Positions 1-64,000 of a DNA stretch of 64,000 nucleotides are shown here, piece after piece (position 1 is the stretch's first letter; each line of letters opens with the position of its first letter). Under the pieces are notes generated by a model. It ran no database searches and was not told the DNA's origin. It worked only from the letters and a program-made list of their open reading frames with translations. The position numbers and the translations under genes are program-made. This stretch comes from Gilliamella sp. WF3-4. GTDB taxonomy: Bacteria; Pseudomonadota; Gammaproteobacteria; Enterobacterales; Orbaceae. Where the stretch lies: contig NZ_LZGW01000045.1 in the NCBI RefSeq assembly GCF_001690275.1, positions 1-64,000 of the forward strand. The letters are read 5' to 3'.

Positions 1-1500
1 GATACAGATTATAAATGTGATTGGGATGATTATAGGCAACAATTTGGGCTTGATAAAATGTCAGTTTCATTTAATCAAATGTTAGCTCATGCTGATGATA
101 GCGTAACCAATTTACCTAAACCGACTAATCAAAAAGATTTATCAGGCATGAATCTATCACAAATGGCATCAAGTCAGCGTGCCGAACTACTCAATCAATA
201 TTATGACAATAACCTTGCAATTAATCTTACTACAGATGAAATCTATTACTATCAAGATAACGCATGGCAACCCATCAGCGATAAAATGCTAATGCGAACC
301 CTAGCCGATTTATTTACTCAATCAGGCGAACCATTTAATCCCATAAGAATTAGCTCAGCGGTTGAATCGCTCAGATTGTCCCTACCAATAATGGGAACGT
401 CTCAGAAAGATTTAATCTGCTTTAAAAATGGTGTATACGAGCTAAAAAAACAAACCTTTAAACCGCACAATAAGCAAGACTGGCTATTGGTCAGTAATGA
501 TATTGATTACTACCCTGCCAAAGAAAAGGAATCTTTCGATACTCACACGCCAAATTTTGCTAAATGGCTAAAAAGAGCATCAGGCAATCAAGATAAAGCT
601 AAAAATATCTTAGCTGCGCTATATATGATATTAGCCAACCGTCATGACTGGCAATTATTCCTAGAGATTACAGGCGGAGGCGGTAGCGGTAAAAGTGTTT
701 TTGCTGAAATAGCAACGATGTTAGCAGGTAAAAACAATACCGTAATAGGCACCATGGACGCATTAGAAAAAGCAAGGGACAGGGCTTTAATTGTAGGCTA
801 CTCATTAGTCATCTTACCCGACCAACCGCGTTATATGGGCAGTGGCGCAGGGTTAAAAGCGATTACTGGTGGTGATGAAGTCGCAATAGACCCAAAACAT
901 AAGCAACCTTACTCATGTAAAATCCCTGCGGTAGTCTTGGTTATCAATAACGAGGCAATGAGATTTAACGAACGAAATGGTGGCATATCACGACGTAGAG
1001 TTATCTTCCACTTTGGCGAGGTGATACCAGAAAAAGAAAGAGACTTAGACTTGGTCAGCAAAATAGAGCAAGAGCTACCCTCAATTGTGAGGTTGCTATT
1101 AAATGAGTTTACCAGCCCAACAGAAGCTAAAGATAGACTACACCAGCAACAACAATCAGACGAAGCGACGGCGATTAAACGCGAATCCGATCATTTAGTG
1201 GATTTTTGTAGTTATCTTGATGCGCTTGATTACCCCAATGGTATGTTTATTGGCAATATGGGAATAATGCCCTTTAACCCCCGAAAATATTTATACCATG
1301 CTTATATTGAATACATTCGCAATACAGGTTTAAACAATCCGCTATCACTAACGCAATTTGGCACATCACTTAATTATGCAATGAAAGAAAACGGTAAAGA
1401 CTACATGCGTAAAAGAGCAAATAAAGGGATGAGAACCAACGTAGAGCTTAATATTAACACTAGTCAAGATTGGCTACCTAAAGCCGAAGATCCTAACTAG
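1..1500 (+). CDS. P4-type DNA primase/helicase, 5'-truncated by window edge
   Basis: C-terminal part of a phage- or satellite-type replication protein. The reading frame is open from base 1 with no stop, and the residues before the first Met (position 58) end in a D-W-D-D stretch typical of the end of a TOPRIM primase domain, so the true start lies outside the window. From that Met the protein runs 480 aa. A glycine-rich P-loop (GGGGSGKS, about residues 206-213) and the D5/P4 superfamily-3 helicase layout identify the ATPase. The role would be origin unwinding and priming for an integrated element. GTGAACAC iterons lie just downstream, as expected for a P4-alpha-like initiator. Family assignment is firm; the exact element is unknown. 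Confidence 0.85.
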   Translation, partial: DTDYKCDWDDYRQQFGLDKMSVSFNQMLAHADDSVTNLPKPTNQKDLSGMNLSQMASSQRAELLNQYYDNNLAINLTTDEIYYYQDNAWQPISDKMLMRTLADLFTQSGEPFNPIRISSAVESLRLSLPIMGTSQKDLICFKNGVYELKKQTFKPHNKQDWLLVSNDIDYYPAKEKESFDTHTPNFAKWLKRASGNQDKAKNILAALYMILANRHDWQLFLEITGGGGSGKSVFAEIATMLAGKNNTVIGTMDALEKARDRALIVGYSLVILPDQPRYMGSGAGLKAITGGDEVAIDPKHKQPYSCKIPAVVLVINNEAMRFNERNGGISRRRVIFHFGEVIPEKERDLDLVSKIEQELPSIVRLLLNEFTSPTEAKDRLHQQQQSDEATAIKRESDHLVDFCSYLDALDYPNGMFIGNMGIMPFNPRKYLYHAYIEYIRNTGLNNPLSLTQFGTSLNYAMKENGKDYMRKRANKGMRTNVELNINTSQDWLPKAEDPN

Positions 1501-1527
1501 TAGCTCAAATTGAGTCACTAAAATAAG

Positions 1528-1551
1528 ACCGCCCTAATTGGCGGTTTTTTA
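1528..1551 (+). terminator. Rho-independent terminator after the primase gene
   Basis: A 6-bp stem ACCGCC/GGCGGT with a 6-nt loop is followed by a run of T, 27 bases after the primase stop codon. Confidence 0.85.
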
Positions 1552-1567
1552 TTGAGTGAATACCTAA

Positions 1568-1659
1568 AGTGTACACTTGTGAATAGTAAATCATTAAGTG
1601 TTCACCGCTCAAACCCTTTTAGAATAAGGCTTCAAGCAAGTAGTGAACACCGTGAACAC
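1568..1659. repeat. GTGAACAC iteron cluster, candidate P4-like replication origin
   Basis: Three copies of GTGAACAC occur within 62 bp: inverted at 1598-1605 and direct at 1643-1650 and 1652-1659. A related palindrome AGTGTACACT lies at 1568-1577. P4 alpha-type initiators are known to bind short iterons of the GGTGAAC kind. The position directly behind a P4-type primase gene suggests an origin or replication-control site. This is inference from motif and context. Confidence 0.45.
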
Positions 1660-2025
1660 TTTTTTATAAAATTTTATTTTTATGGGGGGGAGGTATAAAA
1701 AATCTAAAACATAATTAACGGATACCGCTCACCTAGATAAATTTTTACACCGTCAAAATTCTAAAACCAATTTTTTTTAACCTTTCAATTCGGCAAGATT
1801 AAAATACCTAATATTGGGGTCACTTTTTGTTTTAGGTATACGTTTAGGTATACGATTCGATTTTTAAAAGTTAATCTTTCAGTATTTCCAGTGTGTTTAT
1901 CTATATGATTCTGTTTCCCTTGGCCCACCAATTTAATAAATGGTAACATTCTTTAAAGCATACCAAACCTAGCAATTTTAGAACTAAAATTTGTTGGTGA
2001 TAAAATTATTTAAAGATTGCAACAA
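1660..2025. other. AT-rich non-coding junction of the integrated element
   Basis: No intact gene is visible here. The stretch contains a G run at 1684-1690, a tandem 12-bp duplication (separate entry) and a small hairpin AATTTTAG/CTAAAATT at 1974-1991. It probably represents the eroding boundary between the integrated element and the chromosome. Confidence 0.5.
1831..1854. repeat. Perfect tandem 12-bp repeat TTTAGGTATACG x2
   Basis: The unit at 1831-1842 is repeated exactly at 1843-1854. The inverted core TACCTAA also occurs at 1806-1812 and 1561-1567. Such short repeats near the end of an integrated element could be recombinase arm sites, but no integrase gene is visible in the window. Confidence 0.4.
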
Positions 2026-2178
2026 ATGGAATTAGACTCTTTCGAAAAACGACGTAACACCACATTAGATGAAATATTAAACAAAGGCGCTTTGTTAACT
2101 GGATCATCATGTTGAAAAAATAGCCACCAAGCAAAAACTGCCATCCAAAATATTTTAGCTTTGGTTAATCAAATATGA
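2026..2178 (+). pseudogene. Short decayed coding remnant, family not recognised
   Basis: A 29-codon open frame from the ATG at 2026 stops at 2113-2115. Peptide-like sequence continues in other frames up to a stop at 2176-2178, as if one small gene had suffered a frameshift and a nonsense change. I do not recognise the protein. It may equally be non-coding sequence. Confidence 0.25.
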
Positions 2179-2195
2179 TTAATCTACCGCATTAA

Positions 2196-4913
2196 TTAAT
2201 TGAGATAAAAGCCTAATTCTTTAGTGTAAAAACAAGATACTTTTTCCTTTTCAATTAAAACAATTATTGCATTAGGCCTATGTATCTTTTGCCTTAATTT
2301 TTCTAGATGGTGCTGTTCTAGTTGTGGAATTGCACTTTTTATTCTATTCCATTTTGATACACTAATTGTAAGATGGCTTTGTTCCCAAGCATATTCACTA
2401 CTACTACAGTAAGGAACGATTTTATCATCTTGCTGATAAGCTAAATAAAGATCAATATTATCTCTTGATAAACGGGTAGATACTTCAATTTCATGATCCC
2501 ATTCAGCATTGAATTGCGCTCGGCTATAACAATTTTTAAAATTTAATATCATACTTTTAGCTTGTGAACTTTGCCCAAGTTGTTGTCCTAATTCTTTATA
2601 AAAAACCGCTTGTAAACCTTCAGGAGGCTCAAGATCGCTATGATAAACTGATTCAATGAGTAATCTGGCATCTTCGGGCATTTTTATGGCGCCTTTTTGA
2701 CGTAAGATTCGTTGCGTGAACCATAAATAAGCATGATTAGCGTAAACATACTTAGTATTGCCAAATTCTGGGTAATCTAGCCATTCTTCGGTTGGATTGT
2801 CATTCCAAGTTGGCGCAAATATCGTTAATATTGGTTTATCTCGATCATCGCAAGGTTGATTTTGGTTTGTGGATAGTTTGATATTTCCTTGTTTATCTCG
2901 TACATGTCGTTGTAAACGACCTGCACGTTGTATCAATAAATCAATTGGGGCAATATCACTAATCATTTCGTCAAAATCGAGATCTAATGATTGCTCAATG
3001 ACTTGAGTTGCAATGATGATCTTTCCTGAGCGAATTGCATGATTTGAGGTTTTTCCTGCCCATGTTAACGTTTTTTGTTCGATATCCAAGCGATCACAAT
3101 ATGCAAAGCGACTATGAAATAGCAAAATTTGCTTACTATCAAGATTCAAATTTTGTTGTAGTTGTTGATATAAACTAATTGCGTCAGCCACACTGTTTTT
3201 TATCCAGCAAATAATTTTCCCTTGCTGGATGGCAATCTTAATTTTTTCTATACCAGAATCAATACTATCAATCCAGTTAATATCAACTTGCCGCTTTACT
3301 TCATCTCTTGTCTCTATTGCTTGTTCGACTAAGCCTTGTTGATTGAGTTTTGTCAATAAAGGAAAAGGTAAATCTGAATTTAGCGTTAAAGGCGATTGAT
3401 TTGAATTTAATCCTTTATAAAAAGCATTAAGTAATTTTTCACGTAGAAAAAAGGGTAAAGTTGCGGTAAGTATAATCGCACTCCCTCCTTGTGAAAAATG
3501 ATACTGTAACAGTGATTCTAATAATTTCGCCATATAACTATCATAAGCATGAACTTCATCTAAAATCAGTAACTTATGTCGTAGTCCTAATAGCCGCAAC
3601 GATTGATGTTTAAACGGCATAACTGCCATTAAAGCTTGATCTAGCGTTCCAACTCCAACTTCAGCAAGCAATGATTTTTTTCGTGTGTCAACAAACCACT
3701 CATTACACTCGCTACTCGCGGAATTTTCATTTGTGAGGTATTTGGGTTGACTAAGATTATCCAAATTAATGACTGTTTGGGTAAAATTGGGATTCATATA
3801 ACTTGCACCATGAGCTAGAACAAGCGATGGATGGCTGTTAGATCGATATAATTGCCCATATACCTGTGCCGTGCGTTGATAGATTGCATTTGCGGTAGCT
3901 TGAGTTGGTAAGCCAATATAAATCCCTTGTGCTTTCCCTGCTGCCATTAATCGATGCGCCAAAATCATTGAAGCTTCTGTTTTTCCCGCTCCAGTAACAT
4001 CTTCCATAATAAATAACTCTGGGCCATTATCTGATAGTTGGCAAGATAATGCTTGCTGTTGCAAGGGGGTTGGTTTTTCAATAAATGGAAATAAATTTTC
4101 AATACCATTAAAGGGCATAATAGGGGATTGTTGAGGTAAAGTCGCTACGGCTTTTTCAGCCCTAACTAGAGCGTAGTTTAACCAATATTCTGACAACTCC
4201 ATCACATTTGAAGAAAAAGGAAAAAATTGTTGGTTGGAACCTAACCAATCACTAATAACGGTTATTGCCGCTAATAGCCAACTTAGTTTGTTAAGATTTT
4301 TACGGAATGTTTTGTCAAAAAAGCGGGTGTGGTAACTGGCTAAATTATTATCTACGATAAACAGTTGATTAATTGCTTTAATATAATCTAATGAAGCTTG
4401 TTTATCTTGTGCGTTAAATGATAAGTTGCCATCGGGCTTTAATATTGGCGGTTTACCATGATGGGCTGTCATGATTAATAACCAGATATTATATACCTGT
4501 TCAATATTATAATTGTATGATTCTAGCTGTATTTCTGATTTTTCAATTAAATAGTTCTGCCATAACCAGTGACCAAGCGAATCATGTCGGGTAGTGTAAC
4601 TTTTTGCTGGATCGGCGGCGACGAGCTTGGGATTATTATGCTTGAATAATTGCTGGAACCCATTAGCAAATTTACCAATATCATGCCAAGCTAAAAAATA
4701 GGCAAACCAAAGGGCTGCGTTTTCCATCTCATCTGATGAGAAGCCAAGTTGCTCAAATAATTCAGCAGAATAAAAATAATTCTTTTTAACAATATGGTAT
4801 CCACAAGCAGCGACATCTAAATTGTGATAAGCCAGTAGGTGATAATCATCGCTATCATCGCTATTGTCCCTTTGTCGACATTTTCCCCAATATTGATAAA
4901 ACGATTCAGTCAT
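2196..4913 (-). CDS. cas3: CRISPR-associated nuclease/helicase Cas3 (type I-E)
   Basis: Cas3 is recruited by target-bound Cascade; it nicks the displaced strand and degrades DNA processively. The 905-aa protein (E. coli Cas3 is 888) has an N-terminal HD nuclease domain with HD at about residues 77-78 and a downstream HH pair at about 151-152. A superfamily-2 helicase follows, with Walker A TGAGKT at about 307-312, DEVH at about 452-455 and a QRAGRLQRH motif VI near 670. The domain is complete with no frameshift. A ribosome site AAGGGA sits 8 bases before the ATG. Unusually, cas3 is alone and opposite in strand, separated from the Cascade operon by the yej block and neighbouring genes. Confidence 0.95.
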   Translation of the reverse strand: MTESFYQYWGKCRQRDNSDDSDDYHLLAYHNLDVAACGYHIVKKNYFYSAELFEQLGFSSDEMENAALWFAYFLAWHDIGKFANGFQQLFKHNNPKLVAADPAKSYTTRHDSLGHWLWQNYLIEKSEIQLESYNYNIEQVYNIWLLIMTAHHGKPPILKPDGNLSFNAQDKQASLDYIKAINQLFIVDNNLASYHTRFFDKTFRKNLNKLSWLLAAITVISDWLGSNQQFFPFSSNVMELSEYWLNYALVRAEKAVATLPQQSPIMPFNGIENLFPFIEKPTPLQQQALSCQLSDNGPELFIMEDVTGAGKTEASMILAHRLMAAGKAQGIYIGLPTQATANAIYQRTAQVYGQLYRSNSHPSLVLAHGASYMNPNFTQTVINLDNLSQPKYLTNENSASSECNEWFVDTRKKSLLAEVGVGTLDQALMAVMPFKHQSLRLLGLRHKLLILDEVHAYDSYMAKLLESLLQYHFSQGGSAIILTATLPFFLREKLLNAFYKGLNSNQSPLTLNSDLPFPLLTKLNQQGLVEQAIETRDEVKRQVDINWIDSIDSGIEKIKIAIQQGKIICWIKNSVADAISLYQQLQQNLNLDSKQILLFHSRFAYCDRLDIEQKTLTWAGKTSNHAIRSGKIIIATQVIEQSLDLDFDEMISDIAPIDLLIQRAGRLQRHVRDKQGNIKLSTNQNQPCDDRDKPILTIFAPTWNDNPTEEWLDYPEFGNTKYVYANHAYLWFTQRILRQKGAIKMPEDARLLIESVYHSDLEPPEGLQAVFYKELGQQLGQSSQAKSMILNFKNCYSRAQFNAEWDHEIEVSTRLSRDNIDLYLAYQQDDKIVPYCSSSEYAWEQSHLTISVSKWNRIKSAIPQLEQHHLEKLRQKIHRPNAIIVLIEKEKVSCFYTKELGFYLN

Positions 4914-5219
4914 TGATTTTATCCCTTCATTACGTTTGGCAATAGATATGTTTAATAACGTTTGTCTTTTTTTATGATGTTTATTCTTTAATAATTGATT
5001 TAATATAACTTGTTTTATGTAAAAATAAAGGTATCTTTTTACCTAACATTATCATTTTATATCAACTTTATTAATTAGGTTTTGCTCATTTAGTTGAAGT
5101 TTGGCAAAATAGACAGCCTGAGTTGAGGGCAGTGTTATCACCTTAAATGATTTAGATATGTTAAAATAAAAAAGTAGCGTAAACACGCTATTGTTAAATA
5201 AATTACTAATGGAATTGGG
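4914..5219. promoter_or_regulatory. Divergent cas3/yejA intergenic region
   Basis: A 306-bp AT-rich gap between two divergent genes, so both promoters should lie here. I see no strong sigma-70 pair for either. Apart from the minus-strand terminator hairpin listed separately there is a weak hairpin AGGTA/TACCT at 5029-5044. No credible gene is present. Confidence 0.4.
5163..5190 (-). terminator. Minus-strand intrinsic terminator in the yejA leader
   Basis: The stem TAGCGT/ACGCTA with a 4-nt loop (5175-5190) is followed, on the minus strand, by C and a T-rich tract (5174 down to 5163). It would stop transcripts entering the cas3 region antisense to yejA. On the plus strand it would form a hairpin in the yejA 5' leader. 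Confidence 0.5.
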
Positions 5220-7172
5220 ATGATTATTCGAATTAAACAACCTATAAAAACATTATTCATCTTGAGTTGCCTAACTAGTCTAGTTATTTGTTCTGCGCCT
5301 GCTTTTGCCGATGAAGAACAACGAGAGCCTCAAACTGAGCTAAACAAGGATGTTAATGTCCCAGTTCAATTATCTGGGGATAAACCAATTGATATTGTTG
5401 GTCCTAGCCAAATAACTGAAAAAATTTATCATAAAACGATTTTTTCACTTTCAGGTCAACCTAAATATTCAGCTAATTTTCAACATCTTGATTATGTCAA
5501 TCCAAATGCACCCAAAGGTGGTGCGATTAAGCTAGCTGAAGTTGGCTCTTTTGATAATTTTAATCGTTTTGCTAGCCGAGGAGCTCCTGAGCGGAGTTCG
5601 GGATCGTTATATGACACACTTTTTACCAATACTGCCGATGATATTACCAGTTTTTATCCACTTATTGCTACTTCAATAACTTATTCTGATAGTTATCGCT
5701 GGGCTGAAGTTTCAATTAACCCAAATGCTCGTTTTCAAGATGATCAGCCAATTACTGCACAGGATGTTGCGTTTACTTTTCACAAATTTATGACCGAAGG
5801 TGTGCCTCAATATCGTGTTTATAATAAAGGCATTACCGTTAAAGTGATAGATAATTATCGTTTGCGTGTTGATATCCCTAATTCTGATCGTGAAAAATTA
5901 TTTTCATTTGTCGGTGGTATGCGAGTTATGCCAAAACATTTTTGGCAGAATCATGATCTTGCTGAACCTTTAAATACCCCACCAATTGGTAGTGGTCCTT
6001 ACTATATTAGCGAATATAAATTAGGGCAATATGTTGTTTATCGACGTAATCCCAATTATTGGGCACGTAATTTGCCGATTAATAAAGGGTTAGATAATTT
6101 TGACGAAAAACGAATTGACTATTATATGGATGATAATATCTCGTTAGAGGCCTTTAAAGCAGGTGAATATGATTTACGAGCTGAAGATCAACCTAAAAAC
6201 TGGTTTACTCAATATCAAGGAAAATATTTTGATGCTAACCACATTGTTAAACAAGAAAAAACCGTTCAAACGGCAACTGATACTAAGTGGTTAGCGTTTA
6301 ATTTGCAAAAAGATCTGTTTCACGATGTTAAAGTGCGTGAAGCAATCACACTGGCATTTGATTTTGAATGGTTAAATCATGCATTTTATTATGACAGTTA
6401 CAAAAGGCCTTATAGTTTTTTTGAAAACACAATCTATGCAGCAATCGGCAAGCCTAGCGAACAAGAGCTAAAATGGTTAAATGCTTATAAAGATATTATT
6501 CCAAAGCGTGCTTTTGGTAATGCTTATTATGTACCTAAAAGTGATGGATTGGGTTTTAATCGTGATAATTTATTAATAGCTGCTGAATTACTAAAACAAG
6601 CTGGATGGGTAATTAAAAAAGGTAAACTGATTAACACTAAAACACAGCAACCTTTTGAATTTGAACTGATTAGTTATCTTGGTAGTGATATTAAGTATGC
6701 AATTCCCTTCCAACAAAATTTAGCGCGCTTAGGGATCACCATGAAAATTACCTTATTAGATTCAGCACAACAATTACGCCGTGTTCGTGAGCGTGATTAT
6801 GATATGGTTGCTCGTGATTATTATGCCGTCAATTACCCAAACTCTAATTTGCAGATACTTTGGGGGAGCGAGTATCTTAATTCATCGTGGAACGCATCGG
6901 GTTTGCATAACAAGGCGATTGATGGCATTATTGCTGAAATTACCAAAAATGTAGATAATCAAGAAGCATTAATCCCTCTAGGGCGAGCTCTTGACCGAAT
7001 TCTAACGCAAGAGTACCCCATGATTCCAATGTGGTATAACAGTAAAACGTATTATGCATACTGGAACAAATTTGGGCAACCAGCCATACAACCGACTTAT
7101 GCAATAGGCGTTGATAGCTGGTGGTATGATGCTAACAAAGCAGCTAGCCTGCCTAAAAATCGGAAACATTAA
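5220..7172 (+). CDS. yejA: ABC transporter periplasmic binding protein YejA (peptide/microcin C uptake)
   Basis: Solute-binding component of the YejABEF importer, which in E. coli takes up oligopeptides and the Trojan-horse antibiotic microcin C. The 650-aa protein opens with a signal peptide (basic start, hydrophobic stretch, cleavage near AFA at about residues 28-30). A family-5 extracellular binding domain follows, including the region starting NPNAPKGG that is typical of YejA. It is some 45 residues longer than E. coli YejA (604), mostly an acidic linker after the signal peptide. First gene of a tightly packed four-gene operon. Confidence 0.93.
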
Positions 7173-7173
7173 T

Positions 7174-8262
7174 ATGCTCAATTATCTTATTCGTCGACTT
7201 CTATTGATTATCCCAACATTATTTGTGATTTTAACTATCAATTTTTTTATTGTGCAAGTAGCCCCTGGTGGGCCTGTCGATCAGGCGCTTGCTATGATTG
7301 AAAATGGATCGCAAGCAGGACAAGGATTATTACCTGGAAGCATTAGTTCATCGACATCAATTGAGCAGTATAAGAATGAGTCTAGCTATCGAGGATCAAG
7401 AGGGCTCGATCCACAAGTTGTCGCAATGATTGAAAAACAGTATGGTTTTGATAAACCAATATTTGAACGTTATGTTGACACGATCAAAAAGTATATTTCA
7501 TTCGATTTTGGCAATAGTTTTTTTAAAAGTGAATCGGTATTAGGGTTAATTGTTAAAAGCTTACCTGTTTCGATTTCGTTGGGGCTGTGGAGCACACTAA
7601 TTGTTTACCTAATTTCAATCCCTTTAGGCATTCGTAAAGCGGTGAAAGAGGGTTCTATATTTGACTTTTGGACAAGCACACTAATTATTATTGGTTATGC
7701 TATACCTCCTTTCTTATTAGCTGTATTGCTAATTGTGGTGTTTGCGGGCGGTAGTTATTGGGATATTTTCCCTCTACGAGGGCTTATTTCAAATCATTTT
7801 GAACAACTTGATTTTTGGGGCAAAGTGAAAGACTACGCATGGCATATTTGCTTGCCCACCATTGCAATGGTCATTGGTGGTTTTGCTTCGCTCACCATGC
7901 TGACTAAAAACTCATTTTTAGATGAAATTCGTAAACAATATGTCATTACTGCACGAGCTAAAGGTTTAAGTGAACGAAAAATTATATATAAACATGTTTT
8001 TCGTAATGCAACGTTACTGATTGTATCAGGCTTTCCTGCTGCTTTTGTTGGTATTTTATTTACTGGGTCGTTACTCATTGAAATTATCTTTTCGCTCAAT
8101 GGGCTTGGTTTATTGGGTTATGAAGCTATTATTCAACGTGACTATCCAGTCATTTTTGGTTCTTTGTATATTTTTACGTTAATAGGGCTCATCACTCAAC
8201 TCTTATCGGATTTATCTTATATGATGATTGATCCACGCATTGACTTTGAGGCACACAAATAA
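7174..8262 (+). CDS. yejB: ABC transporter permease YejB
   Basis: Inner-membrane permease of the peptide/microcin C importer. The ATG at 7174, just after the yejA stop, gives 362 aa starting [11 protein letters not shown], matching the 364 aa of E. coli YejB. The longer open frame from 7111 overlaps yejA and is rejected. Several hydrophobic segments and the permease EAA-type loop ([13 protein letters not shown]) contact the ATPase. The stop overlaps the yejE start by one base, indicating translational coupling. Confidence 0.93.
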
Positions 8263-9293
8263 TGACCAAAAATTATTCTATTAATCAGCAACGTTGGCAA
8301 CGGTTTAAACATAATCGTCGTGGTTATTATTCACTCTGGTTATTTTCAATTTTATTTGTGGTTAGTTTATTTGCTGATTTTATTACTAACGATAGACCTA
8401 TTTTTATTAAATATCAGGATAATTACTATTCACCGATTTTTCATTTTTATCCAGAAACACAGTTTGGTGGTCAATTAGAAACACAAGCCAATTATCTTGA
8501 TCCTGTTGTACAAAAGAAAATAGAAGCTAATGGTTGGATTTTATGGGCACCATTTCGCTACAGTTATAGTACATTAATTTATGATACGGCAAATACCTTT
8601 CCAACGCCGCCCTCATCATCACATTGGTTAGGCACTACTGATGCGGGTTTTGATGTGTTTGCCAATATCTTATATGGTTTTCGTCTCTCAATGTTTTTTG
8701 CCATTTTTTTGACAGTATTTACTTCTGTCATTGGTGTTATTATTGGTGCGATTCAAGGTTATTATGGTGGTATCGTTGATCTGATAGGTCAGCGATTTAT
8801 TGAAATTTGGTGTGGTTTACCTGGATTATTTGTGATTATTCTATTAGCTAGTATTTTACCGCTTAATTTTTGGTGGTTGCTTGGTATTACCGTTTTATTT
8901 GGTTGGATGGGGTTAGCGGGAATTGTACGTACTGAATTTTTACGTACCCGCAATTTTGATTATATTCGTGCAGCTAAAGCTATGGGGGTTAGTGACATTA
9001 AAATTATGTTCCGTCACATATTACCTAATGCGATGGTGGCAACATTAACCTTTTTACCATTTATTCTTTGTGGATCAATTACCACCTTAACGTCGCTAGA
9101 TTTTTTGGGTTTTGGTTTGCCTATTGATTCGCCGTCTCTTGGTCGTTTATTGCTACAAGGTAAAAATAATTTGCAAGCACCTTGGCTTGGTATTAGTTCA
9201 TTTTTAATCATTGCAACTTTGCTTTCGCTGCTTATTTTTATTGGTGAGGCAGTCAGGGATGCATTTGATCCAAACAAAGGAGTGTATCGATGA
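8262..9293 (+). CDS. yejE: ABC transporter permease YejE
   Basis: Second permease of the importer: 343 aa against 341 in E. coli. It has an N-terminal membrane anchor, a periplasmic segment and a C-terminal multi-helix permease domain with the EAA-type motif (IRAAKAMGVSDIKI). It overlaps yejB by one base and yejF by four (ATGA), so the three genes are coupled. It pairs with YejB to form the membrane channel. Confidence 0.93.
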   Translation: MTKNYSINQQRWQRFKHNRRGYYSLWLFSILFVVSLFADFITNDRPIFIKYQDNYYSPIFHFYPETQFGGQLETQANYLDPVVQKKIEANGWILWAPFRYSYSTLIYDTANTFPTPPSSSHWLGTTDAGFDVFANILYGFRLSMFFAIFLTVFTSVIGVIIGAIQGYYGGIVDLIGQRFIEIWCGLPGLFVIILLASILPLNFWWLLGITVLFGWMGLAGIVRTEFLRTRNFDYIRAAKAMGVSDIKIMFRHILPNAMVATLTFLPFILCGSITTLTSLDFLGFGLPIDSPSLGRLLLQGKNNLQAPWLGISSFLIIATLLSLLIFIGEAVRDAFDPNKGVYR

Positions 9294-11014
9294 GTTCTCC
9301 TTTATTATCCGTTCAGGATTTAAGTATCGCTTTTAAACGTAACATTCAAGCTGAATCCCAAGTAGTAAGCAATGTTAGTTTTGATATCCATGAACAAGAA
9401 ACATTAGCCTTAGTTGGTGAATCTGGTTCGGGAAAAAGTGTAACAGCGTTGTCTATTTTACGTTTACTGTGTAAAGATCAAGTGACTTATCCCACAGGGG
9501 ATATTTTGTTTGAAGAAAAATCGTTATTACATGCGACAGACAAAACACTGCAAAGTGTGCGTGGTAATCAAATTAGCATGATCTTCCAAGAACCGATGGT
9601 GTCACTTAATCCACTACACACGGTTGAAAAACAGCTTTATGAAGTGCTGTCATTACATCGAGGCATGCGCCGAAATGTCGCACGTAATGAAATTTTGCAA
9701 TATCTTGATCGGGTGGGCATTAAAGATCCAAAAAGTAAATTATCCTCTTACCCTCATCAACTGTCGGGCGGAGAACGGCAACGAGTTATGATTGCCATGG
9801 CCATTTTAACTCATCCCAAATTGTTAATTGCCGATGAGCCAACTACGGCCCTAGATGTATCGGTACAAGCACAAATTATTCGCTTGCTTAAAGAGCTAAA
9901 AAATGAATTAAATATGAGTCTATTATTTATTTCACACAATCTTGGCATTGTCAAAAAACTGGCGGATAAAGTTGCTGTTATGCAGCAAGGGAAAATCGTT
10001 GAGTATAATAATAGGCAACGCATTTTTTTACGTCCTGAACATGAATATACTCGTACCTTATTAAATTCAGCACCGAGTGGCGATCCTGCGCCATTGCCTA
10101 ATACGCCAGGAATACTGCTTAATGTTAACCATTTGGATGTTGAGGTAATCGCTAGAAAGGGATTTTTTCAAAAAACTAAAAAGAAAATTGTCAATAATGT
10201 TGGTTTTGCTGTACATCAAGGCGAGACGGTCGGTATTGTGGGTGAATCGGGCTCCGGTAAAAGCACAACGGCACTAGCTATTTTGCGGTTGATTAAATCA
10301 CAAGGTAATATTGTATTTGATAGCCATCCGATACAAAATCTAACTGGCAAAAAATTATTGCCATTCCGAAGTCGTATCCAAGTGGTATTCCAAGATCCGT
10401 TTTCGTCACTTAATCCTCGTTTTAATATTGAACAGATTATTAGTGAAGGATTAATGACGCACAAAAAACAAAGTAAGAAACAACGTGAGCAGGCCGTTAT
10501 TGATATTATGCAAGAAGTGGGTCTAGATCCCGATATGCGTTATCGCTATCCAACAGAGTTTTCTGGTGGGCAGCGCCAACGAATAGCTATTGCTAGAGCT
10601 TTAATTTTAAAGCCAGAATTGTTAATTTTAGATGAGCCAACTTCATCTTTAGATCATACAATTCAAAAACAAATTATTAATTTACTGAAATCATTGCAAG
10701 AAAAACATCAGCTCAGTTACCTGTTTATTAGCCATGACTTAGCGCTGGTTTACTCAATGTGTCATCAAGTTGTTGTTATGAAAGAGGGTAGAATTATAGA
10801 GCAAGGCTCACGAGAAAAGATTTTCTATTCTCCTGAAGAAGAATACACCAAAGAGTTACTTTCTTTTTTAGATAAACCACCTCGTAGAGCGAGTAACACT
10901 TTGATAGATGAAAACAAAGAAGAAAAATTTACTCATCAAGATGACAGCCAATCAAATAAAAAACAAGGTAAAAAAGTGAATTGGGATGATGCATTATTAA
11001 TGGGCAAAAGGTAA
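9290..11014 (+). CDS. yejF: ABC transporter dual ATP-binding protein YejF
   Basis: Energises the YejABEF importer. It contains two ATPase halves in one chain: Walker A GESGSGKS near residues 43-50 and GESGSGKST near 315-323, signature motifs LSGGERQR and FSGGQRQR, and Walker B segments LLIADEP and LLILDEP. At 574 aa it exceeds E. coli YejF (529). The extra length is a hydrophilic, lysine- and acid-rich tail after the second ATPase, ending in a NWDDALLMGKR-like peptide. Last gene of the operon. Confidence 0.93.
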   Translation: MSSPLLSVQDLSIAFKRNIQAESQVVSNVSFDIHEQETLALVGESGSGKSVTALSILRLLCKDQVTYPTGDILFEEKSLLHATDKTLQSVRGNQISMIFQEPMVSLNPLHTVEKQLYEVLSLHRGMRRNVARNEILQYLDRVGIKDPKSKLSSYPHQLSGGERQRVMIAMAILTHPKLLIADEPTTALDVSVQAQIIRLLKELKNELNMSLLFISHNLGIVKKLADKVAVMQQGKIVEYNNRQRIFLRPEHEYTRTLLNSAPSGDPAPLPNTPGILLNVNHLDVEVIARKGFFQKTKKKIVNNVGFAVHQGETVGIVGESGSGKSTTALAILRLIKSQGNIVFDSHPIQNLTGKKLLPFRSRIQVVFQDPFSSLNPRFNIEQIISEGLMTHKKQSKKQREQAVIDIMQEVGLDPDMRYRYPTEFSGGQRQRIAIARALILKPELLILDEPTSSLDHTIQKQIINLLKSLQEKHQLSYLFISHDLALVYSMCHQVVVMKEGRIIEQGSREKIFYSPEEEYTKELLSFLDKPPRRASNTLIDENKEEKFTHQDDSQSNKKQGKKVNWDDALLMGKR

Positions 11015-11046
11015 AAGCATACAATAAATTATTCAGCAGGAACACG

Positions 11047-11901
11047 ATGCAAAAACAAATACGATTTTTTTTATTAACACTCTGTTTATCACTCACATCA
11101 ATAAACGCCACGGCGTTAACTTGTAGTGATAATCCTACTCAAAATACAGTGAATGCCAATAACTATATTTTTCAGATCCTTGATTATATTGATTCCCCTG
11201 TACAAGGCATTAAACACGAGGTGAGAACATTAACCACTAAATTAACTACTGAAACTAACAGTACGAACGCTAAACATGCATTAAAATATGATACTAACGG
11301 AGAAATAATAAAAAGCCATTATGATCTTTATTTAGATAAAAACGTTCGAATCTATTCTGAACACCTACAAAAAAATAAATCGGGTTGGGAAAATATTATT
11401 GAAGATGTTGAAGATAAAACCAATAGCATTATCCAATTTAATACTGATGAACAAGGTAAAATTATTGTATCACAACAGACTAAAAAAGCGGTTGATTTCA
11501 TTTTTTTTGAAACCGATAACTATGTTTACGATAGTAATAATTGCCTTATCAATAAAAATGTCCAATGGCAACTCAAAGAAGTTGATGAGAATGGCAAATA
11601 TACAGGGAAAGAGCAAAAAGGAGCTTCAACCTACACATTTGAATACCAAACACACCAATTAGCGAAAGTGCGCTATCAATTTAGTAATAATATGCAAAAC
11701 GAGAGTGATTTTTTGTATCAGTATGATAACAACCTTCATCGTTTAACAACTATAGAAACATCTTATCTATCTGCTGGTAAAGAATTAGCACATTATGTCA
11801 CTCAATTTTTAACATTTAATGAAAAAAACGATTGGCTTACAGCCAAAAAATCTAAAAATAACAAACAAACTAATATTATTCGCGAAATTACTTATTATTA
11901 G
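11047..11901 (+). CDS. Exported protein, YnfC-like (UPF0257), function unknown
   Basis: A 284-aa protein with a clear signal peptide (MQKQIRFFLLTLCLSL, probable cleavage after ATA). The mature part is rich in short beta-type YD/FN repeats. Its order of motifs (a P-V-x-G/x-x stretch near the start, YDTNGE-like turns, a terminal TYY) resembles E. coli lipoprotein YnfC, but the Cys after the signal does not sit in a standard lipobox, so it is more likely soluble periplasmic. The relation to YnfC is judged by eye and tentative. It starts 32 bases after yejF and could be co-transcribed with it; a terminator follows. Confidence 0.55.
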   Translation: MQKQIRFFLLTLCLSLTSINATALTCSDNPTQNTVNANNYIFQILDYIDSPVQGIKHEVRTLTTKLTTETNSTNAKHALKYDTNGEIIKSHYDLYLDKNVRIYSEHLQKNKSGWENIIEDVEDKTNSIIQFNTDEQGKIIVSQQTKKAVDFIFFETDNYVYDSNNCLINKNVQWQLKEVDENGKYTGKEQKGASTYTFEYQTHQLAKVRYQFSNNMQNESDFLYQYDNNLHRLTTIETSYLSAGKELAHYVTQFLTFNEKNDWLTAKKSKNNKQTNIIREITYY

Positions 11902-11913
11902 TTTCCAAAAATA

Positions 11914-11946
11914 AAAAAAGCGTTAATTGATTAATAACGCTTTTTA
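11914..11946. terminator. Bidirectional terminator between the YnfC-like gene and frdD
   Basis: The stem AAGCGTTA/TAACGCTT (11918-11925 with 11935-11942) has an A tract on its left and a T tract on its right, so it can serve both convergent genes. Confidence 0.8.
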
Positions 11947-11971
11947 TTTTGTCGCAATTTTCAAATGCTTG

Positions 11972-12328
11972 CTATATCCGAATAAATAAGACATAAATGG
12001 CATGAACTGTCCATGCCAATGCTAAACTAAAAGTAAGTAGTTTTTCGCGTTTTGGGTGAATATTATACTTATGCAAAATGGTTAAAATTTGTTGTAATCC
12101 ACACCAGATAGGTAGTGAAATCATCAAAAATAAAAAGATCTTGCCAAATTCCGTATTGGCTATTTTAAGAATATAAGAACGTGTTGCTGCATCACCAAAA
12201 GGGATGATAAATATCATAATTATTAGCACAATGGGAGAAAAAACAGCCGCCCATGTACCCCCTAGCGCAAATAGCCCTTTTACAACTTTTCCATTGGTGC
12301 TTCTAGCTTGGATTTCTTGATTTTTCAT
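11972..12328 (-). CDS. frdD: Fumarate reductase membrane anchor subunit D
   Basis: FrdD with FrdC anchors the fumarate reductase catalytic subunits and carries electrons from menaquinol. The 118-aa length matches E. coli FrdD (119). It shows the family's GLFALGGTW start, three hydrophobic segments and the FLFLMI-LPIWCGL segment. E. coli has histidine-rich residues (HRMHH) just after that segment; here they are QQILTILH, so a quinone-site neighbourhood differs. It lies 14 bases after frdC. No frdA or frdB is next to it. Confidence 0.85.
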   Translation of the reverse strand: MKNQEIQARSTNGKVVKGLFALGGTWAAVFSPIVLIIMIFIIPFGDAATRSYILKIANTEFGKIFLFLMISLPIWCGLQQILTILHKYNIHPKREKLLTFSLALAWTVHAIYVLFIRI

Positions 12329-12342
12329 TGATTAAATACCAC

Positions 12343-12753
12343 TTATCTTAAGATAAATAACAGCAAATAGGCTGACACAAAAATTGTTGCTATCCACAAC
12401 CCTATAATAATTAAATAAGCTTGTGATTTTTTAGCAGTACGATATAAAAATAGCGTTTTAGGAATGGAATTAAACCAACAGATTGAATGAAAAATAGCAA
12501 CCAACAATGCAATGCTATTGAGCACAATAATAAAAGGACTACGTAAAAAAAAGATAAAACGATAAAACTCGTCTTGCCCCATGGCATTGGTGTACATACA
12601 AATAACACCAAACATTAAAACTAAACTGACCCAAATCATTGAAAAGGGAACTAATTTATTAAGGATTGACAGAATTGAAGACTGTTCTTTAGGTGAATCA
12701 AGCCTCTCAGATAAATTGTTGCTGTTATCTAGATCATTATTTTTTTTAATCAT
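12343..12753 (-). CDS. frdC: Fumarate reductase membrane anchor subunit C
   Basis: A 136-aa membrane protein (E. coli FrdC is 131). Three transmembrane helices align with FrdC, including the FLRSPFIIVLNSIALL segment followed by IFHSICWF-(x)2-IPK, the counterpart of E. coli LLHTKTWFELAPK. I chose the ATG at 12753 because GAGA lies six bases upstream; the longer frame to 12831 has no ribosome site. In a normal frdABCD operon frdB would directly precede this gene. Here the upstream 620 bp hold only the cas regulatory region, so this is an orphan anchor pair unless frdAB are elsewhere. Confidence 0.82.
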   Translation of the reverse strand: MIKKNNDLDNSNNLSERLDSPKEQSSILSILNKLVPFSMIWVSLVLMFGVICMYTNAMGQDEFYRFIFFLRSPFIIVLNSIALLVAIFHSICWFNSIPKTLFLYRTAKKSQAYLIIIGLWIATIFVSAYLLLFILR

Positions 12754-13050
12754 AACATTTCTCAATGTGTGTAACATTATTATGTAATTGATGTTTCGAG
12801 TGGTTAGTATTTTATGCAATATTATAAACACTAAGCCATTGAAGCAGTCAAATTAAAGTCATGCATGATATCGGTTTTTCATGTAATAGCCTAGGCAGAA
12901 AGTGCGTTGGTTTAATCGATATATTATTTTCATGGTCAATTTCCAACCAAGTTCAAACAAGTAAGTTTTTTAAAAAAGAAGCTAAGATCACATTTTTTTA
13001 GGTTAATTTTCGTTAGACTAATAACTCCCGCTTAACTCACTGGCGATAAA
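12754..13050. other. Non-coding stretch upstream of frdC
   Basis: No gene and no recognisable frdB remnant on the minus strand. The frdC promoter should lie here. It borders the degenerate mini-CRISPR. Confidence 0.5.
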
Positions 13051-13129
13051 ATAAAAATCCCCACGAATGTGGGGAACGGATCGCAATTATTGCTAACTGT
13101 TGGTTTATCCCTATTAATATAAGGAACGA
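13051..13129 (-). CRISPR. Degenerate two-repeat mini-CRISPR, candidate Cascade-guiding regulatory RNA (CreA/CreR-like)
   Basis: Two repeat-like elements lie on the minus strand. The first (13129 down to 13101) keeps GTTCC at repeat positions 3-7 and GGGATAAACC at 19-28 of the 29-nt I-E repeat in the array at 19359. The second (13079 down to 13051) keeps GTTCCC and GGGAT at the same spacing. Both preserve a 6-bp stem and 4-nt loop (CCTTAT/ATAGGG with one G-U pair; CCCCAC/GTGGGG) although the stem bases differ from the array, which indicates compensatory change. Between them is a 21-nt pseudo-spacer (13100 down to 13080). The second hairpin runs into ATTTTTATTTTA, so it is also an intrinsic terminator. 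A TACAAT box at 13145-13150 (minus) could be its -10. CreA and CreR guides are known relics of this kind; that identity is inferred here. Confidence 0.75.
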
Positions 13130-13195
13130 TTATTCAGATAGCTAATTGTAACATATAACTAAAGGTGTTTTATATTTATAATATGCCATACTTGA

Positions 13196-13219
13196 ATGTG
13201 TATTGTTGCTCACTGTCTT
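13196..13219 (-). promoter_or_regulatory. Predicted Cascade operator: PAM plus target of the degenerate-array guide
   Basis: Read on the minus strand, AAG (13219-13217) is followed by a 21-nt target (13216-13196). Its first 15 bases, ACAGTGAGCAACAAT, match the pseudo-spacer ACAGTTAGCAATAAT except at positions 6 and 12; later positions mostly differ. AAG is the canonical I-E PAM, and every sixth guide base is unpaired in Cascade. The site fills the 17-bp gap between a minus-strand TTTACA (13225-13220) and TACACA (13202-13197). It also starts 14 bp after a perfect plus-strand TATAAT (13177-13182). Binding should therefore repress a promoter on one strand or the other. Confidence 0.7.
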
Positions 13220-13338
13220 TGTAAAAATTATTGTTGTTGTAGAATTTGTGTGTTAATTTAATAGTAACTACATATTATTACTTAACTGTAGAAAACAACT
13301 TCATTAAATTTTGGATTTAAAACAAAAAAGATAAGCGG

Positions 13339-13369
13339 TATAATGTATTGCTTATTATCAATAAAAGGA
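13339..13369 (+). promoter_or_regulatory. cas8e proximal promoter -10 box and ribosome binding site
   Basis: A perfect TATAAT at 13339-13344 lies 33 bases before the cas8e start; the -35 is poor (TTTAAA at 17-bp spacing). AAGGAG at 13364-13369 sits 7 bases before a TTG codon and decides that unusual start. Confidence 0.55.
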
Positions 13370-13376
13370 GTGAGTT

Positions 13377-14903
13377 TTGTTCTGTTTATCTCTTTTAGAC
13401 GAAGAATGGATCCCCGTGAGACATTTTAATGGTCAAATAAGTAAAATTAAGCCTAGCCAAATTGCTGACGAAACCCTCTCCGATTTGGCCTATTTTAGAC
13501 CTGACTTCCAAGGTGCTGCATACCAATTTCTTATCGGTTTGCTACAAACCACTTTTTCTCCTGAAGATAATGATGAATGGTTAGAATATTGGCATGAAGG
13601 TATTACTCAATCACAATTAGATGAAGCATTTAAACCTGCTAAACAGGCCATGCAATTTGGTGAACATAAACCGGCATTTATGCAAGATTTTACGCCATTA
13701 GATGGTAATAAAGTACCAATATCGGGCTTATTGGTTGAAGCACCGGGTGAAAACGCATTAAAGAAGAATACTGACCATTTTATTAAACGTGATTTTGTCA
13801 AAGCGATCTGCCCGCATTGCGCTGTTATGGCACTGTTTACTTTACAAACTAATGCCCCGTCGGGAGGACAAGGGCATCGCGTTAGTTTGCGTGGTGGTGG
13901 GCCGATTACCACTTTAATGATGCCCGCACTCGATACATCGACGCCATTATGGAAAAAGTTATGGCTAAATGTGATGCCTCTCGATAATGATGAAAAACCT
14001 CAACATTATGATGAAACCGTCTTCCCGTGGTTAAACAAAACAGTAACTAGCGAACCGCCCAAAAATTTAAGTGTATTCCCTGAGCAAGCTAATTGCTGCC
14101 AAGCATATTGGGGGATGCCTCGCCGCATTGAGCTTGATTTTGAAAATACCACGCAAGGCGATTGTGACCTTTGTGGTGAAAAATCGTCCGAGCTTATTAG
14201 TCAGTATCAAACAAAAAATTACGGTGTTCAATATAAAAATTGGCGACATCCGTTATCGCCTTATCGGACCGACAGTAAAACGGGGGAACCGATTGCGATT
14301 AAAGGCCAACCGAGAGGATTAATTTATCGTGATTGGTTAGGTATGGTGAGTACCAATGACGAAACTCAGTCAGCCCGATTAGTTGCAGTTCATTATTCGC
14401 GTGGATTGAGAGCTTCAGAAAAATATCATCTTTGGTGTTTTGGCTATGATTTTGACAATATGAAGGCTCGTTGTTGGTATGAACATACTTTCCCTGTTTA
14501 TGCAATATTTGATGATTTGGATAGCGATATTAAAGAACTAATAACACTTGCGCTAGATTTCAGCAAAGATACCTTGCCAATACTCCGTAAAGCGATGAGT
14601 AGTATTAACAAGCAATCAAGCACAGTGGATATCGCTTATTGGAAGGAAACTGAAACACCTTTTTATCAATATATTAAACAATTGATTAAAGAGAAAGACA
14701 ACCCAAATGGTCGCTTTCCTTTGTTATTCGATTGGACCAATACCTTATTGAAATATATCACACAAGTTTATGATAAAGCTGCTTTTGCTGACCCAGATCA
14801 ACTCATGATTAGTTCTGAAAAAATCACCGCAAGAGAAAACTTAATTAAAGCTTTTAATAAACTGAGAAATATCAAAAAGATTAAAAATAACAAATCGTCT
14901 TGA
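13377..14903 (+). CDS. casA: Cascade large subunit Cas8e (CasA/Cse1)
   Basis: Recognises the PAM and helps recruit Cas3 in the type I-E Cascade complex. The protein is 508 aa (E. coli CasA 502). It starts LLDEEWIPVR as in the family, carries a CPHC pair in the central region followed by a GLRGG-type loop (here SLRGGGPITT) and a later CDLC pair, and ends in a helical bundle. The start is TTG, supported by AAGGAG seven bases upstream; no ATG fits. First gene of a seven-gene cas operon with small gaps or overlaps. Sequence similarity to E. coli is only moderate. Confidence 0.93.
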   Translation: MFCLSLLDEEWIPVRHFNGQISKIKPSQIADETLSDLAYFRPDFQGAAYQFLIGLLQTTFSPEDNDEWLEYWHEGITQSQLDEAFKPAKQAMQFGEHKPAFMQDFTPLDGNKVPISGLLVEAPGENALKKNTDHFIKRDFVKAICPHCAVMALFTLQTNAPSGGQGHRVSLRGGGPITTLMMPALDTSTPLWKKLWLNVMPLDNDEKPQHYDETVFPWLNKTVTSEPPKNLSVFPEQANCCQAYWGMPRRIELDFENTTQGDCDLCGEKSSELISQYQTKNYGVQYKNWRHPLSPYRTDSKTGEPIAIKGQPRGLIYRDWLGMVSTNDETQSARLVAVHYSRGLRASEKYHLWCFGYDFDNMKARCWYEHTFPVYAIFDDLDSDIKELITLALDFSKDTLPILRKAMSSINKQSSTVDIAYWKETETPFYQYIKQLIKEKDNPNGRFPLLFDWTNTLLKYITQVYDKAAFADPDQLMISSEKITARENLIKAFNKLRNIKKIKNNKSS

Positions 14904-14924
14904 TTGCATGTGGGGGAGAACAAC

Positions 14925-15548
14925 ATGTCAGGCACTATCCAAAAAAAGCTGATGATCTTAAATGATAACCATAAAAAGATTATCGATGAGTGGTTTTCTA
15001 TGTTGCAGCTAAGGCAATGTACATTTAATGGTATTAGCTACAATGGACGTAAATTGCGTGCTGAATTACGTCGGAATGCACTATCTGAATTTATAATCTT
15101 ACAAGAAGGCTATATGATTTTAGCCAAGGCACTTATTCATAACGATAGCAAATTGCCGCAAACGGATGTTCAGTATCAAGCACTACAGATATTTGTCAAT
15201 GCTGCTGCTTTTGCTCAAGCTAATAATGACAAAGCCCCATTTGCCGCACAATTAAGTGAAAAAGTAAAAGGTGGTGAACATAACTTTTTATCTCCGTTAC
15301 GATTTGAACAGCTTTGCGAAAGTCAAACGCCTGAAGAATTTTGTCGTCGCTTGATTCGTGCGGTAAAAATACGTGGCGAAAAAGGTGTTAACCTTATTTC
15401 ACTTGCCGACGGCATCTTTTTATGGATGCAAGAGTGGTATGAGCGAGAGTATAAGCATAATTCATCAGCCAAAACTAATCCGTTTGAACGCCTTTCTGTT
15501 CGTTGGGCAATGGACTATTCTTCAACAAAAAATAATTCTAAGGAATAA
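14925..15548 (+). CDS. casB: Cascade small subunit Cse2 (CasB, Cas11e)
   Basis: Cse2 forms the dimer of the Cascade belly that stabilises the displaced strand. The ATG at 14925 is preceded by GGGGGAG six bases upstream and gives 207 aa, longer than the E. coli protein (160). The upstream TTG at 14904 lacks a ribosome site. The protein is helical and basic, with an RLIRAVK motif. It lies 21 bases after cas8e. Confidence 0.9.
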   Translation: MSGTIQKKLMILNDNHKKIIDEWFSMLQLRQCTFNGISYNGRKLRAELRRNALSEFIILQEGYMILAKALIHNDSKLPQTDVQYQALQIFVNAAAFAQANNDKAPFAAQLSEKVKGGEHNFLSPLRFEQLCESQTPEEFCRRLIRAVKIRGEKGVNLISLADGIFLWMQEWYEREYKHNSSAKTNPFERLSVRWAMDYSSTKNNSKE

Positions 15549-15553
15549 TCATC

Positions 15554-16618
15554 ATGACTACATTTATTCAATTACACTTATTAACTGCTTATGCGCCTTC
15601 AAATTTAAACCGTGATGATTTAGGGCGACCAAAAACAGCCAAAATGGGCAACACCGATCGTTTACGTATTTCATCACAAAGTTTAAAGCGAGCTTGGCGA
15701 ACCTCGGACTTTTTTTATCAATCACTAAGCGATCATATTGGTGTTCGTTCACGTCGTTTTGCGCGAGATTGGGTATATACGCCAATGATTGAGAGTGGTA
15801 TTTCTGAAAAAATAGCCAAAGACAGTACCATCAAAATAGCAAGCCAGTTTGGTAAAGTAAAAAATGAAAAATCACCTAAAGATCCATTAACTAATTTAGA
15901 GATTGAACAATTGGTGCATATTAGCAGTAATGAGCAACAAGCAATCAAGCAATTAGTGGAATTATTGATTAATGAAAAACGTGAGCCTAGCGATGATGAA
16001 GTAAAATTACTGCGTAAAGAGAATAGTAGTGTTGATGTAGCATTATTTGGACGAATGTTAGCAGAGAGCCCAGCATTTAATATTGAAGCCGCGTGCCAAG
16101 TTTCTCATGCATTAGGTGTAAGTACGGTTACGATAGAAGATGATTTCTTTACTGCTGTTGATGATTTAAATAATAACGATGTTGATGCTGGTTCTGCTCA
16201 TCTGGGTGAGCGAGGATTTGCTTCAGCACTATTTTACACCTATGTTTGTATCAGCCGTGATTTACTACTAGAAAATTTAAATGGTGATGAGGCATTAGTA
16301 GAAAAAACCTTAAAAGCTTTAACCGAATCGGCAACAAAAGTGGCTCCAACTGGTATGCAAAATAGTTTTGCCTCAAGAGCATATACCTCTTATCTATTAA
16401 TAGAAAAAGGCTCCCAACAACCGCGCTCTTTAGCTGTGGCCTATTTTAACCCAATTCGTGGCCAAGATATGGTGAATGATGCGATTACCCGTTTAGAAGA
16501 GCAACGTGATAAATTTGATAAAGTTTATGGGCAATGTGCCGATAGCCGCTATATTCTCAACAGTGAAACAGGAGAAGGAACACTGAGTGCTGCATTAGAT
16601 TTTGTTGCGCAAAAATAG
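15554..16618 (+). CDS. casC: Cascade backbone subunit Cas7e (CasC/Cse4)
   Basis: Six copies form the helical backbone that holds the crRNA; its thumbs flip out every sixth guide base. The 354 aa (E. coli 363) open with IQLHLLTAYAPSNLNRDDLGRPKTA, characteristic of Cas7e, and include the SQSLKRAWR segment and the later conserved SFASRAYTSYLL and PIRGQDM regions. It starts five bases after cse2. The six-nucleotide periodicity imposed by this protein is directly relevant to the mismatch pattern of the predicted regulatory guide. Confidence 0.94.
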   Translation: MTTFIQLHLLTAYAPSNLNRDDLGRPKTAKMGNTDRLRISSQSLKRAWRTSDFFYQSLSDHIGVRSRRFARDWVYTPMIESGISEKIAKDSTIKIASQFGKVKNEKSPKDPLTNLEIEQLVHISSNEQQAIKQLVELLINEKREPSDDEVKLLRKENSSVDVALFGRMLAESPAFNIEAACQVSHALGVSTVTIEDDFFTAVDDLNNNDVDAGSAHLGERGFASALFYTYVCISRDLLLENLNGDEALVEKTLKALTESATKVAPTGMQNSFASRAYTSYLLIEKGSQQPRSLAVAYFNPIRGQDMVNDAITRLEEQRDKFDKVYGQCADSRYILNSETGEGTLSAALDFVAQK

Positions 16619-16631
16619 GAGAGCGGACAAG

Positions 16632-17375
16632 ATGATAAACCATCTTATTTTTCAGATTTATGCCCCTTTTGCCTCATGGGGCGAACCGGCTGTTGGTGAA
16701 GTTCGCCACAGCAATATCATCCCTTCACGTTCGGCTTTATTAGGAATAGTGGCTGCCGCACTTGGTATAAGGCGTGACGATAAACAAATTGATAACTTTA
16801 ATTTGCATTATCATTTTGCTATTCGTCCTTTTATTGCTAGTAATAGTTGGTTTAGAGATTTTCAAACGGTACAAGCACCTAAAGCGAACAAAAAGCAAGT
16901 ATGGCATACCCGTTTTGACGAAATACGAAAAAGCCCTCTTGAGCTAGAAACCTTATTATCACAGCGTGAATATTATAATGACGTTTATTATCAAATTGTC
17001 ATGTCTGAAACCGACAAGGCGCCCTATCGTTTAGAGCAAATACAACAAGCATTACTTAAGCCCGTTTTTCCATTATATGCAGGCAGAAAAAACTCACCAT
17101 TATCACTGCCATTATCGCCTATCTTGTGCCAAGGCACATTGAGCGATGCTTTTATTTTTGCTGATAAACATTACCAAGATTGCCATCGTCAAGATCCTGT
17201 TATCAATAAATTATTACAAGGCACTGCGGATGAATATTATTGGGAACAGAACAATCAAGAAGATCGATTTGATGTCATTAAAATTCAGTGCCGACAAGAT
17301 CAACCAATAAATCGTCATCGATGGCAATTTATTAACCGTCAGCAGTTTTCAGGCCATTTGAAAGGGAGTGAATAG
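16632..17375 (+). CDS. casD: Cascade subunit Cas5e (CasD)
   Basis: Caps the 5' handle of the crRNA. I chose the ATG at 16632, with GGAGAG eight bases upstream; the open frame from 16602 overlaps cas7e and has no family-like start. The result is 247 aa (E. coli 224). It shows the Cas5e start with FASWGEPAVGEVRHS, a PSRSALLGIVAAALGIRRDD segment and a YAGRKNSPLSLPLSP region. Confidence 0.93.
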   Translation: MINHLIFQIYAPFASWGEPAVGEVRHSNIIPSRSALLGIVAAALGIRRDDKQIDNFNLHYHFAIRPFIASNSWFRDFQTVQAPKANKKQVWHTRFDEIRKSPLELETLLSQREYYNDVYYQIVMSETDKAPYRLEQIQQALLKPVFPLYAGRKNSPLSLPLSPILCQGTLSDAFIFADKHYQDCHRQDPVINKLLQGTADEYYWEQNNQEDRFDVIKIQCRQDQPINRHRWQFINRQQFSGHLKGSE

Positions 17376-18047
17376 ATGTATTTTTCTCGAGTTACTTTAA
17401 AACTGAATCGGCTTCATGATGTTTTACATCAGAAAATGCAAAATTCGGGGCCTTATGCAATTCATCAATGGTTATGGCAACTCTTCCCTAATCAGGATAA
17501 ACGCGCCTTTTTATTCCATGAGGAACAAATAGGTAAAGGTTATCAATACTATTTATTATCGGAAACCGAGCCACTCTCAAATCATGATCTATTTTCAATA
17601 GAAACTAAACCATATCAACCCAAATTAATTGTTGGAATGAGATTGATTTTTTCCTTACGAGCTAATCCTGTGGTATTTAAAAATGGTAAACGTAGTGATG
17701 TAATGATGAATGCTAAATATCTAGCAAAACAACAAGGTTTAAGTTCAAAAGAGATAAAAATCCGACAAAATGATGCAGCAATCAACTGGTTAATAAAACA
17801 GAGTGAAACCAGAGGATTTTCATTATTAACAACAGATGATCAACAAGTACATTGCACGGTCACCAGTTATAACCAACAGCAATTTAGTAAAAGAAATGAT
17901 CTTAAACCGATTACTTATAGCACCGTTGATTATCAAGGGGTGTTAACGGTGACGGATACAGAATTGTTTTTGAACACAATTTATCGAGGTATTGGTAAAA
18001 GTAAAGGATTTGGTTGTGGCTTATTCTTGATAAAACATTATCAATAG
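17376..18047 (+). CDS. casE: CRISPR RNA endoribonuclease Cas6e (CasE)
   Basis: Cleaves the pre-crRNA at the base of each repeat hairpin and stays bound to the 3' end. The 223 aa (E. coli 199) carry the conserved IHQWLWQLFP segment; His at about residue 30 aligns with the catalytic His20 of the E. coli enzyme. The carboxy end has the glycine-rich GIGKSKGFGCGLF. The ATG directly follows the cas5e stop. The conserved hairpins in the degenerate mini-CRISPR would be possible substrates. Confidence 0.94.
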   Translation: MYFSRVTLKLNRLHDVLHQKMQNSGPYAIHQWLWQLFPNQDKRAFLFHEEQIGKGYQYYLLSETEPLSNHDLFSIETKPYQPKLIVGMRLIFSLRANPVVFKNGKRSDVMMNAKYLAKQQGLSSKEIKIRQNDAAINWLIKQSETRGFSLLTTDDQQVHCTVTSYNQQQFSKRNDLKPITYSTVDYQGVLTVTDTELFLNTIYRGIGKSKGFGCGLFLIKHYQ

Positions 18048-18060
18048 GATGGGGGGTGCT

Positions 18061-19274
<1,214 letters not shown>

Positions 19275-19358
19275 GTTAATGTTCTTTAAAAATTAGAAAA
19301 ATTTGGTAGAATTTAATAGCAGATATAAGTTTAAATAAAACAAATATCTATATTTAGA
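19275..19358 (+). promoter_or_regulatory. CRISPR leader
   Basis: An 84-bp AT-rich stretch between cas2 and the first repeat, ending TTTAGA as in E. coli I-E leaders. A possible promoter is TTGGTA (19303-19308) with TATAAG (19324-19329) at 15-bp spacing. I see no exact IHF consensus. Confidence 0.7.
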
Positions 19359-19509
19359 GTGTTCCCTGTAGGTACAGGGATAAACCGCCCTCAAAGAGGG
19401 CAGGCGGATTAGTATGCGCGTGTTCCCTGTAGGTACAGGGATAAACCGCTGAGAAATTAACTCAGAAAGCCTCTGAAGCTGTGTTCCTTGTACCCACAGA
19501 GGTAAAGCT
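19359..19509 (+). CRISPR. Type I-E CRISPR array, three repeats and two spacers
   Basis: Repeats of 29 bp lie at 19359-19387 and 19420-19448 (identical; GTGTTCCC..., stem CCCTGT/ACAGGG, end ATAAACCG) and at 19481-19509 (degenerate terminal repeat with about nine changes). The two spacers are 32 bp each (19388-19419 and 19449-19480). The period of 61 bp is exactly that of I-E. The orientation, with the leader next to cas2 and the decayed repeat last, is standard. Both spacers contain short inverted repeats. Confidence 0.97.
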
Positions 19510-19834
19510 GTATTTGTTATATGTTTCATTTATTTTATAGAAATTTAATTAAAATAAAAACTTTAATAAAATCAATGGGTTTTCTGAATGATTTTTATTG
19601 CTACATTAAATATCTATTGGTTGGTTGTTATTGTATTAATTATAAGTTTAATATTCTCTTTATTATAAATAGTTTACAATTAACGGAAAGTTTAACAATA
19701 TAGTTGTTATTATAATATTTACTGTAAAACTAAAAGAAATTATTAATAATGCTGTCTAAAATAATTAGCAAAAATGGCGTACAATATAATGGCATATAAA
19801 TGCAGATTTATTATAAATAATTTAGGAATTTAGT
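19510..19834. other. Non-coding region between the CRISPR array and tmk
   Basis: 325 bp of AT-rich sequence. A 60-codon open frame at 19521-19703 lacks a ribosome site and looks random. A TATAAT at 19785-19790 probably belongs to the tmk promoter, with a poor -35. Confidence 0.5.
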
Positions 19835-20473
19835 ATGACAGGCAAATTTATTGCCATTGAAGGGCTTGAAGGCGCAGGTAAAACGACGGCGATTAATATC
19901 GTTGCTCGCATTTTGAATCAACATCATATTGATGATATACAATTCACTCGTGAGCCAGGCGGTACGCCGATTGCTGAAGCTTTACGTAATATTATTAAAA
20001 ATGGTTTAGATAATGAGCCTTTAACTGATAAAGCTGAATTACTTATGCTATATGCCGCACGTATTCAGTTGATTGACAATGTGATTAAACCAGCACTGCA
20101 TGCGGGTAAATGGGTTATTGGCGATCGTCATGATTTATCCACGCAAGCTTATCAAGGTGGAGGGCGTCAGTTAGATAAAGTTTTTATGATGACACTAAAG
20201 GAACAAGTATTAGGTGATTTTAAACCTGATCTGACTTTGTATTTGGATATTGATCCTGAAAGTGGTTTGCGGCGAGCAAGATCTCGGGGCGATCTCGATC
20301 GTATTGAACAACAGTCGCTACCTTTTTTTAAGCGAGTTCATCAACGCTATTTAGAACTAGCCAAACAAGATGAAACGATTAGGATGGTCGATGCTACAAA
20401 ATCAATTGACAATGTAGCTGAGCAAATTGAACAAATTTTAATAGATTGGTTAACAAAACAGGTTAATATTTAA
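19835..20473 (+). CDS. tmk: Thymidylate kinase
   Basis: Phosphorylates dTMP to dTDP. The 212 aa (E. coli 213) show P-loop GAGKTT at about residues 13-18, the [15 protein letters not shown] substrate motif and a lid segment rich in arginine ([13 protein letters not shown]). It overlaps holB by one base, as in the E. coli tmk-holB arrangement. Confidence 0.96.
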
Positions 20474-21468
20474 TGATGTTAAGTGATTATCCTTGGCTTT
20501 TGCTACCTTATCAGCAATTGGCTTCTGGTATTATGCATAAGCGTGCTCATCATGCGCTATTAATTAGTTATGTCCAAGGTAGCGGTGAAAATGAATTTAT
20601 TGAAAATCTTGTCAACCGTTTGTTATGCCAAAATTCACAGCAATTGGAGCCGTGCTTTAAATGCCACAGTTGCCAATTGTTTTTGTCTCATCATCACCCT
20701 GATTATTATGCGATAACTAATGAACAAGGTAAGCAATCAATAGGTATTGATCAAATACGTAATATATCTAGCAAGATTTACGAAAAATCCCAGCAAGGCG
20801 GTAACAAAGTTATTTGGATAAAACATGCCGCTTTAATGACTGAAGCAGCGGCTAATGCACTACTAAAAACGTTAGAAGAACCGCCAGACAGTACATATTT
20901 TATTTTAAGTGATGAGCATAATAGCCAATTATTACCTACGATTCATAGCCGTTGTTTTTCTTATTTTTTACCAACTCCAAAGTTAGAACAATCTATTGAG
21001 TGGTTAAAAAATAAACATGATCAACAATGCAGTGATAATGAGCTTGCTTCGGCGTTATTATTGAGCGAAAATGCGCCACTAAGAGCTATCGCACTATTAG
21101 CACCAGAAAAGTGGCAACAAAGAAACGTGTTTTGTAGCCAATTATTAGAGGTTATTCCTCAAAATAATTATTGGCAATTAGCAAAGACCTTTGATAATGA
21201 AGATTTTATTGAACGAATTATTTGGTTTTGCGCTTTATTAAGCGATGCGCTTAAAGCAAAGCAAAAAGCGGGGCGCTTTATTGTTAATCGTGATCAAGTC
21301 CCGTTAGTTCGATTACTTGCGACTCAAAATAATGAAAAGCTTTCTGCTCTTTATCATTTATGGTTACAAGCAAGAAATCAGTTATTGACTATTACAGGAT
21401 TGAATAAGGAGCTGATTATTTATAATGTACTTGCTCAATCCGAATTAATTAGCGAGGCAAAAAGCTAA
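20473..21468 (+). CDS. holB: DNA polymerase III delta-prime subunit
   Basis: Rigid stator of the clamp loader. The 331 aa (E. coli 334) contain the zinc-module cysteines CFKCHSC preceding HHHPDYY, and the TEAAANALLKTLEEPP segment with the SRC motif typical of delta-prime. It has a degraded P-loop, as is normal for this subunit. Translationally coupled to tmk. The usual neighbour tatD is absent; an acyltransferase module follows. Confidence 0.94.
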   Translation: MMLSDYPWLLLPYQQLASGIMHKRAHHALLISYVQGSGENEFIENLVNRLLCQNSQQLEPCFKCHSCQLFLSHHHPDYYAITNEQGKQSIGIDQIRNISSKIYEKSQQGGNKVIWIKHAALMTEAAANALLKTLEEPPDSTYFILSDEHNSQLLPTIHSRCFSYFLPTPKLEQSIEWLKNKHDQQCSDNELASALLLSENAPLRAIALLAPEKWQQRNVFCSQLLEVIPQNNYWQLAKTFDNEDFIERIIWFCALLSDALKAKQKAGRFIVNRDQVPLVRLLATQNNEKLSALYHLWLQARNQLLTITGLNKELIIYNVLAQSELISEAKS

Positions 21469-21530
21469 GCTGTTTATAAAAATTTTATTAATGCTTCAAA
21501 AAAGCACACATTTAAGCTAAAAGGATCGTA

Positions 21531-22931
21531 GTGAGTTATTTATCTATTGAATTTTGTTTACTTTTTATCGCTTTTTTTGCCTTGTATTGGGGTTGTCGCT
21601 TATCACCCAAAACACAAAATACTCTGCTTTTAGTTGTAAGTTACCTGATTGTTGGTAGTTACAGCTGGCGATTTTCACTCATCCTTTTTATTTATACCTG
21701 TGTGATCTATTTTTTTTCTGTGATGATCGCAGCATCAGAACGCAATGCCAAGCGATGGTTAATTTTAGGGTTATGCGTATCTATAATTAATCTAGCATTA
21801 TTTAAATATTTTGATTTTTTCCGTTACGAGTTACAAGATCTGTTTAATTTATTAGATTTACCGATTTTGCTTCCCGCTATTACGGTATTAATCCCTATTG
21901 GGATCTCATTTTACACCTTTCATTCAATAAGTTATTTAGTTTCAGTAAAAAATCAGGAGTTACCTGTTGCTAATTTTTGGGATTTTGCCTTATTTCTGTC
22001 CTTTTTCCCAAGTATTATTGCAGGCCCTATTAACCGAGCAAAAGACTTTCTACCTCAAATTAATGTTAATCAACCGCGTGAAATTTTAGAGCCATTTCGC
22101 GCATTTACGCTACTTATCTTAGCTGTGATAAAGGTTTACTGTTTAGGTGGTTTAGTTAATGAGCATTGGGTTACACCTATATTTGCTAACCCACTAGAAT
22201 TTAGTGTGGTTGATTTATTAGTTGGCCTTTATGCGTATGCAATACAGATTTATTTAAACTTTTCTGGATATACTGATTTAGTTACTGGCATTGCTCTATT
22301 ATTAGGTTTTCGTTTGCCAATCAACTTTAATCTTCCTTATTTGTCATTGAATTTGAGAGAGTTTTGGGTACGTTGGCATATTAGTTTATCACGTTGGATT
22401 CGTGACTATATTTATATTCCTTTAGGCGGAAGTCGTCGAGGATTTATACGCACTCAAATTAATGTCATGTTAGCCATGTTATTATCGGGATTGTGGCATG
22501 GTGCTGGCGTTAATTTTATTATTTGGGGGGCATGTCATGGTATTGGTATTGTGGTACTTAACATTGGCGACCGTTATTTGGGGCAAGGTTGGATAGCTGC
22601 GCGTTCGCCACTGATGGCACGGTTATTAACATGGCACTATATTTGTTTTACATGGCTGTTTTTTAATAGTGAAAGTTTATCTGATGCTGTAGATTATTTG
22701 ACAGCATTAACGCATAACTTCTTGATAGAACCGCATCATGTTGGGGCGTTTTTGGTTATTTGTGTCATCTACCTTGCCTACCCAATGTGTAAAAATTTGA
22801 CTGAGTGGTTTATTTTACAGTTGACTAAAATGCCGAATTACTATTTACCTTTAGTTTTTATTTTGATTTTATGGCTGACGATTTATATTGCACCATCAGG
22901 AATGCCAAACTTTATTTACGCTAATTTTTAA
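21531..22931 (+). CDS. MBOAT-family O-acyltransferase (AlgI/PatA-like)
   Basis: Multi-pass membrane protein of 466 aa that moves acyl groups across the membrane for O-acetylation of an envelope polymer. It has about 10 hydrophobic segments, the family motif WVRWHISLSRWIRDYIYIP and the catalytic-His segment LSGLWHGAGVNFIIWG. The start is GTG at 21531 with GGA upstream. It opens a three-gene set with two SGNH esterase-fold proteins (small gap, then an 8-bp overlap). That combination is known from PatA/PatB peptidoglycan acetylation and alginate or cellulose acetylation. The substrate here is not determinable from sequence. Confidence 0.9.
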   Translation: MSYLSIEFCLLFIAFFALYWGCRLSPKTQNTLLLVVSYLIVGSYSWRFSLILFIYTCVIYFFSVMIAASERNAKRWLILGLCVSIINLALFKYFDFFRYELQDLFNLLDLPILLPAITVLIPIGISFYTFHSISYLVSVKNQELPVANFWDFALFLSFFPSIIAGPINRAKDFLPQINVNQPREILEPFRAFTLLILAVIKVYCLGGLVNEHWVTPIFANPLEFSVVDLLVGLYAYAIQIYLNFSGYTDLVTGIALLLGFRLPINFNLPYLSLNLREFWVRWHISLSRWIRDYIYIPLGGSRRGFIRTQINVMLAMLLSGLWHGAGVNFIIWGACHGIGIVVLNIGDRYLGQGWIAARSPLMARLLTWHYICFTWLFFNSESLSDAVDYLTALTHNFLIEPHHVGAFLVICVIYLAYPMCKNLTEWFILQLTKMPNYYLPLVFILILWLTIYIAPSGMPNFIYANF

Positions 22932-22943
22932 TGATGCTTAATT

Positions 22944-24161
22944 ATGAAAATATATAAAAAATCGTTTTCAAAAAATAATAAAAAATCCAAACCGAATTTG
23001 AAACGGCAACGTAATAAATCACAGCATAAAAATACGCTTAAAAAAGATTGTAAAAAAAATAAGAAAACAAATTCATCTCTTGTTGTTACTAGCAATCTTT
23101 TGTCTACTCGCTATGTATTTTTGATAATGTTTGTTACCGCTATTGCGTTAATAGCCATTTACTACAAATCAATATTGATTTATTGCGAGCAAGTGTATCA
23201 TACCGATTTGTTGAATAATAATACGCTTGCAAACCAAGAAAGTTTGATACAAGAGCTTGAAACAAGCAAGGATGACGAACAGGATTTTCAAAAATATATA
23301 TCAATAAACATACTTCCTCCGTTTTCTCAGTTGCTTGATGTTGCGGTGAAAGATGCTAAAAATAAGACAATTGATGCTTTAAAGAATGCAAAACTTGAAA
23401 GTGGACAAAGAGTCAATACTGACAACGTGTCCGAAACAGACCTAGCACAGCAAGATGAAAATCAAAAAGCACAAAAAGACACAGTACCAGTTGAGCCACA
23501 ACCCATTATATTAACAAGCAATGATAAGGTGTTTTTTGCTGGTGATTCTTTAATGCAAGGTGTTGCACCATATGTTAAAAAAATGCTATTCAAGCAGTAT
23601 AAAATAGAAAGCCTTGATTTGAGCAAACAGAGCACTGGGCTTGCTTATCCGAGTGCTTTTGATTGGCCAAAAACAATTAGTGATAATCTAATTGCAGATC
23701 CTTCAATTAAATTGCTTGTTGTTTTTCTTGGCGCAAATGATCCTTGGGATTTTCCAGTTAAAGGCTATGTCAAATATGCTAAATTCCAATCCGGCTTGTG
23801 GGAAGAACACTACCGTTTGCGTATTGAATCTATTTTAAATAGTGCCATAGAGCATGATGTTCAAATACTTTGGCTGGCAGCGCCTTGTATGCGCAAACCA
23901 AAATTAAATAATGCGATGGTTTATCTAAATAATTTATATCAGTCCGAATTAGAAAAAGTCCAACAACATTTCTTAATGACAAATGATTTATTGGGATGTA
24001 CGTATCAAAAATTTAGTAATTTCGTAGAAAGCAATAAAGCAAAAGTTAAGGTAAGGGTTGATGATGGTGTTCACTTTACGCCAACAGGCCAAAAAATTCT
24101 AGCAAAGGCCATTATGGAAAAAATAATTTATAAAGAATTAGAGGACACCCATAGTGATTAA
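22944..24161 (+). CDS. Membrane-anchored SGNH/GDSL (DUF459-like) O-acetyltransferase partner
   Basis: A 405-aa protein with a very basic cytoplasmic tail of about 50 residues (mostly Lys/Asn), one transmembrane segment at about 55-75, a linker, and a periplasmic SGNH hydrolase domain from about 190. The blocks are intact: GDSL near residue 200, GAND, and DGVHFTPTG near the end with the catalytic Asp-x-x-His. It probably accepts acetyl from the MBOAT partner and transfers it to polymer. It starts 12 bases after that gene. The lysine-rich tail is unusual. Confidence 0.8.
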   Translation: MKIYKKSFSKNNKKSKPNLKRQRNKSQHKNTLKKDCKKNKKTNSSLVVTSNLLSTRYVFLIMFVTAIALIAIYYKSILIYCEQVYHTDLLNNNTLANQESLIQELETSKDDEQDFQKYISINILPPFSQLLDVAVKDAKNKTIDALKNAKLESGQRVNTDNVSETDLAQQDENQKAQKDTVPVEPQPIILTSNDKVFFAGDSLMQGVAPYVKKMLFKQYKIESLDLSKQSTGLAYPSAFDWPKTISDNLIADPSIKLLVVFLGANDPWDFPVKGYVKYAKFQSGLWEEHYRLRIESILNSAIEHDVQILWLAAPCMRKPKLNNAMVYLNNLYQSELEKVQQHFLMTNDLLGCTYQKFSNFVESNKAKVKVRVDDGVHFTPTGQKILAKAIMEKIIYKELEDTHSD

Positions 24162-25317
24162 ATTTTTAAAATATATTATAGCCCTCATTGCAATAACGAT
24201 TACTGGTTGTAGTGTAGCTGAAAGTAAAACATCTACTGTTGTTGATTTTGGGGATCCTAACGCTAAACAATTTGCAGCGCGTTTGAACTCGTTAGCGGAT
24301 CATAAAAAAACTAACCGAGTAATCAATATTACTCAATTTGGCGATTCACATGTGGCAGCCGACTTTTTTACTGGTGAATTTAGAACATTAATGCAAAAAA
24401 AGTATGGCAACGCAGGTATTGGTTGGATAACGCCTATAGCGATAAAAGGGCAAAGCCATGCAGCGGTTACATGGCGAGCTAGAGATTGGGATATGCTAAG
24501 TAGCCGAACTTTAAGTAATCTTGATTTTCCCATGGGTGGTTTTATTGCTAAACCCATTAAAGATTCTGCTACTGTCCAAATTACAGCAAGAGGATCTTGC
24601 AATAAAAATTGGCAAGTTAAATTGACCTTTAAAACACTAAAAAACAACTCAAACCTACTATCGCTTTATGATGCTAATAACAATAAGATTAACTTCAGCT
24701 ATACACCAACCCCAAAGGTTTGGCAAACTGCATCGGTTTTATCTAAAATGCCTTTAGTTATCAAAGGCCAAAAAGAGATGGAACTGGGTGGTATTTGGTT
24801 AACTTGTAATCAACAATCTGGTGTTGTTGTTTCACCCATTGCGACTAATGGCGCTAAACAAACCATTTGGCAAAAGTGGGGAAAAAACTGGTTTAAAGAA
24901 CTTGCTGTATCGCAAAGTGATTTAGTGATCCTAGCATATGGTACCAATGAAAGTTTTGATGAAACATTAGACAGTAATCAATATCGAAAAAATTTAGTGA
25001 ATAATATCAGAATGATTCGCGAAACATTGCCTAATGCTGCTATTTTAATAATGACACCCCCAGACACTATGGCAAATGAAAAAAATATGCCTAAATCTTT
25101 TGCAAAGATAATGACTATTCAAAAGCAAGTTGCTAAATCTGAAAAAACGTTATTTTGGGATTGGCAAGTGGCAATGGGTGGTCAGTTTTCTATTAAGCAG
25201 TGGCGAAAACGTGGGCTTGCGCGTGCAGATTTAGTTCACCAAACATTAAAAGGATATAAAGAAAGTGCTCGTATCTTTTATGCTGATTTGAATGAATTTG
25301 TTAGAAAAAATAGCTAA
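24154..25317 (+). CDS. SGNH/GDSL esterase-fold lipoprotein
   Basis: A 387-aa protein starting with GTG at 24154, overlapping the previous gene by 8 bp, with GAGGA upstream. A lipoprotein signal ends TITGC, so it should be lipid-anchored in the periplasm. SGNH blocks are visible: FGDSHVAADFF near residue 60, AYGTNESFD near 260 and DLVHQT near the end. It resembles PatB-type proteins with a carbohydrate-like inserted domain. It probably completes the acetyl-transfer module as transferase or esterase; the exact role is unknown. Confidence 0.75.
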   Translation: MIKFLKYIIALIAITITGCSVAESKTSTVVDFGDPNAKQFAARLNSLADHKKTNRVINITQFGDSHVAADFFTGEFRTLMQKKYGNAGIGWITPIAIKGQSHAAVTWRARDWDMLSSRTLSNLDFPMGGFIAKPIKDSATVQITARGSCNKNWQVKLTFKTLKNNSNLLSLYDANNNKINFSYTPTPKVWQTASVLSKMPLVIKGQKEMELGGIWLTCNQQSGVVVSPIATNGAKQTIWQKWGKNWFKELAVSQSDLVILAYGTNESFDETLDSNQYRKNLVNNIRMIRETLPNAAILIMTPPDTMANEKNMPKSFAKIMTIQKQVAKSEKTLFWDWQVAMGGQFSIKQWRKRGLARADLVHQTLKGYKESARIFYADLNEFVRKNS

Positions 25318-25346
25318 AAATTTTGATTAAAAGGAACAAATAAGTT

Positions 25347-26051
25347 ATGCCATCACCTATTATTATTGCTGTTGATTTTGCAGATGTAAAATCAGCGTGG
25401 AATTTTATTGATCGTGTTGAACCAAAAGATTGTCGTCTTAAAATAGGTAAAGAGCTTTTTACACACGCAGGTCCCGAATTTATTAAGCAAATTATGCAAA
25501 AAGGTTTTGACGTTTTTTTAGATCTTAAATTTCATGATATCCCAAATACGGTTGCTAAAGCCGTAACTGCTGCGGCTGATTTAGGTATATGGATGACCAA
25601 TGTACATGCGAGTGGTGGGGCGCGCATGATGACAGCAGCTAAAGATGCTCTTTATTCATATGGTAAAGATGCGCCAATATTAATCGCTGTGACAGTATTA
25701 ACCAGCATGGAATCGACCGATTTACAAGAAATAGGTATTAATGCATCGCCTTTAGAGCAAGCAACTAAATTAGCTATGCTAGCTAAAAATTGTGGACTTG
25801 ATGGGGTAGTTTGTTCAGCAAAAGAAGTACAAAGTTTTAGAACGCGTTTAGGTAGTGACTTTAAATTAGTGACACCAGGTATTAGGCCTGCGGGTAGTAA
25901 CCCTGATGACCAACGCCGTATTATGACACCTCAACGTGCTCAAGCTGCTGGCTCTGATTACTTAGTCATTGGACGGCCAATTACTCAAGCAGAAGATCCA
26001 GCTAAAGCGTTAAAAACAATTTTGGCCACACTTGATACAAGTAAGAGTTAA
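25347..26051 (+). CDS. pyrF: Orotidine-5'-phosphate decarboxylase
   Basis: Last step of UMP synthesis. The 234 aa form a TIM barrel with the catalytic [10 protein letters not shown] motif (Asp-x-Lys-x-x-Asp) and the C-terminal phosphate-binding stretches VTPGIRP and VIGRPIT. Followed after 7 bases by yciH, the same pair as in E. coli. Confidence 0.96.
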
Positions 26052-26058
26052 TTAAATT

Positions 26059-26379
26059 ATGTCTGATAACCCGATTATTTATTCAACCGATCAAGGTCGA
26101 ATTAAACCGACAAAGCCAGCTATTTCACGTCCAAAGGGAGATGGCATTATTCGAATTCAGCGACAAACTTCAGGCCGTAAAGGTAAAGGTGTTTGTGTAA
26201 TTACCGGATTTGAGATAGACGATGCACAATTATTACAGTTAGCTGCTGAATTAAAAAAGCGCTGTGGTTGTGGTGGTTCAGTTAAAGATAGTGCTATTGA
26301 AATTCAAGGTGATAAACGAGATTTACTAAAATCATTGTTAGAAGAAAAAGGATTCAAAGTAAAATTAGCTGGAGGCTGA
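26059..26379 (+). CDS. yciH: SUI1/eIF1-like translation factor YciH
   Basis: A 106-aa protein, nearly all of it an SUI1 domain with the basic segment QTSGRKGKGV, the CGCGGSVKD loop and a terminal GFKVKLAGG. Related to archaeal and eukaryotic initiation factor 1; the bacterial role in start selection is limited. Co-transcribed with pyrF. Confidence 0.94.
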   Translation: MSDNPIIYSTDQGRIKPTKPAISRPKGDGIIRIQRQTSGRKGKGVCVITGFEIDDAQLLQLAAELKKRCGCGGSVKDSAIEIQGDKRDLLKSLLEEKGFKVKLAGG

Positions 26380-26390
26380 TTTCATGCTAT

Positions 26391-26422
26391 AAAAATAGCG
26401 TCCATAACTAAAAAGGACGCTA
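26391..26422 (-). terminator. Terminator of tmaR
   Basis: The 8-bp stem TAGCGTCC/GGACGCTA (26396-26403 with 26415-26422) is followed on the minus strand by TTTTT (26395-26391). It may also stop pyrF-yciH transcripts, though the plus-strand tail is weaker. Confidence 0.8.
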
Positions 26423-26440
26423 CTTATAAAAACATAGATA

Positions 26441-26761
26441 TTAATTTGATCGATAAGTACGCATTTTTTTACTTATTTCACGGCGTTCTTTAGATATTTC
26501 GGCATTTTTAATAATATAATCATCAACACGATCATCATAATCGCTTTTCATATTCGCAATAATTGCTTGAAGCTCTTCGTAAGTCATATCAGGTTTAATA
26601 TATTCACTTAAGTTTTCAAGTAAGAGTACACGTTTTTGGTTATCACGAATTTTCTTTTCATTGTCTGATATTTCACGCTTTAATTTATTTAAACGACGTG
26701 ATAGACGAATGTATTCTAATACATCTTGAAATGACGATGCGCTTGCTTTTTCCTTGTCCAT
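26441..26761 (-). CDS. tmaR: PTS-system polar localisation regulator TmaR (YeeX)
   Basis: A 106-aa helical coiled-coil protein. It carries long stretches shared with E. coli YeeX/Tma[51 protein letters not shown]. In E. coli TmaR holds enzyme I of the sugar phosphotransferase system at the cell pole. Convergent with yciH. Confidence 0.9.
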
Positions 26762-27079
26762 CTATAACCCCTTATCTGAAAAATGGAAAATAAACTTCTA
26801 CTAATTATATACTAATATTTTTTTTTGGTCATATTTATTATATTTATTAAGCAATAAATGATATTTTTTACATTAACTAAAACTGCCTACTTGCACATCA
26901 ATTGCATTTAATTTGACTTTAATGACAGATTTAGCTTCACATTTTTCTTTAAAGGTTATGTCTTCTAGCAAAATTTATTTACAAAATAAGATAAAAATAA
27001 AAACAACTATTAAGAATTAGTACAAAGTATTGTACAATACTCCGAAATTTGTAAAGAGTGCCAGAATGAGAGAATCATA
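26762..27079. other. Intergenic region with divergent tmaR and accD promoters
   Basis: 318 bp of AT-rich sequence between divergent genes. The only distinctive element is a perfect palindrome near the accD start (separate entry). No gene is seen. Confidence 0.5.
27027..27042. promoter_or_regulatory. Perfect 16-bp palindrome upstream of accD
   Basis: AGTATTGTACAATACT ends 37 bp before the accD ATG and contains TACAAT, a plausible -10. A dyad overlapping a promoter is a typical repressor site; the regulator is unknown. Confidence 0.4.
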
Positions 27080-27970
27080 ATGAGCTGGATTGAAAAAATT
27101 CTTAGTAAAAATAATATATCGTCAGATCATAAAAAGGCGAATATTCCTGGTGGTGTTTGGACAAAATGCAGTAACTGTGAGCAAGTTATTTATCAGGCTG
27201 AACTGGATCTTAATTTAGAAGTCTGTCCAAAATGCGATCACCACATGCATATTCCCGCCCGTGTGCGCTTATACCGCTTTTTAGACGATGGTTCAGATGT
27301 CGAAATTGGCACAGATCTTATGCCTAAAGATATCTTAAAATTCAAAGATACTAAAAAATATAAGGATCGCTTAACTGCTGCACAAAAAGAAACTCACGAA
27401 AAAGAAGCAATGGTGGTAATGAAGGGGACATTGTTTGGTACACCTGTCGTTGTCGCTTGTTTTGAGTTTTCTTTCATTGGTGGATCGATGTCCTCTGTTG
27501 TTGGTGCATTATTTACTCGTGCAGCGGAACAAGCTATTGCCGATAAATGTCCGTTAATTTGTTTTTCAACAAGCGGTGGAGCACGAATGCAAGAGGCATT
27601 ATTTTCATTAATGCAAATGGCAAAAACCAGTGCTATTCTTGCCAAAATGCAAGATGAAGGCTTACCTTATATTTCAGTCATGACCGACCCCACAATGGGA
27701 GGGGTATCGGCAAGTTTGGCAATGTTAGGCGATATTAATATAGCTGAACCTAAAGCGTTAATCGGCTTTGCAGGGCCACGAGTGATCCAACAAACTGTAC
27801 GTGAAGTATTGCCTGAAGGATTTCAACGCAGTGAGTTTTTACTTGAAAAAGGCGCCATTGATATGATTATTCATCGTAAAGATATGCGACCTAAGATTGC
27901 CAGTTTAATAACAAAACTGATGAAACAGCCGGATCCTTTTAATGATGTTACTCTAAACGAGACAGTTTAA
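27080..27970 (+). CDS. accD: Acetyl-CoA carboxylase carboxyltransferase beta subunit
   Basis: With AccA transfers the carboxyl group to acetyl-CoA, the committed step of fatty acid synthesis. The 296 aa (E. coli 304) have an N-terminal zinc ribbon (CSNC at about 28-31, CPKC at about 51-54) and the crotonase-fold segments [11 protein letters not shown] and [11 protein letters not shown]. Followed immediately by folC, as in E. coli. Confidence 0.97.
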
Positions 27971-27976
27971 TTGAGT

Positions 27977-29248
27977 ATGCAAAACAAACAACCCAACGCC
28001 ATGTCCGATTTAAGTACATGGCTTTGTTATTTAGAGCAATTACATCCTACAACTATTGATTTGGGTTTAGAACGAGTCAAAACGGTAGCTAAACGCCTAA
28101 ATTTATTACAACCTGCACCTTATGTTTTTACCGTTGCAGGCACTAATGGCAAAGGCACAACATGCCGAACTCTTGAAATGATATTGCTTGAGGCTAACTT
28201 ACAAGTTGGCGTTTATAGTTCACCTCATTTATTACGGTTTACAGAACGTGTACGTATTAATAATCAAGAGTCAAGTGAACAAAACACCATAAAAGCCTTT
28301 GTAGAAATAGAAAAAGCCAGAGGCGATATATCGCTTACTTATTTTGAATATGCAACATTGGCTGCGCTTTATCAATTTAAACAAGCAAAATTAGATGTTG
28401 TTATATTAGAAGTTGGGCTTGGTGGGAGGCTTGATGCAACTAATATTGTTGATGCTGATGTAGCCGTAGTTACCACAATTGGCATTGATCATGTTGATTA
28501 TTTAGGGGAAACCCGTGAAAGCATAGGACGAGAAAAAGCAGGTATTTTCAAGCCTAAAAGTATTGCTATTGTAGGCGAGCCAGAAATACCTGAATCCATC
28601 TTAAATGCAGCTAAATTAGCCAGTTGTCCTATCCATGCGGTCAATGGCGATTGGCACTATCAACAAGTTAGCGAAGATGCTTGGACATTTAAATCACCAA
28701 TAAAGCAATATGACAATCTACCTATTGCCGATGTTCCTTTAGCTAATGCCGCAACCGCAATTGCTGCCTTAAGTTACTCATCACTTAAAATAACCAAAGA
28801 ACAAATAACTAAAGGTTTGGCAAAATCTAAATTGATTGGGCGTTTTCAAATTATTCAAAAAAAGCCTCTTGTGATCCTTGATGTCGCACATAACCCACAT
28901 GCCGCAGGCTATTTAACACAACAATTGGAAAAACTAAAAATGGAATATCCAAGTATTAGTGAAGTTAGATTTGTTGTTGGTATGCTTAAAGATAAAGATA
29001 TTAAAAGTACGTTGTCCATTTTAAAAGGTGATAAATGGTATTGCGCTTCACTTTATGGTGAGCGAGGTTGTAGCGCAGCAGTATTAAAACAGCACTTATT
29101 AAGTAAAGGTGAGCTTAATATATCAACATTTGATACAGTTTCTACTGCTTATCAAACAGCAATTCAAGATGCTAAAGAGGATGATATTATTGTGGTATGT
29201 GGCTCATTTCATACGGTATCAGAGGTTTTAGCTGAAACAGAGCATTAA
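27977..29248 (+). CDS. folC: Folylpolyglutamate synthase / dihydrofolate synthase
   Basis: Adds glutamate to folates and makes dihydrofolate. The 423 aa (E. coli 422) show the ATP loop GTNGKGTTCRTLE, ARGDISLTYFEYATL, the long conserved block starting LDVVILEVGLGGRLDATN, and DVAHNPHAA. I chose the ATG at 27977; a TTG six bases earlier is possible and neither has a strong ribosome site, so translation may be coupled to accD. Confidence 0.95.
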   Translation: MQNKQPNAMSDLSTWLCYLEQLHPTTIDLGLERVKTVAKRLNLLQPAPYVFTVAGTNGKGTTCRTLEMILLEANLQVGVYSSPHLLRFTERVRINNQESSEQNTIKAFVEIEKARGDISLTYFEYATLAALYQFKQAKLDVVILEVGLGGRLDATNIVDADVAVVTTIGIDHVDYLGETRESIGREKAGIFKPKSIAIVGEPEIPESILNAAKLASCPIHAVNGDWHYQQVSEDAWTFKSPIKQYDNLPIADVPLANAATAIAALSYSSLKITKEQITKGLAKSKLIGRFQIIQKKPLVILDVAHNPHAAGYLTQQLEKLKMEYPSISEVRFVVGMLKDKDIKSTLSILKGDKWYCASLYGERGCSAAVLKQHLLSKGELNISTFDTVSTAYQTAIQDAKEDDIIVVCGSFHTVSEVLAETEH

Positions 29249-29842
29249 GTGAAATTGAACATGGTGAACAATCAAAAAATTAGCCCCAAAAACCAAAATA
29301 AAGTAAGGAATCGCCTTGTAGGTTTTGCTACATTATTGCTTATTATCGCAGCAATTATCCCTTCCATTATAACGGATAAATCCAACTTACGAACTTCGAC
29401 AACACCTATTTTGCAACCAGAAGTGATTACTCAGCAAAACCGTGAAGTAGAATCCCCAGATGATTTTGATGACAATTTAACCAGTGATAGGTCAAAAGAT
29501 TCTTATATATCAGACTCAGAGCAAAATCCAAGTTCATTTGTTTCGCCAGATATTGTTGATATCGACACTTCAACAACGATAGCTAATTCTTCAACTTCGC
29601 AACAAGAACCTAAACCTTATATGATCCAGCTTACTGCTTTGAAAAATAGGCAAAAAATAGAAGAATTAGTTGCATTATTAAGGTTAAATAATTATAACGT
29701 TAGAACAATACCACAAAAGCCTGAACCTGATCAGTTAATTAAGTTACAGGTTGGCCCATATGCTAATAAAAAGCAAGCAGAACAAGTCATTATTAACTTA
29801 AGTAATCTAACAAAATTAAAAGGTATGATCGTTGCGAATTAA
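29249..29842 (+). CDS. dedD: SPOR-domain cell-division protein DedD
   Basis: A 197-aa bitopic inner-membrane protein: basic N-terminus, one transmembrane helix (GFATLLLIIAAIIPSII), a low-complexity acidic Ser/Thr linker and a C-terminal SPOR domain from about residue 125 (YMIQLTALKNRQK ... LKGMIVAN) that binds denuded septal peptidoglycan. GTG 29249 is taken as start; ATG 29261 is an alternative. Order accD-folC-dedD-cvpA-purF equals E. coli. Confidence 0.9.
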   Translation: MKLNMVNNQKISPKNQNKVRNRLVGFATLLLIIAAIIPSIITDKSNLRTSTTPILQPEVITQQNREVESPDDFDDNLTSDRSKDSYISDSEQNPSSFVSPDIVDIDTSTTIANSSTSQQEPKPYMIQLTALKNRQKIEELVALLRLNNYNVRTIPQKPEPDQLIKLQVGPYANKKQAEQVIINLSNLTKLKGMIVAN

Positions 29843-29928
29843 GTTCTGTTTTATTGGTTGCTATCGTTTTTTTATGTTGTAAACAGTAATTAAAATAAAA
29901 TATTATTAATATAAAATTGTGAATTATT

Positions 29929-30417
29929 ATGTTGAATTGGATTGATTTTACGATTATCGGAGTGATTGCATTCTCGGCATTGATTAGCATTGTGCGAGGA
30001 TTTATACGAGAAGCATTATCATTAATTAGTTGGATCTTAGCTTTTTTTATTTCCAGCCGATTTTATATCTATATTACCGATTATTTAACTTATTTTGATA
30101 GCGATATAATACGTATTGCAGTAGCTATTGTTCTCCTTTTTATTACTACACTATTGGTTTGTGCGATAGTGTCTTATGTTATTGGTCAATTAGTTCAAAA
30201 AACCGGATTATCTGGCACTGATCGCATATTAGGTATCTGTTTTGGTGTGCTACGAGGAGTTTTAGTTGTTGCTGCAATACTCTTTTTAGTTGATACTTTT
30301 ACACCGTTATCGCAATCACCTTACTGGGTGCAATCGCAGCTAATTCCACATTTTCATTTTATTATTCGTTGGTTTTTTGATTTTATACAGCAGTCTTCTT
30401 CTTTTTTAGTACAATAA
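29929..30417 (+). CDS. cvpA: Colicin V production family membrane protein CvpA
   Basis: A 162-aa protein, exactly the E. coli length. It starts with the conserved [27 protein letters not shown] segment and has four hydrophobic segments. Required in E. coli for colicin V export and envelope homeostasis. Lies 17 bases before purF, the usual pairing. Confidence 0.93.
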
Positions 30418-30434
30418 ATCGAGGTAACTATAGC

Positions 30435-31952
30435 ATGTGTGGTGTCGTTGGTATTGTAGGGTATAGTACTGTTAATCAATCGATCTATGATGCATTGACT
30501 GTTTTGCAGCATCGAGGGCAAGATGCCGCAGGGATTGTGACTATTGATAATCAAAATCGCTTTCGTTTACGCAAAGCAAATGGCTTAGTTAGAGATGTGT
30601 TTCAAGAACATCATATGCAACGGTTGCAAGGTAATTTGGGCATAGGGCATATTCGTTATCCAACAGCAGGTAGTTCCAATCCATCCGAAGCGCAACCATT
30701 TTATGTTAATTCACCTTATGGTATTGCTCTTGCCCACAATGGAAATTTAACCAATACTGAAAAAATACGCAATAAAGTATTTGAGCTAGCAAGAAGGCAT
30801 ATCAACACGAATTCTGATTCTGAAGTTTTACTCAATATTTTTGCTCACGAACTCGACAAATTCCCAACTTATCCTCTAACCGCAGATAATATTTTTACCG
30901 CAATACATCATGTACATAACATTATTAAAGGTGCCTATGCATGTGTTGCGATGATTATTGGCCATGGTCTTGTTGCTTTTCGTGATCCTTATGGGATTCG
31001 CCCTTTAGTGATAGGCAAACGTACTCTTGAAAATCAAAAAGTCGAATACATGGTTGCATCTGAAAGCGTCGCATTAGATATTCTTGATTTTGAATTTATG
31101 CGAGATGTCGAGCCAGGCGAAGCCATCTATATTACTCAAGATGGCCAATTATATTCTCAACAATGTTCCAACAATCCTCAATATTACCCATGTATTTTCG
31201 AATATGTTTATTTTGCAAGACCAGATTCATTAATGAATGGCGTATCGGTTTATCAATCACGTATTTTGATGGGGCAAAAGCTTGGGCAAAAAATAGCGAG
31301 AGAGTGGAAAGATATTGATATTGATGTTGTCATCCCTATCCCCGAAACATCATGCGATGCGGCATTTGAAATAGCACGTATTTTAAACAAACCTTATCGC
31401 CAAGGATTTGTTAAAAATCGCTATATTGGTCGCACTTTTATCATGCCAGGACAAAGCACACGTAAATTATCAGTAAGAAGAAAACTCAATGCGAATCGTA
31501 TTGAATTTGAAGGCAAAAATGTACTATTAGTTGACGATTCTGTTGTTCGTGGCACAACCTCAAAGGAAATTCTTGAAATGGTCCGTTCAGTTGGTGCCAA
31601 AAAAGTTTATTTAGCATCTGCTGCACCAGAAATTAGACACCCCAATGTTTATGGGATCGATATGCCTGTTGCCAGTGAACTTATTGCCTATAATCGAACG
31701 GTTGATGAAATAGCAAAAGATATTGGTGCTGATAAACTTATTTTTCAAGATTTATCTGATTTAATTGATTCAATTACACAGCAAAATCCTAATATTCATC
31801 ATTTAGAGTGTTCTGTTTTTGATGGAAAATATATTACTGAAGGGATTGATGATAACTATTTGTCATTATTAGAACAAAAAAGAACTGAAAGTAAAAAATC
31901 TTCAGAATCTAAAGAGCCTGAAAACTTAGAGATTTATAATGAAGGACAATAA
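30435..31952 (+). CDS. purF: Amidophosphoribosyltransferase
   Basis: First committed step of purine synthesis. The 505 aa (same as E. coli) start MCGVVGI with the catalytic Cys2 exposed after Met removal. An N-terminal glutaminase domain ([13 protein letters not shown]) is followed by a phosphoribosyltransferase domain with the PRPP motif [14 protein letters not shown]. No operator for PurR was recognised upstream of cvpA. Confidence 0.97.
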
Positions 31953-32415
31953 AACAACAATAGCTGTTGTAAAAGAGCAGAAATATTACATAAAGACCTA
32001 ATCCCAAAATTTAAGTTTTTATTGAAATAGTATTTTTAGCTTATTATTTTTAACATTTTTTATGTCATCCTACGTAAAATATGGGCGTTATTTAATCATT
32101 GTTTTTCATAAAGATATAATCAAATGTAATGAAATTAGCAAAAAAATACAAATTAATAAATTGAATTATATAAAGAAATTCTAAACTAATAAAAAAAGAT
32201 CAAAAAAAGTAATAAAATATTTTGATAAATGACTTTTTTGTAATAGAATTGCAAAACTTAAGTAAGCTTTGTAAAGAAATGTAAAGCACAAAAGAAGAAA
32301 CCGTGCTCTAAAATATATTAATAAATAATAACATTGATATTTAATAAAGATAAATTGATATTGGCTATAAATTTTATGTTATGGGCATTGTCGGTGGAAT
32401 ATAAGGACTATTAAG
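31953..32415. other. Long AT-rich leader region of the intimin-like gene
   Basis: 463 bp without a credible gene. Direct repeats TGTAAAG occur at 32271-32277 and 32280-32286. A ribosome site TAAGGA lies 10 bases before the ATG at 32416. Its length and AT richness suggest a regulated surface-protein promoter; no specific operator was recognised. Confidence 0.5.
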
Positions 32416-35100
32416 ATGAGAAAGAATCTTAATTTAACAATTATCTCTGCATTTGTAATTGCCACATTAAGTTGGCAATCTGCTTATGCTACTGATGCTC
32501 AGGTATCGCAAGGTCCTGTAGATAGCAATGCGATAATTGAATTAAAAGATGGCTCAAAAGCTCGTGAAATGATTAATAATCAGCAACGTAGTCTTTATCA
32601 GATTGCGCTTTTAAGTAGTATCTCTATTTCAGAATTACGTGCAATGAACGCCGGGCGTTTTGATAAAAAAGATGTTGTTAATGTCGGTGAGCGCATTGTT
32701 TTGCCTGAAAACTCTCCTTTATTGCCGGCAATTAAAATAAAAGATGACAAAGATGACAAACATGTTAATTTGCCTCAGCTTGGCTCAGATGATAACTATG
32801 ATGTAAAAAAAGACAAAGATGCACTTTCAACGCAAATTGCTTCAACTTTGCAAACTTTAGCTAGTCAGGATTGGAAGCAAATCACTTCGCCAGACAACGG
32901 TGGTTTATCAGGGCATTTAAAAAATAAAGGTAGAGATTACGCCGAAAGTTATGTACGCAATGGAGTTAAAAGCCAAGTTGTTGATCCAGTTCGTAATGCT
33001 GTACAGGATTTTTTAGGGCGTTTTGGTACCGCTCAGTTGCAATTTGATCTGAGTGATAAAGGGGAATTTAATAACGTTAACCTAAAATTATTTAGCCCAT
33101 TATATGATTCTGAAGATACATTAATATTTAGCCAAATATCATTTCAAGAATATGAGCATAAGCGCCGTATAGGTAACTTTGGTATTGGTCAACGTTGGGA
33201 TGTTGCTGATAAAACATGGTTACTTGGTTATAACGTATTTTTTGATCATGATTTCCAGCGTGATCACAACCGCTTAGGTATTGGTGCTGAAGCGTGGAGT
33301 GATTACATGAAATTTGCGGTTAACTATTATCATCCATTATCTGATTGGAAAGATTCTAAGGATTTCGATGATTACTTAGAACGTGCAGCGAGGGGATTTG
33401 ATGTTCGCTTCCAAGGGTATTTACCACAATATCCGCATTTAGGCGGATCACTGATGTATGAGCAATACTATGGTGATAAAGTAGCTTTATTTGGTAAAGA
33501 TAATCTACAAAAAGATCCAAGAGCCATTACTGTTGGTCTTGATTATACGCCAGTTCCTCTTTTCACGATTAAAGCTGAACATAAACGGGGTCAAGATAAT
33601 AAAAAGGCAACTAAAGCAGAATTAACGATGAACTATCGTATAGGCACGCCATTAAAAGATCAATTGGATCCAGATATGGTTCAATCAGCTCGTTCTTTAA
33701 AGGGTAGCCGTTATGATTTAGTTGACCGTAATAACTATATTGTTCTTGAATATAAAGAAAAGAAAATGTCTGTCGATCTAGGGCTTGAACAAACGCAATT
33801 GATCGAAGGACAAACTTATCCATTAAGTATTAGTGTTCATAATGCTAAGGATTTATCAAGCCTAGTATGGTCTGGTGATATGCTAGAAATTGATGCTGGA
33901 GGTGGTTTTTTATGTGCAGCAGCAGGGACATGTTCTGCTTCTTCATGGCTTAATCCTCCTACTGATACCAATAACTGGCAAATTGTTGCACCAAGTTATG
34001 TTGATCAAAATGGCCAACGTCGTCCAGTGAGCACAAATGGTAAATATTCTTTATCGGTATCAGTTACAGATAGTCGTGGTAAATCCGCAACATCTAATGC
34101 AGTCAGCTTTGAGGTATTGCCCGATCCAGCAATGCGTAAAGTTGGCGTCTGGGCAGTTGATAGTTCAGGGAATAAAACAACCTTAGCGACTCAAAGAGCT
34201 GATGGTTTAAGTAGTTTGACAGTATTGGCAACGCTTGTTAAGCCAAAGGTAGACAACGGTTCAGTCAACTCATTTGATGATGTAGATGGCTTTAGTGATA
34301 ATGAAATAATGGATCGTATACCAGGAACATTTAAAGAATTTTCAGCATTATGGACTGCAACGAGTAACGGTGAAAAAATAGCTTTAATTAATGGTACTTC
34401 GGGCGATGTAAACGAATGCCCAGAGCAAAAACCTTGCGTGATTGTCAAATCCTTTGAGAAAGTTGCAAAAGGTCAAAAAGTGTCATCTGATGCTTCAACC
34501 GCAGCGGGCATAGAAGTGATTGGTGACAGTTATACTTTAGATGTGGCTTCAAATATTGAGGGAATAGTTGATTTTTCAATTTCGTTAGATCAATACGGTT
34601 TTGGTTCATCATTTAATAAAGCTGCTGTTAATTTTTCTGGCGGTAAATCAGGTTACATTGAAGTTTGGAAGGCAGATGGAACATTAGTTGCTAAAAGTGA
34701 AGGGGCTATACTTCAGTTTACCCCAGCAGGACCAAAAGAATGGTTAGTTGGTCATGAATACTATGTTAAAGCGTTTACCACAAACAATACACCAATTGCT
34801 GATCCGTTTGTTATTTGGTCATTAGTTGGTTCAAATGATAAAGCTTGTCCTGGTACTCATGCGACTTTATTGGAACATGATGTTATTAGTCATCCTAAAG
34901 GACCATGGTTTAACGTTGCTATGGGTAAAGATGCACCTTACAAAATAAGGGGGATAAATGACAGTTATGCAACATCAGGCACTAGTATTCAAGCTGTAGC
35001 AGATGCGCCAACCAGTTTATTAGATTTCAGCCCAATTTCGGCACCATCTTCTGCGTGTGCAGGCGATCAAGGATTTAAATTACAAGTAACTGTCTTGTAA
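32416..35100 (+). CDS. Intimin/invasin-like inverse autotransporter with LysM domain
   Basis: Surface adhesin-type protein of 894 aa. Order: signal peptide (cleavage near AYA, about residue 26); a LysM-type peptidoglycan-binding module (SLYQIALLSSIS ... VGERIVLP, about 55-100); an inverse-autotransporter beta-barrel region (about 135-440) with hallmarks FGTAQLQFDL, GNFGIGQRWD and FFDHDFQRDHNRLGIGAE; then a passenger of Ig-like domains (from about 450) with few Cys. The family inserts the barrel in the outer membrane and exposes the C-terminal passenger. A secreted protein is encoded downstream. The host ligand is unknown. Confidence 0.92.
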   Translation: MRKNLNLTIISAFVIATLSWQSAYATDAQVSQGPVDSNAIIELKDGSKAREMINNQQRSLYQIALLSSISISELRAMNAGRFDKKDVVNVGERIVLPENSPLLPAIKIKDDKDDKHVNLPQLGSDDNYDVKKDKDALSTQIASTLQTLASQDWKQITSPDNGGLSGHLKNKGRDYAESYVRNGVKSQVVDPVRNAVQDFLGRFGTAQLQFDLSDKGEFNNVNLKLFSPLYDSEDTLIFSQISFQEYEHKRRIGNFGIGQRWDVADKTWLLGYNVFFDHDFQRDHNRLGIGAEAWSDYMKFAVNYYHPLSDWKDSKDFDDYLERAARGFDVRFQGYLPQYPHLGGSLMYEQYYGDKVALFGKDNLQKDPRAITVGLDYTPVPLFTIKAEHKRGQDNKKATKAELTMNYRIGTPLKDQLDPDMVQSARSLKGSRYDLVDRNNYIVLEYKEKKMSVDLGLEQTQLIEGQTYPLSISVHNAKDLSSLVWSGDMLEIDAGGGFLCAAAGTCSASSWLNPPTDTNNWQIVAPSYVDQNGQRRPVSTNGKYSLSVSVTDSRGKSATSNAVSFEVLPDPAMRKVGVWAVDSSGNKTTLATQRADGLSSLTVLATLVKPKVDNGSVNSFDDVDGFSDNEIMDRIPGTFKEFSALWTATSNGEKIALINGTSGDVNECPEQKPCVIVKSFEKVAKGQKVSSDASTAAGIEVIGDSYTLDVASNIEGIVDFSISLDQYGFGSSFNKAAVNFSGGKSGYIEVWKADGTLVAKSEGAILQFTPAGPKEWLVGHEYYVKAFTTNNTPIADPFVIWSLVGSNDKACPGTHATLLEHDVISHPKGPWFNVAMGKDAPYKIRGINDSYATSGTSIQAVADAPTSLLDFSPISAPSSACAGDQGFKLQVTVL

Positions 35101-35111
35101 TAGAACAAGAA

Positions 35112-35166
35112 TTTTGATTATCGAGCCGTATCGTTAATCAAAAGGAAACACCAGTAAAAGTGGTGT
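35112..35166 (+). other. Two intercistronic hairpins between the adhesin and its partner
   Basis: The stem TTTTGATTA/TAATCAAAA (35112-35120 with 35135-35143) is followed by ACACCA/TGGTGT (35148-35153 with 35161-35166). Neither has a T tract, so they are more likely mRNA-processing or stability elements than terminators. Confidence 0.45.
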
Positions 35167-35215
35167 ATTTATATAAATACAACATGTTAATTGATAGAAA
35201 AATAGGAAGTTAAAC

Positions 35216-36208
35216 ATGAAAAATTTTACAGTAAAAAAAGTTGCGTTAGGCTTGCTTTTGGCTGGCTATGCAGCAAGTAGCGCATTTGCAATAGGTGGGA
35301 CAACCCAAGCAGTTATCGCCGGTAATGCACCTGTAATGAAAGCTGACGACTCATCAGCAGAGCATACAATGGCGGTCTCTTTCAAACGTGATGGCCGTCT
35401 TCTTACTAGCAACGACACACTTAAAGTTAACGATACAATTCACATTCAATATAAATTGATCGATGCAGATGGCGATACAGATACTTCAGGAATAAAAGAC
35501 TCCTTAAAAGTTTTTGTTAGAGATACAAATAATCAATGGGTTACTGTACCTGTAACAGCCAGTGCAACGTATAATAATGACGGAGTAGGTGAAATTTCAT
35601 TCGCTATTACTAACGATTTTGCTGGTAAAACTGAAATTGGTTTTAAAATTTTAGAAAGAACAGATTTTGGTTACCCTCTATCAAACCAATGGATAACTGT
35701 AAGTGATATTTTTGCTAGTAATCCTCCAGATGTAACGCCAACTGATCCGACTAACCCGGGTCCAGGTCCAGACAACCCAGGTAACCCAACAGATCCAACA
35801 GGTCCTGGTAAGATTGATCCTAATCACCCTGGTCGTGGGCCAATTGAATCTGATTCGTATCAAGTCTATATTTACAAGTTAGATGCAGCTGGTAATCTAG
35901 AAGAAGCCGTTGATTATGCAACTACAGCGGTTAGTCCTAAATATGGTGAAAAATTTGCGGTAGTAGTGAAGGATACAGCAGATAATGGGGATTATACCTC
36001 AAGATATACTTATGAATGGTACGTAACTGGTGCATATGAGGGAGTAAACGCAGCAGATGCAGTTGCTCTATCTGGCGCATATAATAAAGTAGGGGTTAAC
36101 GATGCTATCTTATTAGGTTCAGATTCTGGAGCTAAGCATAATAGCCTGTACTCAACAGATTATAAGGCTGGTATTCAAGGTTATAAACTTGCAGTTAGAA
36201 CAAAGTAA
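35216..36208 (+). CDS. Secreted two-domain protein, partner of the intimin-like adhesin
   Basis: A 330-aa protein with a signal peptide (cleavage near AFA, residue 25). An N-terminal beta-type domain (about 30-165) is followed by a Pro/Gly/Asp-rich linker (about 170-210) with repeated TDP and PGP units, and by a second domain (about 215-330) containing YTYEWYVTGAYEG, reminiscent of Ig-like passenger repeats. No catalytic motif is seen. Position 115 bp behind the adhesin and similar domain style suggest an accessory surface protein. Family not recognised. A strong terminator follows. Confidence 0.7.
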   Translation: MKNFTVKKVALGLLLAGYAASSAFAIGGTTQAVIAGNAPVMKADDSSAEHTMAVSFKRDGRLLTSNDTLKVNDTIHIQYKLIDADGDTDTSGIKDSLKVFVRDTNNQWVTVPVTASATYNNDGVGEISFAITNDFAGKTEIGFKILERTDFGYPLSNQWITVSDIFASNPPDVTPTDPTNPGPGPDNPGNPTDPTGPGKIDPNHPGRGPIESDSYQVYIYKLDAAGNLEEAVDYATTAVSPKYGEKFAVVVKDTADNGDYTSRYTYEWYVTGAYEGVNAADAVALSGAYNKVGVNDAILLGSDSGAKHNSLYSTDYKAGIQGYKLAVRTK

Positions 36209-36227
36209 GTTAAGCCATGTTGCTATC

Positions 36228-36256
36228 AAAAACCACTCTTTTGAGTGGTTTTTTTG
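36228..36256 (+). terminator. Terminator after the adhesin pair
   Basis: The stem ACCACTC/GAGTGGT with a TTTT loop (36232-36249) is followed by a run of T. Confidence 0.92.
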
Positions 36257-36342
36257 TTAGTGATGAAGCATTACTTTGTATGCTTTATATTATCTAAGCT
36301 TTGTTATAAAATAATTATAATTTGAATTTATTGTTATAATAT

Positions 36343-36549
36343 ATGATTATTCCTTGGCAAGACCTCGATCCACAAACATTAACTAATCTAATTGAATATT
36401 TTGTATTACGCGAAGGTACTGACTACGGTTTACAAGAAAAATCACTACAAGAAAAGGTTGATGAAGTTAAACTGCAATTAATTAATGGCTCTGTTGCAAT
36501 TTTTTGGTCGCAATTGCACGAAACAATGGATATTAAGCCAATCAAATAA
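36343..36549 (+). CDS. yheU: UPF0270 family protein YheU
   Basis: A 68-aa protein of unknown function matching E. coli YheU (72 aa) through the motifs [20 protein letters not shown] and a terminal SQLHETMDI. In E. coli yheU lies in the neighbourhood of crp, and it precedes crp here too. Confidence 0.88.
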
Positions 36550-36634
36550 TGGTTAAAATGATTGTTTGTATATAATTTATTGTGTAACTTTGTTATAGTG
36601 TTATTGTTGTAAATTAAATGGAGAGGTGGGAATA

Positions 36635-37264
36635 ATGATTGGTAAACAGCAATCGGATACAACGTTAGAATGGTTTTTATCTCATTGCCATATTCATAAA
36701 TATCCAGCTAAGAGTACTCTTATACATCAAGGCGAAAAAGCAGAAACTCTCTATTACATTTTAAAAGGTTCTGTAGCAGTATTGATTAAGGATGATGAAG
36801 GTAATGAAATGATTTTATCTTATTTAAACCAAAATCAATTTTTGGGCGAGTTGGGACTTTTTGAAGAAGGTACTGAGCGAACTGCTTGGGTTAAAGCCAA
36901 AACAAGTTGTGAGGTTGCAGAAATTTCGTATAAAAAATTTAAACAGCTTGTTCAAGTCAATCCAGATATTTTAATGCATCTTGCCAGTCAAATGGCAAGT
37001 CGATTACAAGTCACATCTGAAAAAGTCAGTAATTTAGCCTTTTTAGACGTTGCTGGGCGTATTGCGCAAACGCTTTTAAACCTTGCTAAACAACCTGATG
37101 CTATGACACACCCTGATGGTATGCAAATAAAAATTACACGCCAAGAAATAGGTCAAATTGTTGGTTGTTCGCGTGAGACGGTGGGGCGAATTTTAAAAAT
37201 GCTTGAAGATCAGCATTTAATCTCAGCTCATGGCAAGACAATTGTTGTTTATGGTACGCGTTGA
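36635..37264 (+). CDS. crp: cAMP receptor protein (catabolite regulator)
   Basis: Global cAMP-dependent transcription factor. The ATG at 36635 follows GGAGAGGTGGG and gives 209 aa, the E. coli mature length. The cyclic-nucleotide pocket is intact ([15 protein letters not shown]; Thr where E. coli has Ser83, a conservative change). The recognition helix region [14 protein letters not shown] is identical to E. coli, so the DNA site should be the usual TGTGA-N6-TCACA. The longer GTG start at 36626 is rejected. Confidence 0.97.
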
Positions 37265-37316
37265 TTGACCAAGATGATATAATTAATACAATGATTAATA
37301 CAATACGAGATATCGC

Positions 37317-38033
37317 ATGACACAAAAAAGAGGTATTCCAAGTCATGTGGCTATAATTATGGATGGTAATGGTCGTTGGGCTCAGCAACGTAACCAGTTA
37401 CGCGCTGTTGGTCATCGGGCAGGATTAAAAACGGTACGGAAAATTGTGGCTTACGCGGCAACTTTAAAAGTTAAAGTTCTTACTTTATATGCATTTAGCA
37501 GTGAAAACTGGAGGCGCCCACCCAATGAAGTTTCCGCTCTGATTTCCCTTTTTATCTATGCATTAAAACGAGAAATCAAAAGTTTGAATAAAAATAATGT
37601 TCGCTTGAATATTATTGGTGATATATCTCGTTTTAGTGATAATTTACAAAATATGATTATTCAAGCGCAAAATTTAACCAAAAACAATTCAGGTTTAGTA
37701 CTAAATATTGCCGCCAACTATGGTGGGCGTTGGGATATTTTGCAATCGGCAAAAAAAATGGCTACCCAAGTGACTAACGGTGAGATCACTTTAGATGAAG
37801 TAACAGAAGATCGTTTTGCTTCAATAATGTGTATGGGAGAATTTCCTGATGTTGATTTAGTTATCCGTACTGGGGGAGAATATCGAATCAGTAATTTTTT
37901 GTTATGGCAGATTGCTTATTCTGAACTCTATTTTACCGATACTTTATGGCCTGATTTTAACCAAACTTTATTTGATGAAGCAATCAATGCATTTAATGCC
38001 AGAGAGAGACGCTTTGGTGGCATTCGCAATTAA
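37317..38033 (+). CDS. uppS: Undecaprenyl diphosphate synthase
   Basis: Makes the C55 lipid carrier for peptidoglycan. The 238 aa (E. coli 253) show the catalytic IIMDGNGRWA (Asp16), SSENWRRP, and RTGGEYRISNFLLWQIAYSELYF; the Tyr in GGEYR is His in E. coli. It heads a long envelope operon: uppS-cdsA-rseP-bamA-skp-lpxD. Confidence 0.96.
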   Translation: MTQKRGIPSHVAIIMDGNGRWAQQRNQLRAVGHRAGLKTVRKIVAYAATLKVKVLTLYAFSSENWRRPPNEVSALISLFIYALKREIKSLNKNNVRLNIIGDISRFSDNLQNMIIQAQNLTKNNSGLVLNIAANYGGRWDILQSAKKMATQVTNGEITLDEVTEDRFASIMCMGEFPDVDLVIRTGGEYRISNFLLWQIAYSELYFTDTLWPDFNQTLFDEAINAFNARERRFGGIRN

Positions 38034-38042
38034 GGATCATTT

Positions 38043-38900
38043 ATGTTAATTCATCGTATACTTGCTGCAGCTGTGCTTATTCCACTTGTCATAGTCGTTC
38101 TTTTTTTTGTTCCTTTATCTGTATTTTCTCTAACTATTATTTTGGTCTGTGGATTAGCTGCATGGGAATGGGCTCAGTTTCTTCATATTACTAAAAAACG
38201 TTCAAAATTAATATTTGCTCTTTCAATCGTTGTTTTATTAACTATACTTTATTTGATCCCAAATTCAGTTGAATTAAAAATAAAGCTATACACTGTGATT
38301 TTATCTTTATCAATTATATGGTGGCTAATTGCTTTGTATTTGGTGGTTAGTTATCCAGATACAACCAAATACTGGAGTGATTCAACGGTTATTAATTCAA
38401 CTTTTATAAAGCTACTATTTGCTTTTTTTACGATAGTGCCATTTTTTATTGGTATGATTGAACTAAGAGCAATTAACTATATGTCTAATTCTTATACTGG
38501 TGCAGTTTGCTTACTTTATGTTTTTGTGTTGGTCTGGGCAACAGATACAGGTGCTTATTTTGCAGGACGCGCATTTGGTAAACGAAAATTAGCTGCAAAA
38601 GTTTCTCCAGGTAAGACCATAGAAGGTTTTATTGGTGGTATAAGTGTGGCTATCATAATTAGTATCATTGCTTATATACTTAATTTATTTGATATGACAT
38701 TTAGTACATTTTTTATTAGCTCTTTATCGGCAATTTTTGTTTCGGTTTTAGGTGATTTAACTGAAAGCATGTTTAAGCGTGAAGCAGGTATAAAAGATAG
38801 TGGTCACTTAATTCCAGGTCATGGTGGAATTTTAGATCGTATTGATAGTTTAACTGCTGCTGTTCCTGTTTTTACTACATTATCTTTTTATTTATTATAA
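38043..38900 (+). CDS. cdsA: Phosphatidate cytidylyltransferase
   Basis: Makes CDP-diacylglycerol. A 285-aa polytopic protein with about eight hydrophobic segments and the C-terminal signature SVLGDLTESMFKREAGIKDSGHLIPGHGGILDRIDS, partly listed here as its key blocks: GDLTES, KREAGIKD and GHGGILDR. It starts nine bases after uppS. Confidence 0.95.
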   Translation: MLIHRILAAAVLIPLVIVVLFFVPLSVFSLTIILVCGLAAWEWAQFLHITKKRSKLIFALSIVVLLTILYLIPNSVELKIKLYTVILSLSIIWWLIALYLVVSYPDTTKYWSDSTVINSTFIKLLFAFFTIVPFFIGMIELRAINYMSNSYTGAVCLLYVFVLVWATDTGAYFAGRAFGKRKLAAKVSPGKTIEGFIGGISVAIIISIIAYILNLFDMTFSTFFISSLSAIFVSVLGDLTESMFKREAGIKDSGHLIPGHGGILDRIDSLTAAVPVFTTLSFYLL

Positions 38901-38913
38901 ATGGAGATTGATT

Positions 38914-40272
38914 TTGCTGTGGTCACTGTTATTATTTGTTATTACGATTAGTATACTAGTTACTATTCATGAGTTTGGGCATTTTTATGTTGCTCGCTTA
39001 TGTAAGGTTCAAGTTGAATGTTTTTCAATTGGTTTTGGTAAAAAATTATGGTCACATAAATTTTCAAGTGGAACAGAATTGGTAATTGCTATGATTCCAC
39101 TTGGTGGTTATGTTAAAATGTTAAATACCAGATCAACAGCATTATCAAGCAATAGCAATAGCAATAGCAATAGCAATAGCAATAGCAATAGCAATAGCTT
39201 GGCATTTGATCAAAAGAAAATTTGGCAAAGGGCTGCAATTATTTTTGCAGGTCCGTTTGCTAATTTTGTGTTAGCTTTGATAAGCTATTGGATTATTTTT
39301 TTAATAGGTGTAAATGTTTATCCTGTTAAAATAAAGGAAGTGATACCTAACACACCTGCTTCCACAATAGCAATTCCAGTTGGTGCTGAATTGAAAACTA
39401 TTGATAATATCAAAATTGAAACATGGCAAGATGTAAACTTGGCTTTAATCTCTCTAATGGGGAAGACTGATATGTCTTTCACCTATATTGATGGTGCCAA
39501 TAATAGTGATCAAAAAAAAGAAGTTAAGAAAAGTGTAGATATTAGCAATTGGTATTTTGATATAGAAAAAGACTCAGCTATTACCGCATTTGGTTTTGTT
39601 CCTAAAGAGGTGGAAATTTATCCAATTGTGAGTAAAATTGTATCAGGTTCGGCAGCAGAACGTGCAGGTTTGCGTGTTGGCGATAAAATTATTGGTTATA
39701 ATGATCAGCTATATACAAATTGGCAGTTTTTTTCCAACACGATTAAAAAAGCTCAAACAATGATGTTGAAGGTCAATCGGGAAAACAAAGATATTTATCT
39801 TACACTCGTGCCAACCGTTCAAAAAAACGGGGAAGGTGTTGCGGGATTATATCCTACAACTGATGTAAAAGTTGTGCAATATGGTTTTTTCGAAGGGTTT
39901 AATAAAGGTATAGCGCAAACGGCGTTAACTACAAAGTTAACTATTCGTTCGCTTTATCAATTAGTAACGGGTGTTATTGGTCTAGAACATATATCTGGCC
40001 CAATAACAATAGCAAAAGGCGCAGGGCAAACAGCAAGTTATGGTTTTACTTCTTACTTATATTTTCTAGCCTTTATAAGTATAAGTTTGGGAGTTATCAA
40101 TCTTGTTCCATTACCTATATTAGACGGGGGACATCTTGTTTTTTTATTACTTGAAAAAATAAGAGGGCGAACCTTATCAAATAAAGCACAAGAGCGTTTT
40201 TCTCGTATTGGCTTTTTTTTATTAATGGTAATAATGGGAATTGCACTATTTAATGATATTTTACGGTTGTGA
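38914..40272 (+). CDS. rseP: Site-2 intramembrane zinc protease RseP
   Basis: Cleaves anti-sigma-E factor RseA and signal-peptide remnants. A TTG at 38914 is chosen because GGAG lies seven bases upstream; the TTG at 38908 is too close to it. The protein is 452 aa. Zinc site HEFGH is at about residues 18-22, with LDG near the C-terminus as the third-ligand motif, and there are two PDZ domains (about 110-200 and 215-300). Odd: a run of eight Asn-Ser pairs in the cytoplasmic loop between the first and second membrane segments, encoded by a hexanucleotide repeat. Confidence 0.95.
   Translation: MLWSLLLFVITISILVTIHEFGHFYVARLCKVQVECFSIGFGKKLWSHKFSSGTELVIAMIPLGGYVKMLNTRSTALSSNSNSNSNSNSNSNSNSLAFDQKKIWQRAAIIFAGPFANFVLALISYWIIFLIGVNVYPVKIKEVIPNTPASTIAIPVGAELKTIDNIKIETWQDVNLALISLMGKTDMSFTYIDGANNSDQKKEVKKSVDISNWYFDIEKDSAITAFGFVPKEVEIYPIVSKIVSGSAAERAGLRVGDKIIGYNDQLYTNWQFFSNTIKKAQTMMLKVNRENKDIYLTLVPTVQKNGEGVAGLYPTTDVKVVQYGFFEGFNKGIAQTALTTKLTIRSLYQLVTGVIGLEHISGPITIAKGAGQTASYGFTSYLYFLAFISISLGVINLVPLPILDGGHLVFLLLEKIRGRTLSNKAQERFSRIGFFLLMVIMGIALFNDILRL
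39151..39198 (+). repeat. Hexanucleotide microsatellite (AATAGC)8 inside rseP
   Basis: Eight perfect AATAGC units encode Asn-Ser pairs. The unit length is a multiple of three, so slippage changes loop length and keeps the frame. Confidence 0.97.
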
Positions 40273-40297
40273 TGGAATGAGGGCATAAATATTTACG

Positions 40298-42721
40298 ATG
40301 AAAATAAATAAATTACTTATAGCATCTTTGTTGCTTAGTACTACAGCAGTATATAGTCCTAACGCATTTTGTATTGATGATTTTGTGGTAAAAGATATCA
40401 AATTTGAAGGTTTACAGCGTGTCACTGTTGGAGCTGCATTACTTGAAATGCCAATCCAAGTTGGTGATTATGTTAATGAAGCGGATTTAGGGCGTATAAT
40501 TAAATCGCTTTATTCTAGTGGAAACTTTGATAATATTACTATTTCTCGTGATGGTGATCGGTTAATTGTTCATGTTCAAGAACGCCCAACTATTGCTAGT
40601 ATAAGTTTTTCTGGTAATAAGTCAGTTAAAAATGACATGCTTAAGAAAAATCTAGATAGTTCAGGCATTCGTGAGGGTGAAGCTTTAGATCGCACTATGC
40701 TTTCAGGTATTGAAAAAGGCTTAGAAGATTTTTATTACAGTGTTGGTAAATATAATGCTCAAATTAAAGCTGTTGTAACTCCATTATCTCGTAATCGTGT
40801 CGATTTAAAATTAGTTGTTGCTGAAGGTAAATCAGCATTAATCGATCAGATCAATATTGTTGGAGCTAAGGCTTTTTCATCAGAAGAACTTATTTCACGT
40901 TTTACCTTGCGTGATGAAGTACCTTGGTGGAATATGCTTGGTGATCGTAAATATCAAAAACAAAAATTAGCCTCTGATTTGGATGAGTTACAAAGTTTTT
41001 ATTTAAATCGTGGTTATGCTCGTTTCAATATTGAGTCAACACAAGTTAGTTTAACGCCAGATAAAAAAGGTATTTACGTTACAATTAATATCCATGAAGG
41101 TGAGCAGTATAAGCTCTCTAAACTTGAGTTTATGGGTAATTTTGCAAATTATAAAGAAGCAATTGCTAAAATCGCTAACGAAAAAGTAACCGTTGGTGAG
41201 CTTTATAATGGTAAAAAAATTACTGAAATTGAGGATAGCATTAAACGTTTACTTGCTAATTTTGGTTATGCATATCCAAAAGTTTCCATTCAGCCAGAAA
41301 TGGATGATTCAGAACATACGGCTAAATTAGTTGTTCTTGTTGATGTTGGTGAGCGTTTTTATGTTCGCAATATTAAGATAGTAGGAAATACCGTAACAAG
41401 CGAAAGTGTAATCCGTCGTGAGCTTCGACAAATGGAAGGAGCTTGGTTAAGTAACGGGTTAGTCGAATTAGGTAAAGAACGTTTAAATCGACTTGGCTTT
41501 TTTGATACTGTTGAAGCAAATACCGAGCGTGTGTCTGGTGTTGATGATCAAGTTGATATTATTTATAAAGTTGCTGAACGTAATACGGGTAGTATCAAAT
41601 TTGGTGTTGGCGTCGGTTCTGATAGCGGTCTTAGCTTCAATGCAGGTATCTCTCAAGATAACTGGTTAGGCACAGGTAATAGTGTCTCATTTGATATTAA
41701 CACTACTGATACAGATAAAACAGCGTCTGTTTCTATTGTTGATCCTTATTTTACTGTTGATGGTGTAAGTTTAGGCGGTAGCATTTACTATAACACCTAT
41801 AAAAACGATGATAAAGATGATGAGTCAGAATATGCGAGCAAGACTTGGGGCGCTTCAGCTAATTTAGGTTTCCCTATTAGTGAAAATAATTTTGTTCGTT
41901 TTGGTGCCGAATACGCTAATCATAATTTGTCCGATATGCAAGCGCAATATAGTATGTGGCGTTATTTTGACTCCATGGGCGAAAATTTGAAAAATAAAAA
42001 TTCTATTTCTTTCGATACTAATGATTTATTACTAAGCGCTTATTGGACATATAATTCTTTAGATCGTGGATTCTTCCCAACTGATGGCTTAAAAATGACA
42101 GCTAGCGCTAAATTCACTGCGCCATTATTTGATAACCGATTCTATAAACTGGTTTCAGATGCCTCTTACTATTATCCGATTGACAATGACCATAATTGGA
42201 TATTCTTAACGCGAGCAAGAATTGGCTATGGAGGTGGTTTTGGTGGTAAAGAGTTACCATTTTACGAAAACTTTTATGCTGGAGGAGCATCAGTATTACG
42301 TGGTTTTAAATCCAATACTGTTGGTCCTAAAGCAGTATATCTTAATAAAAGTGGTGTGTGTGATAGTTTAGATAATACCTCTGGGTGTACAAAATCAAAA
42401 GATGCAGTAGGCGGTAATGCTATAGCTTTTGCTAGTACAGAGCTGATTGTTCCAACCCCATTTGCGGGTGAAAAATATGCTGATAATATTAGGACATCGT
42501 TATTTTTTGATGCAGGGACTGTATGGGATACCGAATGGAAACTAAAAGGAAATAATATTCCAGATTATAGTTCTCCATCGGATATTAGAATGTCGGCTGG
42601 TATTGCAGTACAATGGATGTCACCATTAGGTCCTTTGGTCTTTTCTTATGCTCAACCACTTAAGAAATATGAGGGTGATTCAGCACAACAGTTCCAATTT
42701 AATATAGGGTCTACATGGTAA
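40298..42721 (+). CDS. bamA: Outer membrane protein assembly factor BamA
   Basis: Core of the BAM machine that inserts outer-membrane beta-barrels. The 807 aa (E. coli 810) have a signal peptide (cleavage near FCI, about residue 27), five POTRA repeats (start [14 protein letters not shown]) and a 16-strand barrel with the lid-lock motif [11 protein letters not shown]. It ends in the aromatic beta-signal FNIGSTW. Order rseP-bamA-skp-lpxD equals E. coli. Confidence 0.97.
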
Positions 42722-42758
42722 TTCCATGTTATAAATAAAAAACACATAGGTGATTAAA

Positions 42759-43247
42759 GTGAAGAAAATTATATCTATTCTTGGTGTTAGTTTAGCATTT
42801 CTTTTTGCAGGCGTTGCAAATGCGGAAATTAAAATTGGTGTGGTTGATGTTATGTCAGTTTTACAACGTATGCCTCAACGTGAATCGGTCGGTAAGGCGT
42901 TGGATAATGAATTTGAAGCAAGAGCCAAATCATTACAAGTCGAAGAAAAGAAAGCTGGTGATGCCGCTGCTCGCCTAAAAAAAGATGGCTTAACTTTGTC
43001 TTCTTCTGAAAAAGCTAAACTAAATAAGGTGATTTCTGATTTTGAAAATAAAGCGAAAGCTTTTTCAGCTGATTATCGTAAACGTGAAACAGAAGAAGCA
43101 GGCAAATTATTAACTAAAATCCAAGAAGCTGTTAAAGATATTGTTGAGACAGAAAAGTACGATCTTATCTTAAAAGCCGAAGCTACATTATCAGCTTCAG
43201 ATGCGGTTGATATTTCAGATAAAGTATTGGCAAAGGTTAAAAAATAA
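42759..43247 (+). CDS. skp: Periplasmic chaperone Skp (OmpH)
   Basis: Trimeric chaperone that escorts unfolded outer-membrane proteins to BamA. GTG at 42759, with AGGTGA five bases upstream, gives 162 aa (E. coli 161); a GTG at 42750 lacks spacing. There is a signal peptide ending VANA, then a core strand IKIGVVDV and long lysine/alanine-rich coiled-coil arms. The stop overlaps the lpxD start by one base. Confidence 0.92.
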
Positions 43248-44260
43248 TGTTTGCTTTTCGTTTAGAGCAACTAGCTAAGCAACTTGATGCTAAATTACAC
43301 GGTGATGCTGATTTAACTATCACTGGTATTGCATCAATGAAAAGTGCAATGTCAGGTCAAATTACTTTTTTATCTGACAAAAAATTACAAAATAATTTGT
43401 TAGAGTGCAAGGCTTCTGCTGTTGTAATGACAGAAGAAAGCCTTAAATTCTGGCATGGTGCAGCTCTGATTGTTAAAGATCCATATCTTGCATATGCAAA
43501 ATTGGCACAATATCTTGATACTACGCCTGCTCCAGCTAAGGATATCGCTAGCTCAGCAGTGATTGATTCAACAGCTAAATTAGGTTGTAATATATCAATA
43601 GGCGCTAACGCAGTTATTGAAAGCGGTGTAGTGTTAGGCGATAATTGCGTTATAGGTGCTGGTAGTTTTGTAGGTAAAAATACCACAATAGGTGCAGGAA
43701 CAAAATTATGGGCTAATGTTTCTGTTTATCATAATTGTGTTATTGGCGACAATTGCTTAATTCAATCAGGAACTGTAATTGGTGCAGATGGATTTGGTTA
43801 CGCTAATGATAAAGGTAAGTGGATTAAAATTCCTCAACTAGGTCGAGTTGTTATTGGTAATAACGTTGAAATTGGCGCTTCAACGACAATCGATCGGGGA
43901 GCGCTTGATGATACTATTATCGGTAATGGCGTTATTATAGATAATCAATGCCAGATTGCTCATAACGATATTATCGGGGATCATACAGCGGTTGCTGGTG
44001 GCGTTATTATGGCAGGGAGCTTAACTATTGGTCGTCATTGCTTAATTGGTGGTGCAAGTGTTATTAATGGGCATATGGAAATATGTGATCAAGTTACCAT
44101 AACTGGTATGGGTATGGTTATGCGCCCAATTACTGAACCAGGGATTTATTCATCAGGTATTCCATTGCAAGAAAATAAAGTTTGGCGAAAAACGGCTTCA
44201 TTAGTTTTACATATTGACGAAATGAATAAACGTTTGAAGGCACTTGAGAAGAAACAGTGA
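43247..44260 (+). CDS. lpxD: UDP-3-O-(3-hydroxyacyl)glucosamine N-acyltransferase
   Basis: Third step of lipid A synthesis. The 337 aa (E. coli 341) have an N-terminal uridine-binding domain, then a left-handed beta helix of hexapeptide repeats ([14 protein letters not shown] and onward) with the catalytic His in the QIAHN block, then a C-terminal helix. In E. coli it is followed by fabZ-lpxA-lpxB; here it is followed by the tig promoter. Confidence 0.96.
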
Positions 44261-44266
44261 AATGTC

Positions 44267-44295
44267 TCGACGTAAGCGGTTGCGGTCGGTATAAT
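44267..44295 (+). promoter_or_regulatory. Sigma-70 promoter of tig
   Basis: TCGACG (44267-44272) and a perfect TATAAT (44290-44295) are separated by 17 bp, 87 bp before the tig ATG. Confidence 0.7.
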
Positions 44296-44381
44296 GCACG
44301 CCTATTTTTAAATTTTTTAGCTCAGTTATCGTTTTTATATAAATATGGGCAGATAATATTCAATAATTTCGAGGTATAAAG

Positions 44382-45683
44382 ATGCAAGTTTCGGTAGAAA
44401 CAACACAAGGTTTAGGTCGACGTTTATCAATTATAATTAAAGCTGAAGATATTACGAAAGCGGTTGATAAAGAACTTATTAATACGGCAAAAAAAGTACG
44501 TATTGATGGCTTCCGTAAGGGAAAAGTGCCTTTAAAAATTGTTGAACAACGTTATGGTGCTTCTATTTTACAAGATGCATTAAGTGACTTAATGCAACGA
44601 AATTTTGTTGAAGCAATTATTCAAGAAAAATTAAATCCGGCTGGTGCTCCAACTTATACACCACAAGAATATAAAAAGGGCGAAGATTATACCTTTACTG
44701 TTGAATTTGAAGTTTATCCAGAAGTCAAAGTTGAAAATTTAGATAAAATTGAAGTTGAAAAACCTATTGCTGAAGTAGCTGATGCGGATGTTGAAACTAT
44801 GATTGAAACCTTACGCAAACAGCAAGGTGTTTGGAAAGAAGCAGATAAAGAAGCTAAAGAGCAGTATCGTGTTACTTTGGATTTTGTTGGTAAAGTTGAT
44901 GATGCCGAATTTGAAGGTGGTAAGGCTAATGATTTTGCATTAGTATTAGGGCAAGGTCGTATGATTCCTGGTTTTGAAGATGCAATTATAGGGCATAAAG
45001 CGGGTGATCAGTTTGAAATTAATGTGACTTTCCCTGACGATTATCATGCTGAAAATCTAAAAGGTAAGCCAGCTGTATTTGCGGCAACACTTAAAAAGGT
45101 TGAAGAGCTAGAATTGCCAGAACTTACAGAAGATGTCATTAAACGCTTCGGTATTGCTGATGGCACTATTGAAAGCTTACGATCTGAAGTTCGTAAGAAC
45201 ATGACAAGAGAGCTCAATGCGACAATTCGCAATAAAGTCAAAATTCAAGCTATTGATGGTTTGGTTAAAAATAATGAAATTGATGTGCCTGAGGCATTAG
45301 TTGACCGTGAGGTTGATGTATTACGTCAGCAAGCTTTATCTCGTTTTGGTGGTAATGTAAAACCAGGTATGGAATTACCAAAAGAATTATTTGAAGCTGA
45401 GGCTAAAAAACGCGTTGTTACTGGTTTGTTGTTTAGCGAAATTATTGAAAGCAATAAATTAACAGCAGATGAATCGCGTGTTCAGGCATTAATTGATGAA
45501 ATTGCAACTGCATATGAAGATCCAAAAGAAGTTTTAGAATATTATCGTAAAGATAAAAAAGCGATGGATAATATTCGAGCGGTAGCACTAGAAGATCAAG
45601 TTGTCGATCTGTTGTTGGCTAGTGCCAAAGTAACAGAAAAGAATTATTCGTTTTCCGAATTAATGAATCAGCAAACAGCTTAA
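44382..45683 (+). CDS. tig: Trigger factor
   Basis: Ribosome-associated chaperone and prolyl isomerase. The 433 aa (E. coli 432) have an N-terminal ribosome-binding domain with the GFRKGKVP signature (about residues 43-50), an FKBP-type isomerase domain (about 150-245; [20 protein letters not shown]) and a C-terminal substrate-binding cradle. First gene of the tig-clpP-clpX-lon-ppiD cluster. Confidence 0.97.
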
Positions 45684-45723
45684 CTTACTAGTCTTTTCAT
45701 TTTATATAAAAAGATCACTATAA

Positions 45724-45758
45724 AGCCCAAATAAGAATTGTCTGTTTGGGCTATTTTG
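45724..45758 (+). terminator. Terminator between tig and clpP
   Basis: The 8-bp stem AGCCCAAA/TTTGGGCT (45724-45731 with 45745-45752) is followed by ATTTTGT. Confidence 0.8.
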
Positions 45759-45775
45759 TTAATTAGGAGATAAAA

Positions 45776-46378
45776 ATGCCTTTAGAATCATATATGGGTG
45801 TTGTTCCAATGGTTGTTGAGCAAAGTTCTCGTGGTGAGAGAGCTTATGATATTTACTCACGATTATTAAAAGAGCGAGTTATATTTTTGACTGGGCAAGT
45901 TGAAGATAATATGGCAAATCTGATTATCGCTCAAATGTTATTTTTAGAAGCTGAAAATCCTGATAAAGATATCTATTTATATATTAATTCACCTGGTGGT
46001 GTCGTTACTGCTGGCATGGCTATTTATGACACAATGCAATTTATAAAACCCGATGTCAGCACAATTTGTTTAGGACAAGCATGTTCAATGGGGTCATTAC
46101 TTTTAACAGCTGGCACTAAAGGTAAACGTTATTGCTTACCTAATGCCCGTGTAATGATTCACCAACCATTAGGTGGCTTCCAAGGGCAGGCTTCAGATAT
46201 CCAAATACATGCACAAGAGATTTTACAGGTAAAAAACCGCTTAAATAATATTTTAGCCATGCACACCGGCCAAGATATTAGTGTGATTGAAAAAGATACT
46301 GATCGTGATAATTTTATGTCTGCCGATAAAGCAGTTGAATATGGCCTAGTTGATGCCATATTTAGTAAACGATCTTAA
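45776..46378 (+). CDS. clpP: ATP-dependent Clp protease proteolytic subunit
   Basis: Serine protease barrel that degrades proteins fed by ClpX or ClpA. The 200 aa (E. coli 207) start near the processed region [17 protein letters not shown]. Catalytic Ser is in ACSMGSLLL, His in [10 protein letters not shown], and Asp in DRDNFMS. Linked to clpX after 19 bp. Confidence 0.97.
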
Positions 46379-46397
46379 TATTAGGTAGGTGGTAAAA

Positions 46398-47663
46398 GTG
46401 AATAAGAAAAGTTCAGAAAAATTACTTTATTGCACTTTTTGTAGTAAAAGTGAGCATGAAGTCCGTAAACTTATTGCTGGGCCAGAATCTATTTATATTT
46501 GTAACGAATGTATAGGCTTATGCAATGAGATATTAAAAGAAGAAACGAAAAGTTCTCTTTCCTATGAAGAATTTATTAATAAGACACTGCCAACACCACA
46601 TGAAATCAGAGAGCATCTTGATGAATATGTAATTGGTCAAGAGAAAGCCAAAAAAGTTTTATCTGTCGCTGTCTATAATCATTACAAACGATTACGTAGT
46701 CATGCGAGTCGCGGTGATGTTGAATTAGGCAAAAGTAATATCTTGCTCATAGGACCTACTGGTAGTGGCAAAACGTTATTAGCTGAAACACTAGCTCGTT
46801 TTTTAGATGTGCCTTTTGCCATGGCTGATGCGACAACATTAACTGAAGCTGGTTATGTTGGTGAAGATGTAGAAAATATTATTCAAAAATTATTACAGAA
46901 TTGTGATTATGATGTTGAAAAAGCCCAGCGGGGTATTATCTATGTTGATGAAATTGATAAAATTTCACGAAAATCAGATAATCCATCTATTACCAGAGAT
47001 GTATCAGGCGAAGGCGTTCAACAGGCTTTGTTGAAGATTATTGAAGGTACTATTGCTTCAGTTCCTCCAAAAGGTGGGCGTAAGCATCCTCAGCAAGAGT
47101 TTCTACAAGTTGATACTTCAAAAATTCTATTTATTTGTGGTGGTGCATTTAGTGGATTGGATAAAGTCATCGAAAATCGTGTATCAACTAATACAGGAAT
47201 AGGTTTTGGTGCTGAGGTTAAAAGTACTAAAAATAAAGTTTCTGAATCGGAACTATTAGCTCAAATCGAGGCTGAAGACTTAGTTAAGTTTGGCTTAATT
47301 CCAGAGTTTATTGGAAGATTACCTGTTATTGGTACATTATCTGAATTGGATAAAAATGCCTTAATTAATATACTAACTGAACCTAAAAATGCCCTAACTA
47401 AGCAATTTAAAACGTTAATTGAGTTAGATGGTGTAGAGCTTGAGTTTACTAAAGAAGCTCTAGATGCTATTGCTATAAAGGCGATGCAACGAAAAACAGG
47501 AGCACGAGGTTTGCGTTCAATTGTGGAAAATATATTATTGGATACAATGTATGACTTACCATCAATGAATACTATTAAAAAAGTGATTGTAGACAAAGAT
47601 ACTGTTGAAAGATCTCAAGCTCCGAAATTAGTACATTGTGAAGGTGATGAACTTTCTGCTTAA
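46398..47663 (+). CDS. clpX: ClpX unfoldase subunit of ClpXP
   Basis: AAA+ unfoldase. I chose GTG 46398 (AGGTGG five bases upstream) over GTG 46389; this gives 421 aa (E. coli 424). An N-terminal zinc-binding domain (CTFC ... CNEC) is followed by Walker A GPTGSGKT, Walker [11 protein letters not shown], the [13 protein letters not shown] pore/sensor region and a C-terminal small domain. The ClpP-contacting IGF-type loop (here TGIGFGAEV) is present. Confidence 0.96.
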
Positions 47664-47672
47664 AATATAAAT

Positions 47673-47698
47673 TTGCCATCATAAATATGATGGCAAAA
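47673..47698 (+). terminator. Hairpin after clpX
   Basis: A perfect 11-bp stem TTTGCCATCAT/ATGATGGCAAA has an AAAT loop but no T tract after it; possibly a weak terminator or a 3'-end stabiliser. Confidence 0.5.
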
Positions 47699-47783
47699 CA
47701 TGTAAACTAAGAATTAATACTAAAGTTGCCAATACTGCTAATAATGTTTCATAACTAGTGTAATTTTAATCAAAAAAGATAGG

Positions 47784-47811
47784 CTTGAATATCTAAAAAC
47801 GATCCCAATAT
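47784..47811 (+). promoter_or_regulatory. Heat-shock (sigma-32) promoter of lon
   Basis: CTTGAA (47784-47789) and CCCAATAT (47804-47811), 14 bp apart, fit the sigma-32 consensus CTTGAAA/CCCCATNT. The lon ATG follows 35 bp later. lon is a known heat-shock gene. Confidence 0.7.
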
Positions 47812-47846
47812 TTATCTAATGGGTTTGTACTACTAGAGAGAATAAA

Positions 47847-50282
47847 ATGAATATAAAACGAACTAAACATATAATTATGCCTATTTTACCATTACGTGAT
47901 GTTGTTGTATTTCCTCATATGGTAATCCCTCTCTTTGTTGGTCGAAGTAAATCAATACGTTGCTTGGAAAGGGCAATGGAAATGGATAAACAAGTCTTTC
48001 TTGTAACCCAAAAAGATCCATCTCAAGATGATCCTGCTATAGATGATTTATATGAAGTTGGAACTGTAGCTAATGTTTTACAGCTACTAGAATTACCTGA
48101 TGGAACAGTGAAGGTTCTTGTTGAAGGTGTTGAACGAGCAAAAATGCTTGATGTAGTTGAGCATGACGACAATGAATTTTTCATTGCTGAGGTTAAACCA
48201 TTAAGTGAAACAAAAATGGCTTCAGATATAAGTGAGGCTATGATTCGCTTAACTTTATCTAATTTTGATGAGTACTCAAAGTTTAATAAAAAAATAGCTC
48301 AGGAAGTGGTTGATTCTATTCGTTTACTTAAAGAGCCATCTCATTTAGCTGATTCTATTGCTGCTACTCTATTTTTAAAAGTTAATCAAAAACAAGAGAT
48401 TTTAGTAACAGTTAACCTTGCTAAACGTTTTGAATTGCTTATTTCATTGATGGAATCAGAAATTGAATTATTACAAGTTGAAAAAAATATACGGCAACGA
48501 GTTAAACAGCAAATGGAAAAAGCTCAAAAAGAGTATTATCTCAATGAGCAAATTAAAGCTATCCATAAAGAATTAGGTGATATAGATAATAAGACTGATG
48601 AATACGAAGAGCTAAAAGAAAAAATCACTAAAGCTAAAATGCCAAAAGAGGCTGAGGATAAAGCATTAGCTGAACTTAATAAGTTAAAAATGATGCCAGC
48701 AATGTCCGCAGAAGCAACGGTTGTTCGAGGTTATATTGATTGGATGATTCAAGTTCCTTGGTATAAGTGTAGTAAAGTTAGAAAAGATATTGAAGGGGCA
48801 CAAAAAGTTTTAGATAAAGATCATTATGGACTTGAACGTGTAAAAGATAGAATTTTAGAATATTTAGCAGTTCAAAGTCGCGTTAATAAAGTGAAAGGAC
48901 CTATTTTATGTTTGGTTGGTCCCCCAGGAGTAGGTAAAACATCACTGGGTCAATCGATAGCTAAAGCAACAGGACGTCAGTATATTCGTATGGCATTAGG
49001 TGGCGTGCGCGATGAGGCTGAGATTCGAGGGCATAGACGCACTTACATTGGTTCGATGCCAGGTAAATTGATTCAACGTATGGCAAAAGTGGGGGTTAAA
49101 AATCCATTATTTTTACTAGATGAAATTGATAAGATGGCAACTGATATGCGTGGTGATCCTGCATCAGCATTATTAGAAGTGCTTGATCCAGAACAAAATA
49201 ATGCATTTAGTGACCATTATTTGGAAGTTGATTACGATTTATCCGATGTAATGTTTGTTGCAACTGCTAATTCTATGAATATTCCAGCGCCATTATTGGA
49301 TAGAATGGAAGTTATTCGCCTTTCTGGTTATACGGAGGACGAGAAGCTGAATATTGCTAAGCAACATTTGATCGCTAAGCAGATAGAAAACAATGGCTTA
49401 AAATCAAGAGAAATTAGTATTGATGACTCAGCCATTATTGGAATCATTCGTTATTATACGCGCGAAGCAGGCGTTCGAGGCTTAGAAAGAGAGATTGCAA
49501 AAATTTGCCGTAAAGTTGTTAAAAAATTGGCGTTAGACAGCAAATTGAAGAAAGTAACTGTGACACAAGATAACTTAAAAGATTTCTTGGGAATACAGCG
49601 TTTCGATTATGGTAAAACGGATAACGAGAACCGAATCGGTCAGGTTATTGGTCTTGCATGGACAGAGGTAGGGGGCGACTTACTTACTATTGAATCAGTA
49701 AGTGTAATAGGTAAGGGAAAATTAACTTATACAGGTTCATTAGGTGATGTTATGCAAGAGTCAATACAAACAGCCTTGACAGTTGTTCGATCTCGTGCAG
49801 AAAAATTGGGTATCAATAGTGATTTTTATGAAAAGCGAGACATCCATGTACATGTGCCAGATGGTGCAACTCCCAAAGATGGACCAAGTGCGGGTATAGC
49901 TATGTGTACCTCATTAATTTCAACATTAACAGGTAATCCTGTTTGTTCGGATGTTGCGATGACGGGTGAAATAACATTACGTGGAGAGGTATTACCTATT
50001 GGGGGACTAAAAGAGAAGTTATTAGCTGCTCACCGAGGCGGAATTAAAACGGTATTGATTCCAATGGATAATGTTAAAGATTTGGAAGAAATCCCTGATA
50101 ATGTGAAATCTGAAATTGATATACGCCCAGTAAAATGGATTGATGAAGTGCTCACAATTGCGCTAAAAAACAACCCATTAGGTATAGAGCCAATAGATAA
50201 AAAAGTCACATTGAAGCAACCAGCGAAAAAAGCTATAAAGAAAGTAAAAAATAATGTTGGGAATTCTGTTAGATTAAATTAA
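47847..50282 (+). CDS. lon: ATP-dependent protease Lon
   Basis: Degrades misfolded and regulatory proteins. The 811 aa (E. coli 784) have a substrate-binding N-domain (starts LPLRDVVVFPHMVIPLFVGR), Walker A GPPGVGKT, Walker B LFLLDEIDK, and a C-terminal protease domain with catalytic Ser in KDGPSAGIAM and Lys in GGLKEKLLAAHRGG. The C-terminal 27 residues form an extra lysine-rich tail. hupB, normally next, is absent. Confidence 0.97.
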   Translation: MNIKRTKHIIMPILPLRDVVVFPHMVIPLFVGRSKSIRCLERAMEMDKQVFLVTQKDPSQDDPAIDDLYEVGTVANVLQLLELPDGTVKVLVEGVERAKMLDVVEHDDNEFFIAEVKPLSETKMASDISEAMIRLTLSNFDEYSKFNKKIAQEVVDSIRLLKEPSHLADSIAATLFLKVNQKQEILVTVNLAKRFELLISLMESEIELLQVEKNIRQRVKQQMEKAQKEYYLNEQIKAIHKELGDIDNKTDEYEELKEKITKAKMPKEAEDKALAELNKLKMMPAMSAEATVVRGYIDWMIQVPWYKCSKVRKDIEGAQKVLDKDHYGLERVKDRILEYLAVQSRVNKVKGPILCLVGPPGVGKTSLGQSIAKATGRQYIRMALGGVRDEAEIRGHRRTYIGSMPGKLIQRMAKVGVKNPLFLLDEIDKMATDMRGDPASALLEVLDPEQNNAFSDHYLEVDYDLSDVMFVATANSMNIPAPLLDRMEVIRLSGYTEDEKLNIAKQHLIAKQIENNGLKSREISIDDSAIIGIIRYYTREAGVRGLEREIAKICRKVVKKLALDSKLKKVTVTQDNLKDFLGIQRFDYGKTDNENRIGQVIGLAWTEVGGDLLTIESVSVIGKGKLTYTGSLGDVMQESIQTALTVVRSRAEKLGINSDFYEKRDIHVHVPDGATPKDGPSAGIAMCTSLISTLTGNPVCSDVAMTGEITLRGEVLPIGGLKEKLLAAHRGGIKTVLIPMDNVKDLEEIPDNVKSEIDIRPVKWIDEVLTIALKNNPLGIEPIDKKVTLKQPAKKAIKKVKNNVGNSVRLN

Positions 50283-50300
50283 TCTATCTTATAATTTTAA

Positions 50301-50331
50301 AAAAGATCAACTTTATGTTGATCTTTTTTTT
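50301..50331 (+). terminator. Terminator after lon
   Basis: The 11-bp stem AAAAGATCAAC/GTTGATCTTTT with a TTTAT loop is followed by T residues. Confidence 0.92.
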
Positions 50332-50418
50332 GAGGCTTAACATTCTGGCAATAGCCAATTTAGTTAAATGTGCTATACTTTCAAAATTCAACATTAGGTA
50401 TATGGAGAATCGCAAGAA

Positions 50419-52278
50419 ATGATGGAAACAATCCGAACAGCAGCAAATAATATTTTTGTTAAGATTATTTTTGCAATAATTATTTTATGTTTTATTTTCA
50501 CAGGCGTCGGATTTTTGGGCTTTAGCGGTGGTAATAGCCCACGAGATCAGCAGCTGTACATAGCAAAAGTTGATGGTGAGGGTATTAGCAGAGCTGAATT
50601 TGAAGCCCAAGCAAGAGCTGTAACAGCAAAGGCTGGCGGTGAAAGTTCTTTTATTAAGCAGATACGCCGTAATGTATTATCTCATCAAATTGATAATTAT
50701 TTAGCTTATAAGTTTTCGCAAAGTATTGGTGTAGCTATTAGTAATGATCAGATTAAAAAGTTTATTAAGAAACAAAGAGACTTTTTCAAAAATGGTAAAT
50801 TTGATAATCAAACTTATTTAAATCTTCTTGCTGAAAATAATTTCACTCCAGATAGTTATGCCGAAATTATAAGAACCGTATTACAACAACAACAAACTGT
50901 TAATGCTATAGTAAATAGTGGCTTTGTTTTGCCAAATGACTCCGAAATAGGCTCACTCAAAAATCAAACTAGAAATGTATACGCTACTTTAGTTGATACT
51001 TCTATAGGTGGTATTGATGAATTAAATGTTACGTTAGATGATGAACAAAAATATTATGATGAACATCCCAAAGAGTTTTTTAAAAGTGAACGAGTAAAAG
51101 TTAAATATATCGTGGCTTCTGAAGACTTAATAAGAAAAACAATTGTTGTTACTGAAAGTGATTTAAGAAATGAATATGATAAAAACATTAAAAATTATTC
51201 ATATCCAGCAAAGAAAGCTTACAGTATAATTTTTGTAACCGATAAAGAACAAGCTAATAAAATTGCTAAAGAACTTTCTTCTGGAGCTGATTTCGAAAAG
51301 ATGGTTAAAACGAACCAACAAGATAATCATACCTCTCCATATGGTGAGAACAGTTTTTTGGGCTGGTTTGCTGATGATGATTCTTTACCTAAATTTCTTA
51401 AAGATGCTAAGTTGAATAAAGTAGGTAAAACTTCCTTGCCAATCGCTGTGGATGATGGGTATGTGATAGTAAAATTGGATGGTATGCAACCTAAAAAATT
51501 TATGGATTATGATTATGCAAAATATCAAATTGATTCAAAGTTAACTAAGCAAAAAATACAACAAGCTTTAGAAAAGCAAGAAAAAATGATTAATGCTGCT
51601 TTGAAAAAATCTCCTAAGAACATTGAAGAACTTGCTGAAAAAGTTGGTCTTGAAGTAAGAACTTCGGATTGGATCACTTTCAATGATAAGTTTTCGATTG
51701 CTTCTCATCCTGAAGTGAGAGATGTCATTTTTAGTGACGAAATGATTGTTGATGAGAAAGCAACTAATAAAATTTCTGATTTAATAACAGCAGATAGAAA
51801 TTATGGAAAGTATGATTTTGTTGTACAAACAGTTGATTATCGCCCTGAAGGCATTGCCCCTTTTGATGAAGTTAAAGATGAAATCCATAAAAAGCTTTTT
51901 GCAGAAATGGCTAAAAAACAATTTAAATCAAATATTGATAATGCATTGGTTCAACTAAATGAAAAAGGAAGTGCTAAAAACGTACAGTTTGCAAAAAAAT
52001 ATACGTTGAATCGAAATTCAACCGAAATTGATCAAAACGTTGTTAATATGGTTTTTAATTTACACCCTTTAGCATCAGGAAAACCTGTTTATGGTGCGGA
52101 ACTTTTGGATGATAAAACAGCGTATATTGTTGCGCTAACTAAGGTAGATACACCAAAAGAATACAAAGATATTTCTTCAGAACTATTACCTATATTACTT
52201 AATGATATGCATTATTATCTTGCCACAGATATACGTTCTAAGGCTAAGATAGAAATTATGCCTGATGCAAATTTGTGA
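50419..52278 (+). CDS. ppiD: Periplasmic folding chaperone PpiD
   Basis: SurA-like chaperone anchored in the inner membrane next to SecYEG. The 619 aa (E. coli 623) start MMETIRTAANNIFVKIIFAIIIL like E. coli PpiD: a short cytoplasmic start, one transmembrane helix, a SurA-N-like helical domain, a parvulin-type domain (about 265-360) and a C-terminal chaperone region. Confidence 0.94.
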   Translation: MMETIRTAANNIFVKIIFAIIILCFIFTGVGFLGFSGGNSPRDQQLYIAKVDGEGISRAEFEAQARAVTAKAGGESSFIKQIRRNVLSHQIDNYLAYKFSQSIGVAISNDQIKKFIKKQRDFFKNGKFDNQTYLNLLAENNFTPDSYAEIIRTVLQQQQTVNAIVNSGFVLPNDSEIGSLKNQTRNVYATLVDTSIGGIDELNVTLDDEQKYYDEHPKEFFKSERVKVKYIVASEDLIRKTIVVTESDLRNEYDKNIKNYSYPAKKAYSIIFVTDKEQANKIAKELSSGADFEKMVKTNQQDNHTSPYGENSFLGWFADDDSLPKFLKDAKLNKVGKTSLPIAVDDGYVIVKLDGMQPKKFMDYDYAKYQIDSKLTKQKIQQALEKQEKMINAALKKSPKNIEELAEKVGLEVRTSDWITFNDKFSIASHPEVRDVIFSDEMIVDEKATNKISDLITADRNYGKYDFVVQTVDYRPEGIAPFDEVKDEIHKKLFAEMAKKQFKSNIDNALVQLNEKGSAKNVQFAKKYTLNRNSTEIDQNVVNMVFNLHPLASGKPVYGAELLDDKTAYIVALTKVDTPKEYKDISSELLPILLNDMHYYLATDIRSKAKIEIMPDANL

Positions 52279-52314
52279 TTTAACCTCCAAAATAGTAGAA
52301 ATAATAGCAAAAAT

Positions 52315-52345
52315 GGAAAGTCACCTAGGTGGCTTTTCTCATTTT
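52315..52345 (+). terminator. Terminator after ppiD
   Basis: The imperfect stem GAAAGTCACC/GGTGGCTTTTC is followed by TCATTTTTATT. Confidence 0.75.
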
Positions 52346-52431
52346 TATTATTCATGAAATTTTTTCATTTGATTAAGTGAGATAGTTGTAAAGCAAATTT
52401 ATTTGCGTAACTATTTTAAGAGGTTAATCAA

Positions 52432-52743
52432 ATGAAAGTATTTCCATTATTATGTATTATGTTATCAAGCTTTATTTTTTCAAACACAAGTTTTGCCGAT
52501 TCGGCTTCTACAACACCAGAGCCAATAAAACAGGAACAAAAACAAATTGTTCAAGTAAATATAAATACTGCAACAGCAGAAGAGCTATCAAAAGTGTTGA
52601 GTGGAATTGGCCCGAATAAAGCTCAGAAGATTATAGAATATCGAGAAAAATTTGGGCCTTTTGTTTCAGTTGAGCAGTTAAAAGAAGTTTCAGGTATCGG
52701 ACAGGCAACACTGGACAAAAATGCTGGTAAAATAACATTATAA
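52432..52743 (+). CDS. ybaV: Helix-hairpin-helix (ComEA-like) periplasmic protein YbaV
   Basis: A 103-aa protein with a signal peptide (cleavage near SFA), a short Gln/Glu/Lys linker and a ComEA-type double helix-hairpin-helix domain (INTATAEELS ... GIGPNKAQKIIEYRE ... VSGIGQATLDK) that binds DNA non-specifically. In naturally transformable bacteria this fold is the periplasmic DNA receptor. Same position after ppiD as in E. coli. Confidence 0.9.
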   Translation: MKVFPLLCIMLSSFIFSNTSFADSASTTPEPIKQEQKQIVQVNINTATAEELSKVLSGIGPNKAQKIIEYREKFGPFVSVEQLKEVSGIGQATLDKNAGKITL

Positions 52744-52746
52744 TTT

Positions 52747-52780
52747 ATTATTTCCACCAATTGGTATTGGTGGAAATAAT
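52747..52780. terminator. Convergent hairpin between ybaV and priA
   Basis: A perfect 14-bp stem (52747-52760 with 52767-52780), centre TTTCCACCAA/TTGGTGGAAA, without a clear T tract; it probably ends transcripts from both sides. Confidence 0.65.
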
Positions 52781-52786
52781 ATTACG

Positions 52787-54958
52787 CTAATTATCGATAG
52801 GATCTACATCAATACTCCATCTCAATTTTGATGTTTCACTCCATTTAGCGATTGTTATTAATAATTGATCTAATATTTGTTGTAATTGTTGTCTATTTGT
52901 ATGCTGAAGGAGTAATTGCCAACGATGGTAACCTGCTTTCTTAGGTTGGCTAGCTGGCATTGGTCCAAGTTGCCATAAAGCAGGCCCATAATGTACTTTT
53001 AACCAATCATGAATATGCTGTAAAAATGCAGGAGCATAATGGTTATTCCGATCTGCAGCACGAATTAATGCTTGGTAACTAAATGGCGGTAATTGTGTTT
53101 GTTGGCGCTCTTGCAGTGTTAGTTTAGCAAATTGTTGATAGCCTTTCGTTAGTAAAATGTTCAACAAGGGGTGATCTGGATGATGAGTTTGTAAAATAAC
53201 TTCCCCCGCTTTTGCTTCGCGACCAGCTCTTCCTGATACTTGAGTATAAATTTGAGCAAATCGTTCAGTTGCACGAAAATCGCTTGAAAATAAAGCACCG
53301 TCGACATCAATAATTCCAACTAAAGTAACATCAGGAAAATGATGCCCTTTAGCCAAAATTTGTGTACCAACTAAAATATGTGCACCACCTTGTTGGATCG
53401 TTTGTAGATAGGTATCTAATGAACCTTTTTTACTAACTGTATCGCGATCAATACGGCTGATCTTGATGTAAGGAAAAAGCACTTCAAGTTGTTGTTCAAG
53501 TTGTTCCGTTCCAAACCCAATTGGCATTAAATGTGTAGAGCCACATTTTGGACACTGTTTGGGCACTGTTCTTGGCGTATCGCAATAGTGGCAAATCAGT
53601 TTTTTTTGTTTTTGATGAAATGTGTAAGGCCTATCACAACGAGGGCATTCGGCAATCCAACCGCAATCATGGCATATCAATAGTGGTGAAAATCCTCGAC
53701 GATTTAAAAATAACATTACCTGATTGTTGTTAGACAAATGTTTTTTTATTTGTTCAATTAAAGGTTGAGATAAGCCAGAAGTAAGCATTAACCCACGTAT
53801 ATCCAAAATTGATTGTTTAGCTAATGTTGCATTACCTGCTCTTTCTGTTAATTGCAATAAATGGTATTTTTTGTTTTGCGCATTATTAAGTGTTTCAAGA
53901 GATGGGGTTGCTGAACCTAAAATAATTGGAATATTATCAAATTTAGCTCGAATGATTGCTAAATCTCGTGCATGATAACGCCAACCTTCTTGCTGTTTAT
54001 AGGAATTATCATGTTCTTCATCAATAATGATCATTCCTAGGTTTTTAAATGGGGTAAAAAGTGATGAACGAGTACCAACAACAATAGCATTTTCTCCACG
54101 TTTACTTCTTAACCAAACGTTAAGCCTTTGCTTATCTGTTAATCCTGAGTGTAAAATATCAATAGGTGCATTAAAGCGTTGTTTAAAACGTTTTATTGTT
54201 TGTGGTGTTAAGCCAATTTCAGGAACTAATACTAACGCTTGTTTCCCTGCTGCTAAGATAGTCGATAGCACATTTAGATATACTTCTGTCTTACCCGAAC
54301 CAGTAACTCCTTCTAGCAAAAATACCTTAAATTGGTTAATTTCCTCATTCACTGCATTTATAGCATGGATCTGTTCTTTATTTAGCTGAATAGAACTAAC
54401 ATTAGTTGAAAAATTTGTTTGCCATTGAATATTACTAGGCAGATAGGTGACTTGTTCTATAAGTTGTTTCTTTTGTAATTCGTTATACGTGGCACTATTT
54501 ACATTCGTATCAGGTATAGTATTATTTCTAAATGAAGATAATAATAGCTTTTGTTTTGGAGCACGAGATAACAATTGCAGATCTATATGTTTTCCTAATG
54601 CTGTTAATTGCCATCGTTTTGCCTCATCTTTGACTGCTTGGTGCCCTTGCCTGAGTAAAATAGGCATAGCATGGAATAAAACTTCACCAATAGGATAATG
54701 GTAATAACTAGCCGCCCACTCTAATAATTGCCAGATAGAAGGGGGAAAAACAGGCTCTGTATCAATAACTGTCGTAATTGATTTTAAGTTTTTTATATCA
54801 AACTCAGTTTTTTCATCAATACTAACAATAATTCCTATTATGTTACGTTTGCCAAAAGGCACTTTCACCCGCATTCCAATCTGTGCAGGTTTCGCCAATT
54901 GGTAATCAAACAGTTGGTAAAGTGGTACAGGCAAGGCTATATGAGCAATAAGCATCAA
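52787..54958 (-). CDS. priA: Primosomal protein N' (replication restart helicase PriA)
   Basis: Reloads the replisome at stalled forks. The 723 aa (E. coli 732) have an N-terminal 3'-DNA-binding domain, Walker A GVTGSGKTEVY, DEEH box IIIDEEHDNSYKQQ, two zinc modules (CHDC, CPRC, CHYC, CPKC) between the helicase lobes, and GRAGR motif VI. Alone on its strand. Confidence 0.96.
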   Translation of the reverse strand: MMLIAHIALPVPLYQLFDYQLAKPAQIGMRVKVPFGKRNIIGIIVSIDEKTEFDIKNLKSITTVIDTEPVFPPSIWQLLEWAASYYHYPIGEVLFHAMPILLRQGHQAVKDEAKRWQLTALGKHIDLQLLSRAPKQKLLLSSFRNNTIPDTNVNSATYNELQKKQLIEQVTYLPSNIQWQTNFSTNVSSIQLNKEQIHAINAVNEEINQFKVFLLEGVTGSGKTEVYLNVLSTILAAGKQALVLVPEIGLTPQTIKRFKQRFNAPIDILHSGLTDKQRLNVWLRSKRGENAIVVGTRSSLFTPFKNLGMIIIDEEHDNSYKQQEGWRYHARDLAIIRAKFDNIPIILGSATPSLETLNNAQNKKYHLLQLTERAGNATLAKQSILDIRGLMLTSGLSQPLIEQIKKHLSNNNQVMLFLNRRGFSPLLICHDCGWIAECPRCDRPYTFHQKQKKLICHYCDTPRTVPKQCPKCGSTHLMPIGFGTEQLEQQLEVLFPYIKISRIDRDTVSKKGSLDTYLQTIQQGGAHILVGTQILAKGHHFPDVTLVGIIDVDGALFSSDFRATERFAQIYTQVSGRAGREAKAGEVILQTHHPDHPLLNILLTKGYQQFAKLTLQERQQTQLPPFSYQALIRAADRNNHYAPAFLQHIHDWLKVHYGPALWQLGPMPASQPKKAGYHRWQLLLQHTNRQQLQQILDQLLITIAKWSETSKLRWSIDVDPIDN

Positions 54959-55073
54959 AAATCACAAATGTTACGATTAATATAAAGCTATATTGTACGC
55001 AGTTTTTACTTAACCCGCAAAAGCTATCAAAGGCAATTTATTATTACAGAAAAATTTGTTTGTTCACCGAGAT

Positions 55074-55095
55074 ATATTAGTTGGTAAACTAATAT
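55074..55095 (+). other. Hairpin in the moaC upstream region
   Basis: A perfect 9-bp stem ATATTAGTT/AACTAATAT with a GGTA loop, 76 bp before the moaC start. It could be an operator or a leader-RNA hairpin. I could not fold the region into the molybdenum-cofactor riboswitch seen upstream of E. coli moaA. Confidence 0.35.
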
Positions 55096-55170
55096 GCAAT
55101 AGTGGTAACTATTCGTAAAATTTGCTATCTTGGCTATAGTTAATGAGAATAAATTGTAAAGGATAAAATA

Positions 55171-55647
55171 ATGCTCAAATCATTTTCGCATATTAATCAA
55201 CATGGTGATGCTCATATGGTTGATGTTTCAGATAAGCAGATAACAATGCGAGAAGCAAGTGCTGAGTCATTGGTTTTAATGAAAACTGAAACACTGAATA
55301 TGATTATTGATGGTAAACATCATAAAGGAGATGTTTTTGCAACGGCAAGAATTGCTGGTATTCAAGCGGCTAAAAAAACATGGGAGCTTATCCCGCTTTG
55401 CCACCCGCTTTTTTTGAGTAAAATTGAAATTAAAATCGAACCAGATCGAATAAACAATTGTGTTAAGATTCAATCTTTTTGTCGATTAAATGGGCAAACC
55501 GGTGTCGAAATGGAAGCAATGGTTGCAGCCTCTGTCGCTGCTTTAACTATTTATGACATGTGTAAAGCTGTACAAAAAGATATAGTGATTTCTCAGGTGC
55601 GCTTGCTGACCAAAAGTGGTGGTAAGTCGGGTGATTTTATAGCCTAA
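55171..55647 (+). CDS. moaC: Cyclic pyranopterin monophosphate synthase MoaC
   Basis: With MoaA converts GTP into cyclic pyranopterin monophosphate, the first molybdenum-cofactor intermediate. The 158 aa (E. coli 161) carry [16 protein letters not shown] and YDMCKA (catalytic Asp) plus the terminal KSGGKSGDF. It heads moaC-moaD-moaE-ybhL; moaA and moaB are not adjacent. Confidence 0.96.
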
Positions 55648-55665
55648 AAAGTTAGTAGAGATAAG

Positions 55666-55911
55666 ATGAATAAAGTTATTTTTTTTGCACAAATTAGAGA
55701 ATTAGTGGGAACTACGTGTGTTATGTTAGATGCTAATGAACTTTCAGTTTCTCATCTTATTGAGCAGTTAAGTCAACGCGGTGATCGGTGGCTATTGGCT
55801 TTTACGGAAAGTGCTGTTTTATGTGCAGTAAATCAAACTTTGGTTGATCTTGATTATATTATTCAAGAAAACGATGAAATTGCATTCTTTCCACCTGTAA
55901 CAGGAGGATAG
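55666..55911 (+). CDS. moaD: Molybdopterin synthase sulfur carrier subunit MoaD
   Basis: A ubiquitin-fold protein of 81 aa ending in the Gly-Gly (PPVTGG) that is thiocarboxylated to donate sulfur. Exactly the E. coli length. Lies 18 bp after moaC and 4 bp before moaE. Confidence 0.96.
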   Translation: MNKVIFFAQIRELVGTTCVMLDANELSVSHLIEQLSQRGDRWLLAFTESAVLCAVNQTLVDLDYIIQENDEIAFFPPVTGG

Positions 55912-55915
55912 CATT

Positions 55916-56359
55916 ATGGATCTTATCAAAGTTAATAACGACCCTATTGATGTTAATCAGCTTAATGATTGGCTTTCTCAATTACCGCAAGATGGAGCTA
56001 TTGTCACTTTTATGGGCAAAGTTCGTAGTCTTGAAAAGCAAACGATAAGCCTATTTTTAGAACATTATGCAGGTATGACAGAAAGAGTGCTAGCTAATAT
56101 CGCAGCTCAAGCAAGAGAACGTTGGCAATTAAGCCGAATAGCAATAATTCATCGGGTGGGTGAAATTAATGCCAATGAGCAAATTGTTTTTGTGGGCGCG
56201 AGTAGTGCACATCGCTCAGATGCATTTGCTGCCACAGAGTTTATTATAGATATATTAAAGAGCGAAGCGCCTTTTTGGAAGAAAGAAAGAACACCTAACG
56301 GGCAAAATTGGGTAGAAGCTAAAAAAACAGATAAAGAGGCATTGAAAAAATGGCTTTAG
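55916..56359 (+). CDS. moaE: Molybdopterin synthase catalytic subunit MoaE
   Basis: Inserts dithiolene sulfurs into the pterin using MoaD. The 147 aa (E. coli 150) show the GAIVTFMGKVR start, HRVGEI, SSAHRSDAF and the catalytic-lysine segment FWKKERTPNGQNWVEAK. Confidence 0.96.
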   Translation: MDLIKVNNDPIDVNQLNDWLSQLPQDGAIVTFMGKVRSLEKQTISLFLEHYAGMTERVLANIAAQARERWQLSRIAIIHRVGEINANEQIVFVGASSAHRSDAFAATEFIIDILKSEAPFWKKERTPNGQNWVEAKKTDKEALKKWL

Positions 56360-56418
56360 ATATAATTTAGGTTATAATGATACAAAGTTATATCATTCTT
56401 TTTAATGAGAGGTTATTA

Positions 56419-57117
56419 ATGAAAAATTATTCGCCTAATGGTTCAATCATTGAACAAACAGGTAGCCGTATTCAAACATATATGAGCCATGTCTATGGTT
56501 GGATGACAGTTGGATTGTTATTAACAGCTTTGGTGGCTTGGTATGCATCTAGTAATGTTGAGCTTTTGAACTTATTATACCAAGGCATGTGGGTATTGTT
56601 GATTGCTGAGATTGGATTAGTTTTTGTCATTTCTGGCTTAATTAATCGACTTTCTGGGGCTGTTGCGACAACGTTATTTATGCTTTATTCAGTTTTAAAT
56701 GGTTGTACGTTCTCAATTTACTTTATTGTTTATACATCATCTTCGATAGCAAGCGTATTTTTTATTACAGCTGGTATGTTTGCTGCTTTGGCTTTTTACG
56801 GTTATACCACTAAACGAGATCTATCAGGATTTGGACGTTTCTTGTTTATGGGGTTAATTGGTATTGTCATTGCTTCAATAGTAAATATCTTTATGCATAG
56901 TCAGCCATTAATGTGGGCAATTACTTATATAGGTGTATTTGTTTTTGCTGGGTTAACGGCTTATGATACACAAAAACTTAAAGAGTTAGGCGATCAATTA
57001 TCACAAGATGACCCCAATATGTTTAGACGATTTGTTATTTTAGGAGCATTAACGCTTTATCTCGATTTCATTAACTTATTTATTATGTTATTGAGAATCT
57101 TTGCCGATCGTCGATAA
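56419..57117 (+). CDS. ybhL: BAX-inhibitor-1 family inner-membrane protein YbhL
   Basis: A seven-helix membrane protein of 232 aa (E. coli YbhL 234). The ATG at 56419 has GAGAGG six bases upstream; the frame from 56377 is rejected. Motifs: YMSHVYGWMTVGLL at the start and FAGLTAYDTQKLKE near the end, with a conserved Asp. Follows the moa genes as in E. coli. Proposed role in ion or stress homeostasis is not settled. Confidence 0.92.
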   Translation: MKNYSPNGSIIEQTGSRIQTYMSHVYGWMTVGLLLTALVAWYASSNVELLNLLYQGMWVLLIAEIGLVFVISGLINRLSGAVATTLFMLYSVLNGCTFSIYFIVYTSSSIASVFFITAGMFAALAFYGYTTKRDLSGFGRFLFMGLIGIVIASIVNIFMHSQPLMWAITYIGVFVFAGLTAYDTQKLKELGDQLSQDDPNMFRRFVILGALTLYLDFINLFIMLLRIFADRR

Positions 57118-57138
57118 TTTTTTTATTCCAATTAAGTG

Positions 57139-57170
57139 AAAAGGGCTCCTAAAGTGAGCCCTTTTTGTTA
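57139..57170 (+). terminator. Terminator after ybhL
   Basis: The 10-bp stem AAAAGGGCTC/GAGCCCTTTT with a 7-nt loop, ending in T residues. Confidence 0.92.
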
Positions 57171-57295
57171 ATATTTTATGAGAAATTTATTTAGCAGTGC
57201 TAGTTTGTTAAAAAGTTTCAAGAAAGAACCACTTTTAAGTATAAAATGCTGTAATATTCATATAATATAAAGTGAACTTCTTGATAACAAATACT

Positions 57296-59140
57296 ATGAA
57301 AAAATTATACCCCTTTGTTCTAATTAATATCTTTATTTCATCAATAATAGCAATTCGATTCTTTCTTGTTCCTGGGGGCTCATTTCATTGGCTAGGGATG
57401 GTATTTTCAATATTTGCGGTATTGGGGCATTTCTTCTCTGCCTACTTGCTACTTTTAATTATTTGTACTCCTCTGCTTTTACTTAAGCAATTTATTCGTA
57501 ATATCATTCTTGCTATTTTATTTAGTTTTTTCCAAATTGGATTATATATTGATACGATTGTTTTTGAACAATACCGGTTTCATATAAATCAATCTGTTTT
57601 ATCGATGGTTTTTTCTGGTCAAACTGTTGATTTTTCAATGTTGACTTACCTTTTAATGCTTGTGCTTATTGTTATTTCATTTTGTGCAGAGTATTTCATT
57701 CTTTATTTTGTTAATAATAAATTGGTTTTATCGCAAAAAAAATCAAGAATTATCTTACTATCAACAATATTTCTTTTTAGTTCATTTTTGATTAGTCATG
57801 TAGTGCATATGATCGCATTTTATTATGCTTATTCGCCTATTATGGCAGTAAAAGAATATATTCCACTTTATCGCCCATTTACATCAAAAAAAATTATGAG
57901 TTTTTTTGATGAAAAAGGGCAAAGAAAAGTTGTGTATAATAAGGACAATAGTAATGCCAGTGTTTATTATCCAAAAAATCCACTGGTGATTAATCCAGAT
58001 AATAATAAACCTAAAAATATTATGTTTATTGTTTTAGATTCTTGGCGATATGATACATTTAGTGAAGAAATTTCTCCTAATACATTTCGTTTTGTTAAGC
58101 AAAATAATGGTGTAGTTTTTGATAACCATTATTCAACGGGTAATGCAACACGTACTGGTATTTTTGGATTGTTTTATGGTATTCCTGGTACCTATTGGGA
58201 TGCGTTTTTACGAAATAGTATTCCTTCACTATTTATTACTACATTACAGAAAGAAAATTATAATATTGGCATCTTTACGTCAGCTAAAGTTTCTGCTCCT
58301 GAGTTTGATCGAACCGTATTTGTCACTATCAAAAATTTAAGAATCAGTAGTAAAGATGGTTCGGCATCAAGTCGAGATAAGCAAATCACAGACGATTGGC
58401 TGGCATGGTATAAAACACGAGATGCTTCTAAACCAACATTTTCATTTTTATTTTATGATGCTCCTCACGCTTATGATTTCCCTGCCGATTCATTGGTAAA
58501 ATTTAAACCTATTGGTGATTTAAATTATATGACATTGAATAATGACACCGATCCTTTGCCAATTTTTAATCGCTATAAGCAAAGTGTTTATTATGACGAT
58601 TCTTTATTGCAAAATGTCTACGATGAACTAGTTAAATCAAACTCATTAGAAGACACAATAGTAGTCATTACTGGCGATCATTCTCAAGAGATGAATGATA
58701 ATAAATTAGGATTTTGGGGGCATAATGGTAATTATACGGATGCGCAAACAAAAGTCCCTTTTATTATCATTGGAGGAAAAGAGTTAGAAAAAATCAAAGG
58801 TAATAGCAGAAAACTAACTAGTCATGAAGATGTTGTTCCAACCTTAATGAAACACTATTTATATGTGAAAAATGATATAAGTGATTATTCGACAGGTTAT
58901 GATTTATTTAGCTCCATCGTCGATCGTAACTGGCTTTTAATGTCAAATTATAGTTCTTATGCGGTAAAGACATCTAGTAATATCTATCTTGTGAATCGAT
59001 TAGGTATTAGTCATCATATGGATTTACATAATCGTGAAATTAATGAAACACCGAATTATCAATACATTTATGAGGCTATGAATCATATGCGCTATTTTTT
59101 TCAACCAGAGAAAAATAGTTTAAGCAATAAATTAGATTAA
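57296..59140 (+). CDS. PbgA/YejM-like membrane sulfatase-fold protein
   Basis: A 614-aa protein with five hydrophobic segments in the first 200 residues, then a periplasmic alkaline-phosphatase/sulfatase fold. It matches E. coli YejM (PbgA/LapC, 586 aa) in layout and in the block TGNATRTGIFGLFYGIPG (about residue 280). YejM senses lipopolysaccharide and controls LpxC turnover, and it has lost metal ligands. Here a VLDSWR Asp (about 247), GDHS (about 459) and HNG (about 475) remain, so it could be a catalytically active relative (phosphotransferase type). ATG 57296 is chosen; GTG 57272 would coincide with the predicted start of transcription (TATAAT at 57261-57266). Confidence 0.75.
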   Translation: MKKLYPFVLINIFISSIIAIRFFLVPGGSFHWLGMVFSIFAVLGHFFSAYLLLLIICTPLLLLKQFIRNIILAILFSFFQIGLYIDTIVFEQYRFHINQSVLSMVFSGQTVDFSMLTYLLMLVLIVISFCAEYFILYFVNNKLVLSQKKSRIILLSTIFLFSSFLISHVVHMIAFYYAYSPIMAVKEYIPLYRPFTSKKIMSFFDEKGQRKVVYNKDNSNASVYYPKNPLVINPDNNKPKNIMFIVLDSWRYDTFSEEISPNTFRFVKQNNGVVFDNHYSTGNATRTGIFGLFYGIPGTYWDAFLRNSIPSLFITTLQKENYNIGIFTSAKVSAPEFDRTVFVTIKNLRISSKDGSASSRDKQITDDWLAWYKTRDASKPTFSFLFYDAPHAYDFPADSLVKFKPIGDLNYMTLNNDTDPLPIFNRYKQSVYYDDSLLQNVYDELVKSNSLEDTIVVITGDHSQEMNDNKLGFWGHNGNYTDAQTKVPFIIIGGKELEKIKGNSRKLTSHEDVVPTLMKHYLYVKNDISDYSTGYDLFSSIVDRNWLLMSNYSSYAVKTSSNIYLVNRLGISHHMDLHNREINETPNYQYIYEAMNHMRYFFQPEKNSLSNKLD

Positions 59141-59151
59141 ATTAGAGGAAA

Positions 59152-59171
59152 TATCCGCCATTAGGCGGATA
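59152..59171. terminator. Hairpin between the YejM-like gene and sppA
   Basis: The 8-bp stem TATCCGCC/GGCGGATA with an ATTA loop between convergent genes; T tracts are weak on both sides. Confidence 0.6.
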
Positions 59172-59179
59172 AATTATTA

Positions 59180-61003
59180 CTAACGCACATCGGCGCAATT
59201 CAAGCAGTAAATATATCGATTTTGAGAGTCGTGAAACTTACTCCATAAAGAAACCTGCTGTTTAAGTTGTTTTGCTTCAGGTAGTTGTTCAAAAACTATT
59301 TCAGCAGTTGATTGAGGCAACATTGCTATCATATTTGAATAAAATGCATTAAACCAATTTCCATTTGGTTTTTGCCAGTCAATTTCGTAATCGGTTATAT
59401 GAGCCAATGTTGCAGCCGTTTCAATGGCGTCATCGAAGTCACCTAATTTATCAACAAGCCCAATTTTGTTTGCCTCTGAGCCTAACCAAACTTGGCCTTG
59501 TCCTATTTTATCAACTTGCTCAGTCGTCATATTCCTTGCTTTTGCTACTAAAGAAATAAATGTTTGATAGCCATTGTCGATATTCATTTGAATTAGTTGA
59601 TTCATTTCGGTAGGTAGTTCTTGCGTTGAGCTATTTCCCGCTAACGGTGAGGTAGCTACTCCATCACTGTAAACACCAATATGAGATAATGACTTTTCAA
59701 ATGTTGGAATAATACCGAAGATACCAATAGAGCCTGTAATGGTATTTGGGCTTGCAATAATGTAATCAGATGCGGTTGATATCCAATATCCACCTGATGC
59801 AGCCATTCCGCCCATAGAGACGACAACAGGAATTTTATAGCTACGTAATGCATCCAATTCACTACGGATTGCTTCTGATGCATCTACGCTGCCTCCAGGG
59901 CTATTTACTCGCAATACTACTGCTTGTATGTTATGTTTAGTTAAGTTTTTACGAATATTTCTTAATTGTTCTACAATGTCTTGACTACCAGCAATATTAC
60001 TACTGTTTTCTCCATTGCTAATAGTACCGTTGACAAAAACAACTGCAATAAGTGGCTTGTTATCATTATCTAACTCTTTATCTTTTGATTTAAGTTGATA
60101 ATCATAAATGCTTAATTGATGTTTCTGAGTCAATTCGGACTCAAACTGGTAGTTAGATGCAATGACATCAACTAATCCATTAGATATAGCATATTGAGCC
60201 ATGTTTCCATTCGCTACTTTTAAATTAGCTAACATAGTATCTGGTGCCGGAACCAATTGTGTGTTAGCTTTTTTTCGTTGGGTTGATATATCGTCAAGAT
60301 AGTTATTCCACATAAGTGTTAGCCAACGAGTCGTATTGCTTTTTGCTTCTTCAGACATATCATTACGAATGAATGGCTCGATAGCAGACTTATAAGTACC
60401 CACTCTAAAAACGTGTGTGTTGATTTTTAAATTATCAAGTAGGGTTTTATAGTATAGGTTGTTGGCTGCTAATCCATATACATTAACGGCTCCAATAGGT
60501 GTCAAATAGATTTTATCTGCATAGCTTGCTAAATAATATTGGCTTTGATTAAAGCTCGAACCAAAAGCGTAAATTGGTTTATTAGCTTCGCTAAATTTAG
60601 CCAAATATTTACCCATATATTGAAGAGCGCTCATGTCTGCGCCAACAAAATTATCTAATTTTAGGACCATACTAGTAATCTTTGGGTCATTGGCCGCTTG
60701 AGCTATTTTTTGCGTCAATTCGAATAAACTATTTTCACGGGAGGTATTTATTTTTTTGCCGTAAATTTTATTTTGTAAGGCATAAATTTCATCACTATAG
60801 AGGGTGTTATCAACAATAATCCCTTCAATATCCAAAACCAAAGTTCCATATTGTGGAACAATTTCTTGTTTTTGTGTTTCTTTGATTAATGTGATAACAC
60901 TAAAAATTAAAATAATAATTATTAGAAATATTAGATTAAGAAATATTTCTCTAATAAAGTTAATTATTTTCCATATTGATTTAATGACAGATAAAGTAGA
61001 CAT
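59180..61003 (-). CDS. sppA: Signal peptide peptidase A
   Basis: Membrane-bound serine protease that degrades cleaved signal peptides. The 607 aa (E. coli 618) have an N-terminal membrane helix, a degenerate first repeat supplying the catalytic Lys (FRVGTYKSAIEPF) and a second repeat with the Ser nucleophile (MGGMAASGGYWIS). The C-terminal end carries a short CLNC pair not expected in the family. Confidence 0.95.
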   Translation of the reverse strand: MSTLSVIKSIWKIINFIREIFLNLIFLIIIILIFSVITLIKETQKQEIVPQYGTLVLDIEGIIVDNTLYSDEIYALQNKIYGKKINTSRENSLFELTQKIAQAANDPKITSMVLKLDNFVGADMSALQYMGKYLAKFSEANKPIYAFGSSFNQSQYYLASYADKIYLTPIGAVNVYGLAANNLYYKTLLDNLKINTHVFRVGTYKSAIEPFIRNDMSEEAKSNTTRWLTLMWNNYLDDISTQRKKANTQLVPAPDTMLANLKVANGNMAQYAISNGLVDVIASNYQFESELTQKHQLSIYDYQLKSKDKELDNDNKPLIAVVFVNGTISNGENSSNIAGSQDIVEQLRNIRKNLTKHNIQAVVLRVNSPGGSVDASEAIRSELDALRSYKIPVVVSMGGMAASGGYWISTASDYIIASPNTITGSIGIFGIIPTFEKSLSHIGVYSDGVATSPLAGNSSTQELPTEMNQLIQMNIDNGYQTFISLVAKARNMTTEQVDKIGQGQVWLGSEANKIGLVDKLGDFDDAIETAATLAHITDYEIDWQKPNGNWFNAFYSNMIAMLPQSTAEIVFEQLPEAKQLKQQVSLWSKFHDSQNRYIYCLNCADVR

Positions 61004-61030
61004 AATAATTGGTCCTTTTTAATAGTAACT

Positions 61031-61849
61031 TTAGCTTTTTGTTTCAATATTACGTTTCTTGAAATATTTTTTATCTTCAAATCGTAAGCATGTTAACTTT
61101 CCACCCCAACAACACCCTGTATCAAGTGCGTAAATGGTTTCAGGTGTGCCTTTTCCGTTTAACGCTGCCCAATGCCCAAAAACAATACTATATTCTTTTG
61201 GAATTTTACTTGATAATAAAAACCAAGGTTTAAGTTTTGACGGTGCTTGCTCGGGCGACTTTTTACAATAAAAATCTAAGCGACCATCCTCATAGCAAAA
61301 ACGCATGCGAGTTAATGCGTTAGCAATATAGCGCAGTCTATCTAAACCTTTTAGTTCAGGCGACCATTCATCAGGAAAGTTACCATACATTTTATCAAGG
61401 AATAAGGCATAAGAGTCACTAGATAACATAATGTTCAAGTCATTGGCACATTTTTTTAGTGTTTCAAGATCCCATTGTGGTGAAATACCAGCATGGGTCA
61501 TAATTAGTTTTAGTGACTCGTCAATTTGAACCAATGGTTGTTTACGTAGCCAATTCATTAATTCATCAAAATCAGGCGCATTGATTACGCATTCAAGATT
61601 ATCTTTCTTTTTAGAAACAGTAACACCTGCATAAATTGATAATAAATGTAAGTCATGATTACCTAATACTAATCGAATTTGATTGGCATTATGTTTAACA
61701 AACCTTAGGACATCTAATGATTTTGGCCCTCTGGCAACTAGATCACCGGTTAGCCATAGCGTGTCTGATGATGAAAATTTTGCTTTTTCAAGTACTCGCA
61801 TAAATTCATCATAACACCCATGAATATCGCCAATAAGTAAGTTTGCCAT
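61031..61849 (-). CDS. apaH: Diadenosine tetraphosphatase ApaH
   Basis: Hydrolyses Ap4A and removes Np4 caps from RNA. The start at 61849 gives 272 aa starting [15 protein letters not shown]; the longer frame overlaps rsmA. Metallophosphatase motifs [26 protein letters not shown] are intact, as is the C-terminal FGHWAAL-(x)[10 protein letters not shown]. It lies four bases after rsmA; apaG, usual between them, is missing. Confidence 0.95.
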
Positions 61850-61853
61850 ATAG

Positions 61854-62651
61854 TTAACACCATGAGTTTGCAAGTTGGCAGTATTGCTGTACTGTTAAGT
61901 TTTCTGCACGTAAACTTGGATCAATATTTAAATCCTCTAGCTGTTCAGCAGTAAACATGTTGCTTAAACTGTTACGAATAGTTTTACGTCGTTGATTAAA
62001 TGCTTCCATCGTAATACGAGAAAGTATTTTTATATCATTAACAATATAAGGCTTTTCTTTATAAGGAATTAATTTAACAACAGCTGAATCAACCTTTGGT
62101 GCTGGCTTAAATGATGTTGGTGGAACTTCGAGAACAGGTATGATCTGACAATAATATTGAGCCATGACGCTCAATCTACCATAATCTTTACTATTAGGAG
62201 CAGCAACTAAGCGAGTTACTACTTCTTTTTGTAGCATAAAATGCATATCAGTAATGATATTTGCATATTCGAATAAATGAAACATTAAAGGTGTTGAAAT
62301 ATTATAAGGTAAGTTTCCAAATACTCTTAATGGTTTGTCTAATTGCTCAGCTAGTTGATTAAAGTCAAAGGTCAGTGCATCTTGTTCAATGACAGTTAGT
62401 TTTTTTTTCAATAGTGGGTTTTCCACTAATCTGTTGGCTAAATCTCTGTCGATCTCTATAACGGTCAAATGATCAACACATTGACTTATCGGTACAGTTA
62501 ATGCTGCAAGGCCAGGGCCTATTTCGACTAGAGCCTGCTCTTTTTTGGGCTGTATAGCTGCAACTATATTTTCGATAATATAATTATCATGTAAAAAGTT
62601 TTGCCCAAATCGCTTGCGGGCAAAATGCCCTTGATGAACACGGCTATTCAT
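61854..62651 (-). CDS. rsmA: 16S rRNA dimethyladenosine transferase RsmA (KsgA)
   Basis: Dimethylates A1518 and A1519 of 16S rRNA. The ATG at 62651 gives 265 aa starting [20 protein letters not shown], as in E. coli; upstream in-frame Met codons lie inside surA. SAM motif [11 protein letters not shown] and catalytic NLPY are present. Overlaps the surA end by 8 bp, so translation is probably coupled. pdxA, normally between them, is absent. Confidence 0.96.
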
Positions 62652-63957
62652 GTTTATCTTCACCTGTAATTTTAATATAGGCATCACCTTTTATTTCTTG
62701 AATCCACACTTGGGCCTCTTCAACAAATTTACGATTAAAAATAAGTTGATAAGCTTGTGCCTTTTCCATGGCATTCTTCCCATCAATCCGCCTTGTATCG
62801 ATTAATTCGATTAAATGCCAACCATAAGATGATTTTATTGGTTGACTTATTTCCCCTTTTTTTAATTGAGCTAGTGCATTTCTAAAACCGCTATCATAAA
62901 TCTCAGGACGGTTCCAACCTAAGTTTCCCCCTTTACTCGCTGTACCTGTATCCTCAGAATTAGCTTTAGCAGCTGCTTCAAAAGTTGTTGCACCACTAGT
63001 AATTGATTTACGAATATCAGCAAGTTTTTGTTTTGCATTTTGGTCTGTGACTAACACATTTGTTTTAATCAAAATATGACGAGCATTTACTTCTTGGACT
63101 GTAATTGTTTTTGGTGCTTCTGAACGTGTATCATCAACTTTTAAAATATGCAGACCCACGCCAGAGCGGATAGGGCCAATAATACTGCCTTTTGCTGCAC
63201 GTATTAAGCGTTCTTCAAAAATAGTCGGTAACTCATTAAGTTTACGCCAACCCATACTACCACCCTTTAAAGCAAGATCATCGTTTGAATATGAAGTGGC
63301 TAATTTAGCAAAATTTTCCCCTTTTTGAGCTCGATTAATAATATCCCGTGCTTTATTTGTTGCATTATCTATTTGTTGTTTTGATGCTCTTTCTGGAATA
63401 GAAATCAAAATATGGCTAATTTTTACATCAATATTATTAGTTGGTTGACGAGCAATGTTTTTAGCTAAGTTATCAACTTCTTTTTCTGAAACTTTGATTC
63501 TTGGTCTTACTTCATGCATTCGTGTTTCTTCAATCAACATGTCATTATGGATTCTTTCACGATACGCTCCATAGCTGATCCCCATTGTTGACAACTTGCT
63601 TCGAAGCTGATCGATAGTCATGCCATTTTGGGCAGCGATTCTGTTAATAGCACTAGTTACCTCGTCATCGCTAACAGTGATTTTAGCTTTAGCTGCTTTT
63701 TGTAAAATTAGGTTTTCAATAATTAGACGATCAATGATTTGTTGTCTGAGCACCTTATCATTGGGTAAGTTTCTAGAATCGGTACTAGCTTTAATTGTTT
63801 TTAACATGTCATTAACGTCACTTTCTAAAATAACGTTATTATTTACAATTGCAGCAACTTGCTCTACAACTTTAGGTGCAGCATTGGCAGATAATGGTGT
63901 TAAAACACCTAAACTTACGCTTAGGTTTAAAGCGATAAATAGTTTTAATAATTTCAT
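62644..63957 (-). CDS. surA: Periplasmic chaperone / peptidyl-prolyl isomerase SurA
   Basis: Main chaperone delivering outer-membrane proteins to BamA. The 437 aa (E. coli 428) have a signal peptide ending ANA, an N-terminal chaperone domain ([19 protein letters not shown]), two parvulin domains (about 173-275 and 285-385) and a C-terminal helix. ATG 63957 is used; GTG 63963 is possible. In E. coli lptD precedes surA; the last 32 bases of the window are open in a frame ending at TGA 63971-63969 and could be its end, but they are too short to tell. Confidence 0.95.
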
Positions 63958-64000
63958 CTTCACTCAACTCATTTTGTTGTTGCAGCATTCACTGCTTGCA

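What the first reader, a model, noticed from the sequence alone, without database searches (positions are those of the whole stretch)
13196..13219. Pseudo-spacer matches a PAM-flanked site beside the cas8e operon, with mismatches only at flipped-out positions
The pseudo-spacer begins ACAGTTAGCAATAAT; the site on the same strand begins ACAGTGAGCAACAAT and is preceded by AAG. In the first 15 positions the only differences are at 6 and 12, the positions where Cas7 thumbs displace the guide base so pairing is irrelevant. After 15 the match mostly ends (two of six). Full seed plus short pairing permits Cascade binding but should not lock a full R-loop for Cas3, the known logic of CreA/CreR guides. 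A rough uniform-base estimate for such a match with a fixed 3-nt PAM in about 500 tested positions is near one in a hundred thousand; AT bias raises this somewhat.
Basis: partly seen in the sequence, partly recalled or inferred. Interest (0 to 1): 0.92.

Follow-up and report, generated by a model that had tools for sequence, protein, structure and literature searches.

The report
Mini-CRISPR guide aimed at cas operon
A bee-gut bacterium carries a tiny stand-alone CRISPR guide that matches a site just upstream of its own CRISPR genes, and in related species guide and site change together, so the CRISPR machinery probably uses it to throttle its own production, a kind of control already known elsewhere.

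Summary
A two-repeat mini-CRISPR (13058-13127, minus) holds a ~21-nt pseudo-spacer matching an AAG-flanked site (13196-13219) upstream of cas8e at 13 of 13 non-flipped positions among the first 15. Of 20 distinct Gilliamella type I-E loci, 11 have such a guide; in all 11 the best PAM-blind match upstream of cas8e is AAG-flanked, 11-13 of 13, although guides differ. 0 of 100,000 random re-pairings do as well. Mismatches: 13 of 22 cells at positions 6/12, 7 of 143 elsewhere in 1-15. This is a guide-target pair under selection, of the CreR kind (cas autorepression, in print for type I-E). Inferred only: transcription, processing, binding, and which promoter is repressed; the window's best-scoring cas8e promoter lies ~100 bp past the target, against simple occlusion. 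Lead: in 9 relatives a structured leader and a 52-60-aa ORF lie between target and cas8e; intact ORFs accompany guides in 9 of 11 loci, no-guide loci 0 of 9. The window lacks it.

The parts
13102..13127 (-). psi-repeat 1 of the mini-CRISPR (creR-like gene): GTTCC-stem-GGGATAAACC; its 3' end plus A at 13101 corresponds to the crRNA 5' handle
   Evidence: Sequence; located by pattern in the genome; stem in the fold of 13049-13142
13078..13100 (-). pseudo-spacer (guide); 21 nt if two bases before GTTCCCC are counted as repeat, 23 otherwise
13058..13077 (-). psi-repeat 2: CCCCAC/GTGGGG hairpin followed by TTTTTATTTT (13057-13048), so also shaped like an intrinsic terminator
   Evidence: the only terminator-like site in 12900-13420; 0.1 expected; hairpin in the fold of the whole 94-nt stretch, z -3.8 for the whole
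13145..13150 (-). putative -10 (TACAAT, preceded by TG) of the guide gene
   Evidence: a TG-preceded -10 near psi-repeat 1 in 9 of the 11 guide loci (not L008, L010); not experimentally mapped
13196..13216 (-). target (protospacer) matched by the guide at 1-5, 7-11, 13-15
13217..13219 (-). PAM AAG
   Evidence: best site AAG-flanked in 11 of 11 loci by a PAM-blind search
13219..13270 (+). region just past the PAM where relatives have a conserved promoter-like motif (TTTTTGTTG, then TATGCTAAATT or similar); in the window the motif is degenerate, but a weak site TTGTAA-15-TAGAAT (13219-13245) abuts the PAM
   Evidence: no hit with 16-18 nt spacing there on +
13316..13344 (+). best-scoring sigma-70-like promoter upstream of cas8e in the window (TTTAAA-17-TATAAT); may be coincidence, its -10 lies in a conserved hairpin
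13330..13356 (+). hairpin (GATAAGCGG...) in the cas8e leader; the GATAA(G/T)CGG-like element is also in loci without a guide
13377..14903 (+). cas8e (first gene of the operon presumed to be regulated)
   Evidence: Pfam Cse1 6e-102, PADLOC Cas8e
14904..18047 (+). cas11e, cas7e, cas5e, cas6e: with cas8e a complete Cascade
18049..19274 (+). cas1e (18049-18978) and a 97-aa ORF in the cas2 position (18981-19274)
   Evidence: Cas1e; translation; the name cas2 is recalled, not searched
2196..4913 (-). cas3e, separate from the Cascade operon
19359..19510 (+). canonical CRISPR array: two intact repeats and one degenerate one, 61-nt period

Best explanation
A CreR-type regulatory guide of a type I-E system. 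The mini-CRISPR at 13048-13127 is transcribed leftward and cut by Cas6e (the second hairpin may also terminate transcription). The short crRNA-like RNA loads into Cascade and directs it to the AAG-flanked site at 13196-13219. Only about 15 bases pair, in the seed region, so Cascade binds but should not form the complete R-loop that recruits Cas3. Bound Cascade hinders transcription of the cas8e operon, so Cascade limits its own supply and is de-repressed when crRNAs or anti-CRISPR proteins take Cascade away. Shown here: the elements, the match, the PAM, conservation by matched changes, presence only in genomes with cas8e among those searched. Inferred: transcription, processing, binding, direction and strength of regulation.
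For: Guides in 11 of 20 distinct Gilliamella I-E loci and, by a fixed pattern, in 0 of the 24 Orbaceae genomes without a full-length cas8e match. Best site in a PAM-blind search is AAG-flanked in 11 of 11. 0 of 100,000 random re-pairings reach the real sum of matches; exchanging only L006/L007 (same guide) or L005/L018 would tie. Matched double changes between related loci: L003/L005 at 1, 5, 9; L009/L028 at 1, 3, 7; L012/L008 at eight positions. Mismatches at 6/12 in 13 of 22 cells against 7 of 143 elsewhere in 1-15, Fisher 4e-9; position 18 in 10 of 11. In 9 of 11 loci a PAM lies about ten bases from a promoter-like motif reading toward cas8e (for L005 and L018 this is the nearer of two sites). 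Cascade complete. [quoted passage not shown] CreR section of PMC12737573).
Against: In the window the best consensus promoter for cas8e (13316-13344, 10 of 12) begins ~97 bp past the target, and what abuts the PAM is weak (TTGTAA-15-TAGAAT, 9 of 12); Cascade at the target would not obviously occlude the former. L008 lacks the TTGTTG motif. 9 of 20 loci show no guide by my pattern, so it is dispensable, and guide presence is not clustered on the cas8e tree (6 changes; 181 of 500 shuffles as low). Seven seed-region mismatches fall outside 6n: two each in L008 and L009, one each in L005, L012, L018. L005 and L018 differ by a guide change not matched at their best sites. In 9 relatives the first ORF past the target is a small ORF, not cas8e. 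No RNA or binding data.
Confidence: 0.7

Rival explanations
1. Toxin-antitoxin origin (CreTA/CrePA-like). The guide's ancestral client is the structured leader plus 52-60-aa ORF that lies between target and cas8e in most guide-bearing relatives; Cascade plus guide keeps this element silent, and loss of Cascade would release it. In the window the client was lost, and the guide is a leftover or now serves only the cas operon.
For: Intact ORF in 9 of 11 guide-bearing loci and 0 of 9 others (Fisher 3e-4 without correction for kinship). Guide-less L001/L002 (G016/G015) keep stop-ridden copies and L032 (G031) a weak partial match (E 0.002). Every match to the ORF with E below 1e-4 lies beside cas8e (12 of 12). 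dN/dS below 1 in 29 of 35 computed pairs. Structured leader, fold z -3.6 and -3.9 in the two loci folded.
Against: No family hit: Pfam for 4 of the 9 ORFs, NCBIfam for 7, PADLOC for 1. dN/dS is only moderately below 1, and 1.0-1.5 in 6 of 35 pairs. L008 (ORF split into two frames) and the window (ORF absent) keep matched guides, which needs another client. Co-occurrence may just reflect one module lost as a block.
Confidence: 0.17
2. The target mainly controls leftward transcription: the guide gene's own promoter or another minus-strand promoter, giving autoregulation of the guide rather than of cas.
For: In the window a minus-strand promoter-like site (TTAACA-18-AATAAT, 13256-13227) would start transcription at about the PAM. 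In 9 of 9 ORF-bearing relatives a good minus-strand promoter (9-11 of 12) sits roughly 100 bp before the target and reads into it.
Against: The TG-preceded -10 next to psi-repeat 1 (9 of 11 loci) is the likelier guide promoter and lies tens of bases from the target in most loci. The window's minus-strand site does not recur at that spacing from the PAM in the relatives. The window region gives 2.6 promoter-like hits per 521 bp in shuffles.
Confidence: 0.1
3. Chance match of a solitary decayed CRISPR to nearby AT-rich DNA.
For: AT-rich intergenic DNA; one genome alone is a single case.
Against: Repeated with different sequences in 11 of 11 loci that have a guide (L006 and L007 share one), each with AAG; 0 of 400 resamplings in each of the 11 reach the observed match; 0 of 100,000 random re-pairings.
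Confidence: 0.01

Closest known systems
CreR (cas-regulating RNA), reported for type I-B, I-E and V-A
   Same: crRNA-like gene beside the cas operon with limited PAM-proximal complementarity to a site upstream of the cas genes, no dedicated effector
   Different: Promoter targeting and repression not demonstrated here. [quoted passage not shown] whether this ORF is a toxin is unknown. The primary CreR paper is not held, so architectures could not be compared directly.
CreTA (type VIII toxin-antitoxin; H. hispanica, H. hubeiense I-B; Acinetobacter I-F)
   Same: psiR1-psiS-psiR2 guide, PAM, seed pairing at 1-5 and 7-11 with 6/12 free (passages of PMC8501985)
   Different: No toxin RNA identified; the window has no ORF between target and cas8e; the Gilliamella ORF (52-60 aa) is longer than the 33-bp Acinetobacter mini-ORF (passage of PMC10097628)
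CrePA (KilA-N protein toxin repressed by CreA)
   Same: Cascade-guided silencing of a protein gene beside cas, if the ORF of the relatives is the client (as described in PMC12737573, section read)
   Different: 4 of the 9 small ORFs were scanned against Pfam and hit no family at E<=1, hence no KilA-N; the window lacks the ORF

Membership tests
CreR | crRNA-like gene outside the array with degenerate repeats | tested here: met
   psiR1 and psiR2 flank a 21-23-nt spacer, separate from the array at 19359; processing by Cas6e not testable
CreR | Partial complementarity to a PAM-flanked site upstream of the cas operon | tested here: met
CreR | Target lies in the cas promoter | tested here: inconclusive
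   PAM-adjacent promoter-like motif in 9 of 11 loci, but in the window the best cas8e promoter begins ~97 bp downstream and only a weak site abuts the PAM
CreR | Cascade-dependent repression of cas, relieved by crRNA or Acr | not testable with these tools
   Needs expression experiments
CreR | No coupled toxin gene | tested here: inconclusive
   None seen in the window; ORF of unknown function in 9 relatives
CreTA | Toxin gene (RNA or protein) under the targeted promoter | tested here: inconclusive
   Window: no closed + strand ORF of 25 aa or more (ATG/GTG/TTG start) in the 460 bp before cas8e; an RNA toxin or mini-ORF shorter than that is not excluded. Relatives: candidate ORF only
CrePA | KilA-N domain protein toxin | tested here: not met
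   No ORF in the window; no Pfam hit for 4 of the 9 ORFs of relatives, no NCBIfam hit for 7 of the 9
Type I-E CRISPR-Cas | cas3, cas8e, cas11e, cas7e, cas5e, cas6e, cas1e | tested here: met

The most novel reading that the evidence does not exclude
In Gilliamella the guide belongs to a three-part module: guide, structured leader RNA, and a small helix-plus-hairpin protein encoded first in the cas operon. Cascade silences it, so that Cascade loss or an anti-CRISPR releases both new Cas proteins and a guard protein or RNA. The window and L008 would show its decay into a pure CreR. The matched turnover of guide and target would then be the footprint of selection to keep the guard silent.
Probability: 0.22. 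Interest if true: 0.75.

Novelty: new member of a known kind. Interest (0 to 1): 0.52.

Why it matters
It gives a natural evolutionary experiment on Cascade targeting: across eleven loci guide and target change together while every sixth base is left freer, as the Cascade structure predicts. It brings probable RNA-guided cas regulation to a bee-gut symbiont genus and shows it present in some and absent in other close relatives, so the cost or benefit of autorepression could be compared between species. The linked small ORF offers a testable candidate for a Cascade-guarded protein.

Tried and rejected
Chance match: rejected. Dead solitary CRISPR: rejected by matched double changes. A second guide site in the window, for instance near cas3: no other AAG site exceeds 10 of 13.

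Guides elsewhere in the order: a strict pattern matched 11 of 394 sampled genomes: 8 of the window's genus and 3 others. Of the 3, G273 (L047) looks like a palindromic repeat element by inspection; G179 and G166 were taken as chance because of their GC-rich sequence, context not examined. A regular-expression scan of the 1.5 kb upstream of cas8e in 16 I-E loci outside the genus found none; one search found 26 such genomes, and the loci of the other 10 were not fetched. This does not exclude guides placed elsewhere or with other repeats.

The leader RNA of the relatives: one locus (L006, 601 bases) against Rfam gave only a weak miRNA hit at E 3; three loci had no tRNA. The small ORF had no family hit (for 4, 7 and 1 of the 9 ORFs) and a model of helix plus beta-hairpin with mean pLDDT 71 and pTM 0.34, too weak for a fold search, which I did not run. 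A first alignment of guides was cropped and is not used. A minus-strand mini-ORF behind the conserved minus-strand promoter of the relatives was looked at by eye only and dropped, because its codons overlap the inverted repeat.

Literature: the primary CreR paper is not held. The search Gilliamella + CRISPR + Cascade listed 7 papers, none on this by title and start of abstract (listing only). The word Gilliamella does not occur in the main texts of PMC8501985, PMC9458426 and PMC10097628 (word finds).

Full report
WHAT IS THERE. The window carries a type I-E system: cas3e (2196-4913, minus), then about 8.5 kb further cas8e-cas11e-cas7e-cas5e-cas6e-cas1e, a 97-aa ORF in the cas2 position, and a small array at 19359-19510. 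Three further repeats fitting the repeat pattern lie on another contig. The gap between fumarate reductase subunit genes and cas8e holds, on the minus strand, a mini-CRISPR: psi-repeat 1 ending in the handle, a 21-23-nt pseudo-spacer, and psi-repeat 2, whose hairpin is followed by a T-run. Sixty-eight bases upstream of psi-repeat 1 on the same strand ends the target, AAG + ACAGTGAGCAACAATACACAT.

IS IT MORE THAN CHANCE. In the window no other AAG-flanked site exceeds 10 of the 13 compared positions. In 400 Markov resamplings of the upstream 1.5 kb the best was 10. AAG plus positions 1-5 and 7-11 occurs once in the genome.

RELATIVES. A search of named genomes (12 loci) and of 44 unnamed Orbaceae genomes (full-length cas8e in 20, all in the window's genus; 2 more genomes gave only short weak matches) gave 20 distinct upstream regions after merging duplicates. 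Eleven have a guide by my pattern: window, L003, L005, L006, L007, L008, L009, L010, L012, L018, L028. Nine do not: L001, L002, L004, L011, L021, L027, L032, L033, L034. The L001 and L004 regions are short (381 and 579 bp), but a whole-genome pattern search of the same 44 genomes found guides in 11 genomes, the same ones. A decayed guide would escape both patterns, and some of the 44 genomes are incomplete (59-91%).

COVARIATION. For each guide I searched up to 1.5 kb upstream of cas8e on both strands without any PAM condition: the best site is AAG-flanked in 11 of 11 (in L005 and L018 two AAG-flanked sites tie). Matches at positions 1-15 without 6 and 12 are 13, 12, 13, 13, 11, 11, 13, 12, 13, 12, 13 of 13 in the order. 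Random re-pairing of guides and targets never reaches the real total (0 of 100,000; exchanging only L006 with L007, which share one guide, or L005 with L018, would tie). Related loci show matched double changes: L003/L005 at 1, 5 and 9; L009/L028 at 1, 3 and 7; L006/L012 at 1, 2, 3, 10, 11; window/L003 at 1 and 2. Against this, single unmatched changes occur: L005/L018 differ at guide position 8 and target position 10 with nothing matched, and L009/L028 at 14 and 11. Mismatches over 11 pairs: none at 1-5, 6 at position 6, 7 at position 12, 10 at position 18; positions 6/12 hold 13 of 22 cells, the rest of 1-15 7 of 143. The 6-nt register of Cascade is thus visible in the evolution of the pair. 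That bases 6 and 12 are displaced in Cascade is established knowledge; for a haloarchaeal CreA the same dispensability was shown by mutation (passages of PMC8501985).

HOW IT PROBABLY WORKS. Guide gene: a TG-preceded -10 (TACAAT in the window, TATAAT or similar in others) lies just before psi-repeat 1 in 9 of 11 loci, not in L008 and L010. Target: in 9 of 11 loci TTGTTG (TTCTTG in L010) begins about ten bases past a PAM (in L005 and L018 the nearer of the two sites), followed by TATGCTAAATT or a relative, reading toward cas8e; in the window TTGTTG is a little further away and the second element degenerate, though a weak site TTGTAA-15-TAGAAT (9 of 12) abuts the PAM; L008 lacks the motif. In relatives Cascade at the target would lie against this putative promoter, which itself is far from consensus. 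In the window the best cas8e promoter by consensus is TTTAAA-17-TATAAT at 13316-13344, which lies in a hairpin whose core is conserved also in loci without guide and could be coincidental. Which promoter is used is the main open point. With about 15 paired bases a full R-loop and Cas3 attack are not expected (established knowledge of type I-E; not tested). Since the genome shows few canonical repeats, competition for Cascade should be low and repression strong by default (inference).

THE SMALL ORF. In L003, L005, L006, L007, L009, L010, L012, L018 and L028 about 400-430 bp separate the target's PAM and cas8e, and this space holds a structured leader (inverted repeat; 19 consensus pairs, 3 with double changes, but a covariation term near zero; single-sequence z -3.6 and -3.9 for L006 and L009) and an ORF of 52-60 codons. 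The consensus core is EIK-KID-QE-RSY-LSFEINK (7 of the 9). L008 matches in two frames, the window lacks it, L001/L002 (G016/G015) have stop-ridden copies and L032 (G031) a weak partial one. Intact ORF with guide 9 of 11, without guide 0 of 9 (Fisher 3e-4, kinship not corrected). dN/dS runs from 0.27 to 1.5, below 1 in 29 of 35 computed pairs. No family, no usable fold. It may be a guarded toxin, a Cas regulator, or a leader peptide; I cannot say which.

KNOWN OR NEW. CreRs acting on type I-E are in print according to one passage of a review (PMC13131331); another review describes CreR for type I and V-A (PMC12737573: passages, sections 9 and 10). The primary paper could not be read. Among listings of searches and the passages named I saw no report of a Gilliamella guide; only searched that genus name across the library, and supplements were not searched. 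I therefore file the window's element as a new member of a known kind, with promoter-targeting itself unproven, and the ORF-linked form in relatives as a possible variant.

TREE. On a cas8e tree of the 20 loci guide presence needs at least 6 changes and is not clustered (181 of 500 shuffles as low): repeated loss, or exchange, with guides in each of the larger branches drawn.

Noticed in passing
L003, L005, L006, L007, L009, L010, L012 (about 9744-9936, + strand), L018, L028: A 52-60-aa ORF without a family hit, with a structured leader, between the guide target and cas8e; seen intact only where the guide is present (9 of 11 against 0 of 9).
   Followed up: partly
window 13330-13356 (+) and the corresponding place in the 16 other loci aligned: An element GATAA(G/T)CG at the same place just before the cas8e ribosome-binding site, forming a hairpin in the three loci folded (window, L007, L009); the arms look as if they change together. 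Also in loci without a guide. Function unknown; no pair count was made.
   Followed up: partly
L005 and L018, about 400-430 bp upstream of cas8e: Two AAG-flanked copies of the target 23 nt apart, both matched by one guide; target duplication might be how guide and target change together.
   Followed up: no
L003, L005, L006, L007, L009, L010, L012, L018, L028, about 260-297 bp upstream of cas8e, minus strand: A sigma-70-like promoter of 9-11 of 12 (for example TTGAGA-16-TATAAT in L006) at a corresponding place in all 9, reading away from the small ORF toward the guide target.
   Followed up: partly
window 2196-4913 versus 13377 on: cas3 is split from the Cascade operon by an ABC-transporter-like cluster and fumarate reductase genes; the same neighbours are seen in L002, L003 and L005-L012 (L001 and L004 too short to tell), so cas3 is outside the presumed autorepression.
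   Followed up: partly
G000:C30:74434-74907: A second Cas3-HD match in a 1112-aa frame elsewhere in the genome, perhaps a type I-F Cas2-3 (a guess); not examined.
   Followed up: no
L021 and L032, upstream of cas8e: By eye, decayed remains resembling psi-repeat 2 (a TCCACTATTGTGGA-like hairpin before a T-run) in loci scored as guide-less, suggesting loss of an older guide.
   Followed up: no
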